Position numbers and translations under genes: made by a program. Shown here piece by piece: positions 1 to 56,455 of a stretch of 56,455 bases of DNA. The notes below the pieces were generated by a model. That model did not search any database and had not been told where the DNA came from. It saw only the letters and a program-made list of their open reading frames with translations. This DNA is from an uncultured Gammaproteobacteria bacterium (GTDB lineage: Bacteria; Pseudomonadota; Gammaproteobacteria; Arenicellales; JAANXG01), in NCBI GenBank assembly GCA_947258495.1, contig CAMYIN010000023.1:1-56455 (forward strand), given 5' to 3'. Every line of letters starts with the position of its first letter. The first letter of the stretch is position 1.

Positions 1-379
1 AACGCACCGATCCCGGAGACCCGTTACGGCGTTTTCAGGATGTGACCGCGTGTTACGAGAAAGGCAACGAAATACGGCTCTGCCACTGGCGCGTCGGCTG
101 GTGGTCTTTGCGTTGGCGCTCGAGCGCCGGGGCAGCCTGTGGTTTTTGTCTGAGGCATCGGCCCGGACGCGCACGAATTGATTCCTGAACTACACTTTGA
201 TTCTGCAATGGACGGCGCAGCGAGCACGAACGCGTACGAACACGGTCGTTGTGACCGGAACGACAGAACGGTGGCAGCACGCATGCCGTGGGAACACTCA
301 GCACGGCATCGGGGGACGCCTGCGTTCGCCGATCGCAGGAAATGATGAGCGTCAGACACTTTTTTCCAAGAGGTGGCCA
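1..379. other. No gene assigned at left edge
   Basis: I looked at all frames of this stretch and found no reading frame that resembles a known protein or has a convincing ribosome binding site. A plus-strand frame is open from the window edge to the TGA near 180 and could be the tail of a gene that starts outside the window, but its translation is Arg-rich and unrecognisable. Frames on the minus strand look like composition-driven open frames. Confidence 0.4.
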
Positions 380-724
380 ATGATCATCGAATGCGGCAAT
401 AAGGTGCATATCATTTACAGAGCGCTTTACGATTCGTCGATCCGTCGTCATTTCGTCGGCGAGGTGATCGCGGCGGACGGAGCGCTTTGCCGGCTTGAAG
501 GCTTTGCCTTCGTGTACGATCCCAAGTCGACGATGTACGTCAAGAAACCCGAGAAACGCACAACGATCGTCGATCTGGGCGAAAGCGGTTATATCGTCAA
601 TGTCATCGACTCGGGCGTAGACTTGGACCGGGTGATTTACAAATACGTGAGCGACGTCGGCCTGGTTGCCACAGACAACGAGAAGTTCGTGTTGAACATC
701 AACGAATTCGGAGCGAGGAGCTGA
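380..724 (+). CDS. Hypothetical protein, 114 aa
   Basis: I do not recognise this protein. The ATG at 380 is chosen because a good Shine-Dalgarno sequence (AGAGGTGG) lies just upstream. The same frame is open further back to 197, but that extension is Arg/Thr-rich and looks non-coding. The product is a soluble, mixed alpha/beta-looking small protein without signal peptide or membrane segment. It carries a stretch with FVYDPKSTMYVKKPEKR near the middle and an acidic, beta-rich second half ending in a VLNINEFG segment. It stands alone, with about 185 bp before the next gene. The function is unknown. A cytoplasmic location is inferred from the lack of an export signal. Confidence 0.6.
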   Translation: MIIECGNKVHIIYRALYDSSIRRHFVGEVIAADGALCRLEGFAFVYDPKSTMYVKKPEKRTTIVDLGESGYIVNVIDSGVDLDRVIYKYVSDVGLVATDNEKFVLNINEFGARS

Positions 725-909
725 TGCGCTGGCATCGCAGGATGCGGCACCGGAGCCAGCCCGCAACATTTCCCGAATGCCGCTCGATCATCCTGTGCTG
801 GCTTTGCATACCTACCACGCTGCCATGAGGGGCGCGTTCGTTCCTATCGCCCACGCACCCCGTCATTGCGACGAAGACGGCAGCGGACCCGCTTCAGAGA
901 ATCGCAGTC

Positions 910-1908
910 ATGCGTAACCGATTGAAACTGCTGCCGGCGCTCTTGCCGATATCCGTATCGCTTTTGTGTTACGCGGCAGCGGCATCGGAAAGCACCCAGC
1001 CATTGTCCCGGGAGGCGCTGTACAACAGCGACAAGGCCCCGGACTCGATGCTTTACGACAAGCCCCGGCGGGTCATCGAAGGCGTATGGTCGGCCATCGG
1101 CGCAACCGCGCCCCGCACCTACGCGAACTCGGGACACAACAACAACCTGTCCTTTGTGGTCACTACCGAGGGAGTGCTGGTGGTCAATGCCGGCGATAGC
1201 TACCTCCTGGCCAAGGCCCTGCACGACGAGATCAAGAAGGTCACCCGGCAGCCGGTCAAGTACGTAGTATTGGAGAACGGCCAGGGTCATGCCATGCTCG
1301 GTTCCGGTTATTGGCGGGAACAGGGCGTGCCTGTCATAGCGCACGAAGACGCCGCGCGCGAAATCGAAGACAACGCGTTCGCCATACTCGACAACATGAA
1401 ACGGGCCGCGAAAGAGAAAGCGGAAGGCACGGCGGTGGTGATGCCGGACGAGACTTTCAAGGATAAGATGGTCATCGAATTGGGCGGCGAACGCATTGAG
1501 TTGCTGTACCTGGGCCCGGCGCACAGCCCCGGCGACATCATGGTGTGGCTGCCGTACAAGAGCCTGGTGATATCCGGCGACATGGCGTTTCATCAGCGAC
1601 TGCTGCCGATCTTCGAACACACCGATACCGCCGCCTGGCTGGACACCTGGGAGAAGTTCGCCGCCCTGGGTGCGGAGATCGTCATTCCCGGGCACGGAGA
1701 TCCGACCGACATGGCGCAAGTCACGCGCTACACCAAGGACTATCTCGTCGAACTGCGTAAAAAGGTCGCCCAGGTGATTGAAAACGGCGGCTCGTTGAAC
1801 GAGGCCTACGAAGTCGACCAATCGGCGTATGCGCATTTGCCGACCTTCGAGTTCCTGGCCAAGCGCAACGCCGGCAGGGTGTTCCAACGGATGGAGTTCG
1901 ATTTCTAA
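910..1908 (+). CDS. Exported metallo-beta-lactamase-fold protein with degenerate metal motif
   Basis: This is a 332-residue metallo-beta-lactamase-superfamily protein with an N-terminal signal peptide (hydrophobic LLPALLPISVSLLCYAAAA, cleavage likely near residue 24-26), so it should act in the periplasm. The C-terminal half keeps superfamily landmarks: GPAHSPGD (His205), SGDMAF (Asp224) and IPGHGDP (His262). The place where the family has HxHxDH reads E122-N-G-Q-G-H127, so only the last ligand remains. Related proteins include the SoxH-like and quinoprotein-associated zinc hydrolases, but the substrate cannot be read from sequence. It may bind one metal, bind metals differently, or have lost hydrolase activity. 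The ribosome binding site is weak (CAGAGA). It has no obvious operon partner. Superfamily assignment is firm, activity is not. Confidence 0.85.
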   Translation: MRNRLKLLPALLPISVSLLCYAAAASESTQPLSREALYNSDKAPDSMLYDKPRRVIEGVWSAIGATAPRTYANSGHNNNLSFVVTTEGVLVVNAGDSYLLAKALHDEIKKVTRQPVKYVVLENGQGHAMLGSGYWREQGVPVIAHEDAAREIEDNAFAILDNMKRAAKEKAEGTAVVMPDETFKDKMVIELGGERIELLYLGPAHSPGDIMVWLPYKSLVISGDMAFHQRLLPIFEHTDTAAWLDTWEKFAALGAEIVIPGHGDPTDMAQVTRYTKDYLVELRKKVAQVIENGGSLNEAYEVDQSAYAHLPTFEFLAKRNAGRVFQRMEFDF

Positions 1909-1995
1909 TGCAATGTGCGCCGTGGAGAGGGGGCTATGGGATGGACACCGGCACGGCCGCCGACTCGGTTTGCGGGCAGCGCGGCCATCACCGGG

Positions 1996-2643
1996 TCACT
2001 GGTCCGAGAAACCGATTTTCGCGTGGCTGCCGTCGCAGAAAGGTTTGTTGTTCGAAGCGCCGCAGCGGCACAGAGCGACTCTGGTTCCGGTCCAGGCCAC
2101 GCGCCCGCTACTGGCCCTGATCGTAAGGTTTCCGGTCAGCGCCAGCGGACCGTTTTTCAGGGGCACGATACGCAGCGGTCCGCCGGTCCCGGCCAGCGGC
2201 TCTCCCGTCTCGCCGACCGCACCGGAATCCTTGAACCCCGCTTCCTCGTGGCTGTTGTCGCAAAAGGGTTTGTTCTTGGATCGGCCACAGCGGCACAACG
2301 CGGCCCGAAAGGCTAGTCCCGGCGCGTTCGCGCCTTCCAGCTTCAAGTCTCCGCGAACAAAATACGGCCCGTTGGAGGACACCGTCAGCGAGTTTTCTTC
2401 GTCCGGTTTTTCGGCGGACTCCGCGTCCTTGAAATGGTACGTCAACGCGCCCGTGGGGCAACGCTGCACGACGTCCACGACCTCGGCCGGAGACACGAGG
2501 TCCGGCGCACACCACGGTTTGCGGCCGCCGACGAACAACTCACCCTTGGCACGACCGCATTCACCCACGTGAATACACAGGCGGCCGTCCCACTCTACGT
2601 CCACCCTGTTTCCACCATATCGAAATCGCTCTTTTTCACTCAT
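1996..2643 (-). CDS. CDGSH iron-sulfur protein with divergent 4Fe-4S domain
   Basis: The protein (about 215 residues from the ATG at 2643) has three probable iron-sulfur modules. The N-terminal part, with CIHVGEC, KPWC and RCPTGAL, matches the divergent 4Fe-4S mono-cluster domain (Fer4_19 type). Two CDGSH-type modules follow, each with C-x-C-x2-S/G-x-N-KPFCD-x-SH: CRCGRSKNKPFCDNSH and CRCGASNNKPFCDGSH. In the family each such module binds a 2Fe-2S cluster through three Cys and one His. This architecture occurs in bacterial proteins of unknown redox role. There is no signal peptide, so it is probably cytoplasmic. An upstream in-frame start at 2664 would add seven residues. The 3' end faces the MBL-fold gene convergently. 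Confidence 0.88.
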   Translation of the reverse strand: MSEKERFRYGGNRVDVEWDGRLCIHVGECGRAKGELFVGGRKPWCAPDLVSPAEVVDVVQRCPTGALTYHFKDAESAEKPDEENSLTVSSNGPYFVRGDLKLEGANAPGLAFRAALCRCGRSKNKPFCDNSHEEAGFKDSGAVGETGEPLAGTGGPLRIVPLKNGPLALTGNLTIRASSGRVAWTGTRVALCRCGASNNKPFCDGSHAKIGFSDQ

Positions 2644-2813
2644 ATCCAGTATCCACGCCCTCATAACGATTGATTCGACGACACCGCCCTAGGATTGCGT
2701 ATTCGAACAGAATTGTACGCCTTTCAGCAAGCACGGCCCGAGTCCGATCCGGTTTGCACGGCGGCGGCCCTGCGGTCGGCGTGCACCCCCAAAGTACGCC
2801 AACGGCGATGGGC

Positions 2814-4130
2814 TTACTTCTCTGCGAAGCGGATGCTGATGCCCCCTTCCCCCGCGAGCAGACGCTTGAGATGAAAGGTCGCAAGCGGGTCTTCTCCGTA
2901 CTGACCCATGACCGCAGCAAAAGTCTGACTGGCCCGGGATTCGCCCGCCTCCAATTGCGCGAATGCCTCGCGATAGGCTTCGGTTCCCGGGGCGTCCGCC
3001 AATTCGTCGGAAAGCGGCTCGAAAACCTTGATCTGTTCGGATTTTCCCTTTAACACTAGGATTCCCACTGGCCGCCCTTTGAAGCCGGGTATCTGCTCAA
3101 CGACGCTGGCGCTGACGCAGATCCGGGTGCCCAAATGTTTGTTGACGCTCTCCAGGCGCGCCGTGGTGTTCAACGCGTCTCCGTATGCCGTGTAATTAAA
3201 GAACATTTCGCCGCCGAAATTACCGACAATGGCCGGCCCCGAATGCACACCGATGCGGGTGACGCCCCATGACACGCCCGAAACGTTCTGCCGCTCTTGA
3301 AAGTCCTGGCAGAATTCGTCCATTTCCATTGCACAGCTGACAGCGCGCGAAGCGTGTTCGGGCTGCTCCAACGGCGCACCGAACATCGCATACACGGCGT
3401 CTCCGACGATCTTGTCTACCGTGCCTCCGTGACGAAATACGATTCGCGTCATCGCGTCCAGGTATTCGTTGAGCAAAGACAAGATCTTCGCGGGCTCAAA
3501 CGATTCGATGAGCGGCGTAAAGTTGGTTATATCGGTGAATACGAACGTCACGTTTCGCCGCTGGCCCCTCAGATCCAATGACTCAGGATCATCCGCCAGC
3601 TGTTTCGCCAAGTTCGGCGAAAAATAACGCGACAGGTTCGCCTGCGCCTGCTCCGCCGCCTTACGCAGCGCTTCCTCTGCCGCCAACTCGCGATCACGCA
3701 GACGCTTTTTCCCAAGACTGGCGCGGATGCGCGCGTGCAGCAACACCGGATCGAAGGGTTTCGCCAAATGATCGTCCGCCCCCATTTCGATGCACTTCAC
3801 CACACTCTCCATTTCTTCCAGCGCGGAGATGACGATGACGGGGATATACCGCAGCTTCCCGTCGTCCTTGATCTGCCGCAGGACCTCAAAGCCGTCGATT
3901 TCCGGCATCAGAATGTCCAGCAACATGAGGTCGAACGATTCGGAACGCAGCAGTTCCAAGGCCTCGCGACCGTTCTCCGCGAGCCGCACCGTATGGCCCT
4001 GCTGCTCGAGGCCTTTGGCCAGCTTGAGGCGGTTCAGTCGATTGTCGTCGACGACGAGGACGTGACCGCAGTCGCCCGCTTCGCCCGCGAGGGTCTCATC
4101 ATCCTTTGTTTGTGTCTGCGAGAGCATCAT
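2814..4130 (-). CDS. Response regulator with class III adenylate/guanylate cyclase output
   Basis: This is a 438-residue two-domain regulator. Residues about 22-140 form a receiver with acidic pair D28-D29, phosphoacceptor D72 (LMLLDILMPE) and K124 (AKPF). A helical linker (about 140-190) leads to a class III nucleotide cyclase domain. Visible catalytic residues are metal-binding D200 (FTDITNFT) and D244, K240 (DKIVGDA) and the transition-state pair N321/R325 (GDALNTTARLE). Thr at the position that is Asp in mammalian cyclases points to the class IIIb type found in bacteria. The likely product is cAMP, made on phosphorylation by a partner kinase. It lies 47 bp downstream of a single-domain receiver gene and near the hybrid kinase, so the three probably form one pathway. 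No DNA-binding domain is present. Confidence 0.92.
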   Translation of the reverse strand: MMLSQTQTKDDETLAGEAGDCGHVLVVDDNRLNRLKLAKGLEQQGHTVRLAENGREALELLRSESFDLMLLDILMPEIDGFEVLRQIKDDGKLRYIPVIVISALEEMESVVKCIEMGADDHLAKPFDPVLLHARIRASLGKKRLRDRELAAEEALRKAAEQAQANLSRYFSPNLAKQLADDPESLDLRGQRRNVTFVFTDITNFTPLIESFEPAKILSLLNEYLDAMTRIVFRHGGTVDKIVGDAVYAMFGAPLEQPEHASRAVSCAMEMDEFCQDFQERQNVSGVSWGVTRIGVHSGPAIVGNFGGEMFFNYTAYGDALNTTARLESVNKHLGTRICVSASVVEQIPGFKGRPVGILVLKGKSEQIKVFEPLSDELADAPGTEAYREAFAQLEAGESRASQTFAAVMGQYGEDPLATFHLKRLLAGEGGISIRFAEK

Positions 4131-4177
4131 TCTGATATTGCGTATAAGACCCGGTCGTCAAATAACCAGGCGCGGGA

Positions 4178-4582
4178 TTACATAGGCTCTCCCGACATAT
4201 CTCTTCTCGATAAACTGGCCGTCACACGCTGGTTCAGCTCCGCCGGCGCCACGTCCTTCATTAAATAGTCCTCTGCTCCAAGGTCCAGGCACTTCTGCGC
4301 GCTGTCGCTGTCTTCGACGGCTGATATCACGATCACCGGAATCGATCGAAGCTCGGAGTCGTTCTGCATGGCCTCGAGGACCTGGAAACCGTCGATGCCC
4401 GGCATCACCAGGTCAAGCAGCACGAGATCGAAGGATTGCGCACGTAAAGACTTAAGCGCCCCCTGTCCGTCTTCAGACAGACTCACGCTGTGGCCATTCC
4501 TCTCCAGACTCTTACGCAGCTTGAGGCGATTCATCCGATTGTCATCGACCACGAGAATATTGCCATATTCCTGAGTCATCAT
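4178..4582 (-). CDS. Single-domain response regulator
   Basis: This protein is a bare CheY-like receiver of about 134 residues with no output domain. It has the acidic pair in ILVVDDN, the phosphoacceptor in VLLDLVMPG, Ser in VISAVED and the conserved Lys in YLMKD. It is closely similar to the receiver of the cyclase encoded just downstream (shared R-x-N-R-L-K-L and I-P-V-I-V-I-S-A segments), which suggests a local duplication. It sits between the hybrid kinase gene and the receiver-cyclase gene on the same strand, so a phosphorelay shuttle or phosphate sink role is a reasonable inference. The ATG at 4582 is preferred. A TTG at 4594 would add four residues. Confidence 0.88.
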   Translation of the reverse strand: MMTQEYGNILVVDDNRMNRLKLRKSLERNGHSVSLSEDGQGALKSLRAQSFDLVLLDLVMPGIDGFQVLEAMQNDSELRSIPVIVISAVEDSDSAQKCLDLGAEDYLMKDVAPAELNQRVTASLSRRDMSGEPM

Positions 4583-4643
4583 CTCAACACTCAAAACGAA
4601 AGCGTATTCAATTCCACGTCACTTCCGAAACACATCGCAATGC

Positions 4644-7600
4644 TCACGATGATTGCAGCGACTGTACTTCGGCATGAGTCCCAGCGCGCAGGTTTCGCAA
4701 TACAGCCTCCAGCTTGTCGTATTCCGCGCCTGCCCGGTCGGCCAGGGGCTTCGCCTCACCCGGCGTTCCCGCTCTGCCCATGGCCTCCATCTCCCTGCAC
4801 AACTCATAAAGCACCCTGGCTCCAAATTCGGCGCTGTTGGATTTCAGGCTATGGGCCGCAATCCGAAGTTCGTCCGCATCTCCCTGCGTCGCGGCTCGCT
4901 GTATTTGTTGCAGCAACCCGGGCGCATCATCTATGAAGGTGTCGATCATCTCGGCAACAAACTCGTCGTCATCGCCGGTGGTCTTTCGAAGTTGCTCCAG
5001 CACATCCGATTCGGTCGGCCCCGATTGCAGCGACTCGGGATCATCCTGGCTCTCGGGTTCTGCCTTTTCCTGTCGACGGGGTCGCGTTTCCATGCCAGCT
5101 CGCCGGCTAGATTCGTTTTCCCTTGCTTGCGCTTGCGTCATTGGAACGCACTTGTTCAGCGCGTTGATTAGTTTTTCGATCCGAATCGGCTTGCTGACGT
5201 AGTCATCCATCCCCGCGGCGAGACACATTTCCCGGTCACCTTCCATTGCGTTTGCTGTCATAGCAACGATGCGTGGGCGCCGTTCGCCGGACAATTCCCG
5301 GTCGATACGCTTCGTGGCCTCCAGTCCATCCATGTCCGGCATCTGCACATCCATGAGCACGACATCGTAGGGGCGACACCGAACCGCCCCCAATACTTCA
5401 TAGCCGTTTACAGCGACATCCGCCCGGTAGCCAAGCCGCTGGAGCAAGCGCAGCCCCAGCTTCCGATTCGTGGCATTGTCCTCCGCCAGCAGTATTCGCA
5501 GCGGCAAACGTTTGGCCATGTTTTCATCGAACAACGGCGCGACCTTGTCCGCCGGTGGCCGCGCCTCGATCCGTTCGTCGCAGAAGATTTCTATCAGCAC
5601 GTCGAAAAGCTGCGAGGGTTTGATCGGTTTGAGAAGAACGGCGGAGAAATCCGATACCTCGTCATCAACATCGCGAACGACTTCACGCTCGCTCAACGAA
5701 GACAACAGCACCAGTGGCATGCGCTTGTTTGAAGCGATGCCAACGGCTGAATCGGATTCAAGCCCGCGAATCTTGGCCGCCAGATCCAGTCCGTTCATCT
5801 CCGGCATCTCCATGTCGAGCAGTGCGACGGCGAATGCTTCGTCCTTTGCGAGCCAGTCCAGCGCCTGCATCGGGGAGGCGGTGTCGAGAGGCAACATACC
5901 CCATGACCGTGTCTGCTCAGTCAAAATGAGTCGATTGGTGGCATTGTCATCGACGATCAAAACCTGCTTACCGCGGAATCGCGGCTGGGCTTCGTGGAGA
6001 TAAGAATACGCGGAACTCGTGACGGCATTCGCGCGGATGGTGAAATGAAACTCCGAGCCCTTGCCCGGTATCCCCTCGCTCTCCACCCACATGCTCCCGC
6101 CCATGAGTTCACACAATCTCTTACTGATCGCCAGTCCCAATCCCGTGCCCCCATAGCGGCGCGACGTCGACGCGTCCACCTGACTGAACGATTGAAACAA
6201 CCGGTCCCTGCGGTCCGCAGGGATGCCGATTCCAGTATCCTTGACCACGAAGTGAAGCTCATGCACCGGTTGTCCCCCGGCACCGTTCACCGGTATTGCG
6301 GACGCGTTCGGCGCCGCTTCCGCCAAGGTGTCTGCTTCCTCGATTGCACGACCGCGTACAGATAAAACCACTTCCCCTTGTTCGGTAAACTTGACCGCAT
6401 TGGCGAGCAGATTGATCAGAATCTGTCGCAGGCGGGTGGCGTCGCCGACCAGGGCCTCGGGCAGATCTCCCTTTATGACGTAGGCCAGATTGAGACCCTT
6501 GGTCGACGCCTGGCCCGCGAGCAGATCGATTACGCTCTCTATGGCGTCACGGATGTCGAATCGTTGCCGTTCGAGTTCGAACCGACCTGCTTCGATTTTG
6601 GAGAAATCCAGAATATCGTTGATGATGGCCAGCAAAGACTCGCCGCTTTGGCGAATCGTCTCAGCGAAATCCCGCTGATCTGCGTTGAGGTCGGTATCCA
6701 GCAGCAGACTGCTCATACCAATTACACCGTTCATCGGCGTACGAATTTCGTGGCTCATGGTGGCCAGAAATTCGCTCTTGGCCCTGCTTGCCGCCTGCGC
6801 CTCCTCCTCCCGCCGCTTCATTTCGGTGATGTCCGTGTACACGGCGACGGTGCTGCCGTCTTCGGTCTTGCGTTCGTTGATCCGGATCCAGCGCCCGTCT
6901 CTGCGCTGCTGCACTTGCGGTTGGCCGGGACTGCGGTGCAACACCAGTCTATCGGCGATCCACTCTTCCTCCCGGTCCACGGCGTCCTTTATCAGACCGA
7001 GCTTGGCGGCGGCGCGCACAATCGACTCGAAGGTTGCACCGGGTTTGATCGTGTGCGCCAGACTGGGATAGAGAATATCTTTATATACGCTGTTGCAGAC
7101 GACCAGCCGGTCGTCTGCATCGTAGAGGGAAAAACCGTCTCCGATGCGCTCGATGGCGTCCATGAGCCGCTGGCGCGCCCGGCCGATTTCCCGCAGGTTC
7201 TTATCTTCGATTTCCACCGCGGTATCCCGAAACACCGTAAGCGCTTTCGTCATGCGGCCTATCTCGTCCTCGGAATCGCTGTCGGGCAGATCAACTCTCA
7301 AATCACCACCGGCAACGGACTCCATGCTGTCGCTGAGCTCGGTCAAGCGACGGATCAGGTTCCGCCCGACGTAGCGCCACACAATGAGGGAGGAACACAA
7401 TAAACTGACGACAACGATAACCGTGATCATCCATATGCTCGTTTGCTGCGCCGAAGTCGCTCCGGCGATCGCGTCGGTCATGTGCTTTTTACTTTTGGCC
7501 ACCAGCTGCTCGACGGTGTTGGAGAGTTCCTCCGACATCCATGCGTTTTCAATCAGCACATCCCGCGCGTTTTCCCGCGCCGAAAATTCATCCCGGAGCC

Positions 7601-8438
7601 TGGTGAAGATGCTGCCCGGTCCCTTTACGAACTGGTGAAGCTCGTCGATACGGGCTTTCAACGTATCGCGCAGCGAGGCATCGAAGTTGTCTGCCAACGC
7701 GTCAAGCTCGTCCAAGGCCATCTGCCCCCGCGCCGACAATTCAGGCAATTGCCGCGCACGGTCCGACACTTGGGATTCGAGGATGACTTCATGAATTATC
7801 GAAAGCTGCTGCTGAGCGGTCTGCAGTGTGGCGCGAGACCTCAGCAGCCTGTTCATCTTTGGATTGTGCGCTTCCGGACCATGGGCGGCGGCATCGAAAT
7901 CGGTGTTCGCCAAACTCATACGCTGCAACTCGTCATCCAGCGCACGAATCAACTCGGATAAAATCTGTTGGAGCCCTGCGTATGCTTCACGGAACTCTCT
8001 TAGACTCGTTTCACGACTGTTGCTGTATTGGAACCGATGCGCTACGAGGTCGTTGACTTCCTCGAGATTGCCGCGAAGCTGCCCCACCGTCCAATCGATT
8101 GTATAGAGCAGCTCTTCGTCTTCCATGACTTCGTCGAGTTGCTCGAGCATCTTGTCGAGGCGCTTGCCTTCGGCACTAATTTGAGAATAGATCTGGTCGC
8201 GCTGGCCGGGGTTGGAGACCGTCAACATCGCTTGTGCGGCTTGAGCCAAGCGTTCGGCCTGGCGTGAAACTTCCAGTGAAGAAATGACCTCCGGGGCCTT
8301 GAATCGGGTAATCCGGTTCAGGGCACTGCCGACTTCGAGAAAGGAATACAATGCAGCGGCGGCGGCCAGAACAGAGAACGCGCTGATGCAGAGGAACGCC
8401 AGCAACAAACGCCCGCGAATACCGAGTCGTTTAAGCAC
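4644..8438 (-). CDS. Hybrid sensor histidine kinase (HAMP-PAS-HisKA-HATPase-REC-REC-HPt)
   Basis: This is a 1264-residue inner-membrane sensor. It has TM1 at about 11-36, a long helical periplasmic sensor region to about 333, and TM2 at about 334-355. HAMP follows to about 410, then a PAS_7-type domain (about 423-540) and HisKA with H563 (MSHEIRTP). The HATPase_c domain has N680, D734 (DTGIGIP) and GTGLGLA. Two receivers have phosphoacceptors D875 and D1030, and a C-terminal HPt carries H1196 (AAHSLKS). It therefore encodes a complete phosphorelay up to the HPt His. The BarA/ArcB-like order, with an extra receiver, is well known. The signal is unknown. The two response regulator genes directly downstream on the same strand are its likely targets. 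The start is a GTG without a clear ribosome binding site, so it is less certain than the domains. Confidence 0.93.
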
Positions 8439-8837
8439 GCCGACCCGCCCCCAAACTGCGGTTGCCCAGCGAGATCAGGCGAATTCGCTTTGACCGTGCC
8501 CGGTGGGCGACTGAGGGCACGGGGAACGCTACTTCGAGTAAGGATGCGACTACATCGATCATGACGTGCCCTCCGAACTGCCGCGCGTGCTTAATGCCCA
8601 CATTTCAGGCGCGCTTTCGTAGCCTATTCCCTAGCATCATACTCTGGTTTTTCGTGCAATTCAGCGAAAAATTGCACAAATTGATGCGGCGCAGCAACAG
8701 TGGCCCGGCCTCGTTGCCGGGTGTTACGCGCTTGGCAACCGTGGAGCGGAAAGACGCCGGATGATGCAGTGACAATCCGTGGCCTGCAGGCGCAGTCCCG
8801 GAACCGAACCATTCGCGTGCGCGCTCCCGCCGTGTGA
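8439..8837. other. 399-bp intergenic region upstream of the hybrid kinase
   Basis: This is the promoter side of the kinase gene and the downstream side of the SAM-cyclase gene. It contains one clear structure, the inverted repeat at 8654-8677. Short open frames here (for example 8605-8844 minus) have no homology I recognise and no good ribosome binding site. I see no RNA gene. Confidence 0.5.
8654..8677. promoter_or_regulatory. Perfect 8-bp inverted repeat, possible operator or terminator stem
   Basis: The arms GTGCAATT and AATTGCAC are perfect complements separated by an 8-nt spacer. The surrounding segment is AT-rich compared with the rest of the region, with T-rich sequence on one flank and A-rich on the other. 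It lies about 215 bp upstream of the kinase start and about 160 bp past the stop of the cyclase gene. It could be an operator for the kinase gene or a terminator for the cyclase transcript. The sequence alone does not decide. Confidence 0.4.
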
Positions 8838-11800
8838 CTAACACTTTCTCGCCGCATTGGTCGGCGGTTCCCGCCCGTAAGCGGCCGCGCGTTCTTCGAG
8901 CAGGGTCTTGGCGGTGATCAATTCGGGGGTATTCAAGCCTTCCCTGAACCAGCGGTAGACGGGGGCGACGAGTTCCCCGGCCTCGCCGACTTTACCCAGG
9001 CTGCGCCAGTGGTGCGCGAGGCTCATCGCGGCGCGGAGCTCGAATAGCTTGGCGTGCTGATTGCGGGAGACCTCCAGCGCGCGCCGGAGGCTGGCTTCGC
9101 CGTCGCATGCCGATCCGTCGCCCCGCAGGCACAATTCTCCGCGCATCCGGTGCACTTCCGCCTCCCACCAACGTTCCTCGGTGGCTTCGATAATTTCAAG
9201 GGCACTGTCGAGGCACGAGAACGCTTCATCGACGCGATTCAAGGTAACGAGAGCCTGCGCCTCAAAGTGGAGGGTTATGGGCTTCAACCATCTGTGGTTG
9301 AGTTGGTCCGCTTCGGCGCGTCCCCTGTGTATCTCTTCCAGTGCCGCCTCGGCTTCGCCGAGGGCGGCCAGCGCGCTACCGAGCAGATGCCGACCGAATA
9401 CCACCCATAAAGCCATGGAACGGTCGAGCGCGTTAACGATCAGCCTCTCGGCAACGTCGCGGGCCATCTGCCATTCGTTCTTTAACAGACCGGTAAACGC
9501 CGCATACAGCGTGTAGTACGCCGACGTGTTGGCGTGTTGCAGTTCCTTCGCCAATGCCGCCGCCCTGTTCGCGGCCTCCTGGGAAGCGTCGCGAAGACCC
9601 AGGAACAACAAGGCCATGGACAGGTGCCAGTAGGCGGCCACGCCTTGATCATGTCCGTATAGATGCGCCGAAGCCCGGTCCCGCTCGAGGTCATAAAGCG
9701 CGGCCGCCGTCTCGGCGTGTGCACGGGCGGTCTCAAACCGACCCAGGACGTTGTGAGCCGCCGCGGATACACGGTGGGATACGAGCTTTGACATGGGGTC
9801 GTCCTGGTGCGCGGCGCGGGCGAGCATCTCTTCGGCAACGTCCAGATTCCTCTGCAACTTCGCCTGATTGAGGTAGCACATGGACAGTCCGTGAAGGACC
9901 GCAAACTGCCGCGGGTCGTCGCCGACCTGGTCGAGAATCTCCCGCCCCCGGACATAGGCCTGTTCGGTCTCGGTCGAGGAATAGCCCCGCACGGCGATGC
10001 TTGCCGTTCCCAGGCTGATCTGCATATCGAGCTCCAGACTGTTGGCGTCGGGGACGCCCTGTAATTGCTTCATGACCTCCAGGCCCTGGGTGAGATGGGC
10101 GATGGCTTCGTGGTTCGCCGAACGGGCGATGGCCCGCCGCCCCGCGCGGAGCCAGAACGGCGCCGCCTGCTCGGGCAACGCCGCCTGGGTGAAGTGATGC
10201 GCAAGCACCTCCGGTTCATTCTCCACCCGCTGTGGAAATTGCGTTCGCAGGGCCTCCGCGATCTGCGCATGAATCTGCTGACGGCGCGCGCGCAGCAGCG
10301 TCTCGTACGCCGTGTCCTGTATCAATGCATGCTTGAACACGTAGGTCGCATCGGGAGGCACACCGCGACGAAACACAATCTCCGATTCGCTCAACCGCGC
10401 CAACGCTCTCTCGAGGTTAGCTTCGTCCAAGGGCGCCACCGCCCGCATCAGTGCATGAGGGAACTCCCTGCCGATGGCCGCCCCGATCTGGCTGATTTCC
10501 TTGACCCCTTCCAGGCGATCGAGGCGGGCCATGAGCGAATCCTGCAGGGTGGAGGGAATCGCCAGCTGTCCCAGCTGTTCGGTCAGGATGTATTGACGAC
10601 CCTGCCGCATCAGAAACCCCGACTCCAACACCGTCTTCGTCAACTCCTCGATAAACAGGGGAACTCCGTCGGTCTTCGAGATGATCCGCTCGGTGACCTG
10701 TTCCGGGAGCGAGAGGCCTCCGGTCAGGCTGTCGATGAGCTCGACGCCGGCTTTCCGGCTCAGCCTGTTCAGCGCCAACACCGTCGAATGCGCATGCCCC
10801 GTCCAGCGCGCCTCGAAATCGGGGCGATGCGTTATGACGACCAATCCGCGTAGCCCTGCCGTGCGGTCCAGGAGCAGATCCATCTCGTCCCGCGTGGTCG
10901 GATCGATCCAATGCGCATCTTCGAACACGAACAACACCGGGCGCCGCGCCGCCAATCCCTCGAACAATCCGACCAACGCGTGCAACGTCTTTTGTTTCTG
11001 CTCCTGGGGCGTCAGATTGAGTGGCGGGAAACGATCGTCGGTGGGTATTGACAGCAGCGAGGTAAATATCGGCAGTTCGTCCGCCGAGGGCGACGACTGC
11101 TCCAGTAGGGCCGTGAGCTTGTCAAGTTTCTGCGCAGCGGAATCCTCCTGAGCGAATCCAGCCGCAAACGACAGTTGTTGGATCGCCGGATAGAGAGGGC
11201 TGTTGACGTGGTGCGGCGAACATTGGTAGTGGATCCGGGTGCAGTCTTCGTCTCGCAAGCGCTCCCTCAGCGTGGCCGTGATGCGCGATTTACCGATACC
11301 GGCTTCGCCGGAGAGCAGCACGATCTGACCCTCCCCCGCCTTGGCCAGACGCCATCGATCGAGAAGCGATTCCACCTCCTGCTCGCGACCGACGAACTTC
11401 GCCAACCGGCCCGTGTGGGTCGCCCCGAAGCGGGTCTCCACCACACGCTCCCCCCGCACCCGCCAGGCACGCACCGACGCGGAAATGCCTTTGAGCGTTT
11501 GCGGTCCGAGGTCCTGATAATCGAACTGCTCGCCCAGCAGTTCCCGAGTTCCGGCGCTGATGATGACCGAGTCGGCCGGCGCCGCTTCCTGCAGACGCGC
11601 GGCGAGGTTGGGCGTCTCACCGACCGCCGCCTGTTCCTGTGCAGCGCCTTCGCCGATGATGTCTCCGACTACGACCAAACCCGTCGCTACACCGATCCGG
11701 ATCGCCAGCGAGCGTGCAGAATCCACGTTCAGGTCCCTGACGGAATCGACGATAGCCAGAGCAGAACGCACCGCGCGCTCCGCGTCGTCCTCGTGCGCAC

Positions 11801-12245
11801 GCGGAAATCCGAAGTACACCAAGATGCCGTCGCCCAGATACTTGGCAACATAGCCGCCGAATCGCGAGACCGCACCCGCGCAGACATCCTGATAAGCGAG
11901 TATGATTTCGCGATAGTCTTCCGGATCGAGCTCTTCTGCGAGCGACGTCGAACCGACGAGATCGCAGAACAACACCGTTAACTGCCGCCGCTCCGCCTCG
12001 ACGGTGGAAACCACGCTTTCTGCGGAGACGGGGGCAGCGGTCGCCGGGACATCCGTGCCGCTAGTCCCGCGCAGCGAAGCAATGGCCTTATTGATCTTCT
12101 TTCTATGACCCAGAGATATTCCGAGTTCTTTCAGATCCTGATCGGTGAGCTCCGGCAGAACTTCGTCGTCGATGTCGTTTTCAGAGAACAGGGCGGTGTA
12201 TTGCTCGAGACCGAGTTTCCGCAGCCACTGCGCCAAGTTCGTCAT
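8838..12245 (-). CDS. SAM-domain adenylate cyclase with AAA/STAND ATPase and TPR repeats
   Basis: This is a 1135-residue multidomain protein. An N-terminal SAM domain (about 1-62, WLRKLGLEQYTALF) is followed by a class III cyclase domain (about 85-265) with metal Asp in LFCDLVGST, KYLGDG and the NLAAR transition-state motif. A STAND/AAA-type ATPase follows with Walker A GEAGIGKS (about 313-320) and Walker B LFVFEDAHW (about 443). The C-terminal half is helical TPR-like repeats. It is a known bacterial architecture in which the ATPase/TPR part is thought to sense ligands or partners and gate the cyclase. The product is probably cAMP. The ATG at 12245 is chosen because the SAM domain begins there. 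The frame extends 23 codons further without homology. It is probably its own transcription unit. Confidence 0.9.
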   Translation of the reverse strand: MTNLAQWLRKLGLEQYTALFSENDIDDEVLPELTDQDLKELGISLGHRKKINKAIASLRGTSGTDVPATAAPVSAESVVSTVEAERRQLTVLFCDLVGSTSLAEELDPEDYREIILAYQDVCAGAVSRFGGYVAKYLGDGILVYFGFPRAHEDDAERAVRSALAIVDSVRDLNVDSARSLAIRIGVATGLVVVGDIIGEGAAQEQAAVGETPNLAARLQEAAPADSVIISAGTRELLGEQFDYQDLGPQTLKGISASVRAWRVRGERVVETRFGATHTGRLAKFVGREQEVESLLDRWRLAKAGEGQIVLLSGEAGIGKSRITATLRERLRDEDCTRIHYQCSPHHVNSPLYPAIQQLSFAAGFAQEDSAAQKLDKLTALLEQSSPSADELPIFTSLLSIPTDDRFPPLNLTPQEQKQKTLHALVGLFEGLAARRPVLFVFEDAHWIDPTTRDEMDLLLDRTAGLRGLVVITHRPDFEARWTGHAHSTVLALNRLSRKAGVELIDSLTGGLSLPEQVTERIISKTDGVPLFIEELTKTVLESGFLMRQGRQYILTEQLGQLAIPSTLQDSLMARLDRLEGVKEISQIGAAIGREFPHALMRAVAPLDEANLERALARLSESEIVFRRGVPPDATYVFKHALIQDTAYETLLRARRQQIHAQIAEALRTQFPQRVENEPEVLAHHFTQAALPEQAAPFWLRAGRRAIARSANHEAIAHLTQGLEVMKQLQGVPDANSLELDMQISLGTASIAVRGYSSTETEQAYVRGREILDQVGDDPRQFAVLHGLSMCYLNQAKLQRNLDVAEEMLARAAHQDDPMSKLVSHRVSAAAHNVLGRFETARAHAETAAALYDLERDRASAHLYGHDQGVAAYWHLSMALLFLGLRDASQEAANRAAALAKELQHANTSAYYTLYAAFTGLLKNEWQMARDVAERLIVNALDRSMALWVVFGRHLLGSALAALGEAEAALEEIHRGRAEADQLNHRWLKPITLHFEAQALVTLNRVDEAFSCLDSALEIIEATEERWWEAEVHRMRGELCLRGDGSACDGEASLRRALEVSRNQHAKLFELRAAMSLAHHWRSLGKVGEAGELVAPVYRWFREGLNTPELITAKTLLEERAAAYGREPPTNAARKC

Positions 12246-12648
12246 TTGCGTTGTCTCTATTCTGATAGAACGACGCGTTGTTTCCGCAAGCCCCGTTACG
12301 GCGCCGGTACGCACACAATAAATCCCTTATCGAATTCGGTTGAATGGTGCGGCGATCGACGCGTCGAATAATACGTATTGACAACTTATTGCACGACCGG
12401 TTGCCGCAACGAAGGTCCGTTTTCGATGGGTCGACGGCAAACACGTACAGCTCGCGGGGCTGGATCACAACGCCCGGCGGAGTTCGCGACCCGATATTTC
12501 CAGGTCCGCGCACAGGTATGGTAAAAACCAGCCTGACGATCAGGATGCGAACGCAGCATGAGATGCCGATCGCGGCGTCCCGGATTTTGCGCAGAGAGCG
12601 ATCGGCTCGGTGCTGGCGGTTCGCCAAACAATTCCGTGAGAGGAATCA
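12246..12648. other. 403-bp divergent intergenic region
   Basis: This gap separates the divergent SAM-cyclase and SPOR genes, so it should hold promoters for both. It contains a perfect 10-bp palindrome AATACGTATT (12370-12379) followed directly by TTGACA-like sequence, but I find no well-spaced -10 box. An open frame at 12344-12652 is Arg-rich, overlaps the SPOR start and resembles nothing, so I do not call it. Confidence 0.4.
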
Positions 12649-13389
12649 ATGAAAGAGCGAATGACACCGAAGCTGAGCCCGCACAACACGAACGAAAACG
12701 CCGAACCCGAGAAGGCCTCGGTTTCCGGCGCCAACCCCGCCGCGCCCGACACGCGCGGTCCATCCAAAGCGGCTGGTTCAGGCGTAGTGCAATGGGGATT
12801 GCTCGTCTTCGCCGTTGCAGGCATCGTCGGATTCGGATTCCACACGCTGGAATTGAGCGAACGCCTGGAACGCTTGGAGCAGTCGGTGAGCACATGGGAA
12901 ACCAGAAATACCAACGCCGACGACAGCTCCGCCCGCATCAGCACGGCGATGTCGGCCTTGACCGAACGCCTAGCCGCCGTTGAAAACAAGCAGGATGCGA
13001 TCGCGGCGTCGGTCAGCACCGCGGCCACACAGACCGATTTACAGGCGGCTGTCGAAACCGTCGAGACCCGCTTGCGGGCGTTGAAAGACCGTGTTTCGGC
13101 GGCCACCGCAACGCAGCAAACAACTGCTACCAAGCCTGCGCCGGCGGTGCGCCCGACATGGGTAATCCACCTCGCGACGCTTTCGGATGTCGGCGCCGCG
13201 GAAAAATTCGTAGCCAGAGCCAAAGACCTGGGCATCGAAATTCAGCGGGAAGACGTCACCGTCAACGAAAGGCCGATGTATCGCATGTCAATAGTGAACA
13301 TCGCGTCCTACGACCAGGCGGAAAAGCTCGCCGCCAGGGCGCAGCAACAGTTGAGATTGGCGCAAAAACCCTGGATCGCGGAACAATAA
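12649..13389 (+). CDS. SPOR domain-containing membrane protein
   Basis: This is a 246-residue bitopic protein. A Pro/Ala/Asn-rich cytoplasmic tail (1-45) is followed by one transmembrane helix at about 46-66 (VVQWGLLVFAVAGIVGFGF). A coiled-coil-like region of repeated Leu/Glu and Ala (about 67-155) leads to a C-terminal SPOR-type fold (about 163-240, starting WVIHLATLSDVGAAEKFVAR). SPOR domains bind denuded glycan strands at the division septum. The topology (short cytoplasmic N-terminus, periplasmic coiled coil and SPOR) fits a septal cell-envelope protein. A good ribosome binding site (GAGAGGAATCA) precedes the ATG. There is no operon partner: the next gene starts 211 bp later and belongs to acyl-CoA metabolism. 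The SPOR repeat is recognisable but somewhat divergent. Confidence 0.8.
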   Translation: MKERMTPKLSPHNTNENAEPEKASVSGANPAAPDTRGPSKAAGSGVVQWGLLVFAVAGIVGFGFHTLELSERLERLEQSVSTWETRNTNADDSSARISTAMSALTERLAAVENKQDAIAASVSTAATQTDLQAAVETVETRLRALKDRVSAATATQQTTATKPAPAVRPTWVIHLATLSDVGAAEKFVARAKDLGIEIQREDVTVNERPMYRMSIVNIASYDQAEKLAARAQQQLRLAQKPWIAEQ

Positions 13390-13600
13390 CCACAAGCATC
13401 GGGGGCAGGGACCCCGGGACCGGCCCGCTCGGGCGGAGTGGCCGGCCACCCACCGGCGAGGCTCGGCGTCGACCCGCGTTCACGGCGGCGTTTCGCACCG
13501 CGGGGGCTAAAGCCGACTGCCGCCGAGCCATCGATATTCATCTTGTTTTTCGCGCCCCTACTCTTGTATCTTGCAGCCTGCTTCTCGGCGCGCACCGGCC

Positions 13601-14386
13601 ATGCCCGACACGCTCACCCTAGACATCGACGCCCGTGGAACCGCCTCGGTCACGCTCGACCGTCCCGAAGTGCACAACGCGCTCAACGGCGCGCTCATCA
13701 ATGAGTTGCACGATGTATTGACGACATTGAAGGGCGACCGATCCGTGCGCGTGATCGTGCTCGGCGGCAACGGCAAGAGCTTTTCCGCCGGCGCCGATCT
13801 CACCTGGATGCGCAACATGGCACAGGCCTCGGAAGAGGAGAACTTCCAAGACGCAATGCGCCTCGCAGAGTTGCTGGGATGCCTCGATCGGGCGCCAAAA
13901 CCCACCGTCGCGCGTATACACGGCGCGGTCTACGGCGGCGCGATCGGCCTCGTCGCCTGCTGCGATATAGCCGTGGCGTCGGAGCGCGCCCTGTTCAGCC
14001 TCTCCGAAGCCAAGCTGGGGCTGGTGCCGGCGGTGATCAGCCCCTACGTAGTGCGGGCCATCGGTGGGCGCGCCGCGCGCCGCTATTTCCAGAGCGCCGA
14101 ACGCTTCGACGCTGGACAAGCGCTCCATGTGGGCCTGGTGCACGAAGTGGTCGCTGCCGAGAAACTCGACGACACCGTAGCCGACTTGCTGACCCATTTG
14201 TACGACGCCGGGCCGGATGCGCAAGCCGCGGCGAAGAAACTCATACAAGAGGTGGAAGGCGCCCGTATTGACGACGACCTGGTGCAGGACACCGCGCGGA
14301 CCAACGCCCGCATGCGCAACACCGGGGAGGGCCGGGAGGGCATACGTGCGTTCCTGGAAAAACGCCGTCCGTCATGGCGAAAATGA
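13601..14386 (+). CDS. liuC: Methylglutaconyl-CoA hydratase (enoyl-CoA hydratase family)
   Basis: This is a 261-residue crotonase-fold enzyme, predicted to hydrate 3-methylglutaconyl-CoA to HMG-CoA in leucine degradation. The oxyanion-hole segment is SAGADLTWM (about 62-70). The second active-site segment reads [14 protein letters not shown], followed by [17 protein letters not shown]. This Gly/Val form with the later Glu136 is characteristic of the LiuC branch rather than generic FadB-type hydratases. The next gene is HMG-CoA lyase, which uses its product and overlaps it by 4 to 13 bp, strongly supporting the assignment. The ATG at 13601 matches the family N-terminus. A TTG at 13571 is in frame but adds non-homologous residues. 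The isovaleryl-CoA dehydrogenase and methylcrotonyl-CoA carboxylase genes of this pathway are not in the window. Confidence 0.9.
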
Positions 14387-15294
14387 AGCTGCCGCGCCGC
14401 GTCGAGTTGGTCGAGGTCGGCCCGCGTGACGGTCTGCAGAACGAATCCCGATCCGTACCCACCGCGGTAAAGATAGAATTGATCGACCGACTCACCGCCG
14501 CCGGTCTGCCGGTGATCGAGGCGGGCAGCTTTGTGTCTCCGAAGTGGATTCCGCAATTGCAGGATACCGCCGACGTGCTCGCCGGGATTCGGCGTAAGGA
14601 TACGGTGCGTTACCCGGTGCTGGTACCCAATATGAAAGGCTTCCAACGCGCTCTGGCCGCGGGCGCGCGCGAGATCGCGGTGTTCGCCGCGGCCTCCGAG
14701 ACCTTTACCCACAAGAACATCAACTGCGGCATCGATGAGAGCCTGGAACGTTTCGAAGACGTCTGCCGCGCGGCGAACCAGAACCGTATTGCGGTACGCG
14801 GCTACGTCTCCTGTGTGCTGGGCTGTCCCTACGAGGGCGAGATCGCGCCGGCCGCGGTGGCGCGCGTCGCCGAGCGCCTGCGCGATATGGGTTGCTACCA
14901 GATCTCGCTCGGCGACACAATCGGCGTCGGCACTCCGATCAAGACCCAGGAGATGATCGAGGCCGCGGCCGCACGCGTAGCGGTAGAAACGCTGGCGGTG
15001 CATTTTCACGACACCTACGGTCAGGCGCTCGCGAATCTCCTGACCGCCCTGCAGCTCGACGTCGCCGCCGTGGACTGCGCCGTGTCGGGGCTGGGCGGTT
15101 GCCCTTATGCCACCGGGGCCTCGGGTAACGTTGCCACCGAAGACGTGCTCTACATGCTCAACGGCCTCGGTGTCGAGACCGGCGTCGACATGGGCGCCCT
15201 GCTCGAGGCTTCACGGTTCATATCCGACGTCCTCGGTCGCGAGCCGGTATCCAGAGCGGCGCGAGCGTTGCTGCGTCACGAACAACGAGCTTGA
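14374..15294 (+). CDS. liuE: Hydroxymethylglutaryl-CoA lyase
   Basis: The protein (306 residues) cleaves HMG-CoA to acetoacetate and acetyl-CoA, the last step of leucine breakdown. Family residues are visible: R18-D19 in [10 protein letters not shown]49, H210/H212 in HFHDTYG (metal ligands), the signature loop [15 protein letters not shown] with catalytic C243, and N252. Length and domain match typical MvaB/LiuE enzymes. It overlaps the upstream hydratase. If the second ATG (14383) is used, the junction is a classic ATGA overlap and the N-terminus (MKLPRR) fits the family better. Either start implies translational coupling. It ends 13 bp before the convergent thioesterase gene. Acetoacetate from this step could feed the acetoacetyl-CoA synthetase and 3-hydroxybutyrate dehydrogenase elsewhere in the window. 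Confidence 0.95.
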
Positions 15295-15307
15295 CTGCGT
15301 CTAGCCG

Positions 15308-15738
<431 letters not shown>

Positions 15739-15742
<4 letters not shown>

Positions 15743-17385
15743 GCACCCGACTCCGTGGTCGCCTCGTCCAGGCTCCTCAACTCCATGCGCCGAACCTTGC
15801 CGGTCGTGGTCATCGGCATCTCGTCGATGAACGCGATCCTGCGCGGGTACTCGTGGGCCGCGAGACGCGATTTCACCGATTCCTGAATGTCGCGCTCGAG
15901 CGCCTCGCTCGCGGCGTGGCCCTCGGCCAGCACGATATAGGCCTTGATGACGCTGCCGCGCAGGGCGTCGGGGCTGCCGATCACCGCCGCCTGCGCCACC
16001 GCCGGATGCTTGAGCAGGCAGTCCTCGATCTCACCCGGCCCGACGCGGTGTCCCGCGGTGGAGATGACGTCGTCCTTGCGGCCCACGAACCAGAGATAGC
16101 CGTCCTCGTCGCGATAGCCGACGTCGCCGGTGCAGAACCAGTCTCCGAGACATTTCTCCCGCGTCGCCGCGTCGTTGTTCCAGTACCCCAGAAACATTAC
16201 CGGATCGCCGTGGCGCCGCGCCGCCAGTTCGCCGTTCTCGCCGGCCGGCAACTCGTTGCCGTCGTCGTCGATCACCGAGACCTCGTGTCCCGGGTAGGGC
16301 CTGCCCATGGATCCGGGTTTCACCGGCATGATCGGCGCGCAGTTGCCGACCAGATAATTGAACTCGGTCTGCCCCCACATCTCGTTGATCTCCACGCCGA
16401 GGTCCTGCCTGCCCCACTGGTAGACCTCCGCGCCCACGGATTCCCCCGCAGACATGACCGCGCGCAGCGCCAGCTCGTATTTGTTTCGCACCCCATCGAG
16501 CTGCCGCATCATTTTGAGCGCCGTCGGTGGAATGAAGGCGTTGGTCACGGCGTATTTCTCCATCAATCCATACGCGCGTTCCGGATCGAACTTGCCACCC
16601 TCGAAGGCGACGATCGGTCTGCCGTAGTACCAGCTCGGCAACAGACCGTCCAATAGCCCGCCGGTCCAGGCCCAGTCGGCCGGGGTCCAGAAGACGTCGC
16701 GGGCTTCGGGAAAAAAATTCTGCGACATCTCGAATCCCGGGAGGTTGCCGATCAAAGAGCGATGCGCAACCAGGGCTCCCTTCGGAGGACCCGTGGTCCC
16801 GGAGGTGTAGATCAACAACGCCGCTTCGTCTGCCCCGGTGTCCACGATGGCGCGTTGTTCCGCCCCCGCTTCCATCAGCCGCCAGAAATCTCCGCTTTCG
16901 GTTCCGCGATCGCAGTTGATCACCCGCACCAGGCTGGGGAGTCGGTCCTGCAGGTCCCGTATCATCGGCACGTGGCGGCCGCGGGTGATGACCGCTTTGG
17001 CGCCGCTGTCCCGCAGGCGATATTCGATGGCGTCGGGTCCGAAGAGGATGGAGAGCGGCAGCGCCACCGCGCCGAGCTTGTAGAGCGCGACGTGCGAGAC
17101 CGCGGTTTCGACGCGCTGCGGCAGGACGATGCCCACGCGGTCGCCCTTCTCGATGCCGAGCGCCGCCAGGGCGTTGGCCAAGCGGTTGGAGAGCGACCTT
17201 ATATCGCCGAAGGTGTAGGTCGCGACGTCCCCGTCTGCATTCTCGTAGAACAGGGCGGGCCGCTCCGACAACGCCGCGTGTTTATCGCAGACTTCGAAAG
17301 CGATGTTGCAGCGTTCGGGAATCCGCCAATGGAACTCACGGCGTATACGGTCGAAATCGCGGGACTTCGGTTCTATCAAACGCAT
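15739..17385 (-). CDS. Acyl-CoA synthetase, AMP-forming (acetyl/medium-chain type)
   Basis: This is a 548-residue member of the ANL superfamily that activates a carboxylic acid to acyl-AMP and then acyl-CoA. Visible motifs are the P-loop-like [15 protein letters not shown], the MWGQTEFN segment, [20 protein letters not shown] and the C-terminal TTTGKVRR with the catalytic Lys. The overall layout fits the acetyl-/medium-chain acyl-CoA synthetase branch (COG0365). The ATG at 17385 is chosen because of a well-placed GGAGA and because the homologous region starts there. The frame is open 30 codons further. It is upstream of and overlapping the thioesterase, and divergent from the crotonase gene at 17551. 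The substrate is unknown, probably a short or branched acid given the neighbourhood. Confidence 0.9.
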
Positions 17386-17489
17386 GGCGTTCTCCACTCG
17401 ACGGACGAAGCTTAACGTAATCCCGGTGGCAGGCGAATCCCCGCCTTGGCGGTCTCGGTGTAACCTCGTCGTCACATCGGCCGCATCAC

Positions 17490-17518
17490 TTGCAACGGCA
17501 AATCGGCGGGCGCAGAAT
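17490..17518 (+). promoter_or_regulatory. Candidate sigma70 promoter for the crotonase gene
   Basis: TTGCAA at 17490-17495 and CAGAAT at 17513-17518 are separated by 17 bp, each matching four of six consensus positions. The pair is 32 bp upstream of the start at 17551. This is weak evidence, based on pattern only. Confidence 0.3.
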
Positions 17519-17550
17519 GAGACCAGGCAACAGCACTGGACACGGTCTGC

Positions 17551-18357
17551 ATGAACACTTCTGAATCCGCGCTCGCCGAAGAGGCCGTTTTATGCCGCCG
17601 GGACGACGCCGGCATCGCCACCCTGACTTTGAATCGCCCCAGGCAGTACAACGCCCTGTCCGAGGAGTTGCTCACCGACCTGCAGTCCGCACTGGACGCC
17701 ATCAAGACCGACGATTCCGTGCGCGTGGTGCTGTTGGCCGCGAACGGCCACGCCTTCTGCGCCGGCCACGATTTGAAGCAGATGCGCTCGAGGCCCGAAC
17801 AGGCCTACTACCGGGAACTGTTCGGGCAGTGCAGCCGCATGATGCTGAGCCTCGTCGAGCTGCCGCAGCCGGTCATTGCCCGCGTGCAGGGACTCGCCAC
17901 GGCGGCGGGATGCCAGCTTGTGGCGACCTGCGATCTGGCGATTGCGAGCACGGACGCGGCGTTTGCGGTGTCCGGAGTCAATCTCGGTCTCTTCTGCTCG
18001 ACGCCGGGGGTGGCCTTGAGCCGCAACCTCGCGCGTAAACGCGCCTTCGAGATGCTGATTACCGGGAAGTTCATCGACGCCCAGACCGCGGAGGCGTGGG
18101 GACTGATCAATCAAGCGGTCCCCCCCGAGGCGCTGGACGACGCCGTACAAGCGCTGGCGCGGGACATTGCCGACAAGACGCCGGTGGCCGTGCGTATCGG
18201 CAAAGAGATGTTTTACCGGCAGCTCGGCAGAGACCTGACCGATGCCTACCAGTACTCCTCCGACGTCATGGCCTGCAACATGATGGAGGCCGACACCATC
18301 GAAGGCATCGACGCCTTTCTGGAGAAGCGCACGCCGCGCTGGCACCGGCAGCGGTAA
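17551..18357 (+). CDS. Enoyl-CoA hydratase/isomerase family protein, ECHDC3-like
   Basis: This is a 268-residue crotonase-fold protein. The oxyanion-hole motifs are present (FCAGHDLKQM and GLATAAGCQLVATCDLAIAS). The segment FAVSGVNLGLFCSTPGVALSR, where classical enoyl-CoA hydratases carry the second catalytic Glu, is the form seen in the ECHDC3 subgroup, whose reaction is not settled. It therefore probably binds an acyl-CoA, but simple 2-enoyl-CoA hydration should not be assumed. It starts divergently from the acyl-CoA synthetase operon and ends just before a hairpin that separates it from the convergent MaoC gene. Length and start (ATG at 17551) fit the family. Confidence 0.87.
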   Translation: MNTSESALAEEAVLCRRDDAGIATLTLNRPRQYNALSEELLTDLQSALDAIKTDDSVRVVLLAANGHAFCAGHDLKQMRSRPEQAYYRELFGQCSRMMLSLVELPQPVIARVQGLATAAGCQLVATCDLAIASTDAAFAVSGVNLGLFCSTPGVALSRNLARKRAFEMLITGKFIDAQTAEAWGLINQAVPPEALDDAVQALARDIADKTPVAVRIGKEMFYRQLGRDLTDAYQYSSDVMACNMMEADTIEGIDAFLEKRTPRWHRQR

Positions 18358-18358
18358 C

Positions 18359-18379
18359 GCGCGGGCACAGATCCCGCGC
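18359..18379. terminator. Hairpin between convergent genes
   Basis: GCGCGGG and CCCGCGC form a perfect 7-bp stem with a 7-nt loop, exactly filling the 24-bp gap between two convergent stop codons. There is no clear T-run on either side, so it may pause or protect transcripts rather than terminate alone. The position suggests a bidirectional 3'-end signal. Confidence 0.5.
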
Positions 18380-18381
18380 AT

Positions 18382-18849
18382 TCATCGTGGAGTCCGCTTT
18401 CGGCTCGGCACCCACACCACCCCGGGTCCGCGGACGACGGCTTCGCCCCGGACCCGGCACACGGCATCGAGGTGAACGCGCTGGCTATGTTGATCGATCT
18501 CCACTACCGTCATTGCGGCGGTGACGGTGTCGCCCACCCGGACCGGCTTGAGAAACTCGAGCTGCTGGCTTACGTAGGCCCCTCCCGGACCGGGTAGGCG
18601 CGTGCCCACCAGGGTCGACAACAAACTCGCCGTCAACATGCCGTGGACGATGCGGCCTTCAAAGCGGGTCTGTGCCGCAAATTCTGCATTGAGATGCAGG
18701 GGATTGGTGTCCCCCGACACGCCCGCGTACATGGCGACGTCGGCGTCGGTGATGGTCTTGGCGAAGACCTCGGTCATGCCGGGGGAGAGGTCTTCCAGAT
18801 AGTAGCCGTGCTGTCGGTCGAAGTCCGAGGGCATCCGCGTCATCCGCAT
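18382..18849 (-). CDS. MaoC-like (R)-specific enoyl-CoA hydratase
   Basis: This is a 155-residue single hotdog-domain MaoC/PhaJ-type protein. The active-site pair is visible as D47 and H52 in GDTNPLHLN, with the spacing seen in PhaJ. The following segment (FEGRIVHGMLTASLLSTLVG) is characteristic of the family. Such enzymes hydrate trans-2-enoyl-CoA to (R)-3-hydroxyacyl-CoA, linking beta-oxidation with polyhydroxyalkanoate or other (R)-acyl pools. No PHA synthase gene lies in the window, so that link is inference. It is separated from the acyl-CoA synthetase at 18938 by a short divergent region of about 90 bp. In-frame Met residues at positions 3 and 6 leave the exact start open. Confidence 0.87.
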   Translation of the reverse strand: MRMTRMPSDFDRQHGYYLEDLSPGMTEVFAKTITDADVAMYAGVSGDTNPLHLNAEFAAQTRFEGRIVHGMLTASLLSTLVGTRLPGPGGAYVSQQLEFLKPVRVGDTVTAAMTVVEIDQHSQRVHLDAVCRVRGEAVVRGPGVVWVPSRKRTPR

Positions 18850-18937
18850 CGTGGAGATGGTCTTTTAACCTGCCGGGGTGAATGGTACGTTACGTGTGAA
18901 AAAAGTCATCCGATTTTCTCACCCGGAGGAGCCATAC

Positions 18938-20593
18938 GTGAACGCTACGCCCGTCGATGTCGGCCCCTATGCCAACGGCCTGGACGCCGGCCCGGCCAAT
19001 TACACGCCCCTTTCGCCCTTGAGTTTTCTCCAGCGCAGCGCCGCGGTGTATCCCGAATACGTCTCCGTCGTCCACGGCGACCGCAGCTATACCTGGGGAC
19101 AGACCTACGAGCGCTGCCGGCGGCTGGGCTCCGCCTTGCAACGGCGCGGCATAGGCCCCGGAGACACGGTCGCCGTGGTCGCGTCCAACATCCCCGCCAT
19201 CTACGAGGCGCACTTCGGCGTGTCCATGGCGGGCGCGGTGCTGAACACCATCAACACGCGGCTCGACGGGGCCAATATGGGGTTTATTCTGGACCACGGC
19301 GAGGCCAAGGTCCTGTTGACCGACCGCGAGTTCTCCCCCATCGTCGCCGAGGCACTGGGGGCGGCGAAGCAGCGGCCGCTGGTCATCGACATCGACGACC
19401 CCGAAGTCTCCGAGGGGGATTTCCTGGGCGAGATGGAGTACGAGGAGTTCCTGGCGAGCGGCGACCCGGATTTCGCCTGGGAGCCGCCGCGGGACGAGTG
19501 GCAAGCGATCTCGCTCAACTACACCTCCGGCACCACCGGCAATCCCAAGGGCGTCGTCTACCACCACCGCGGGGCGTATTTGAATGCGCTCTCCAACGCG
19601 GTCGGCTGGGACATGGGACACCATCCGACCTATCTGTGGACCTTGCCCATGTTCCACTGCAACGGCTGGTGTTTTCCGTGGACCCTGGCGGCGGTGGCGG
19701 GAACCAGCGTGTGTCTGCGCAAGGTGACCGGCGCCAACATCTTTCGCGCCATCGCCGATCACCGAGTCACCCATTTCTGCGGCGCGCCCATAGTACTGGG
19801 TATGGTGATCGGTGCCACCGAGTCGGAACGCAACAGCTTCGACCACGAAGTCAAGATCATGACCGCCGCAGCGCCGCCGCCGGCGTCGGTGCTCGCCAAC
19901 GTGGAAAAGGCCGGCTTTCACGTCACCCACGTTTACGGCCTCACCGAGACCTACGGACCCGCGGTTATGTGCGCGTGGAAGTCCGCATGGGACACCCTGC
20001 CGATGGAAGAACGCGCCATGCAGAAATCGCGCCAGGGCGTGCCCTACCACGTGCTTGCCAACCTCGACGTCATCGACCCCGAGTCCATGAAGCCCGTGCC
20101 GCGCGACGGCGAGACCATCGGCGAGGTGATGTTCCAGGGCAACATCGTCATGAAGGGCTACCTGAAAAATCCCGCCACCACCGAGGCAGCGCTTTCCGGC
20201 GGCTGGTTTCACTCCGGCGACCTCGGCGTCATGCATGCCGACGGATATATTCAGATCAAAGACAGATCCAAGGACATCATCATTTCCGGCGGAGAGAACA
20301 TCTCGTCCATAGAAGTGGAGGACGTGCTGTATAAACATCCCGCGGTGGAAGCCGCCGCGGTGGTCGCCAGACCGGACGAAAAATGGGGGGAAACCCCCTG
20401 CGCCTTCATCACCTTGAAAGGCAGCGCCGGAACCGTGTCCGCGCAACAGATAATCGACTTCTGCCGCGATAACCTGGCCCACTACAAGTGCCCGAAGGCC
20501 GTCGTCTTCGGGGAACTGCCCAAGACCTCGACCGGAAAGATCCAGAAGTACCTGCTGCGCGATCGCGCCAGGAAATTGGAAACACCGACATAG
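18938..20593 (+). CDS. Acyl-CoA synthetase, plant AAE/medium-chain type
   Basis: This is a 551-residue AMP-forming acyl-CoA ligase. Motifs include NYTSGTTGNPKGVVYHHRG, the YGLTETYGP active-site segment, GWFHSGDLGVMHADGYIQIKD and the C-terminal PKTSTGKIQK with the catalytic Lys. The N-terminal segment (YTPLSPLSFLQRSAAVYP) and the VLNTINTRLD motif are typical of the subgroup that includes plant AAE-type butyrate/benzoate-like ligases and their bacterial relatives. The GTG at 18938 is chosen because GGAGGAG lies 7 nt upstream. A second GTG at 18878 would add 20 residues without homology. The substrate is probably a short- or medium-chain acid. It is divergent from the MaoC gene and followed by 120 bp before the DUF2889 gene. 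Confidence 0.9.
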   Translation: MNATPVDVGPYANGLDAGPANYTPLSPLSFLQRSAAVYPEYVSVVHGDRSYTWGQTYERCRRLGSALQRRGIGPGDTVAVVASNIPAIYEAHFGVSMAGAVLNTINTRLDGANMGFILDHGEAKVLLTDREFSPIVAEALGAAKQRPLVIDIDDPEVSEGDFLGEMEYEEFLASGDPDFAWEPPRDEWQAISLNYTSGTTGNPKGVVYHHRGAYLNALSNAVGWDMGHHPTYLWTLPMFHCNGWCFPWTLAAVAGTSVCLRKVTGANIFRAIADHRVTHFCGAPIVLGMVIGATESERNSFDHEVKIMTAAAPPPASVLANVEKAGFHVTHVYGLTETYGPAVMCAWKSAWDTLPMEERAMQKSRQGVPYHVLANLDVIDPESMKPVPRDGETIGEVMFQGNIVMKGYLKNPATTEAALSGGWFHSGDLGVMHADGYIQIKDRSKDIIISGGENISSIEVEDVLYKHPAVEAAAVVARPDEKWGETPCAFITLKGSAGTVSAQQIIDFCRDNLAHYKCPKAVVFGELPKTSTGKIQKYLLRDRARKLETPT

Positions 20594-20713
20594 GACGGAT
20601 GCGCCGCGACGCGGAGGAGCACGTGGACGACTGGGTGCGAAAGAGGAAACACCCTTTACGGCACCGTATCCAGGGTCCGAGCTGTTGAAACTGAAGCATT
20701 CTGATCAATCGTC

Positions 20714-21283
20714 ATGCCTTTGTCGAAACCGAACATAAAACGCGAACTCATTCATCAACGTCACATCGAGTGCCAGGGCTACCGCCGCGAAGACGGCCTG
20801 TGGGACATCGAAGGCCACCTGGTCGACACCAAGACCTACAGCTTCCCCAACCACGATCGGGGAGAAATCAAATCCGGGGAAGCGATACATGAGATGTGGA
20901 TTCGTCTGACCGTGGACGAGGATTTCGTCATCCGGGACGTCGAGGCGGTCACCGACTACGGGCCCTACAGCATCTGTCCGCAAGCCACGCTGAATTTCAG
21001 CGAGCTCAAGGGCACAACGATCAAACCCGGTTGGCGAAAACAGGTGAGCAATCGTGTCGGCGGGGTAAAGGGATGCACGCACCTGCGCGAACTCCTGGGC
21101 CCCGTGGCGACGACCGCGTTTCAGGCGATTTTCCCGATAAAGATGCGCACGCGGACCGCCCGCACCGACAACGCCCGCAAGCGTCCGCTGTTACTGGCGA
21201 CATGCCATGCGTACGCACCGGACAGTGAGGTCGTGCGCCGGCTTTGGCCAGCTCATTACCAGGAGCGTGCAGAAAACGACTAG
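20714..21283 (+). CDS. DUF2889 domain-containing protein
   Basis: This is a 189-residue soluble protein matching the DUF2889 family, seen from the N-terminal HIECQGYRREDGLWDIEGHL, the central WIRLTVDEDF and the conserved GCTHLRELL segment. Members often lie near acyl-CoA or steroid/fatty acid degradation genes in proteobacteria. The biochemical role is not known. No signal peptide or membrane segment is visible. The start has no clear ribosome binding site. The TAG stop codon overlaps the first bases of a MITE-like repeat (21282-21443), so the last residues could have been altered by that insertion. Confidence 0.85.
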   Translation: MPLSKPNIKRELIHQRHIECQGYRREDGLWDIEGHLVDTKTYSFPNHDRGEIKSGEAIHEMWIRLTVDEDFVIRDVEAVTDYGPYSICPQATLNFSELKGTTIKPGWRKQVSNRVGGVKGCTHLRELLGPVATTAFQAIFPIKMRTRTARTDNARKRPLLLATCHAYAPDSEVVRRLWPAHYQERAEND

Positions 21284-21443
21284 GAGCCTGTCCGCGTATT
21301 CTGCCCGTAGCGAGAATGTGGGAGAGCGAGACCAGTTGGCCGAAGATTCGAGGAGAATAGCCGGCTATTTGAGGAGAAGCTTCGGCAAAGTGGGCCGCTG
21401 TCCCGCGTTCGCAGTAGGAGCACGAATACCCGGACAGGCTCCT
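21282..21443. repeat. MITE-like repeat, copy 1
   Basis: This is a 162-bp non-coding element with terminal inverted repeats. The left end begins AGGAGCCTGTCCG and runs to GTATTC. The right end is its inverted complement over 20 bp with a single mismatch. Inside is a perfect 14-bp palindrome AATAGCCGGCTATT (21356-21369) and other short stems. A diverged copy in the same orientation lies at 35465-35625. No transposase gene is in the window, so it would be a non-autonomous element moved in trans. No target-site duplication is obvious. Its first bases form part of the TAG stop of the DUF2889 gene. The strong fold could also act as a 3'-end RNA structure. Confidence 0.85.
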
Positions 21444-21496
21444 GAACGCGCGCAAATAATGGGAAACTGCTTGAACCGGCCCTCGGAGGAGATGCG

Positions 21497-22453
21497 ATGA
21501 CTACCGGCTTTCTCTACGACACACGTTATCTGGATCATCACCCGGGCGTGGGCCACCCCGAAAGGCGCGAAAGGCTGCTGGCGACGATGTCGCACCTGGA
21601 GGGACAGCCCTGGTTCACGACGCTGCGGCGTTGCTCCCCCCGGAACATCGATCGCGAGTGGATCGAGACGACCCACAGCAGCGGCTACATCGACCGTGCC
21701 AGGCGCGGGATCGAGGAAGGTCTGCCTTTCATCGACACACCCGACGTCGGGGTCAGCGAGGACTCCTTCGAGGTCGCGGTGTTGGCCGCGGGGGGTGCGC
21801 TGGAGCTCGCGGACCGCGTGGTCAGCCGGGAGGTGGACAACGGATTCGCCCTCGTCCGCCCGCCGGGACATCACGCGGAAACGAGTACGGCCCTTGGTTT
21901 TTGCCTCTTCAACAACGTCGCCATCACCGCCCGCTACCTGCAGAAAAACTACGGGTTGGAGAAGATTCTGATTCTCGACTGGGACGTCCACCACGGCAAC
22001 GGCACCCAGCACACCTTCGAGGAAGACCCTTCGGTGCTGTACGTCAGCCTGCACCAGTATCCGTATTACCCCGGAACCGGCGCCCACACGGAGGCCGGCG
22101 TTGGCCGCGGCCAAGGTGCGACCGTCAATTGCCCCATGCCCGCGGGGTCCGGAGACGACGATTATCGCGCTGCATTCCAGGAACGGGTCTTGCCGAAGAT
22201 CGACGCGTTCCGACCGGAGGCGGTGCTGATCTCCGCGGGCTTCGACGCACACCGGGACGATCCGCTGGCACAGATCAACCTCAGCACCGAATTTTTCGGC
22301 TGGATGAGCGAGCGCATGATGGAAGTCGCCGAGCAACACGCCGACGGTATATTGATTTCGATGCTCGAGGGGGGCTACGACCTTCGTGCTCTGCCGCTGT
22401 GCGTGGCCGAGCACCTGCAGGTGCTGGCGAAGATAAGTAAGACTGAAACATGA
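21497..22453 (+). CDS. Histone deacetylase-family protein (acetylpolyamine amidohydrolase-like)
   Basis: The 318-residue protein covers the whole arginase/deacetylase fold. Catalytic and zinc-site segments are present: RPPGHHAE (tandem His), DWDVHHGNGTQ with zinc-binding Asp and His, and SAGFDAHRDDPL with the third zinc Asp. EGGYDLRAL is also present. Bacterial members act on acetylated small molecules such as acetylpolyamines, or on acetylated proteins. The substrate here is unknown. A strong ribosome binding site (GGAGGAGATGCG) precedes the ATG. It follows the MITE-like repeat by 53 bp, so it is probably transcribed separately from the DUF2889 gene. Confidence 0.92.
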   Translation: MTTGFLYDTRYLDHHPGVGHPERRERLLATMSHLEGQPWFTTLRRCSPRNIDREWIETTHSSGYIDRARRGIEEGLPFIDTPDVGVSEDSFEVAVLAAGGALELADRVVSREVDNGFALVRPPGHHAETSTALGFCLFNNVAITARYLQKNYGLEKILILDWDVHHGNGTQHTFEEDPSVLYVSLHQYPYYPGTGAHTEAGVGRGQGATVNCPMPAGSGDDDYRAAFQERVLPKIDAFRPEAVLISAGFDAHRDDPLAQINLSTEFFGWMSERMMEVAEQHADGILISMLEGGYDLRALPLCVAEHLQVLAKISKTET

Positions 22454-22465
22454 GCGATGCCGCTT

Positions 22466-22487
22466 GCGCCGCGTTCCACTGCGGCGC
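22466..22487 (+). terminator. GC-rich hairpin after the deacetylase-family gene
   Basis: GCGCCGC and GCGGCGC form a perfect 7-bp stem with an 8-nt loop, 13 bp after the stop codon. No U-run follows, so it is only a candidate transcript-end structure. Confidence 0.4.
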
Positions 22488-22645
22488 GCACTTACGCAAA
22501 GAGAAACTTGTCACGCTTTTTCTGTGAGAAAGTCACCAACGCGGGTGCACGCAAAGAATTAATGGATTAACATCTCGGCGGTGTCGAGACAAGGACGATG
22601 TTTCATGGGGAAGGTGACTGTTCTGTTAATTCGGGGGTAATTATC

Positions 22646-23281
22646 ATGTCGATACTTTTAGGTAGCGCCGACGCGAACGTGCGTCAGCGTTGGACCAACG
22701 GGATAAACCACTTCAACGATATCTGCAAGGCGGAAAAATACGAGGAGTTCAGAAACACCATCCAGGAAAAAAAACCGGATCTCGTCTTCCTGCATCTGAA
22801 CCTTCCAGGCCTGAATCGACTGATCGGGGTTACTGCAATCACCAACGAAATCTCCGGTCTGTGTATGTTCGTCTTCTCCAATAAACCCAACGACGACGAA
22901 GGGCTCGCCCTGTTGCGGCTCGGCGTACGCGGCTACGCCAATGCGTATATGGACCCCAGGCTGATCGAGAAGGCAACCGAACTCTTGCTGCAGGGGCAGA
23001 TGTGGGTCGGACGCCGATTGATCACGCAGTTCGTCGAAAACACCAATCAAGCGATCTCGAAAGGCAGCGAGACGAGGATGATGAAGATACCGACTTCCCT
23101 GACAAACAGGGAACAACAAGTTGCTATTCTCATCAGCCAAGGAGCCAAGAACAAACAGATCGCGTCCGTCCTCGGCATCGCTGAACACACGGTGAAGATA
23201 CACCTGGGTTCCATATTCAATAAGACCGGCGCCAAGGACCGATTGCAGCTGGCGCTGCTGATTCGCGGACACCAGGTATAA
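22646..23281 (+). CDS. Atypical LuxR-family response regulator
   Basis: This is a 211-residue regulator with a degenerate receiver (about 1-120) and a C-terminal LuxR/GerE helix-turn-helix (about 148-205, TNREQQVAILISQG... IAEHTVKIHLGSIFNKT). In the receiver the phosphoacceptor position reads VFLHLNLPG, with His50 where Asp is expected. The N-terminal acidic pair is reduced to one Asp (SADAN) and the conserved Lys is not evident. It is therefore unlikely to be switched by ordinary phosphorylation. The ATG at 22646 with a GGGGG upstream is preferred over one 16 codons earlier. A TTAAT-GG-ATTAA inverted repeat at 22559-22570 lies in its upstream region. The next gene encodes a LapA-type retention module, so a surface or biofilm role is possible. 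Confidence 0.87.
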   Translation: MSILLGSADANVRQRWTNGINHFNDICKAEKYEEFRNTIQEKKPDLVFLHLNLPGLNRLIGVTAITNEISGLCMFVFSNKPNDDEGLALLRLGVRGYANAYMDPRLIEKATELLLQGQMWVGRRLITQFVENTNQAISKGSETRMMKIPTSLTNREQQVAILISQGAKNKQIASVLGIAEHTVKIHLGSIFNKTGAKDRLQLALLIRGHQV

Positions 23282-23368
23282 GGTTCCCAGATCCTAGCCG
23301 CAGACAGGTCTTCTACCTGCTCGCGGGTGTCTTAGAACGTTTCGACAATAGGCGTTCGCAGGAAGGTC

Positions 23369-23713
23369 ATGTATACCGGTGTTGTCTGCAACGGCAATCC
23401 AGCAATCATGATCAAGAAACAAGAAAACGGCCGGCACGGCACGGAGTGCATCGGCGTCGTCATCTCGGTTCGAGGCTCCGTCACCGCCAGGCGTCCCGAC
23501 GAGGATCCGCGTGTCCTGCGGGTCAGCGACCCGGTGTTTCCCGACGATCAGGTGACCACGGGGGAAGGAAGCGCGATCACGATGTGGTTCGTAAACGGCA
23601 CGAAGTTCAATTTGGGAGCAAACACCGAAGCCGTGCTGGATCGCGAAGTGTTTGATTTATCGCTGCTGGACGATCTCGCAAACCGACCCATCGCCCCCCC
23701 CATCATCCAATAG
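23369..23713 (+). CDS. Stand-alone retention-module-like (LapA N-terminus/FecR-like) protein
   Basis: This is a 114-residue protein whose residues about 28-95 resemble the N-terminal retention module of giant LapA-type adhesins: GVVISVRGSVTARR, RVLRVSDPVFPDDQV, a WFVNGTKFNLG strand and AVLDREVF. In full adhesins this module is followed by a cleavage site and thousands of residues of repeats. Here a stop comes about 20 residues after it and no repeats follow in any frame. It may be a relic, a truncated adhesin, or a small protein using the fold alone. AGGAAGG directly precedes the ATG at 23369, supporting real translation. It lies 87 bp downstream of the atypical LuxR gene. There is no signal peptide, as in true retention modules. 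Confidence 0.65.
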   Translation: MYTGVVCNGNPAIMIKKQENGRHGTECIGVVISVRGSVTARRPDEDPRVLRVSDPVFPDDQVTTGEGSAITMWFVNGTKFNLGANTEAVLDREVFDLSLLDDLANRPIAPPIIQ

Positions 23714-23745
23714 CGCTCCAAGCACGCACACGCGACCGCCGACAA

Positions 23746-23761
23746 TACCCCTCCGGGGGTA
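23746..23761 (+). terminator. Small hairpin downstream of the retention-module gene
   Basis: TACCCC and GGGGTA form a 6-bp stem with a TCCG loop, 33 bp after the stop codon. There is no T-run. This is a weak candidate for a transcript end. Confidence 0.3.
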
Positions 23762-23940
23762 GCGGACCTTCGGGGCCCAGCCGCGGAGGACGGATCGCGC
23801 GTGGGTCGTCGCGGACGCTGCATAATGGGTGCCTGCGAAGCGTTGTGCGGGTGTTGCGATCAAACGTATCGAAACCGGGTCTAATGCACAGTGTACGTGG
23901 AATTAAGAACACCCGACGAAACAATTGCGAGGAACGAAAC

Positions 23941-24215
23941 ACGACTATCAGCTATGTCGAGCGCGATCAGGCGGACGCCGAGAAAGCGCTCCTGGATCAA
24001 ACGGTGCAGATCGGCATAGACGCCAACCGAGTGTCAAGACCGTTTGTGGGACCGTTTGCACGAGCATTGCACGCAAGCGCAGATCGTGGAGGCGGTGTTT
24101 ATCATCACCGTCTACATCGCAGTGCGCAGTGAGCAAGTTCGAGGACGCGCTGGGCGTGGAACTGGAACCGGTGTTCTCGGGCAGCCGACCCATTCTCGAG
24201 GTGCATCACCACTAG
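23941..24215 (+). pseudogene. Carboxymuconolactone decarboxylase-family pseudogene
   Basis: Remnants of one protein lie in different frames. The first frame gives TISYVERDQADAEKALLD, typical of the N-terminus of this family. From about 24044 a second frame gives LHEHCTQAQIVEAVFIITVY, and from about 24129 a third gives SKFEDALGVELEPVF up to the TAG at 24215, together the family C-terminus. The catalytic middle (about 90 codons, including the Cys motif) is missing, so there was an internal deletion. The second frame change is explained by a 7-bp tandem duplication, GCAGTGC followed by GCAGTGA (24119-24132). The codon at the expected start is ACG after a GAGGAAC sequence, consistent with loss of an ATG. 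The gene cannot make a functional enzyme. Confidence 0.72.
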
Positions 24216-24337
24216 CCTGCAGGCTAGCTCCGAGGACCCCACCGGCGAGCCCGTGCAGCGCGCCGGAGAACCGGATGTCGCCGAGTCCCGGCATAGACGC
24301 GGCCGTTCTCCGCAGAATAGACGTCGTCGGGACAGAC

Positions 24338-25102
24338 CTAACGCGCCTGCATGCGCGCCCCGCCGTCCAGGCGGATGACCTCGCCGTTAATCATCTGATT
24401 GTCGATGATGTGCATGACCAGCTTCGCGTATTCGTCCGGGCGGCCGAAGCGTTTCGGAAACGGCGACTGCTGGGCAAGGCTCTCCTGCACCTCCTGCGGC
24501 ATACCCAGCAGCATCGGGGTTGCGATGAATCCCGGAGCGATGGTCACTACGCGAATCCCCTTGCCCGACAGATCACGCGCCGCCTGCAACGTCAGGGACA
24601 CCAGCCCGCCCTTGGAGGCGCTGTAGGCGGCCTGGCCGATTTGTCCTTCGAAGGCGGCCACCGACGCCGTGTTCACGATCACGCCGCGCTCGCCGACGTC
24701 GTCGACGGCGTCCTCGGCGTAGAGGTCCGCCGCTACCAGCCGCAGGATATTGAACGATCCTACGAGATTCACGTCGATGACCCGCTTGAAATCCTCCAGC
24801 GGCATGGGTCCGGCGCGGCCGACGATGCGCATCGCCGGCGCGATGCCGGCGCAGTTGACCAGCACCCGCGCCGCGCCGTGGGCGCGCTTCGCCTCGGCCA
24901 CCGCGGCCTCCGCGCTGTCGCTGCTGGTGACGTCACAGCTGATCGCCAAGCCACCGATGTCCGTTGCCACCTGCTGCAACGCGTCCGCATTGACGTCCAT
25001 CACCGACACCCGGGCCCCGGCCGCGGACAGGGCGCGGGCGGTCTCCGCCCCCATGCCGGACGCGCCGCCGGTGACGATAGCCGCGTAACCTTCGACATTC
25101 AT
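24338..25102 (-). CDS. SDR family oxidoreductase, 3-hydroxyacyl-CoA dehydrogenase type II-like
   Basis: This is a 254-residue classical short-chain dehydrogenase. The NAD-binding TGGASGMG motif is near the N-terminus, NCAGI follows in the middle, Ser lies in NTASVAAFEG, and the catalytic pair is in YSASKGG. The segments MPLEDFKRVIDVNLVGSFN and FPKRFGRPDEYAKL match the HSD17B10/FadB2x branch, which oxidises (S)-3-hydroxyacyl-CoA, including branched substrates. This is a natural fit among the acyl-CoA genes. It is followed (in transcription) by the decarboxylase relic on the other strand and preceded by a PaaI-type thioesterase gene 78 bp upstream, so the two may be co-transcribed. Start at ATG 25102. 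Confidence 0.9.
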   Translation of the reverse strand: MNVEGYAAIVTGGASGMGAETARALSAAGARVSVMDVNADALQQVATDIGGLAISCDVTSSDSAEAAVAEAKRAHGAARVLVNCAGIAPAMRIVGRAGPMPLEDFKRVIDVNLVGSFNILRLVAADLYAEDAVDDVGERGVIVNTASVAAFEGQIGQAAYSASKGGLVSLTLQAARDLSGKGIRVVTIAPGFIATPMLLGMPQEVQESLAQQSPFPKRFGRPDEYAKLVMHIIDNQMINGEVIRLDGGARMQAR

Positions 25103-25180
25103 AACTAATTACTCCTTTGGTCATTTGTGTTCGTGCGCCCCGAATATCGGCATGTGCAAGAGATCCGTGCTTCGCTCTGT

Positions 25181-25597
25181 TTACTTGCCCGCGTACAGCA
25201 TCATCTGGGTGCAACGAAAAAGAGCGATGGTCTTTTCGCTGTGCTCGTGGCGCACCGTCGCATCCCAAACCTGGGTGGTGCGTCCGCCGTGACGCAGAAC
25301 GGCATCGCAGGCGATAGTCCCCTCGGTAGCGGTGCCGAGGAAGTTGGATTTGAGCTCGATCGTGGTAAAGCTGTCGGCACCTTCCGGCAGACTGGCCAAG
25401 GCGCCGAACCCGCAGCACGTATCCGCCAAGGCGATAATGCTGGCTGCGTGCAGAAAGTTGTTCGGTGCGAGGTGCGTGGCTTTGATCTGCATATGAGCAC
25501 GGGTGTGTCCCGCTTCGACGTGGTCGAACTTCAACCCCAACAATTCGACCAAGGTGCCTCTCGCCTTTTCGTCGATGTCGTCGAGCTTGCTAACCAA
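25181..25597 (-). CDS. PaaI family thioesterase
   Basis: This is a 138-residue hotdog-fold thioesterase of the PaaI type, seen from the helix ATHLAPNNFLHAASIIALADTCCGFGAL and the strand VLRHGGRTTQVWDATV. PaaI-like enzymes hydrolyse acyl- or aryl-CoA thioesters and often free trapped CoA. The apparent start is TTG with a strong GGGAGGAGG just upstream. No nearby ATG gives a plausible N-terminus. It lies upstream of the SDR gene on the same strand and divergent from ETF-ubiquinone oxidoreductase. The exact substrate is unknown. Confidence 0.85.
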   Translation of the reverse strand: MVSKLDDIDEKARGTLVELLGLKFDHVEAGHTRAHMQIKATHLAPNNFLHAASIIALADTCCGFGALASLPEGADSFTTIELKSNFLGTATEGTIACDAVLRHGGRTTQVWDATVRHEHSEKTIALFRCTQMMLYAGK

Positions 25598-25707
25598 AGC
25601 CTCCTCCCGCTACCTGCACACGTGCGCAAACAAATTGAAAACCGCCCTGTGTGGGCTGAGGGCCCGACGATATAATAAACCCATCAATAACGACAACTGA
25701 GGTTCCC

Positions 25708-27351
25708 ATGGAACGCGAGACCATGGAATACGACGTCGTCGTCGTCGGCGGCGGTCCGGCCGGGCTCTCGGCAGCGATACGCCTGAAACAGCTTGCCCAC
25801 GAGCGCAACCGCGAGATCACGGTGTGTGTACTGGAAAAGAGCTCCGAGGTGGGAGCGCACATACTATCCGGTGCGGTAATCGAGCCGCGTGCGCTGAATG
25901 AGCTTTTCCCGGACTGGCAACAGCGGGAGGCACCGCTGAAGACGCCGGTATCGGCGGAAAAGTTCCTGTTCCTTACCCGCAACCGGGCGTTCCGGCTGCG
26001 CGCCGCCTTACTGCCGCCGGCGATGAAAAATCACGGCAATTACATCGTCAGCCTGGGTAATCTTTGTCGCTGGTTGGGCACACAGGCCGAAGCGCTGGGG
26101 GTCGAAATCTACCCCGGCTTCGCCGCCGCGGAAGTGCTGTACGACGACGCCGGCGCGGTGCGCGGTGTCGCCACCGGCGATATGGGCCTGGACCGGGAAG
26201 GCAATAAGACCGACAACTACGAGACCGGCATACAGCTTCACGCCAAGTACACCTTTTTTGCCGAAGGCTGTCGCGGCTCTCTGGGGAAAGAGTTGATGGC
26301 GCGTTTCCGGCTGCGCCAGGGAGTGGCGCCCCAGACCTACGGCATAGGGCTCAAGGAATTGTGGGAGATCGACCCCGCGAGACACCGACCCGGTCTGGTC
26401 ATGCACACCGCCGGTTGGCCGCTGCACAAGTCCACCTACGGGGGATCGTTCCTGTATCACCTGGAAGAGCAGCAGTTGGCGGTGGGATTCGTGATTGGGC
26501 TCGATTACCGCAATCCCTGGCTCAGCCCTTTCGAGGAATTCCAACGCTTCAAGACGCATGCGGCGATACGGCACTATTTCGTCGGCGGGCGACGCATCGG
26601 TTACGGCGCCCGCGCCCTGAACGAGGGGGGCCTGCAGTGCCTGCCGAAGATGCATTTTCCGGGCGGACTGCTCATCGGCTGCGAGGCCGGCACCCTGAAC
26701 ATGCCCAAGATCAAAGGCACGCATACGGCGATGAAGTCGGGCATGCTCGCCGCCGAGGTCGCGTTCGACGCGCTCTCGAAAGGCTCCGCGGGCGGCGATG
26801 ATCTGAGCGCTTACGCGGCGGCCTTCGCAGACAGCTGGGTCTACGAGGAACTCAAACGTGCGCGCAACGTCCGCCCCGCGTTCAAATGGGGACTGATCGG
26901 TGGCACCCTGTACACGGGCATCGACCAGATGCTGTTTCGCGGCAAGGCACCCTGGACGCTGCGCCATGCGCACGTGGACCACGAAACCCTGCTGCCGGCC
27001 GCCGCCTGTGAAAAGATCGTTTATCCCAGGCCCGACGGCGAGTTGACCTTCGATCGCCTGTCTTCGGTATATCTGTCGGCAACCAACCACGCCGAGAATC
27101 AGCCGTGCCACCTCCGACTCGCGGACCCGGCCGTCGCCATCGACGTGAACCTCAAGCTCTACGCGGCGCCGGAACAGCGCTATTGCCCGGCCGGCGTATA
27201 CGAGATCGTGGAGGAGGAGAGCGGGCCGCGCCTGCAGATCAACGCCCAGAACTGCGTGCACTGCAAGACCTGCGACATCAAGGACCCGCGACAGAACATC
27301 ACCTGGGTGGTGCCCGAGGGCGGAGGAGGACCGAATTATCCGAACATGTGA
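25708..27351 (+). CDS. Electron transfer flavoprotein-ubiquinone oxidoreductase
   Basis: This is a 547-residue inner-membrane-associated flavoprotein that takes electrons from reduced ETF and passes them to ubiquinone. The FAD-binding VVVVGGGPAGLSAAIRL is at the N-terminus. The membrane-binding and ubiquinone region lies in the middle (GGLQCLPKMHFPGGLLIGC... KIKGTHTAMKSG). The C-terminal 4Fe-4S site uses YCPAGVYE plus NCVHCKTCDIKDP, followed by ITWVVPEGGGGPNY, as in all ETF-QOs. It is the natural acceptor for the EtfAB pair encoded at 41.6-43.3 kb and for the acyl-CoA dehydrogenase there. The ATG at 25708 follows a modest GAGG. Length and domain order are complete. Confidence 0.96.
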   Translation: MERETMEYDVVVVGGGPAGLSAAIRLKQLAHERNREITVCVLEKSSEVGAHILSGAVIEPRALNELFPDWQQREAPLKTPVSAEKFLFLTRNRAFRLRAALLPPAMKNHGNYIVSLGNLCRWLGTQAEALGVEIYPGFAAAEVLYDDAGAVRGVATGDMGLDREGNKTDNYETGIQLHAKYTFFAEGCRGSLGKELMARFRLRQGVAPQTYGIGLKELWEIDPARHRPGLVMHTAGWPLHKSTYGGSFLYHLEEQQLAVGFVIGLDYRNPWLSPFEEFQRFKTHAAIRHYFVGGRRIGYGARALNEGGLQCLPKMHFPGGLLIGCEAGTLNMPKIKGTHTAMKSGMLAAEVAFDALSKGSAGGDDLSAYAAAFADSWVYEELKRARNVRPAFKWGLIGGTLYTGIDQMLFRGKAPWTLRHAHVDHETLLPAAACEKIVYPRPDGELTFDRLSSVYLSATNHAENQPCHLRLADPAVAIDVNLKLYAAPEQRYCPAGVYEIVEEESGPRLQINAQNCVHCKTCDIKDPRQNITWVVPEGGGGPNYPNM

Positions 27352-27387
27352 GCGCTGCGCACGCACATCGGCGGCGCCACGACGCGA

Positions 27388-27416
27388 TTAGCTTTTCCGA
27401 TCCCGGACCTTATACT
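27388..27416 (+). promoter_or_regulatory. Candidate sigma70 promoter for the first MetY-like gene
   Basis: TTAGCT (27388-27393) and TATACT (27411-27416) are separated by exactly 17 bp. The -10 box matches five of six consensus positions. The predicted transcript start is about 33 nt upstream of the ATG at 27456. The short leader leaves no room for a SAM riboswitch. Confidence 0.5.
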
Positions 27417-27455
27417 CTGCGCATCATCCGAAATCGAATCGACTCTGAGCATATT

Positions 27456-28748
27456 ATGGCCGCGCCGCGATACCCCCGCTTCGACACCCTGAGCCTTCAC
27501 GCCGGTCAACGACCGGATCCCGCCACCGGCGCACGCGCGGTGCCGATCTATCAGACGACGTCCTACGTGTTCCGCGACACCGACCAGGCGGCGGCGATCT
27601 TCAACGGCGAGCGCGCCGGCCACGTCTATTCCCGTATCACCAACCCGACCAACGCGGTCCTGGAGGAGCGCATTGCCGCCCTGGAAGGCGGCATCGGCGC
27701 GATCGCGACCGCAAGCGGACAGGCGGCTATGCATCTGGCGATCAGCACCTTGATGGGGGCGGGTTCGCACCTGGTGTCGTCGCGCTCGCTCTACGGCGGA
27801 TCCCACAACCTCCTGAGCTACACCTTGCCCCGTTTCGGCATCGAGACGAGCTTTGTCGATCCGCGCGATCCGGAAGCGTTTCGCGCGGCGCTGCGACCGA
27901 ACACCCGCTTGATATTCGCCGAGATTCTGGGAAATCCCGGCCTCGACGTCCTCGATGTCCCGGCGGTCGCCGATATCGCGCACCAAGCCGGAATGCCGCT
28001 GATGATCGACTCGACATTTGCCACGCCCTATTTGTTCAAACCGTTCGAACACGGCGCCGATCTGTTGTTTCATTCCGCCACCAAGTTCCTCAGCGGGCAC
28101 GGCATCGTTGTCGGCGGGCTGCTGGTGGACAGCGGTCGATTCGAGTGGCTGGACACGGACACGTATCCCACCCTCACCGAACCCTACGCCGGATTCCACG
28201 ATCTGGTGTTCGCCGAGGAATACGGACCGGCCGCGTTCATCGCCCGGGCGCGCAAGGAAGGCGCTCGCGATTTCGGTGCCTGCATGAGCCCGACCACGGC
28301 CTTTCACATCCTGCAAGGCATGGAGACGCTGCCGCTGCGCATGCAACGCCATATCGACAATACGCGGAAACTGGTCGCGTATTTGAACGACCACGCTGCG
28401 GTGGAATCGGTGATGTATCCGGAACTGCCCGATCATGCCGATAATGCGCTCGCCCGGCGCTTACTGCCGCTCGGCGCCGGCGCCGTGTTCAGCTTCAACC
28501 TCGCCGGGGGCCGCGACGCCGGGCGCCGGTTCATCGAGTCGCTGCAATTGTTTTCCCATCTCGCGAACGTGGGGGACGCGAAATCCTTGGTCATTCACCC
28601 CGCCAGCACCACGCACCACCGCATGGACGCCGACGCGCTACGCGCCGCCGGCATTTCCGAGGGCACGATCCGGCTGTCGGTGGGACTGGAAGACCCGGAG
28701 GATCTGATGGAAGACCTGGACAGGGCCCTGCGGGCGTCTCAGAAATAG
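27456..28748 (+). CDS. O-acetylhomoserine/O-succinylhomoserine sulfhydrylase-like PLP enzyme
   Basis: This is a 430-residue Cys/Met-metabolism PLP enzyme. The PLP Lys is K210 in HSATKFLSGHG, D185 in MIDSTFATPYL holds the pyridine nitrogen, and YSRITNPTNAVLE and the ASGQAAMHL segment are conserved. Such enzymes replace the O-acyl group of homoserine with sulfide or a thiol in methionine synthesis. A close paralogue is encoded on the opposite strand at 32413-33702. The ATG at 27456 is chosen because homology begins there and a plausible promoter lies upstream. The frame remains open backwards into the ETF-QO gene, which is only composition. It is followed 78 bp later by an alpha/beta hydrolase gene. 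Whether it prefers acetyl- or succinyl-homoserine cannot be told. Confidence 0.9.
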   Translation: MAAPRYPRFDTLSLHAGQRPDPATGARAVPIYQTTSYVFRDTDQAAAIFNGERAGHVYSRITNPTNAVLEERIAALEGGIGAIATASGQAAMHLAISTLMGAGSHLVSSRSLYGGSHNLLSYTLPRFGIETSFVDPRDPEAFRAALRPNTRLIFAEILGNPGLDVLDVPAVADIAHQAGMPLMIDSTFATPYLFKPFEHGADLLFHSATKFLSGHGIVVGGLLVDSGRFEWLDTDTYPTLTEPYAGFHDLVFAEEYGPAAFIARARKEGARDFGACMSPTTAFHILQGMETLPLRMQRHIDNTRKLVAYLNDHAAVESVMYPELPDHADNALARRLLPLGAGAVFSFNLAGGRDAGRRFIESLQLFSHLANVGDAKSLVIHPASTTHHRMDADALRAAGISEGTIRLSVGLEDPEDLMEDLDRALRASQK

Positions 28749-28826
28749 CCCGCGCCGGGGACATCTTCGAGGCGCCAGTTCCGTTCCACCAACGCTTACC
28801 ACGATCGACACAGCACCGGCACCATC

Positions 28827-29618
28827 ATGCGAATCTCCGTTGAAAACAAGCGCGCCTACGGCTACACCGGTTCCAAGACGCCCGTAGCCGGGCAACGAAC
28901 CGTCGTCTTCGTACACGGCGCCGGACTCGACCACAGCGTCTGGCTGCTCCAGAGCCGCTATCTAGCCCATCACGGACACAACGTGTCGGCGGTGGACCTG
29001 CCCGGGCACGGGCAATCCGAGGGTCCGGCCTTGACCGACATCCAATCCATGGCGGATTGGGTGGTGAAGGTCCTGGACGCGTGCGCCGTTCAACGGGCGT
29101 CCGTTGTCGGCCACAGCATGGGAGCACTGGTTGCCCTGGAGACCGGCGCCAGGGCGCCGGAGCGTGTCGAACGGCTGGCATTACTCGGCGCGTCCGTGCC
29201 CATGCCGGTCAGCGACGCGTTACTCGAGGCCGCGCGCGCCAACGACCGTCGGGCGCACGACATGATCAATCTGTGGGGCCACAGCCGTGCTGCGCAGATG
29301 GGCGGCAATCCGGTGCCGGGCTTGTGGATGTCGGCGCAGACTTTGCGCCTGTTGGAACGGTCCCGCCCCGGTGTCCTTCATCGCGACTTGAATGCGTGCA
29401 ATACCTATCAACAAGGTCTGGAGAGCGCGCGAAGGCTGAGATGCCCGGTATTGCTTCTCCTCGCGAGACACGACCGCATGACGCCGCCGAAAAACTCCGA
29501 GGAGCTCGTCCGCAATATCCCGGACACGCAGGTCCTGCTGTTGGAGGAGTGCGGACACGAGATGATGTCGGAACAACCCGACGCGGTAGTCGACGCGCTG
29601 AAGGAATTTCTTGGCTGA
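28827..29618 (+). CDS. Alpha/beta hydrolase
   Basis: This is a 263-residue alpha/beta-hydrolase-fold enzyme. The nucleophile elbow is VVGHSMGAL with Ser97, the acid is probably Asp in LLARHDRMTPPK, and the catalytic His is in EECGHEMMSEQP. The oxyanion segment is FVHGAGLDHSVW. No signal peptide is visible, so it should be cytoplasmic. The substrate is unknown: esterase, thioesterase or C-C hydrolase are possible. It starts 78 bp after the MetY-like gene on the same strand and could be co-transcribed with it. The convergent LysR gene begins its 3' end 27 bp downstream. Confidence 0.87.
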   Translation: MRISVENKRAYGYTGSKTPVAGQRTVVFVHGAGLDHSVWLLQSRYLAHHGHNVSAVDLPGHGQSEGPALTDIQSMADWVVKVLDACAVQRASVVGHSMGALVALETGARAPERVERLALLGASVPMPVSDALLEAARANDRRAHDMINLWGHSRAAQMGGNPVPGLWMSAQTLRLLERSRPGVLHRDLNACNTYQQGLESARRLRCPVLLLLARHDRMTPPKNSEELVRNIPDTQVLLLEECGHEMMSEQPDAVVDALKEFLG

Positions 29619-29645
29619 CCGCGGAGCGATCGCGGCCGCCGATTG

Positions 29646-30560
29646 TCACTCCGCCCCTCTCTCCCACGGTGGCACGGGGGTGAACTTTTCACTGAGAAAA
29701 TCGACGAAAGCGCGGACCTTCTGCGACAAGTGGCGTCGGTGGGGATATATCACGAGCAGAGACGACTTCTCGTGTACGTAGTCCGTTAGAAGCGGGATCA
29801 ACCGACCGCACGCGAGATCCTTACCGACGAGGAAGGTCGCCAAGCGCGCCACACCGATACCGGCGAGCACCGCCTGGTACAGGGCCATGGCGCTGTTGGC
29901 CTCGAAGTTGCCGGATACGTGCAGCACCTTGGTGCCGTGCGGTCCGTCGAACTCCCAGTCATTGAAATGGGTGAAGGAGGAGTGCGTCAGACAGTTGTGC
30001 TCGAGCAGGTCCTCCGGCTTCTGCGGCACACCGTGTTGTTCGAGGTACACCGGCGAAGCGCATACCAGGCGGCGGTTGGTGAACAATTTCTTTGCCACCA
30101 ACGACTCGTCCTCAACCATCTCGCTGAGCTGCACGGCCACGTCCGCGCCGGTGTCGACGAGATCCACGGAACGTTCGCTCAATTGCAGCTCCAGCCTGAG
30201 ATCGGGATAGCGTGCCATGAACTCCGGCAGCAGAGGCAGCAGGTGCACGCGTGCGAATGCCGCAACCGCCTCCACGCGCAGCACCCCGCGGACGTCCCCA
30301 CGAAGCTCGGAAACCGCCTCCTCCGCCTGTTCGATCTCGTCGAGGACCGCCACACAGCGTTCGTAGAACGCCCGCCCCTCCTGGGTCAAGCTCAAACGGC
30401 GTGTGGTGCGCTGGAACAAACGCGCGCCCAGGCGATCCTCGAGGCGGCCGATCTGCTTGCTTACCGCGGAGGGCGTGCGTTGCAGCGCGCGCGCCGCCGC
30501 GGAGAACCCCCCGTGGTCGACGGCGTAAACAAAGGCTGTCATGTCCTCCAGCTTGTTCAC
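29646..30560 (-). CDS. LysR family transcriptional regulator
   Basis: This is a 304-residue LysR-type regulator with an N-terminal winged helix (about 1-60, FSAAARALQRTPSAVSKQIGRLEDRLG) and a periplasmic-binding-protein-like effector domain (about 90-295). The start is probably the GTG at 30560 (a typical family N-terminus, MNKLEDMTAFVYAVDHGGF). An ATG six codons later is possible. The gene is divergent from a small gene at 30708, across an AT-rich region with inverted repeats that are good candidates for its binding sites. LysR regulators usually control the divergent gene and themselves. The effector is unknown. Confidence 0.92.
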   Translation of the reverse strand: MNKLEDMTAFVYAVDHGGFSAAARALQRTPSAVSKQIGRLEDRLGARLFQRTTRRLSLTQEGRAFYERCVAVLDEIEQAEEAVSELRGDVRGVLRVEAVAAFARVHLLPLLPEFMARYPDLRLELQLSERSVDLVDTGADVAVQLSEMVEDESLVAKKLFTNRRLVCASPVYLEQHGVPQKPEDLLEHNCLTHSSFTHFNDWEFDGPHGTKVLHVSGNFEANSAMALYQAVLAGIGVARLATFLVGKDLACGRLIPLLTDYVHEKSSLLVIYPHRRHLSQKVRAFVDFLSEKFTPVPPWERGAE

Positions 30561-30569
30561 GGGCTTATA

Positions 30570-30619
30570 TATGAAAAATATTCATAATTAATGATAAGAG
30601 AAGCTATATTATCAATTAA
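30570..30619. promoter_or_regulatory. AT-rich divergent control region with inverted repeats
   Basis: In a GC-rich window this segment is strikingly AT-rich. It contains TATGAA-N5-TTCATA (30570-30586) and an imperfect inverted repeat, TTAATGATAA at 30588-30597 with TTATCAATTAA at 30609-30619. The T-N11-A character of LysR sites fits. It lies directly upstream of the LysR start and about 90 bp upstream of the small divergent gene. It is likely an operator-promoter region. The binding protein is inferred. Confidence 0.55.
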
Positions 30620-30707
30620 AAATCATTAATGTACAGTAACGAACGCACGAACCCGACCTCAGATGCGGTTCGGGGTAACCAAACCGAATTAATGAAGGAG
30701 AAAGCGC

Positions 30708-30911
30708 ATGACACCTTACGACCACGAAAACACGCGGGAACCCGGTTTCGCGGACATCCGCCGGGCCGTAACTCGCGGTCGGCGCCTGCGCAGCGACGCC
30801 ATCGCCCGGGCCGGACTCGTTTTTCGCACACGCGTCGGACAACGGATTCGATGCATCCTGGCGCGATTGCAGGCGCCGTTTCACGGCAGGCTTACGGAAA
30901 AATGTCTGTGA
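30708..30911 (+). CDS. Small basic protein, 67 aa, divergent from LysR gene
   Basis: I do not recognise this protein. It is called because an excellent ribosome binding site (AAGGAGAAA) precedes the ATG and because it is the only open frame downstream of the LysR operator region. The product is strongly basic, with Arg-rich helices (FADIRRAVTRGRRLRSDAIARAG, LVFRTRVGQRIRCILARLQ) and no membrane segment. It resembles in style the short Arg-rich DUF1127-type proteins of proteobacteria, but I cannot confirm membership. It may be regulated by the divergent LysR protein. The universal stress protein gene ends 42 bp downstream on the other strand. Confidence 0.55.
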   Translation: MTPYDHENTREPGFADIRRAVTRGRRLRSDAIARAGLVFRTRVGQRIRCILARLQAPFHGRLTEKCL

Positions 30912-30952
30912 ACGCCGTCAACGCCGATTACCGGGCCGCGGCCCGGTCGCGG

Positions 30953-31441
30953 TCAAGTCCGCAGAGGCACCAGCAGCACCGGTGTGGTGCTGCGATGTAT
31001 GACCTTGTGGGCCACCGAACCCAGCAGCATCTCGCTTACACCGGCGCGTCCGTGTGTGCCCATGACGATCACGTCGGCGTTGACCTGCCTGGCCTGGTTG
31101 AGGATGGTCGCCGCGGTACCGCCCTCGACGACGCGCGCATCGTCGACGATCCTGCAATCGCTCGGGTCCATACCGAGTTCATCCCTGCAGAATTTTCGCA
31201 AACGCTCCTCGATGTTCTCGCGTACCCGCTGCATCCCTTTGTCCCGCAGGGACTCGACCTCGCCTTCCGGTAACACGCTGGCGACGAGCGACTGCGCCGA
31301 AGGGCTCAGCGGTTCTATGACGTGGAGCAGCACGATCTTGGCTTCGTAGCGCTCGGCGAGGCTCACGGCGTAGCGGAATACGGGTCGCGCATGCTCTTCC
31401 AGGTCCGTGGCGTAGAGAATCTTTTTGATTTCGGGAAGCAT
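30953..31441 (-). CDS. Universal stress protein (UspA family)
   Basis: This is a 162-residue single Usp domain. The N-terminal strand KKILYATDL and the ATP-binding signature GTHGRAGVSEMLLGSVAHKVI followed by TPVLLVPL place it in the nucleotide-binding class (G-x2-G-x9-G-S/T). Such proteins respond to starvation or respiratory stress, often through ATP binding. It is a single gene, 107 bp downstream of the 3-hydroxybutyrate dehydrogenase stop on the same strand. The start at ATG 31441 fits the family. Confidence 0.93.
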   Translation of the reverse strand: MLPEIKKILYATDLEEHARPVFRYAVSLAERYEAKIVLLHVIEPLSPSAQSLVASVLPEGEVESLRDKGMQRVRENIEERLRKFCRDELGMDPSDCRIVDDARVVEGGTAATILNQARQVNADVIVMGTHGRAGVSEMLLGSVAHKVIHRSTTPVLLVPLRT

Positions 31442-31548
31442 GTCGGTGTCTCTGTGCGTATATGATTGAGTCTATTGCGAATATATCTGTTTCACAGCTG
31501 GCAATTCGACGGGCATGACCAAGTTTCGCACAGCCGATCGCGCCCTGG

Positions 31549-32331
31549 CTATTGCGCCACCCAACCGCCGTCGATGCTGAACGCCGCGCCTCGAATCTGC
31601 GAAGCGTCGTCGGAACACAGGAAAATCGTCATCGCCGCGACCTGCCCGGTGGTGACAAATTCGCCGGACGGTTGCTTCTCCGCGAGCAGCGCCTGCTTTG
31701 CTTTTTCAACGGAAGTCCCTTCCCGCTGCGCGCGTTCGTCGACCTGTTTCTGCACCAGCGGCGTGAGCACCCATCCGGGACAGACGGCATTGCAGGTGAT
31801 CCCGGTATCGGCGGTCTCGAGGGCCACGACCTTGGTGAGTCCGACGACGCCGTGCTTTGCCGCAACGTAGGCGGCCTTGGTCGCCGACGCCACCAATCCG
31901 TGGGCGGACGCGATGTTGACGATGCGGCCCCAGTTTCTTGCCCGCATGCCGGGAATCGCGCTGCGGATGGTATGAAAACTGGACGACAGATTGATCGCCA
32001 GGACCGCGTCCCATTTTTCCGTGGGAAAGTCCTCGATCAAAGACGTATATTGAATGCCGGCGTTGTTGACGAGTACGTCCACGCCGCCGAATTCGGCCTC
32101 CACCTGCTCCACCATGGCGGCGATCTCGTCGGGTTTCGACATGTCGGCGCCGATATACGCGCTGCGCACCCCGAGCTGCTCGATATCCGTCTGAATCTTC
32201 TTGATCTCACGTTCGTCGCCGAAGCCGTTGATCACCACATTCGCGCCTTGTTTCGCCAGCGCTTCCGCGACGCTCAAGCCGATGCCGCTGGTTGAGCCGG
32301 TGACGATTGCGTTCTTACCCTTCAACATCAT
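31549..32331 (-). CDS. bdhA: 3-hydroxybutyrate dehydrogenase
   Basis: This is a 260-residue SDR enzyme that interconverts (R)-3-hydroxybutyrate and acetoacetate with NAD. The coenzyme motif TGSTSGIG and NNAGIQ are present, and catalytic residues fall in IASAHGLVASATKAAYVAAKHG (Ser, Tyr, Lys). The segment ITCNAVCPGWVLTPLVQKQ and the terminal DGGWVAQ are hallmarks of bacterial BdhA. Together with HMG-CoA lyase and acetoacetyl-CoA synthetase in this window it gives a complete route for ketone-body interconversion. It begins with two tandem ATG codons (32331, 32328). It lies 81 bp downstream of the MetY gene's stop on the same strand. Confidence 0.92.
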   Translation of the reverse strand: MMLKGKNAIVTGSTSGIGLSVAEALAKQGANVVINGFGDEREIKKIQTDIEQLGVRSAYIGADMSKPDEIAAMVEQVEAEFGGVDVLVNNAGIQYTSLIEDFPTEKWDAVLAINLSSSFHTIRSAIPGMRARNWGRIVNIASAHGLVASATKAAYVAAKHGVVGLTKVVALETADTGITCNAVCPGWVLTPLVQKQVDERAQREGTSVEKAKQALLAEKQPSGEFVTTGQVAAMTIFLCSDDASQIRGAAFSIDGGWVAQ

Positions 32332-32412
32332 GTCCGATCCCGTGTTGGAAAAGCGATTGTCGATTTTGTACTGCGCCGCGCATTGTATCCGTTTCTCCCT
32401 GGGCGACGTACG

Positions 32413-34195
<1,783 letters not shown>

Positions 34196-34264
34196 CGGGA
34201 ATCCTCACTGTATCGACGCCAGAGCGTAAACAAAACCCCAGCGGGCGGCAACTTTATAGTGGTT

Positions 34265-34270
34265 TATAAT
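34265..34270 (+). promoter_or_regulatory. Consensus -10 box (TATAAT) for the DUF1289-dehydrogenase unit
   Basis: A perfect TATAAT lies 30 bp upstream of the ATG at 34301. No good -35 is found at 16-18 bp spacing, so the promoter may need an activator. The position fits the start of the two-gene transcript. Confidence 0.45.
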
Positions 34271-34300
34271 GCGGTGCGAACAAACACCGCAAGCGATCGT

Positions 34301-34504
34301 ATGCATACACCCGCTTCATCGCCCTGTGTCAAAGTCTGCGTAATCGACCCGCGAAGCGGATGGTGTCGGGGTTGCCTGCGCACGCTCGATGAAATAGCGG
34401 CCTGGGCGAGCCTCAGTCCGCGACAAAGACAGGTGATCGTGCTTCGCCTCCAATCACGTGCCGCCTCTGTCGACGCCGACAACCCGAAAGCAGACCGAAC
34501 ATGA
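34301..34504 (+). CDS. DUF1289 domain-containing protein
   Basis: This is a 67-residue protein with the DUF1289 pattern: SPCVKVCVIDPRSGWCRGCLRTLDEIAAW, four Cys likely holding a metal, followed by a basic helical tail. The family is widespread in proteobacteria and its function is not established. The ATG at 34301 is preferred. An earlier frame start would add residues without homology. Its TGA overlaps the ATG of the following dehydrogenase gene (ATGA at 34501-34504), so the two are translationally coupled. The pair has a candidate -10 box just upstream. Confidence 0.85.
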   Translation: MHTPASSPCVKVCVIDPRSGWCRGCLRTLDEIAAWASLSPRQRQVIVLRLQSRAASVDADNPKADRT

Positions 34505-35466
34505 ATCGGAAACCCGTGGTAGTGGTAACACGTAAACTCCCTCCGGCGGTCGAGCAGCGCCTGGCGCGGGACTATGCGCCCCGGTTCAACACCGAGGATC
34601 GGCTCTACACGACCGAGGAGCTGCGGCAACACTGTGAAGGCGCGCAGGCAATCGTGGCGACGCACACGGAAAAATTCTCCGCCGATGTGCTCGCCCGGCT
34701 GCCCGACAGCGTCCGGGTGATTGCGAATTTCTCCGTCGGCGTGGACCACTGCGACCTGGCCGCCGCCAGGGAGCGCGGAATCGTCGTCACCAACACCCCG
34801 GACGTGCTCGCCGACGCCACCGCCGAGCTCACCATGCTGCTGATCCTGGGCGCCGCGCGCCGCGCCAGCGAGGGGGAGCGGCTCATCCGCGGGGGCAGAT
34901 GGGACAGCTGGAGCCCGACCTTCATGCTGGGGACGCAGGTGACCGGCAAACGGCTGGGCATCGTCGGCATGGGCCGTATCGGCCAGGTGACCGCGAAAAG
35001 GGCGCGCGCATTCGACATGCAGATCCATTATCACAATCGCCGCAGGCTCGATCCCGAGCTGGAGGCGGGCGCGGTCTACCACGACTCCCTGGATTCACTG
35101 CTGCCGCAGTCGGAGTTTCTCGCCCTGCACTGCCCCAACACGCCGGACACCCGCGACCTGTTCAACGCCGACCGCATCGCCCAGCTGCCGGACGGCGCCA
35201 TTGTGGTGAATTCCGCCCGCGGCAACATCGTCGACGAAGACGCCATCATCGCGGCGCTGCGGTCGGGGAAGATCCGCGCCGCGGGCCTGGACGTCTACAA
35301 GAAGGAACCCCGCATCCGCCCGGAGTTCGCGGAGCTCGCCAACACCTTCCTGCTGCCCCATCTCGGCAGCGCCACCCACGAGACCCGGGACGCCATGGGT
35401 TTCCGGGCGCTGGACAATCTCGACGCCGTGTTTGCCGGAAGAGAGCCCGGAGACCGCGTCGCCTAG
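34501..35466 (+). CDS. D-2-hydroxyacid dehydrogenase (glyoxylate/hydroxypyruvate reductase-like)
   Basis: This is a 321-residue NAD(P)-dependent dehydrogenase. The coenzyme motif is GMGRIGQVTAKRA. The catalytic set is visible as Arg in VVNSARGNIVDE, Glu in DVYKKEPRIRPE and His in LLPHLGSATHETR. The sequence resembles the GyaR/GRHPR branch that reduces glyoxylate or hydroxypyruvate. The exact substrate is not fixed by these motifs. It is coupled to the DUF1289 gene by an ATGA overlap. Its TAG stop codon is shared with the first bases of the second MITE-like repeat. Confidence 0.92.
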   Translation: MNRKPVVVVTRKLPPAVEQRLARDYAPRFNTEDRLYTTEELRQHCEGAQAIVATHTEKFSADVLARLPDSVRVIANFSVGVDHCDLAAARERGIVVTNTPDVLADATAELTMLLILGAARRASEGERLIRGGRWDSWSPTFMLGTQVTGKRLGIVGMGRIGQVTAKRARAFDMQIHYHNRRRLDPELEAGAVYHDSLDSLLPQSEFLALHCPNTPDTRDLFNADRIAQLPDGAIVVNSARGNIVDEDAIIAALRSGKIRAAGLDVYKKEPRIRPEFAELANTFLLPHLGSATHETRDAMGFRALDNLDAVFAGREPGDRVA

Positions 35467-35625
35467 GACCAACCCGAGTATTCTGTCCGTAGCAAGAATG
35501 TGGGAGGGCGAGGGCAGTTGGTCGAAGCTTCGAGGAGAACAGCCCGCTATTCGACGAGATGCTTCGGCAAAATGGGCCGCTGTCCCGGGTTCGCAGTAGG
35601 AGCACGCATACGGGGACAGGCTCCT
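35465..35625. repeat. MITE-like repeat, copy 2
   Basis: This 161-bp segment matches the repeat at 21282-21443 along its length in the same orientation, with more substitutions. The left end is degraded (AGGACCAACCCGAGTATTC), while the right end retains GGACAGGCTCCT. The central palindrome is imperfect here (35538-35551). It fills the whole gap between two convergent genes: its left end overlaps the TAG of the hydroxyacid dehydrogenase gene and its right end overlaps the TAG of the EamA transporter gene. The fold could serve as a bidirectional transcript end. No transposase is present. Confidence 0.82.
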
Positions 35626-36571
35626 ACCCCCTCGAAAGGGCGCGTGCCCGCAATCTATCCCAGTTCATCTCCACCAAAACCGCGCTGCAGATGACCGCCA
35701 TTGCCGCCCAGCGCATGGGCGTCACCGTCTGCCCAAGGTACATCAGCGTCAGGACGACCGCAATGACGGGCTTCAAGAAAAACAGATAACTGCCGCGGGT
35801 GATGTCGGGTACCGCCGCAAGGCCGCCGATCCAGAGGAACTGCGTGATCGTAGTATTCCAAAAGGCGATGGTGATGAGTGCGCCGACCTGTTGTGCCGGG
35901 CGCTCAAACAAGGTAGCGGGATTCACCCAGACGTCAAAGCTGATGCCGACCAGTAACCAGAGTCCGATCGAGCCCAGCGCCAGGGTGATGGCGGTGATCC
36001 GCAGCGCCCCGAACTCGGCGATCAATGGGCGCACCCAAACCGTGTAGGCGGCGACGGTGGCGGCGCAGCCAACCGCCAGCAATACGCCGAAAAGATTGTT
36101 CACATCCCCAGCCAGTCTGGCCAGATAACCGTCCGTGAGCAGCAACGCCACCCCAATCACCGCCGCGATACCGCTCAACCAGCGGCCGCCCGATATCGGC
36201 TGTCGGTTGATCCACAGGTTCGCCAGGGCGACGAAGATCGGAATGGTGGTGACCGTGGTGGCGACCTGCGGAACCGTGGCGAAGTCCAGCGACCAGTGAA
36301 ACAGGAGATAACCCACGGTGATGCCAAGCGCGGACAAGCCGACGAGGCGCAGGCCGTGCGCCCGCATTGGCGCTAAGAGGTCGCGGCTGTCGGCAAACAG
36401 GAGCGCCAGCGCGATCAGTCCGGCGCTGCCGAGGGTAAACCGCCAGACGGACAGCTCCGGACCCGCCACCCGCGACAGCACCGCCACGAACTCGCTGGAC
36501 GCATGGCCGCAGACACCGACGAAAACCGCAAGATAAGCCAGCCAGGCGTGCCGACGCCACGGTGCCGTCAT
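35624..36571 (-). CDS. EamA/DMT family transporter
   Basis: This is a 315-residue inner-membrane protein with about ten transmembrane helices in two EamA repeats (for example LAYLAVFVGVCGHASSEF, IAAVIGVALLLTDGYLA, GSYLFFLKPVIAVVLTLMY). DMT transporters export or exchange small metabolites. The substrate is unknown. The ATG at 36571 overlaps the stop of the upstream alpha/beta hydrolase gene as ATGA, so the two are translationally coupled. An upstream frame extension is Arg/Pro-rich and lies inside that gene. Its own TAG stop is formed at the end of the MITE-like repeat, so its last residues may differ from those of relatives. Confidence 0.88.
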   Translation of the reverse strand: MTAPWRRHAWLAYLAVFVGVCGHASSEFVAVLSRVAGPELSVWRFTLGSAGLIALALLFADSRDLLAPMRAHGLRLVGLSALGITVGYLLFHWSLDFATVPQVATTVTTIPIFVALANLWINRQPISGGRWLSGIAAVIGVALLLTDGYLARLAGDVNNLFGVLLAVGCAATVAAYTVWVRPLIAEFGALRITAITLALGSIGLWLLVGISFDVWVNPATLFERPAQQVGALITIAFWNTTITQFLWIGGLAAVPDITRGSYLFFLKPVIAVVLTLMYLGQTVTPMRWAAMAVICSAVLVEMNWDRLRARALSRG

Positions 36572-37377
36572 AACGCGCGGGCGAAATCCAAGAGCGTATC
36601 CGCCAGCCACCGCGGATGCTCGGCGGGCAGCAGGTGTCCGGCCTCCGGATGATCGACCCGCGTGTGGGTGGGGATGCGGGCGGCCAGCGTCGCGACGTCG
36701 TCCAGGTTCAGAAACACGCGGTCCTGGAGCCCGGTCAGCACCAGAGTCGGCAGCGTCAGGCGCTCGTAATCGAGATCCCAATCGGCGGTGCCGGCATGCT
36801 TTAGAAGATGATAGATACCGCTTGATCGATCGATCGGCTGATAGGCATCGCGCAGCAGGAACTGGTCGCGGTTCGCCGCCTGCCAGTTCTCGTTGAACAA
36901 CAGCGGGCAGAACAGGTCGCGAAACAGCTCCAGACCGCCGAACTCCGCGCAGCGCAACACGGCGTCATTGATCCAACGCAGGCGCGGTCCGTAGCGGCGC
37001 AAGGTATTGATGAGCACCAGGGCCTCCGCCCCGGCACCCTGAAGCACCGCGCGCGCGGCGAACAGGCCGCCGATCGACAGTCCCACCAGTATCGGCCGCG
37101 GGGCATCCACGTGGCGCAGCAGGGCGATCGCGTCTTCGACGATGTGCGCGCAATCCAGCGCCCGGGAATCGCTGAATTCGCTCTTCGCCTGCCCCCGCAG
37201 GTTGTACGCCAGGCTACCGTAGCCGTGGCCGGCCAGGGCCGGCACCAGCTCCGCATTCCACATGCCGACATCGCCGGTCAGCGCATTGAAAAACACGAAC
37301 GTGGCGCCCGTTTCCCGGGCGGGCGGATGGTATTCGTAATAGAGGGAATCTCGCGCGGCGAGACGCAGAACGCTCAT
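36568..37377 (-). CDS. Alpha/beta hydrolase
   Basis: This is a 269-residue alpha/beta-hydrolase-fold protein. The nucleophile motif is LVGLSIGGLFA, the acid probably Asp in LTGLQDRVF, and the His lies in HPEAGHLLPAEHP. The oxyanion region is FFNALTGDVGMWN. The ATG at 37377 is chosen because homology starts there. The frame extends upstream through a Ser/Arg-rich region overlapping the dehalogenase gene. It is the third gene in a same-strand run (thioesterase, dehalogenase, this gene, EamA transporter) and couples to the transporter by a 4-bp overlap. The substrate is unknown, possibly an ester exported or imported with the transporter. Confidence 0.85.
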   Translation of the reverse strand: MSVLRLAARDSLYYEYHPPARETGATFVFFNALTGDVGMWNAELVPALAGHGYGSLAYNLRGQAKSEFSDSRALDCAHIVEDAIALLRHVDAPRPILVGLSIGGLFAARAVLQGAGAEALVLINTLRRYGPRLRWINDAVLRCAEFGGLELFRDLFCPLLFNENWQAANRDQFLLRDAYQPIDRSSGIYHLLKHAGTADWDLDYERLTLPTLVLTGLQDRVFLNLDDVATLAARIPTHTRVDHPEAGHLLPAEHPRWLADTLLDFARAL

Positions 37378-37441
37378 GGCCCCGGTGCCGACACCGTCGA
37401 CCACACGACTTGCACCGCTCGATATCGACGGTGTTGCGACA

Positions 37442-38131
37442 CTATTCCAGACCAAGCAAAGGCGGCAACTCCTCCAGGGTGCGCAACTCCGCGTGCGGCT
37501 GCGCCGTGAGGCGTTCGCGCCGCTGCCCGAATCGATTGATCCATGCGACGCGCATGCCGAAGGTCGCCGCGGCCACCGCATCCCAGGAATTCGACGACTG
37601 GAAGCTCATGCGCTCGGCGTCGATCCCGAGCCGGTCCACCGCCAGCTGGTAGACCCGCGGGTCGGGTTTGTAGATGCCCACGTCTTCGACCGTCAACACG
37701 AAATCGAGCAGATCCGCAATGCCGGCACCCGACACCGCGGCCTCCAGCATCATGGGCGAACCGTTGGAGAGGATCGCGGTGCGCATGCCCTGCCGTTGCA
37801 GACGCAGCAACACCGATCGCACCTCCGGGTACGCATCCAGCTGCAGGTACGCCTGCATGAGATCGTCGCGCAGACCGGTGTCGTCGACGCCGTGCGCGTC
37901 CAGCGCATAGTCCAAGGCGTCGCCGGTCACGCGCCAGAAATCCACGTGGCGGCCCATCAGGCTGCGCAGCCAGGTGTACTCCAATTGTTTCGTCCGCCAC
38001 AGCATCGAGACCGCATCGCCGACGTCGCCGAGTCGTTGCTTGTGCCGCGCGACGGCCGAATGTACGTCGAACAGGGTACCGTACGCGTCGAACACGCACG
38101 CCTGGATATCGGTGAAGGCTTCGTTGGCCAT
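37442..38131 (-). CDS. Haloacid dehalogenase type II
   Basis: This is a 229-residue HAD-superfamily enzyme of the (S)-2-haloacid dehalogenase branch. Motifs include the nucleophile Asp in CVFDAYGTLFD, Arg in WRTKQLEYTWLRSLMG, LSNGSP, Lys in YKPDPRVYQLA and SSNSWDAVAAATFG. These match the L-2-haloacid dehalogenase active site (Asp, Arg, Ser-Asn, Lys, Asn, Asp). It would hydrolyse short 2-haloalkanoic acids to hydroxyacids, though related enzymes act on other small substrates. It is in a possible operon with the thioesterase upstream (66 bp) and the hydrolase downstream (64 bp). Confidence 0.92.
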   Translation of the reverse strand: MANEAFTDIQACVFDAYGTLFDVHSAVARHKQRLGDVGDAVSMLWRTKQLEYTWLRSLMGRHVDFWRVTGDALDYALDAHGVDDTGLRDDLMQAYLQLDAYPEVRSVLLRLQRQGMRTAILSNGSPMMLEAAVSGAGIADLLDFVLTVEDVGIYKPDPRVYQLAVDRLGIDAERMSFQSSNSWDAVAAATFGMRVAWINRFGQRRERLTAQPHAELRTLEELPPLLGLE

Positions 38132-38197
38132 AGCTAAGACCCCTATGTAGTTGCCGAATGCTCGAAGAAAATCATGGCGCGGCGTGTACGGGCGGGA

Positions 38198-38641
38198 TCA
38201 CTCCGCATTTGCCGGCTTGTGATGCGGTTCCGGGGGTATCGAATAGGTCGCGGTGACGTGGGCGACCATTTCGTCTTCACCGTCCAGAAACAGGCCGACT
38301 TCGCCGACCGCCAGGCGTTTGCCCAGCTTCAGCAGCGCCGCTTCCGCGACGATGTCGCCGGGCAGAGGTCGTCTGAGAAAATTGATGTTCAGGTTCGTGG
38401 TCACCGCCAGCTCCACCGGACCGATCCTGCTCAACACCGCGGCGTAGAGCGCGAGATCGGCCAGACCCATCATCACCGGACCCGAAATGGTGCCGCCCGG
38501 CCGCAGGAAATCGTCGCGAAACGGGAGGCGCAGGCGCGCGCGTCCGGCGTCGATCTCCTCCACCACCGCCCCGAGCTGGCCGATGAAAGGCACCCGCTCC
38601 TTGGCGATGTTTTCGAATTCGTCGGCACTGATACGTGACAT
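38198..38641 (-). CDS. PaaI family thioesterase
   Basis: This is a 147-residue hotdog-fold thioesterase. The helix FLRPGGTISGPVMMGLADLALYAAVLSRIG and the strand NLNINFLRRPLPGDIVAEA are typical of the PaaI group. It is distinct from the second PaaI-type protein at 25181. It is the first gene of the four-gene minus-strand run and divergent from the DsbA-like gene across 78 bp. The substrate is unknown. Confidence 0.87.
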   Translation of the reverse strand: MSRISADEFENIAKERVPFIGQLGAVVEEIDAGRARLRLPFRDDFLRPGGTISGPVMMGLADLALYAAVLSRIGPVELAVTTNLNINFLRRPLPGDIVAEAALLKLGKRLAVGEVGLFLDGEDEMVAHVTATYSIPPEPHHKPANAE

Positions 38642-38719
38642 ACGCGAGCGTGAATTGACGCCCCCCGAAGGGTCAAGCAGTATTGGACTCCGTCGTCCCT
38701 GGGACCACCGCGGTACCTT

Positions 38720-39352
38720 ATGAAACAGGCAGAATGGTTTTTCGACTTTATCTCTCCCTACTCTTATTTACAACTTGAACAATGGGAGCGGCTTCCACGC
38801 GGGCTCGAGGTGCAATGCCGCCCCGTGTTGCTCGCAGGGCTGCTCGACCACTGGGGACAAAAGGGCCCTGCGGAGGTGGCGCCCAAGCGGCGGTTCATCT
38901 ACCGGCAGCTGCTGTGGATGGCGGCGAAGCAGGGGACACCTTTTCGCTTTCCGGATGCGCACCCGTTCAATCCGATCAAGCCGCTGCGTCTGGCCGTTGC
39001 GCTGAACAGCGAATCGGACGCCATTCGAGAAATATTTCGATTCATCTGGCGCGACGGCCACCTGCCTGCGGAGGACCCGGCTTGGCAAACTCTGAAGGAA
39101 CGCCTGCATGTGTCGGACGCGATGTTGCAGTCCGCGGCGGTGAAGCAACAACTGCGCGACAACGGCGGCCGGGCGATCGAGCTGGGGGTCTTCGGTGTCC
39201 CGACCTTCGTCGCGGACGGGCAACTGTTCTGGGGCATGGACAGCCTGGATTTCTTCCTCGACTACCTAAAGGATCCCGAGCTGTTGCTCGATCCTGAAAT
39301 GCAGCGCATCGACCGCCTTCCCGTCGCCGCGGCGCGGCAAGTCGAGACCTAA
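38720..39352 (+). CDS. DsbA-family 2-hydroxychromene-2-carboxylate isomerase-like protein
   Basis: This is a 210-residue thioredoxin-fold protein of the GST-kappa/HCCA-isomerase branch. The N-terminal WFFDFISPYSYLQ carries a Ser in place of the DsbA Cys pair. FGVPTFVADGQLFWGMD and LDFFLDYL near the C-terminus are the family signature. True HCCA isomerases act in naphthalene degradation, but most bacterial members of this family have unknown glutathione-dependent roles. No aromatic-ring genes are seen here, so the literal reaction should not be assumed. There is no strong ribosome binding site. It is divergent from the PaaI thioesterase gene. Confidence 0.9.
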   Translation: MKQAEWFFDFISPYSYLQLEQWERLPRGLEVQCRPVLLAGLLDHWGQKGPAEVAPKRRFIYRQLLWMAAKQGTPFRFPDAHPFNPIKPLRLAVALNSESDAIREIFRFIWRDGHLPAEDPAWQTLKERLHVSDAMLQSAAVKQQLRDNGGRAIELGVFGVPTFVADGQLFWGMDSLDFFLDYLKDPELLLDPEMQRIDRLPVAAARQVET

Positions 39353-39550
39353 CACTGTCGTCCCTTCGGGGCTCGCCTGCGGGCCGACCACAGGTGCGGG
39401 GCGGTCCCCTTTCCGGCCGGCAGACGGCGCCCGCATGCCCGGCTTCGTAACTTTGTCACAAAATAGAGTGGATTATTCAACAGACCCACAGGGCTGCGCG
39501 CGCTAGATTTCCGTCTGACGAGAGATAGTCAGCTGCGTGGAGGTTGCGAA

Positions 39551-39652
39551 ATGACCGACTATCGGCCCGAAGAGCACGTTCCCACATCCGGCGGAATATG
39601 CTGCGCCTGGATCCTGGCCGCCGTGTTTCTTCTGATCGTACTCTTGGTCTGA
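39551..39652 (+). CDS. Small single-TM membrane peptide, 33 aa
   Basis: This short gene begins with ATG preceded by a near-ideal Shine-Dalgarno sequence (GGAGG with a 7-nt spacer). The peptide has an acidic-polar N-terminal part of about 14 residues (MTDYRPEEHVPTSGG) and then one strongly hydrophobic stretch, ICCAWILAAVFLLIVLLV, that runs to the stop. It is therefore a likely C-tail-anchored inner-membrane peptide with two adjacent Cys at the membrane edge. It lies between the DsbA-like gene and the acyl-CoA dehydrogenase (other strand), about 200 bp from the former. I do not recognise the family. Real expression is inferred only from the start signal and composition. Confidence 0.6.
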   Translation: MTDYRPEEHVPTSGGICCAWILAAVFLLIVLLV

Positions 39653-39778
39653 CGCCGCAGCCACGGCGGCGCGTACGGACGCAGCGCCGACAGGCGCGGC
39701 GTGCAATCGAGCGGTGCCGAAACGCTTGTGGGCGTCCCTTTCTAACTACGGCTTGGCGCGGCATCCGGGTCGGATCGC

Positions 39779-41551
39779 CTAGATCAACTCCGGCTCCAAC
39801 GCCAGCGACGCCTCCGAGCCCTCCGTAATCGTCCGTAGCAACGCGCCGGTCTGCGGCAGCACGTGGGTCGCAAAGAAGTGCGCAGTTTCGATCTTCGCGC
39901 GATAAAACGCGGCGTCGCCGCTGCCGTCTTTGAGTTTGTCCTGGGCCACGAGAGCCGCCCTGGCCATGAGCCAACCGCCGACGACCACACCCCACATCTG
40001 CAGGTAGTAACCGGACGCGGCCGCAGGCAGACGCGGATCCCGGCTGGCGGCATTGACGATCCAATCGGTCGCCTGCTCCAGATGCGCGATGCCGGATTCC
40101 AGCGCGCGACCGGCGCCGTCGAGGGCATCCAGGTCTATATCGCGCAACGAGTCTATGAAGCTGCGCGCAGCCTGTCCCTGGTCGCGTAGAATCTTTCGTC
40201 CGACGAGATCGTTCGCCTGGATGCCGGTGGTGCCCTCGTAAATCGTGGTAATGCGCGCGTCGCGGAAGTGTTGCGCCGCGCCGGTCTCCTCGATGTATCC
40301 CATACCGCCGTGCACCTGGATCCCCAGAGACGTTACTTCGTTTCCGGTCTCCGTGCACCAGCCCTTCACCACCGGCGTCAACAGCTCCACCATCTGCTGA
40401 CAGCGCAGTCTTTCGTCCTCTTTCGCATGCCGGTGCGCCTTGTCGTGCGCCGATGCCCACAGATAAGCCAAGGCCCGCATCGCTTCGACTTTGGCGCGCA
40501 TGGTCATCAACATGCGGCGAACGTCCGGATGATACGCGATGGGAAATCGGTCCGCCGAGGGCGCGCCCAGGGGGCGTCCCTGTATGCGTTCCCTGGCGTA
40601 ACTCCTGGCCTGCTGCAGCGCGCGCTCCGCGATCGCCAGTCCCTCCACACCGACCGCGTGGCGCGCCAGGTTCATCATGGTGAACATGTACTCGAGGCCG
40701 CGGTTTTCCTCGCCGAGGAGACTACCCACGGCGCCTTCGTTGTCACCGAACGCGAGCACGCAGGTCGGACTGGCGTGTATGCCCAGCTTATGTTCGAGCG
40801 ATACGCAACGCACGTCGTTACGTTGGGCCGCGTTACCGTCGCCATCCGGCAGCAGCTTCGGAACCAGGAACAATGAAATGCCTTTCACACCCTCGGGGGC
40901 GTCGGGCAAGCGCGCCAACACCATGTGCACGATGTTCTCGGTCAGATCGTGATCGCCGTACGTGATGAAGATCTTCTGCCCGTACAGCCGGTAGTGATCG
41001 CCCTCGGGCACGGCCTTCATGCGCACCGCGCTCAGATCCGATCCCGCCTGGGGTTCCGTGAGGTTCATGGTCCCGGTCCACTCGCCGGAGATCATCTTCG
41101 GGAGGTAGACGTCCTGCAGCGCCGGTGAGCCGTGCAGCAGCAGGGCCTCCACCGCGCCCTGGGTCAACATGGGACACAGGCCGAAGGACATGTTCGCGGC
41201 GTGCCACATCTCCTGCACCGCCGTCGCCAGCAACCACGGAAGATTCTGGCCGCCGTACTTTTCCTCGAAGGCGAGGCCGTTCCAGCCGGCGCCGATGAAG
41301 GTCCGGTAGGCCTGTTTCCAGCCCTCGGGGGTGACGACTTCACCGCCTTCCAGCCGGGAGCCCTGTTGGTCCCCGATCTGGTTGAGCGGCGCGAGCACGC
41401 CTTCGGCGAGCCGGGCGGCCTCTTCCAGTACCGCCTGCACGACGTCCGCGGTGGCATCTTCGTGCCCCGGCAGTGCCGCCACCCCTTTGAGATCCGCCAA
41501 CTCGTTCAATACGAACATCATGTCTTGGAGCGGCGCGGTATACGTGGTCAT
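39779..41551 (-). CDS. Acyl-CoA dehydrogenase, DmdC/AcdA-like with C-terminal extension
   Basis: This is a 590-residue acyl-CoA dehydrogenase with the extra C-terminal domain of the long bacterial type. Key parts are the N-terminal DMMFVLNELADLKGVAALPG, the FAD-site region LTEPQAGSDLSAVR, MGYIEETGAAQHFRDARITTIYEGTTGIQANDL with the catalytic Glu, and a helical C-terminal extension (about 465-590). This architecture includes 3-methylmercaptopropionyl-CoA dehydrogenase (DmdC), but many members act on other medium-chain acyl-CoAs. Substrate preference is not readable here. It is the last gene of a same-strand run and lies 49 bp downstream of etfA, so electrons would pass directly to EtfAB. Start at ATG 41551. 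Confidence 0.92.
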   Translation of the reverse strand: MTTYTAPLQDMMFVLNELADLKGVAALPGHEDATADVVQAVLEEAARLAEGVLAPLNQIGDQQGSRLEGGEVVTPEGWKQAYRTFIGAGWNGLAFEEKYGGQNLPWLLATAVQEMWHAANMSFGLCPMLTQGAVEALLLHGSPALQDVYLPKMISGEWTGTMNLTEPQAGSDLSAVRMKAVPEGDHYRLYGQKIFITYGDHDLTENIVHMVLARLPDAPEGVKGISLFLVPKLLPDGDGNAAQRNDVRCVSLEHKLGIHASPTCVLAFGDNEGAVGSLLGEENRGLEYMFTMMNLARHAVGVEGLAIAERALQQARSYARERIQGRPLGAPSADRFPIAYHPDVRRMLMTMRAKVEAMRALAYLWASAHDKAHRHAKEDERLRCQQMVELLTPVVKGWCTETGNEVTSLGIQVHGGMGYIEETGAAQHFRDARITTIYEGTTGIQANDLVGRKILRDQGQAARSFIDSLRDIDLDALDGAGRALESGIAHLEQATDWIVNAASRDPRLPAAASGYYLQMWGVVVGGWLMARAALVAQDKLKDGSGDAAFYRAKIETAHFFATHVLPQTGALLRTITEGSEASLALEPELI

Positions 41552-41600
41552 GATTCCTGTCTCTAGAATGAATTACATGGGCTCTGAACGATCGGCCTCG

Positions 41601-42536
41601 TCAATCCAGCGCGTCGATCAGCTTGGGCAAGACGTCGAACAGGTTTGCCACCAGACCGTAATCGGCAACTTGGAATATCGGCGCTTCTTCGTCTTTGTTG
41701 ATGGCGACGATGACTTTACTGTCTTTCATGCCGGCGAGGTGCTGGATAGCTCCGGAGATGCCGACGGCGATATACAGCTCCGGCGCCACCACCTTGCCGG
41801 TCTGCCCCACCTGATAGTCATTGGGGACGTAACCCGCATCGACGGCGGCCCGCGACGCACCCACCGCCGCGCCCAGCCTGTCGGCAAGTCGATCGATGAG
41901 TTGGAAATTTTCCGCGCTGCCGACCCCCCGCCCCCCGGAGACCACGACCCGCGCGCCGGTCAATTCAGGACGTTCCGACTTGGTAAGTTCCTGACTGACG
42001 AAACGGGAAATACCACCCGTATCGTCGGCCGGCGCCAGTTCCGACACCGTGGCCGCGCCGCCGTCGGCGTCCGCCGCGGCAAAGGCGGTCGGCCGCACGG
42101 TGACGACCTTTTTCTCGTCCCCCGACTGCACCGTGGCCATGACGTTTCCGGCGTAAACGGGACGCACGAACGTGTCCTGGGATTGCACGCGCACGACGTC
42201 GGAAATCGGCGACACGTCGAGCAGCGCGCCCACGCGCGGGAGCAGGTTCTTCCCGAAGGTGGAAGCCGGCGCGAGGATGTGCGAGAAATCGTCGGCGATG
42301 GACGCAATCAGTACAGCGCCGTCCTCCGCCAATTGGTGTTCGTAACGGGCGTCGTCGCAGACCAGAACCTGGCGCACACCGGCGACGCGCGCCGCCGCGT
42401 CCGCCACCTCGCGGCATTGGGCACCAATGACCACCACCGTTACCGATTCGCCGATCTCGCTCGCGGCCGTGACGGTGTTGAGAGTAGAGGGTTTGAGTTC
42501 CTTGTTATCGTGCTCCGCTACGACCAATACCGCCAT
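41601..42536 (-). CDS. etfA: Electron transfer flavoprotein subunit alpha
   Basis: This is a 311-residue ETF alpha subunit. The C-terminal FAD domain is clear: [57 protein letters not shown], followed by [17 protein letters not shown]. With EtfB it forms the soluble acceptor of several acyl-CoA dehydrogenases. The ATG at 42536 ([11 protein letters not shown]) is the normal family start. The frame is open far upstream inside etfB, which is only composition. It starts 2 bp after the etfB stop, so the subunits are made together. Confidence 0.95.
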
Positions 42537-42538
42537 GG

Positions 42539-43288
42539 CTAGATCACCTTCGCCTCGTTCTTCAATTTTTCCACCAGTTCCTCCACCGTTTCCACCATGA
42601 CGCCGCCACCGCGTTCCGGTGGGTCTTGGACCTCGAGAACCGTGACCCGGGGACCCACTTCCAAGCCGAACTCTGCAACACCAACCGTATCCAGCGGTTT
42701 TTTCTTCGCCTTCATGATGTTCGGCAACTTCACGTAGCGAGGTTCGTTCAAGCGCAGATCCGTGGTAATAACCGCCGGCATCGCCAGCGACAGTGTCTCC
42801 AGACCTCCATCGATCTCTCGCGTCACGTCGACGCGTCCATCGGAAAACTGGATCTTGGACGCGAACGTGCCCTGGGGCCATCCCAGCATACCGGCCAGCA
42901 GCTGTCCGGTCTGATTACAATCGTCGTCGATCGCCTGTTTGCCCATGATGACGAGATCGGGCGTCTCCCGGGCGACGACCGCGCGCAGTATCTTGGCGAC
43001 GCCAAGCGGTTCCAATTCGACCTCGGTCTCCACCAGCAGACCGCGATCGGCGCCCATTGCGAGCGCCGTGCGTATCGTCTCCTGGCACGCTTTCTCCCCG
43101 ATCGAGATCACGATCAGCTCGTCCGCCTTCCCCGACTCCCGCATACGCACGGCCTCTTCCACGGCGATTTCATCGAACGGGTTCATGGACATCTTCACGT
43201 TGGCGGTTTCCACGCCCGACCCGTCTCGTTTCACGCGCACTTTCACGTTGTAGTCGACGACGCGCTTGATGGGGACCAGTATTTTCAT
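42539..43288 (-). CDS. etfB: Electron transfer flavoprotein subunit beta
   Basis: This is a 249-residue ETF beta subunit. The N-terminal [19 protein letters not shown], the [13 protein letters not shown] segment, [25 protein letters not shown] (AMP-binding region) and the terminal region ending [17 protein letters not shown] are all typical. It pairs with EtfA, encoded 2 bp downstream. Upstream (89 bp) on the same strand is a CoA transferase gene. Electrons would go on to ETF-ubiquinone oxidoreductase, encoded at 25.7 kb. Confidence 0.96.
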
Positions 43289-43377
43289 GTTGGATGTTGT
43301 TTAGACTTGGGCTGCGCAAAAGTCCATGCAGGACGGGCACAATGCTACCCGCTCCCCTGCCGCCGCGCAAACCTCGG

Positions 43378-44526
43378 TTAGGCAATTTCTCGGCGTGTGA
43401 GCAACGCGATTTCCGATTCGCCGTAGCCGAGTTCCTTCAGGATCTCATGGGTGTGCTCACCGTGGCCGGGGGCGGGACGCACAACGGCGAAGTAGAAATC
43501 ATTCAGCCGGATGGGAAACGCGAAACGCGGCCGGCCGTCTTCGTCCGGAGATATCATGCCGCGGGCTTGGAACTGAGTATGCTGCAGGGCTTCCTCCAAC
43601 TTCAGCACCGGGGAAAAGCAACAATCGACAGCGTCGAGTCTGGCGATCCAGTGGGCTTGCGTTTGCGACTCGAACAGCGCCTGCAGTTCCGCACGCAGGG
43701 CTTCGCGTCTCGCGCCGTCGGCGTGGTAATCCGCGATCCAGTCTCGCCGCCCCAGGGCTTCGCAGAAGCGGCGCCAGAACTTTTCTTCCAGAGACGCCAA
43801 CGCCACGTAGCGCTCGTCGGCCGTCGCGTAGACCGAGTACCAGGGCAAACCGCCGCTCAGGGTGTCCGCGCCACGCGATGCGGCCGCGCCGGTACGAGAC
43901 ACGGACATCAGAGGAAACACCGCGTGGGCGAGGGCGCAGTCGGCCATGGCGACATCGACGTAACGGCCCCGTCCGCTGCGCTGCGCGTCCACCAGCGCCG
44001 ACAGGATCCCCATGACCGCGCTCAGGCTGCCCCCCAACAGATCCGCGATCTGGATATTGGGTATCGCCGGCGGACCGCCGCGGGTGCCGACCTGATCCAG
44101 CAGACCGGTGCAGGCGAGATAGTTCAGATCGTGACCCGCTCTATCCCGGTAGGGTCCCGTTTGCCCGTAGCCGGTAATGGCGCAGTAGACGATGCGCCGG
44201 TTGCGCCCGGCGACGACGTCGTAGCCGACGCCCAAGCGCTCTACGGTCCCGGGGCGGAAACCGTCGATGATCACGTCCGCCGATTCCGCCAGCCGCAGAA
44301 AGACGTCGCGCCCGCTGTCCTGCTTGAGGTCCAAGACGATAGAGCGTTTGTTGCGGTTGATGCTGTCGTAGATACCACCCATCTCGCGGGCGTAGTCTCC
44401 CCGACCGGGATCCTCGACCTTGATTACGTCGGCGCCCATGTCGGCCAGATGCAGGCTGCACATCGGCCCCGGCAGCAGCCGGGTCAGATCCAGCACGCGG
44501 ATGCCGTTCAGAGGTTGCGTTTGCAT
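43378..44526 (-). CDS. CaiB/BaiF family CoA-transferase or alpha-methylacyl-CoA racemase
   Basis: This is a 382-residue class III CoA-transferase-family protein. The N-terminal LNGIRVLDLTRLLPGPMCSLHLADMGADVIKVEDPGRGDYAR is definitive for the family. Residues matching the racemase active site are seen: His in AGHDLNYLACTG and Asp in IADLLGGS. Length and those segments fit alpha-methylacyl-CoA racemase (AMACR) better than formyl- or carnitine-CoA transferases, which use an active-site Asp in a different setting. Such a racemase prepares 2-methyl-branched acyl-CoAs for beta-oxidation. It lies in the acuI-aacS-etfBA run, 48 bp after aacS. Confidence 0.88.
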   Translation of the reverse strand: MQTQPLNGIRVLDLTRLLPGPMCSLHLADMGADVIKVEDPGRGDYAREMGGIYDSINRNKRSIVLDLKQDSGRDVFLRLAESADVIIDGFRPGTVERLGVGYDVVAGRNRRIVYCAITGYGQTGPYRDRAGHDLNYLACTGLLDQVGTRGGPPAIPNIQIADLLGGSLSAVMGILSALVDAQRSGRGRYVDVAMADCALAHAVFPLMSVSRTGAAASRGADTLSGGLPWYSVYATADERYVALASLEEKFWRRFCEALGRRDWIADYHADGARREALRAELQALFESQTQAHWIARLDAVDCCFSPVLKLEEALQHTQFQARGMISPDEDGRPRFAFPIRLNDFYFAVVRPAPGHGEHTHEILKELGYGESEIALLTRREIA

Positions 44527-44574
44527 GGATACGGCGGGGTCGGACGCGGTGGCGTTGGACCGCGACTACCGGTA

Positions 44575-46530
<1,956 letters not shown>

Positions 46531-46545
46531 GGCGTCAACTCCGAT

Positions 46546-47541
46546 CTAATCCCCGCCGATGGTGACCACGGTCCGGCCCGTGACCGTGCCATCGATATGT
46601 TCATCGAAGACCTTGGGCAATTCCTCGAAAGCCACGGTGCGGGTGACGACCCGGTCCAGGTGGCGGGGTTTGAGATCGTTGCCCAGACGCGCCCAGACAC
46701 TTTGCCGCACGGCCGGCGAACACAACACCGAGTTGATGCCCAGCAGCGACACACCACGAAGGATGAACGGCATCACCGTGGTATGCAGCTCGTGGCTCGC
46801 GGCCAGGCCGATGGAGGCGATATTGCCGAACGGTCTGACGGTGCGCGTGAGCCATGTCAGGACCTCGCCGCCGAGGTTGTCGATCGCGCCTCCCCATTCC
46901 GCCTTCTCCAGGGGTCGCTTTCCCAGATCGGTGTCCGCGCGCAGCAGCAGGCGCGAGGCGCCGAGGCTCTTCAGGTATTCCTCCGCCGACTTCTTGCCGG
47001 TGTAGGCCACTACCTCGTACCCCGCTCCGGCGAGGATATCGATGGCGATGCTGCCGACCCCCCCGGTGGCGCCGGTCACGACCACGGGGCCGAGCTCGGG
47101 GCTCTGACCGTTCTCCTCCATGCGCTGCACCGCCAACGCGGCGGTAAATCCCGCCGTACCGATCGCCATGGCGTCGAACACCGTCAACGTATCGGGTATA
47201 CGCACCACGCAGTCGGCGGGGACACGCACGTACTCGGCGTAGCCGCCGTCGCGAATTTCCGAGAGCTCACAACCGCAAACCGCGACCGCGTCACCCGGTT
47301 TGAACCGATCGCTCTGCGACTGCTCGACGTAGCCCGATACATCTACACCGCCCACCAGGGGATAACGCCGCAGTATCTTGCCCTTACCCGTAGCCGCCAG
47401 GGCGTCTTTGTAGTTGACGTCGGAATAGGCGGAGCGAATGACGACATCGCCTTCGGTCAGGTCGTCAATGCCAATGGTTTCGAATTGCGCGCGTATGGAA
47501 CCGTCGTCGTTGTGAATGCGGTAGGCCTTGAACGATTGCAT
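46546..47541 (-). CDS. acuI: Acrylyl-CoA reductase-type quinone oxidoreductase (AcuI/YhdH)
   Basis: This is a 331-residue medium-chain dehydrogenase without the structural zinc lobe. The N-terminal MQSFKAYRIHNDDG, SDVNYKDALAATGKGKI, GGVDVSGYVE and the nucleotide-binding VTGATGGVGSIAIDILAGAGYEVVAYTGK segment match AcuI/YhdH, the NADPH-dependent acrylyl-CoA reductase. The enzyme detoxifies acryloyl-CoA, for example from DMSP or 3-hydroxypropionate metabolism. Its presence at the head of an acyl-CoA operon fits. The general YhdH group is widespread, so a DMSP link is not proven. Start at ATG 47541. Confidence 0.9.
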   Translation of the reverse strand: MQSFKAYRIHNDDGSIRAQFETIGIDDLTEGDVVIRSAYSDVNYKDALAATGKGKILRRYPLVGGVDVSGYVEQSQSDRFKPGDAVAVCGCELSEIRDGGYAEYVRVPADCVVRIPDTLTVFDAMAIGTAGFTAALAVQRMEENGQSPELGPVVVTGATGGVGSIAIDILAGAGYEVVAYTGKKSAEEYLKSLGASRLLLRADTDLGKRPLEKAEWGGAIDNLGGEVLTWLTRTVRPFGNIASIGLAASHELHTTVMPFILRGVSLLGINSVLCSPAVRQSVWARLGNDLKPRHLDRVVTRTVAFEELPKVFDEHIDGTVTGRTVVTIGGD

Positions 47542-47779
47542 GGCTATTGTCTCTCCTTCGATGGATTCCGCTCGGGAATCTACTGCGGATCAACGCCAAT
47601 GTAAAACCGGCTTGCGGGTCTGCCCACAGCGCCTGCGGCGGGCTCGGAGCCGGGTCGTTCGAATCGAGCGGATTTCCGGGACCGTGGTCAACAGGGGGCA
47701 CTGAGGCCGCGCGTACCGGAACGTATTCGCAGCGCGTTTCGGAACACACCGTCGGCGCAGTCCAAGGCATAATCGAATC

Positions 47780-47934
47780 TCTCCACACTCGTGCGCCGGG
47801 AATCGTCCCGGCTACGCCCGGATACACGGGACTCGGCCGTCTGTCGACAGAGCCGCACCCGACCTCGACGGGCGGCCCGCACGATAGCGTGCGGGCATCG
47901 CCGCCATCCCCATGCTCGCGCACGGGGTTTTGTT
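47780..47934 (+). ncRNA. Hairpin-rich intergenic segment, candidate structured RNA
   Basis: The 507-bp gap between acuI and the HIT gene has no convincing open frame, but this part is densely structured. It contains GCCGGGA-ATCG-TCCCGGC (47795-47812), CTGTCGACAG flanked by CGGC/GCCG (47834-47854), and CCCGCACG-ATAG-CGTGCGGG (47876-47895, perfect 8-bp stem). CCCC-N12-GGGG followed by TTTTGTT (47908-47934) resembles a terminator. A CATAAT box lies at 47768-47773, without a good -35. It could be a small RNA, a leader of the HIT gene, or a repeat remnant. The existence of a transcript is inference. Confidence 0.3.
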
Positions 47935-48048
47935 CCGCGCTAAGGGACCGCGATGACAACTCGCCCAAATCGCCACGCTTTGGTACGCTTTGCCCCCACA
48001 CCCGCTGTCGTTATCCTCGGCACAGGGGCAACATTGCGCGAGTAAACG

Positions 48049-48405
48049 ATGACCGAAGAAACCCTATTCAGCAAGATCATCCGGCGGGAGATCCCGGCGG
48101 ACATCGTCTATCAGGACGAGCGCGTGACCGCGTTCCGGGACATCAACCCGCAAGCGCCCACGCATATACTCATCGTGCCGAACAAACCGATACCGACGGT
48201 CAACGACGTCGGCGAAGAGGACGAAGCGGACTTGGGTCATCTCTTCGTCGTCGCCGCGCGATTGGCACAGGAAGAGGGAATCGCCGAGAACGGCTATCGG
48301 CTCATCGTCAACTGCAACCGGCACGGGGGGCAGATCGTGTTTCATCTGCACATGCACCTCCTCGGCGGACGTCCCATGGGTAGGATGGTGTCGCAACCTA
48401 AGTAA
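48049..48405 (+). CDS. HIT family histidine triad protein
   Basis: This is a 118-residue HIT-domain nucleotide-binding protein. The triad reads HLHMH at residues 99-103, followed by LLGGRPMG. The N-terminal [32 protein letters not shown] is the usual HinT start. HinT-type enzymes hydrolyse purine nucleoside phosphoramidates. It is a single gene, facing the nucleoside transporter gene convergently across 84 bp. The upstream region contains the structured segment noted at 47780-47934. Confidence 0.95.
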
Positions 48406-48489
48406 TCCGGCGGACTGAGCCGCCCACGCCGGGTCGCGCGTGGCGCGCCGGAATCTGCCGGTCGAACACGCTACGGCGCGCGTTGCCCG

Positions 48490-49737
48490 CTACAGGAGTA
48501 TCCCTACGACAGCGCCGGTGCAGCTGGTGGCCAAGGTGCCGGCAAGAATACTCTTCAGGCCCAGCGCCAGTATTTCGTCGCGACGCCCCGGGACCAGCGT
48601 CGTCAATCCGCCGATCATGATGCCGAGGCTGCCGAAGTTGGCAAATCCACACAGGGCGTAACTGATGATCAGCCGGCTGCGCTCGCTCAAGGCATCGGCA
48701 GGCAGATCGGCAAGACGCAGATACGCCAGGAATTCGTTCAAAACGGTCTTCGTGCCCATGAGGGACCCGGTGACGGAGGCTTCCCGCCACGGGATCCCCA
48801 TCAGCCAGGTGATCGGTGCCAGGACATAGCCGAGCAGACGTTCCAGCGTGACCGGTTCGCCGTTCATGTCCGGCAACGCGCTCAACACTGCGTTGACGAG
48901 ATGCACCATCGCCACAAACACGATCAGCATGGCGACGATATTCAAGAACAGCGTCAACCCGCTTTGCGTTCCCCGAGTAAGGGCGTCCATGCTGCTCGTG
49001 GCCTCCGACTCGATGCGGTACTCAGCGTCGGTCGCGGCGCCGTCATCGGGGACCATGAGCCTGGCGATGGTGATCGCCGCCGGCGCGCTGATGATGGAGG
49101 CAACCAGCAGGTGAGCGACTGCATCGGGAATGACGCCTCGAAGGAACGTTGCGTAAAGGACCAGGACGGTGCCGGCGATCGTCGCCATACCTGCACACAT
49201 CAGTGTGAACAGCTCGCTGCGGGATAGTCGTTCGAGATACGGACGAATGAACAAAGGTGCCTCCACCATACCTACGAACACGTTGGCGGCGGTTCCCAGA
49301 CCCACGGCTCCGCCTATGCCGAAGACCTTTCTCAGCATCGCAGAAAACGCCCGCACAATCAGCGGCAGGATCCGCCAGTAGGTCATCAACGCCGTCAACG
49401 CGCTGATGACGATTACCAGCGGCAGTGCGCGGAACGCCAGCACGAAACTGGATCCGACCCGGGTCTCTTCGAAAGGCAGGGGCGCACCGCCGAGGTATCC
49501 GAATACGAATGAGGTACCCGCATCGCTCGCGCCCTGCAGCGTCAGGACGAAGTCGTTGAGCGCCCGGAACACACCCTGGACGCCGGGAAGCTTCAGCAAC
49601 ACGACGGCCATGGCCAGTTGGACCCCGGCGCCTGTGACGGCGACCTTCCACAGGTTCGTACGTCTGCGCTCGCTCAGTAACCACGCCAACGCCATGAGCA
49701 CCAGTAATCCGAAGGCGCTTTGCAGGTTGTCGATCAA
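48490..49737 (-). CDS. Concentrative nucleoside transporter (NupC family)
   Basis: This is a 415-residue polytopic inner-membrane protein of the CNT family. An N-terminal membrane segment (SAFGLLVLMALAWLL) is followed by the gate domain and the conserved GTAANVFVGMVEAPLFIRPYL. SGMATIAG-like (CAGMATIAGTVLVLY) and YALCGFANFGSLGIMIGGL near the C-terminus are also family signatures. CNTs import nucleosides with protons or sodium. The apparent start is TTG. The frame continues upstream without a better start, so the first residues are uncertain. The HIT gene is convergent downstream and a membrane spermidine-synthase-like gene ends 106 bp upstream. Confidence 0.92.
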   Translation of the reverse strand: MIDNLQSAFGLLVLMALAWLLSERRRTNLWKVAVTGAGVQLAMAVVLLKLPGVQGVFRALNDFVLTLQGASDAGTSFVFGYLGGAPLPFEETRVGSSFVLAFRALPLVIVISALTALMTYWRILPLIVRAFSAMLRKVFGIGGAVGLGTAANVFVGMVEAPLFIRPYLERLSRSELFTLMCAGMATIAGTVLVLYATFLRGVIPDAVAHLLVASIISAPAAITIARLMVPDDGAATDAEYRIESEATSSMDALTRGTQSGLTLFLNIVAMLIVFVAMVHLVNAVLSALPDMNGEPVTLERLLGYVLAPITWLMGIPWREASVTGSLMGTKTVLNEFLAYLRLADLPADALSERSRLIISYALCGFANFGSLGIMIGGLTTLVPGRRDEILALGLKSILAGTLATSCTGAVVGILL

Positions 49738-49843
49738 TGGGAAATACGCCTTGCGTATCGCGGTCGAAACAACGACCCATTCGATACATTATCCCATCGC
49801 GGTGTATGCCGGTCCATGTAGGTTGGCGCTTCAGAACCTGAGG

Positions 49844-52327
49844 TCACAACCCCTGACCCATTGCAGAGGCGCGCGGGAACGTCAGTGCGGCGGAGATGTA
49901 CAAGACGACCGCCAGCAGCACTACGACGACAAAGCCGAAGTGAATGGCGCACAAGGTCGCGAGCACCGCGCTGATCACGGAGGAACAGCCGTTGATCCCC
50001 CAGGCCCAGGGCACCAGGTGTTGCGCCGTCGCGCCCAAACGCGCCAGCGCGAGTGGAAACGGCATGCCCATGCAGTAAGCCAGGGGCGCTATGAGCGCTA
50101 CCGAGACAACGGCCTTCGATAGCGTGGGCTGGGCCACCAGCTTCGCGAACAAGGGATCAAGGATCCAGGTGTACAGGGTCGCGAAGACGACGATGCCGGA
50201 AACCGCGAACGCCGCCGTGCGGCGGTGGCGGCCGCTTTCTATCGCCCGCTCGGTAGCCGCGCTGCCGAGACCGGCAAAAACCAGAAACGCGCTCAAGGTT
50301 ACGGCGATGGCGTAGACGGGGTGGTGGAGAAACAACAGAAACTTCTGGATAAATCCGATCTCCACGAACAGGAAGGCGATACCTATGGCAAAGAAATACC
50401 AGAGCACACGGGTACGCCCATAGCGTCGTTGGACCATCGCGCCGGGTGGGGGTCCTTTTAGAGAGAACAACGGCAGCAGGATCAATACCAGGCTCGCGAT
50501 CAGGGCCTTGAGCAGGGTCGCCACCAGGATCAGGTAGCCCAGTTCCAGCAACGGCATGCCACCCCTGCCGCGCAGGGCCACGATCTCCGGGAACACGCGC
50601 CATTTGAAAAAATGGGAGAAATAGGGCCGGTCGTCGGTCGCCGGACGAACGTTGTACTTGTACTGGTCCAGAAACTCGTGGCTTCTCGGCCCCAGCAAGC
50701 TCGTTGCGGCCTGATAGAAGTAGGGTTGCCGCAACAGATTGAACCGGTTCGCCTCCGACTCGTTGATTGACGGATACCAGGCAAGATCAAAGGCGCGATC
50801 GGCGGCGAAACGCTTCAACGCGGACTTATCGGCATTGTTGAGCACGCCATTTTTCATCAGCAGGGTGCTGGTCTGCCAGCTGCGGATGAGGGCCAGCTGA
50901 AGACCCGGATCGTCGGCGTTTTCCCGCCGCAGGGCCTCGACGGCGGTGGCGAACAGCTTCAATGTATCCCGCGGCGGCAGTTTGATCCAACGGGTGATCG
51001 CAAGATAGCCGCCGGGCCGCAGACGCTTATAGTAGGTGCGCAGCGCCTCGACGGTATACAAATAGGTTTCATTGAGCGCGTAGAGGCCCGCGGACGATGC
51101 CGCAAAGGAATCCAGCAGCGCCAATTGAATAAGGTCGTAGCTGTGCTGGTCTCGGGATACGAAGCCGCGCGCCTCGGAAACGTGGACCGTGACGCCGGTC
51201 CGATCCAGGAGATGGCGGCTAAAGTCGCCGTACCGGTCACGCACAATGTCAACGATCTGCGGATTCACTTCCACTGCGGTCACGTGGGATGCGCCATGGT
51301 GGAGCGCCTGCTGGACGTCCTCCCCGCCGCCGGCGCCGAGGATGAGCACGCGAGCGGATGAGAGCAGATGGTAGGGCAGCGCGGACGTAACCGAATCGAG
51401 ATAACGAAATGCCGCCGGGTCGCCGGAGTCCTTGGTAATCACCGTCATGTTGTCGGCGTCGGTGAAGACGGCGACCTGGCGCGGAGGCTCGTCGGTCGCT
51501 CTGAGACTCAAACCGGGTGCGTGCCGTAACGGCACCCGGGCGCTCTCGACCACGCTGAGATAGCCCAGGGGACTCGAGTGCTCCGACACGACCTCGGCCC
51601 CGGCAACGCGCAGGGTCTGGGGTAAGCCTTTATACGGCGAAATCGCCAATTCCAGCTCGTCCATGCCGAGAATCAGCACCACGGCCGCAACGGCGGCTGC
51701 GGCGGCGACCCTTCCGCGCGTCTGCAACGACAGTTCCCAGGCGGCGATCCCGACACAGGCGAAAGCGAGCGCGCCGAGCAGCATCAGCGCCGGCGCCGGA
51801 AATGCTACGAACAGCAGGCTCACAATCGACACGCTGCCCATCCCCGCACCCACCAGATCGAAGGCGTAGATGCGCTGAACACGATCGCGAAAGCGCATCA
51901 GCGACAAGGCCACGGCGTTGGCGATAAAAAAGAACGGGACCGCCAGCAACAGATATATCGCGGCCAGGCGCAGAAGCTGCCCCGGATCCCAGAGCACCTC
52001 CTCGGCGTTGAAGTCGATGCGCTGCGCGGCGTGGAAACAGATCACCAGGGAGACCGCAAACAACGCCGCGTTGACAATGAAGCTCAAAGCGTAGCGTTGC
52101 AACAGACGGTGTTGCGCGATGGTCAAAAAACTGCCGCTGACGCCGTAACCCAGCAGTGCGAGGCTGATGATCATGTACGCGAAGTGATGCCACTGCACGA
52201 TCGACAGCAACCGCATGAGCAGGACCTCGTAGGCAAGGGCTATTGCAGACAGCAGCGTCACGGACAGCAGCGGCGGGCGCGCCGCCGTATCCGCGTCATC
52301 ACGCACCGAGGGCGGCTGGAGCTTCAA
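49844..52327 (-). CDS. Polytopic membrane protein with spermidine-synthase-like domain
   Basis: This is an 827-residue protein in three parts. The first is a membrane block of about six helices (about 20-225). The second is a soluble Rossmann-fold region like spermidine synthase (about 240-600; RVLILGAGGGEDVQQALHHGASHVTAVEVNPQIVDIV, and ARGFVSRDQHSYDLIQLALLDSF). The third is a second block of about six helices (about 610-820). Fused proteins of this kind are frequent in proteobacteria. Because polyamine-binding residues are not conserved in most, the reaction is unknown. SAM-type binding is inferred from the GAGGG loop. The TTG start overlaps the stop of the upstream methyltransferase gene (TTGA), which suggests that the two proteins work together. 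Confidence 0.85.
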   Translation of the reverse strand: MKLQPPSVRDDADTAARPPLLSVTLLSAIALAYEVLLMRLLSIVQWHHFAYMIISLALLGYGVSGSFLTIAQHRLLQRYALSFIVNAALFAVSLVICFHAAQRIDFNAEEVLWDPGQLLRLAAIYLLLAVPFFFIANAVALSLMRFRDRVQRIYAFDLVGAGMGSVSIVSLLFVAFPAPALMLLGALAFACVGIAAWELSLQTRGRVAAAAAVAAVVLILGMDELELAISPYKGLPQTLRVAGAEVVSEHSSPLGYLSVVESARVPLRHAPGLSLRATDEPPRQVAVFTDADNMTVITKDSGDPAAFRYLDSVTSALPYHLLSSARVLILGAGGGEDVQQALHHGASHVTAVEVNPQIVDIVRDRYGDFSRHLLDRTGVTVHVSEARGFVSRDQHSYDLIQLALLDSFAASSAGLYALNETYLYTVEALRTYYKRLRPGGYLAITRWIKLPPRDTLKLFATAVEALRRENADDPGLQLALIRSWQTSTLLMKNGVLNNADKSALKRFAADRAFDLAWYPSINESEANRFNLLRQPYFYQAATSLLGPRSHEFLDQYKYNVRPATDDRPYFSHFFKWRVFPEIVALRGRGGMPLLELGYLILVATLLKALIASLVLILLPLFSLKGPPPGAMVQRRYGRTRVLWYFFAIGIAFLFVEIGFIQKFLLFLHHPVYAIAVTLSAFLVFAGLGSAATERAIESGRHRRTAAFAVSGIVVFATLYTWILDPLFAKLVAQPTLSKAVVSVALIAPLAYCMGMPFPLALARLGATAQHLVPWAWGINGCSSVISAVLATLCAIHFGFVVVVLLAVVLYISAALTFPRASAMGQGL

Positions 52328-53061
52328 TGGCCACCGGTCAGGGGAACGAAGCGTACCGGCAGCAATTGCTTCGTGGTCACCGACCCGGTTTCGTCCTTCA
52401 CCACCAACAACAGTTCCTGCACCAGAAATCGCGTACCGACGGGAATGATCATTCGTCCGCCGTTTCTGAGTTGCGCGATCAGCGGCGGCGGCACGTGACT
52501 GGCCGCGGCGGTGACCACGATGGCGTCAAAGGGGTCGTGTTCCTCCCAACCGTAGTAACCGTCGCCATGCCGTACGACGACGTTGTCGTAGCCCAGGCGC
52601 TGCAGACGCGCCGCCGCCTGCGCCGCCAGCGGTTCGATGATCTCGATGGAATAGACCTCGGCGACGAGCTCCGCGAGCACCGCGGCCTGGTACCCCGACC
52701 CGGTGCCGACCTCCAGGACACGATCACCCGGACGCACGTTCAGAAGATCCGTCATCACCGCGACAATATAGGGTTGGGAAATGGTCTGTCCGTGACCGAT
52801 GGGCAGAGGGCGGTTGGCGTAAGCGAGACGACGCATGTCCGGGGTGACGAACTCGTGCCGGGGAACGCTTGCCATCGCATCCATTACCCTGGGATCCGCC
52901 GCTTCCTTATCGATATGAATCGCGGTATCGACGTAATCCGCGCGGATCTCCTCCAGCATACGCGCCCGCTGCCGCTGGTACGGATCGTCTGCCGCAACCG
53001 CGAAGGCGGCGACTCCCGCCAACAGCGGCAGCAGGGACAACCCGCGTCTAGCGCCACGCAT
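52324..53061 (-). CDS. pcm: Exported protein-L-isoaspartate O-methyltransferase
   Basis: This is a 245-residue PCMT with a signal-peptide-like N-terminus (MRGARRGLSLLPLLAGVAAFAVA, cleavage near residue 23). The catalytic core is complete: RHEFVTPDMRRLAYANRPLPIGHGQTISQP, VLEVGTGSGYQAAVLAELV and FDAIVVTAAASHVPPPL. PCMT repairs isoaspartyl residues using SAM. Exported versions occur in many gram-negatives, although SAM is cytoplasmic, so how the periplasmic form works is unclear. A GTG at 53115 is in frame upstream and would alter the N-terminus. The stop overlaps the TTG start of the membrane synthase-like gene. The ATG at 53061 has no strong ribosome binding site. Confidence 0.88.
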   Translation of the reverse strand: MRGARRGLSLLPLLAGVAAFAVAADDPYQRQRARMLEEIRADYVDTAIHIDKEAADPRVMDAMASVPRHEFVTPDMRRLAYANRPLPIGHGQTISQPYIVAVMTDLLNVRPGDRVLEVGTGSGYQAAVLAELVAEVYSIEIIEPLAAQAAARLQRLGYDNVVVRHGDGYYGWEEHDPFDAIVVTAAASHVPPPLIAQLRNGGRMIIPVGTRFLVQELLLVVKDETGSVTTKQLLPVRFVPLTGGH

Positions 53062-53146
53062 GGGCCGCTCGTAAAGATGCGCCGTTGCCGCCGCTGCGAG
53101 CAGCGAGCGGAACACAGTTCAAACAGGCGAGCGGCTCTTGTGTCAT
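53048..53146 (-). CDS. Possible 32-aa leader peptide overlapping the pcm start
   Basis: An ATG at 53146 has a strong GGAGGAAGA ribosome binding site and opens a 32-codon frame that ends inside the pcm gene, past its ATG at 53061. The peptide contains two Cys (CLNC) and Ala/Ser/Gly-rich sequence. The main gene lacks a good ribosome binding site, so translation of this frame could carry ribosomes to it. It could equally be chance. No family is recognised. Confidence 0.3.
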   Translation of the reverse strand: MTQEPLACLNCVPLAARSGGNGASLRAAHAWR

Positions 53147-53575
53147 GTTCTTCCTCCGCCGGCGCGCTCGGCGCCCATGAATCAAAGTCTCCCGCGGTTC
53201 CGGTTTAGCCTTCGACAAAACGATGACCGCCTCCACCGTTCGCGCTTGCGATCCGGAAACACCGCCGCTCCGCGGCCCGAGCCGCCACCGTTCCAGCGTC
53301 CTGCACATCGGATCCTCGATTTCGCAAACACGCGGCGACAACGGTTCCACGCTGACGATAGCCGTAGTTCCCAAGGCATGCATCCTGCGGATCGACGATA
53401 ACAACCGACCGCTCGAGTACAACATGGACGTACGCAGAAGTTTTCCGCGGCCGGCATCCGCTGCAACATGTTATCAGATCGCGGAGCGGACGCCCCAGCC
53501 GGCTGCAGGCGCGGAGGCCGCCGGTTCGGCCTCCCGGTTTTTCCACGCACCACGATTCGGTAGTAAGCTTACGCC
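53147..53575. other. 429-bp gap between pcm and namZ with no gene seen
   Basis: Frames on both strands are open but Arg/Ser-rich, with no recognisable family and no ribosome binding site. They look like high-GC open frames. Divergent promoters for pcm and namZ should lie here. I find no convincing pair of -35/-10 boxes and no RNA gene. Confidence 0.4.
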
Positions 53576-54748
53576 ATGCAGACGGGACTGGAGCGCCTCC
53601 TGGAGAAACCGAATCGCTGGCTGCGAAACGCGCGTGTCGGTCTGGTCGCCAATCCAACAAGCGTGGACCGCCGCCTGGCGCATGCGGTGGATCTGCTCAA
53701 CGAATGCGAAGGCGTCGATTTGCGTCTGCTCTTCGGGCCGGAACACGGAATTCGCGGATCCGCCCAGGACATGATCGGGGTAAGCGATGCTCGCGACGCA
53801 CGCACCGGGCTGCCGGAGATCAGTCTTTACGGCGAAAGCGCCGACGCGCTGTCCCCTACCGTTCAACACCTTTCTGCAATCGACATCCTCATCTTCGACA
53901 TTCAGGACGTCGGCGCTCGGTACTACACCTACACCGCAACCATGGCGCTCTGTATGCGCGCTGCGAAATCGGCCGCAGTCAAAGTAGTGGTGCTCGACCG
54001 GCCCAATCCCATCGGCGGAGTGCAGATCGAAGGAGGAGGCATCGATGCGGGGCTCGAAAGCTTTTGCGGCCTGTATCCGATTCCGCAGCGCCACGCCATG
54101 ACCGTGGGCGAGCTGGCTTACTTGTACAACGACAGCTTCGGAATTGGGTGCGAACTGGAGGTCGTCGAATGCCGTGGCTGGCGTCGCAGCGATTACTACG
54201 ACGCGTGCGGTATCCCGTGGGTCATGCCGTCACCGAACATGCCGACGCTCGATACCGCCTTCGTATATCCCGGCATGTGTCTGTTGGAGGCAACGAATCT
54301 CTCGGAGGGACGCGGAACGACGCGTCCCTTCGAACTGTTCGGGGCGCCTTTCGTGGACGCGCACGCTCTGGCCGACCGACTGAGGCGGTTCGATCTTTCC
54401 GGCGTGCAGTTCCGACCGTGCGCCATTGAACCCGCGTTCCACAAATTCGCTGGCCGGCGCTGCGGTGCGTTGCAGCTGCACGTCGAAGATCGGCGCGCCT
54501 TCCATGCCTTTCGCACCGGCATCGCCGTGCTGGTCGCGGTGAAATCGCTCTGGCCCGAAGCATTCGCCTGGCGTACGGAAGTCTACGAGTTTCGCGACGA
54601 CGTGCCCGCCATCGATTTATTGACGGGGTCGGCCGCGGTGAGAAGGGCTATCGACGAGGGCCGGGACCTCGACTGCGTCATGCGCCTCGCCTGCACCGGC
54701 ATCGACACCTACACGGCGGCCCGCGGTCGAACTCTGCTTTACGAGTGA
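53576..54748 (+). CDS. namZ: Exo-beta-N-acetylmuramidase NamZ-like protein (DUF1343)
   Basis: This is a 390-residue DUF1343-family protein. The two-domain layout with RVGLVANPTSV, LFGPEHGIRGSAQ, IDILIFDIQDVGARYYTYTATM and LDRPNPIGG (about 140-148), and the C-terminal segment CVMRLACTGIDTYTAARG, agree with NamZ. The first characterised NamZ releases MurNAc from the non-reducing end of peptidoglycan fragments. No signal peptide is visible, so the protein would be cytoplasmic or need another export route. That differs from secreted NamZ enzymes. The ATG at 53576 has no strong ribosome binding site but fits the homologous start. It stands alone between pcm and the diguanylate cyclase. Confidence 0.87.
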   Translation: MQTGLERLLEKPNRWLRNARVGLVANPTSVDRRLAHAVDLLNECEGVDLRLLFGPEHGIRGSAQDMIGVSDARDARTGLPEISLYGESADALSPTVQHLSAIDILIFDIQDVGARYYTYTATMALCMRAAKSAAVKVVVLDRPNPIGGVQIEGGGIDAGLESFCGLYPIPQRHAMTVGELAYLYNDSFGIGCELEVVECRGWRRSDYYDACGIPWVMPSPNMPTLDTAFVYPGMCLLEATNLSEGRGTTRPFELFGAPFVDAHALADRLRRFDLSGVQFRPCAIEPAFHKFAGRRCGALQLHVEDRRAFHAFRTGIAVLVAVKSLWPEAFAWRTEVYEFRDDVPAIDLLTGSAAVRRAIDEGRDLDCVMRLACTGIDTYTAARGRTLLYE

Positions 54749-54923
54749 ACCCGGATCAATGACGGAATCGGCGATCGCAAAACGGCACAGCCGCATCGAC
54801 GTCAACCGAGCGGTAATCCGGCGCCAAGCTACACGGAAAACCCGCTGACCGCTATTGGGTTCCTCCGCCGCACCCCACTCTCGCTGCGGAACACGTGCGT
54901 CCCCGCTCTGCTATGATCAGTAG

Positions 54924-55832
54924 ATGGGTCACGGCGGTAAAAACGGCGCCCGCAAGGGCAAAATAACCCTGCAGATGTTCGACTCGGCATTACCATTCAT
55001 CGATGTCCTTCCGTATCCGGTATTTCGCATCGATGAAAATTATCGTGTGCGCTACGCCAATCAGTCGGCGCGGGCGGTTTACGGCGAGGGCCACGACACC
55101 TGTCACCGCCTTACCCACGGTTACGAAAAGCCCTGTCACAACGTCGGAGAGCCCTGCCCCAAGATCGAGGCCGACCAGAGCGGGCTCCCCGCATTCGTCA
55201 CGCACTCTCACACCACCGAACACGGCAATCAACTTTTCGCGGTATTGGCCACACCCATGGAAGACGGCGACGTCGTGGAGTTTCATATCGAACTCACGGA
55301 CAGCGTATGCCGCGACGTCTTGACGCAAATGTACGCCAGACCGTTCTTCGAACAGCTGGTGCAGCGGGAGCTCGCGCTGCTCGAGCGCATGAGATTGTCC
55401 TACGCGTTGATCTTCTTCGATCTGGATCGTTTCAAACGGATCAATGACGACAACGGCCACAAAGCCGGCGACGCCGCCCTGCGCGCAGTGGGTCGTATCG
55501 TCCAACATACTTTGCGGGACAGCGATCTTGCCGGCCGCTGGGGCGGAGAGGAGTTCTGCATCTTTCTGCCGGGATCCGATTCCAAAAAGGCCTTGCAGGT
55601 GGCCGAGCGGTTGCGTATGGCGATTCGAAACATCCGCCTCGAGCAACCCTGGACGGACCTCCGAATTACTGCGAGTCTCGGGATTTACGCAAGCGCGGAC
55701 AGTTTCGACTTCGAGCGCGCGATTCGCGGCGCCGATATCGCGATGTATTCGGCGAAGGAGAACGGGCGTGACCGTATCGAAACCGCGAACGTGGAAAACG
55801 CGACTGCGGCCGTTCGAAGAATCCCTAGTTGA
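54924..55832 (+). CDS. Diguanylate cyclase with PAS-like, Cys-containing sensor
   Basis: This is a 302-residue signalling enzyme. Residues about 18-125 form a PAS-type fold with a Cys/His segment (C60-H61, C71-H72, C78 in a HGYEKPC...EPCP setting) that may bind a metal or act as a redox site. Residues about 130-290 form a GGEEF domain with GGEEF at 207-211, metal-binding Asp in FFDLDRF and an I-site RxxD at 198-201, five residues before GGEEF. It should therefore make c-di-GMP from GTP with product inhibition. A TATGAT -10-like box at 54912-54917 would put the transcript start at about the ATG, so a leaderless transcript is possible. It is 100 bp upstream of a multihaem cytochrome gene. Confidence 0.92.
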   Translation: MGHGGKNGARKGKITLQMFDSALPFIDVLPYPVFRIDENYRVRYANQSARAVYGEGHDTCHRLTHGYEKPCHNVGEPCPKIEADQSGLPAFVTHSHTTEHGNQLFAVLATPMEDGDVVEFHIELTDSVCRDVLTQMYARPFFEQLVQRELALLERMRLSYALIFFDLDRFKRINDDNGHKAGDAALRAVGRIVQHTLRDSDLAGRWGGEEFCIFLPGSDSKKALQVAERLRMAIRNIRLEQPWTDLRITASLGIYASADSFDFERAIRGADIAMYSAKENGRDRIETANVENATAAVRRIPS

Positions 55833-55932
55833 CGCCAAAGATCGTGTATTGCGGACCTGGCACAAATGGAAGACCGATGGTCCGGCGCAGAATGCGATCT
55901 GAGAATTCTCCAAGCGAGGGTGTTGCCATTCG

Positions 55933-56455
55933 ATGAAATTGACTAATGCGATAGGTTTGATCGCCGCGCACTTGGCCGGCATGTATCTGGGAGCGCAAGA
56001 GGTGCGCGCGGAATACGGCGATGTCGTGATGGCGAAATTAAGCGCGGAACGCGGTGTCGCGCCCGTGGTTTTTTCCCACGCCAAACACCGCGGTGGATAT
56101 CGTTGTAATGTTTGCCACGGGGAGCTGGAATTCGTGATGCAGACGGGCGGCACTCAAATCGACATGGAGATGATCGACAACGGCCGCTTCTGCGGCGCGT
56201 GCCACAACGGAAGGATCGCCTGGGGAGCAAAGGAATGTCAACGCTGTCATACGGGCCAGACGCCGCAGGTCGATGTTAAGGCGAAGAGAACGAAACCAGG
56301 AGGGGTGAACTGGGTAGAGTCTCTGCAGCGGGGAAAAATCAAGCCTCGCGCCAACCTGGACGGATCCGTGCAATACATTCGATACGATCGGGATATCGTT
56401 ATGCCTGCAAAGGATACCGGTCTGAACGACGTCTTGTTCTCACATGCGATCCATA
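55933..56455 (+). CDS. Multihaem c-type cytochrome (c3/c7-like), partial at window edge
   Basis: This gene runs off the right edge: 174 codons are visible without a stop. A signal peptide (MKLTNAIGLIAAHLAGMYLG, cleavage near residue 26) precedes a cytochrome with CNVCH (58-62), CGACH (87-91) and CQRCH (102-106). Additional haem-ligand His are supplied by FSHAKH (47-52), and a repeat of that motif, FSHAIH, occurs at the very end of the window. The order FSHxxH, CxxCH, a GxFCGxCHNG segment and CxxCH is that of the triheme c7-type domain. It should be periplasmic and act in electron transfer. The upstream diguanylate cyclase may be its transcriptional partner. Confidence 0.85.
   Translation, partial: MKLTNAIGLIAAHLAGMYLGAQEVRAEYGDVVMAKLSAERGVAPVVFSHAKHRGGYRCNVCHGELEFVMQTGGTQIDMEMIDNGRFCGACHNGRIAWGAKECQRCHTGQTPQVDVKAKRTKPGGVNWVESLQRGKIKPRANLDGSVQYIRYDRDIVMPAKDTGLNDVLFSHAIH

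Follow-up and report, generated by a model that had tools for sequence, protein, structure and literature searches.

The repeat of about 160 bp that occurs twice in the window, the whole 56,455-nucleotide stretch of an uncultured Gammaproteobacteria bacterium analysed here, is most probably a MITE of IS1182 type which inserts at TA, or CTAG, and for which stop codons are neutral landing sites, because the target TA followed by the element's own G recreates TAG. An IS1182-family transposase would move this non-autonomous element, which would enter a TA, by preference inside the palindrome CTAG, and duplicate the TA. Such a target would steer the element to gene ends, since CTAG is scarce in the genome, which is GC-rich, and approximately one third of non-coding CTAG sites are C-TAG stops. 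TAA and TAG stop codons both contain TA. As the element begins with G at both ends, insertion within either codon would give TAG in both orientations and leave the protein unchanged, and this neutrality would be the reason that copies sited at stops persist.

The repeat and its flanking genes

The two copies (copy 1, 21283-21442; copy 2, 35466-35624) are 88% identical across 152 bp. Both start with GG and end with CC, and their ends, GGAGCCTGTCCG and CGGACAGGCTCC, are inverted with respect to each other. The features concerned are as follows.

20714..21283, + strand: DUF2889 protein gene, 189 aa; the ORF ends in TAG
21281..21283, + strand: TAG stop of the DUF2889 gene, target TA (21281-21282) plus the G of copy 1
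21283..21442: MITE copy 1, GGAGCCTGTCCG...CGGACAGGCTCC, an imperfect palindrome; RNA fold z -9.9
21443..21444: TG after the right end of copy 1; no stop there
34501..35466, + strand: D-isomer-specific 2-hydroxyacid dehydrogenase gene
35464..35466, + strand: TAG stop of the 2-hydroxyacid dehydrogenase gene, target TA plus the G of copy 2
35466..35624: MITE copy 2, in which the left inverted repeat has decayed; RNA fold z -1.2
35624..35626, - strand: TAG stop of the EamA gene, TA (35626-35625) plus G (complementary to the final C of copy 2)
35624..36487, - strand: EamA-family transporter gene, convergent with the dehydrogenase gene; start uncertain, ORF to 36781

As originally predicted, three of the four element ends coincide with TAG stops (21281-21283 and 35464-35466 on the + strand, 35626-35624 on the - strand). 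The composition first proposed for them, a T joined to an AG belonging to the element, has to be shifted by one base: TA is the target and only the final G is contributed by the element. At the fourth end the TG (21443-21444) is probably a mutated copy of the TA.

A probable MITE of an IS1182-like group

The repeat occurs in 13 stretches of the host genome; two lie in tandem and some are incomplete. Of 59 relatives searched, 10 gave a match at E 0.001, in some cases to a variant subfamily. A scan of a genome-contig collection with the end sequences retrieved 103 stretches from many phyla (80 are listed by name). One of them, L155, is complete at 1,599 bp and carries the 19-nt ends of the window repeat in inverted orientation; its transposase scores 362 bits with the NCBIfam IS1182 model (NF033551), whose cut-off is 270. 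A family relative harbours a second IS, L273, whose ends are of the variant type GCAGTCTGTCGG and whose transposase is similar (326 bits against the cut-off of 270). The transposases of IS with these ends include DUF772 and DDE domains. The window repeat itself is short and non-coding, carries terminal inverted repeats, is present in several dispersed copies and has its ends in common with an IS encoding an IS1182-family transposase (L155). Because its ends match those of L155 and a similar transposase occurs in L273, we class it as a MITE belonging to this IS1182-like group; it would be mobilised in trans by such a transposase. The identity of the ends with those of an IS1182-family IS is directly observed, as is the structure of the ends themselves. 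The host assembly (74% complete) yielded no DUF772 transposase; a search of 13 genomes located one in 9.

A MITE of the IS630/Tc1 type was considered and rejected: TA duplication is common to both groups, whereas the ends are those of an IS1182-family IS. REP elements of RAYT transposases are short palindromes headed by GTAG and tied to a RAYT gene. No match to the repeat was found in the plasmid collection, and Rfam covariance models gave no match in the window at gathering score. Two particular arrangements were observed among the copies. At L004 1501-1819 (G000:C191:5796-6115), tandem copies adjoin the aroG stop and the second lacks its first bases. In G009 (L037, L046, L255, L257 and L321-L330) a variant MITE is nested within a multi-copy host repeat, which is also found without the variant MITE at 11 places.

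Target word

C precedes TA in 85%, and T in 10%, of 134 unique ends gathered with a pattern that itself demands TA. Where TA is present on both sides (43 end pairs), C flanks it on both sides in 36 pairs, and the first base of the element is G at both ends in 42; in seven pairs the base before TA is other than C at one or both sides and the element still begins with G. Because these seven pairs vary before TA yet start with G, the duplication would most simply be of 2 bp, TA, in a preferred CTAG context, and a 4-bp duplication of CTAG was set aside for the same seven pairs; at pure CTAG sites the two are indistinguishable. G009 provides eleven uninterrupted CTAG sites, AAACCGCAGTACTAGCAGGGCTA, in a related subfamily, with the same flanks as the filled copies, which identifies CTAG as the target. 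The TA/CTAG context of the ends and these empty sites of the related subfamily are thus direct observations. In the window, CTAG is strongly depleted, with 21 occurrences against 72 expected from dinucleotide shuffles.

CGGG, often as GAGAAATNCGGGCTA, precedes 12 of 115 CTA ends in unrelated genomes, compared with 24 of 1,625 other CTAG sites, and may represent an extended target motif. Left flanks of the CGGG type are found at L031, L033, L045, L060, L117, L131, L146, L165, L246, L262 and L273 (both ends); three of the 12 ends preceded by CGGG come from one Acidobacteria group and have look-alike flanks.

Frequency of insertion at stop codons

In 436 kb of host sequence with element copies masked, stop codons make up 164 of the 2,504 TA sites that are non-coding or stops (6.5%) and 28 of the 89 corresponding CTAG sites (31%); masking only the two window copies gives 165/2,533 and 29/94. 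Across the host and six relatives, 10 of 29 copies have one or both ends at a stop codon, 11 stop ends altogether. This is five times the rate for generic TA (binomial P 9e-6), with no clear excess over CTAG (P 0.43) or over a null weighted by the base preference of the element, 27% (P 0.24). Restricting the count to the 22 copies in which a TA end is preserved gives P values of 0.12 relative to CTAG and 0.049 relative to the weighted null; in the host genome alone, where 4 of 11 copies lie at stops, they are 0.004 relative to TA and 0.47 relative to CTAG. The null is derived from the host genome alone and the counted copies from the host and six relatives; genes were called with our own codon-usage script rather than a standard program. 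Not included in the 29 are L018, a fragment from the element's interior, L247, in which no end could be recognised, the poorest of the partial matches, and every copy from the variant subfamilies whose ends are GCAGTCTGTCGG or GGAGCCTGTCGG. In these subfamilies two ends lie at stops (L047, L050), and in G009 many of the variant copies share one nested flank.

The wider set of 103 stretches was analysed with gene models trained on pooled stretches by GC. Here 18 of 119 ends lie at a called stop, 88 ends have TA, and 48 of 194 CTAG sites that are non-coding or stops are stops on either strand; by our own arithmetic about 12% would be expected per end, against 20% of TA ends. We draw no excess from this test since some of its stop ends probably belong to genes interrupted by the insertion, as at both ends of L128, though an excess would be compatible with it.

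Because the excess is seen against TA and none is clear against CTAG, the target word would account for most or all of the coincidence with stops, a small extra excess, or some further selection for stops, being compatible with the data. An excess at stops over intergenic insertion, which the original prediction had made its criterion, is therefore real when measured against TA sites and no longer clear when measured against CTAG. The suggestion that the element inserts, or is tolerated, only at gene ends fails: 19 of the 29 copies have no stop end, and copy 1 sits between two co-directional genes.

Are stop codons made or met?

C-termini were compared with those of element-free relatives at seven of the 11 stop ends, leaving out L035, L044, L249 and L262. 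At five of the seven, the gene ends at the identical residue in one or more element-free relatives. The dehydrogenase (left end of copy 2) has the identical last residue in all 16 element-free homologues examined, out of 24 loci fetched, its own locus included; their stops are TAG in nine, TGA in five and TAA in two, and the element-free G001 reads GCC TAG at the junction. AroG, which lies beside the tandem copies of the host, ends at the identical residue in 5/5 element-free relatives of the same genus, with TAA in four and TGA in one, and has TAG in the host, where the element is present. The same residue is last in the one relative available for the glycosyltransferase at copy G000:C70 (G007, TAA) and in one of three relatives of the RND adaptor of G002 (G004, TAA).

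For EamA (right end of copy 2), a tail of nine residues follows NWDR, likewise in G002, G003 and G004 (NWER in G004); elsewhere the tail is of six (G005), seven (G001) or eight residues (G007), and the stop is TGA in the five relatives of the same genus and TAA in G007. The LivG-like gene of G012 ends at this position in none of ten element-free relatives, four of which end one residue earlier. This insertion is common to G008 (L339, G008:C289) and G012 (L338/L027, G012:C84), and the G008 copy has suffered a large internal deletion in the element while keeping the TAG stop. The DUF2889 gene (copy 1) is nine residues shorter than all five hits of the same genus, in a family whose tail extends from five to 19 residues past a conserved WP. 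Sequence to the right of copy 1 is readable as a continuation of the DUF2889 tail, and G002 lacks TA there. The DUF2889 gene may thus have gained a new, earlier stop from copy 1, in which case copy 1 may be at odds with insertion into an existing stop.

From these comparisons, in which the conserved positions of the stops are observed directly, we infer that the event is mostly insertion into the TA of a pre-existing stop, remade as TAG by the G of the element. The proposal that the ends donate a stop in either direction holds in so far as the element's G completes TAG in either orientation; what is donated mostly rebuilds a stop that was already there. The C-termini themselves give a divided answer, with a possibly new stop in DUF2889 and unchanged ends in the dehydrogenase (16/16) and AroG (5/5).

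The two convergent stops at copy 2

Being palindromic, CTAG could serve two convergent genes as a stop on both strands, and insertion of copy 2 into such a CTAG would leave each gene with a TAG on its own side. Stops shared by both strands are rare in the host sample (0/28 CTAG stops and 2/164 TA stops), so the EamA stop may instead be a later acquisition; the sequence of events at this gene, as at the DUF2889 gene, is inferred. Beyond the right-hand TA of copy 2 stands C, where CTAG predicts G; this would require a single substitution in a visibly decayed element. In G001, the stops of genes 2 and 3 flank a 19-bp imperfect hairpin which is absent from the window.

Hairpin structure

Copy 1 would fold as RNA into a very stable hairpin (z -9.9) and copy 2 would not, its fold (z -1.2) being comparable to that of shuffled sequences. 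Pairing is retained in 93.1% of cells in 14 copies, with changes on both sides at only 3 of 46 pairs. The covariation score is matched by 2 of 500 shuffles and the number of pairs changed on both sides by 158 of 500; as the sequences are related, covariation of the hairpin appears weak. An RNA function for the hairpin was rejected on the lack of an Rfam match and on the changes at both sides of only these three pairs. No terminator with a T-tract was found in the element between 35000 and 36000, the sole terminator-like site of this region lying outside it. The movable 3'-end cassette between convergent genes that had been envisaged therefore finds no functional evidence and no terminator of the element's own in 35000-36000.

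Alternative explanations

An unlikely alternative is that targeting or selection brings the element to gene ends, where it would act as a cassette of stop and 3' hairpin between convergent genes. The fivefold rate over ordinary non-coding TA in 10 of 29 copies, the borderline excess over the weighted null among the 22 copies with a TA end, the high stability of the copy 1 hairpin and the possible new stop of the DUF2889 gene all speak for it. The excess is, however, not clear against CTAG sites in either count (P 0.43 and 0.12), 19 of the 29 copies are away from stops, most stops are pre-existing, the element has no terminator-like site in 35000-36000 and the copy 2 hairpin is no more stable than shuffles. 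A still less probable reading is that TA belongs to the element, which would import a whole TAG and shorten or end genes with it. Most intact ends do show TA, and the right flank of copy 1 is readable as DUF2889 tail without TA in G002; against this, the empty sites of G009 contain CTAG, and element-free relatives of the dehydrogenase and AroG have a TA-containing stop exactly at the junction. This is the least credible of the explanations considered.

Replacement of a stem-loop, in which the element would be exchanged for an inverted repeat with no target duplication as for IS1272, is also improbable, lying between the two former readings. The transposase family is identical (IS1182) and the precedent is described in the accessible text of PMC5678879; the imperfect hairpin between the stops of G001 is missing in the window, and palindromic flanks of 10, 6 and 7 bp occur at L112, L048 and L273, respectively. 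Flank complementarity at positions 4-11, measured in 94 end pairs with chance pairs included, is nevertheless 0.281 compared with 0.274 for shuffled pairs, a value reached by 732 of 2,000 shuffles; many pairs have TA at both sides, and the empty sites show a bare CTAG. As a general mechanism it was discarded, since flanks behave as shuffles and TA is duplicated, with L112 and L048 as exceptions. In these two (L112 6812-6841, L048 605-663), elements consisting of ends only (30 and 59 bp) lie in longer palindromes and recall the hairpin targets of IS1272. Insertion of an IS1182-type MITE at TA/CTAG remains the preferred reading.

Relation to known elements and significance

IS1272, of the IS1182 family, is reported in the accessible text of PMC5678879 to replace inverted repeats with no target duplication. 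The likeness to the window element lies in the transposase family of the IS bearing its ends (L155, L273); the group of the window element differs in duplicating TA in a CTAG context, with palindromes in the flanks not being general, and the window element, unlike IS of the IS1182 family, lacks a transposase. MITEPsy1 of Pseudomonas syringae is a 100-nt MITE with CTAG or YTAA as target and a 4-nt duplication, and its source is probably ISPsy2, a member of the IS5 family (PMC3189936, accessible text). It is similar in its target words, which contain TAG or TAA, and differs in its inverted repeats; no mention of insertion into stop codons was found in that text. Correia/NEMIS, ERIC and RUP elements, as described in the accessible text of PMC2229807, are of approximately 100-200 bp with hairpin-forming transcripts, terminal TA and mobilisation in trans, by an IS630 relative in the case of RUP. 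They share size, hairpin-forming transcripts and TA termini with the window element, but their end sequences are not the same, and RUP depends on a transposase of another family; a CTAG preference was not found in that text. MITEs and CTAG avoidance in Haloquadratum are treated in PMC3119063, likewise in the text accessible to us. Among the matches listed, which came from the open literature and few subscription papers, none describes stop codons as landing sites of CTAG-targeting elements.

It is tempting, as a tentative extension, to regard the CTAG target and the G-initial ends as a safe-harbour strategy: the IS group might have evolved to use stops as landing sites, with accumulation at gene ends beyond the frequency of CTAG and the seeding of new 3' untranslated regions across phyla. 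A CTAG/TA target paired with a terminal G makes insertions at stops silent for the protein, and gives a simple rule for transposons found exactly at gene ends. An excess at stops over "intergenic" sites does not demonstrate a preference for gene ends until the target word has been accounted for, and the rule is applicable to any element that targets TA or CTAG.
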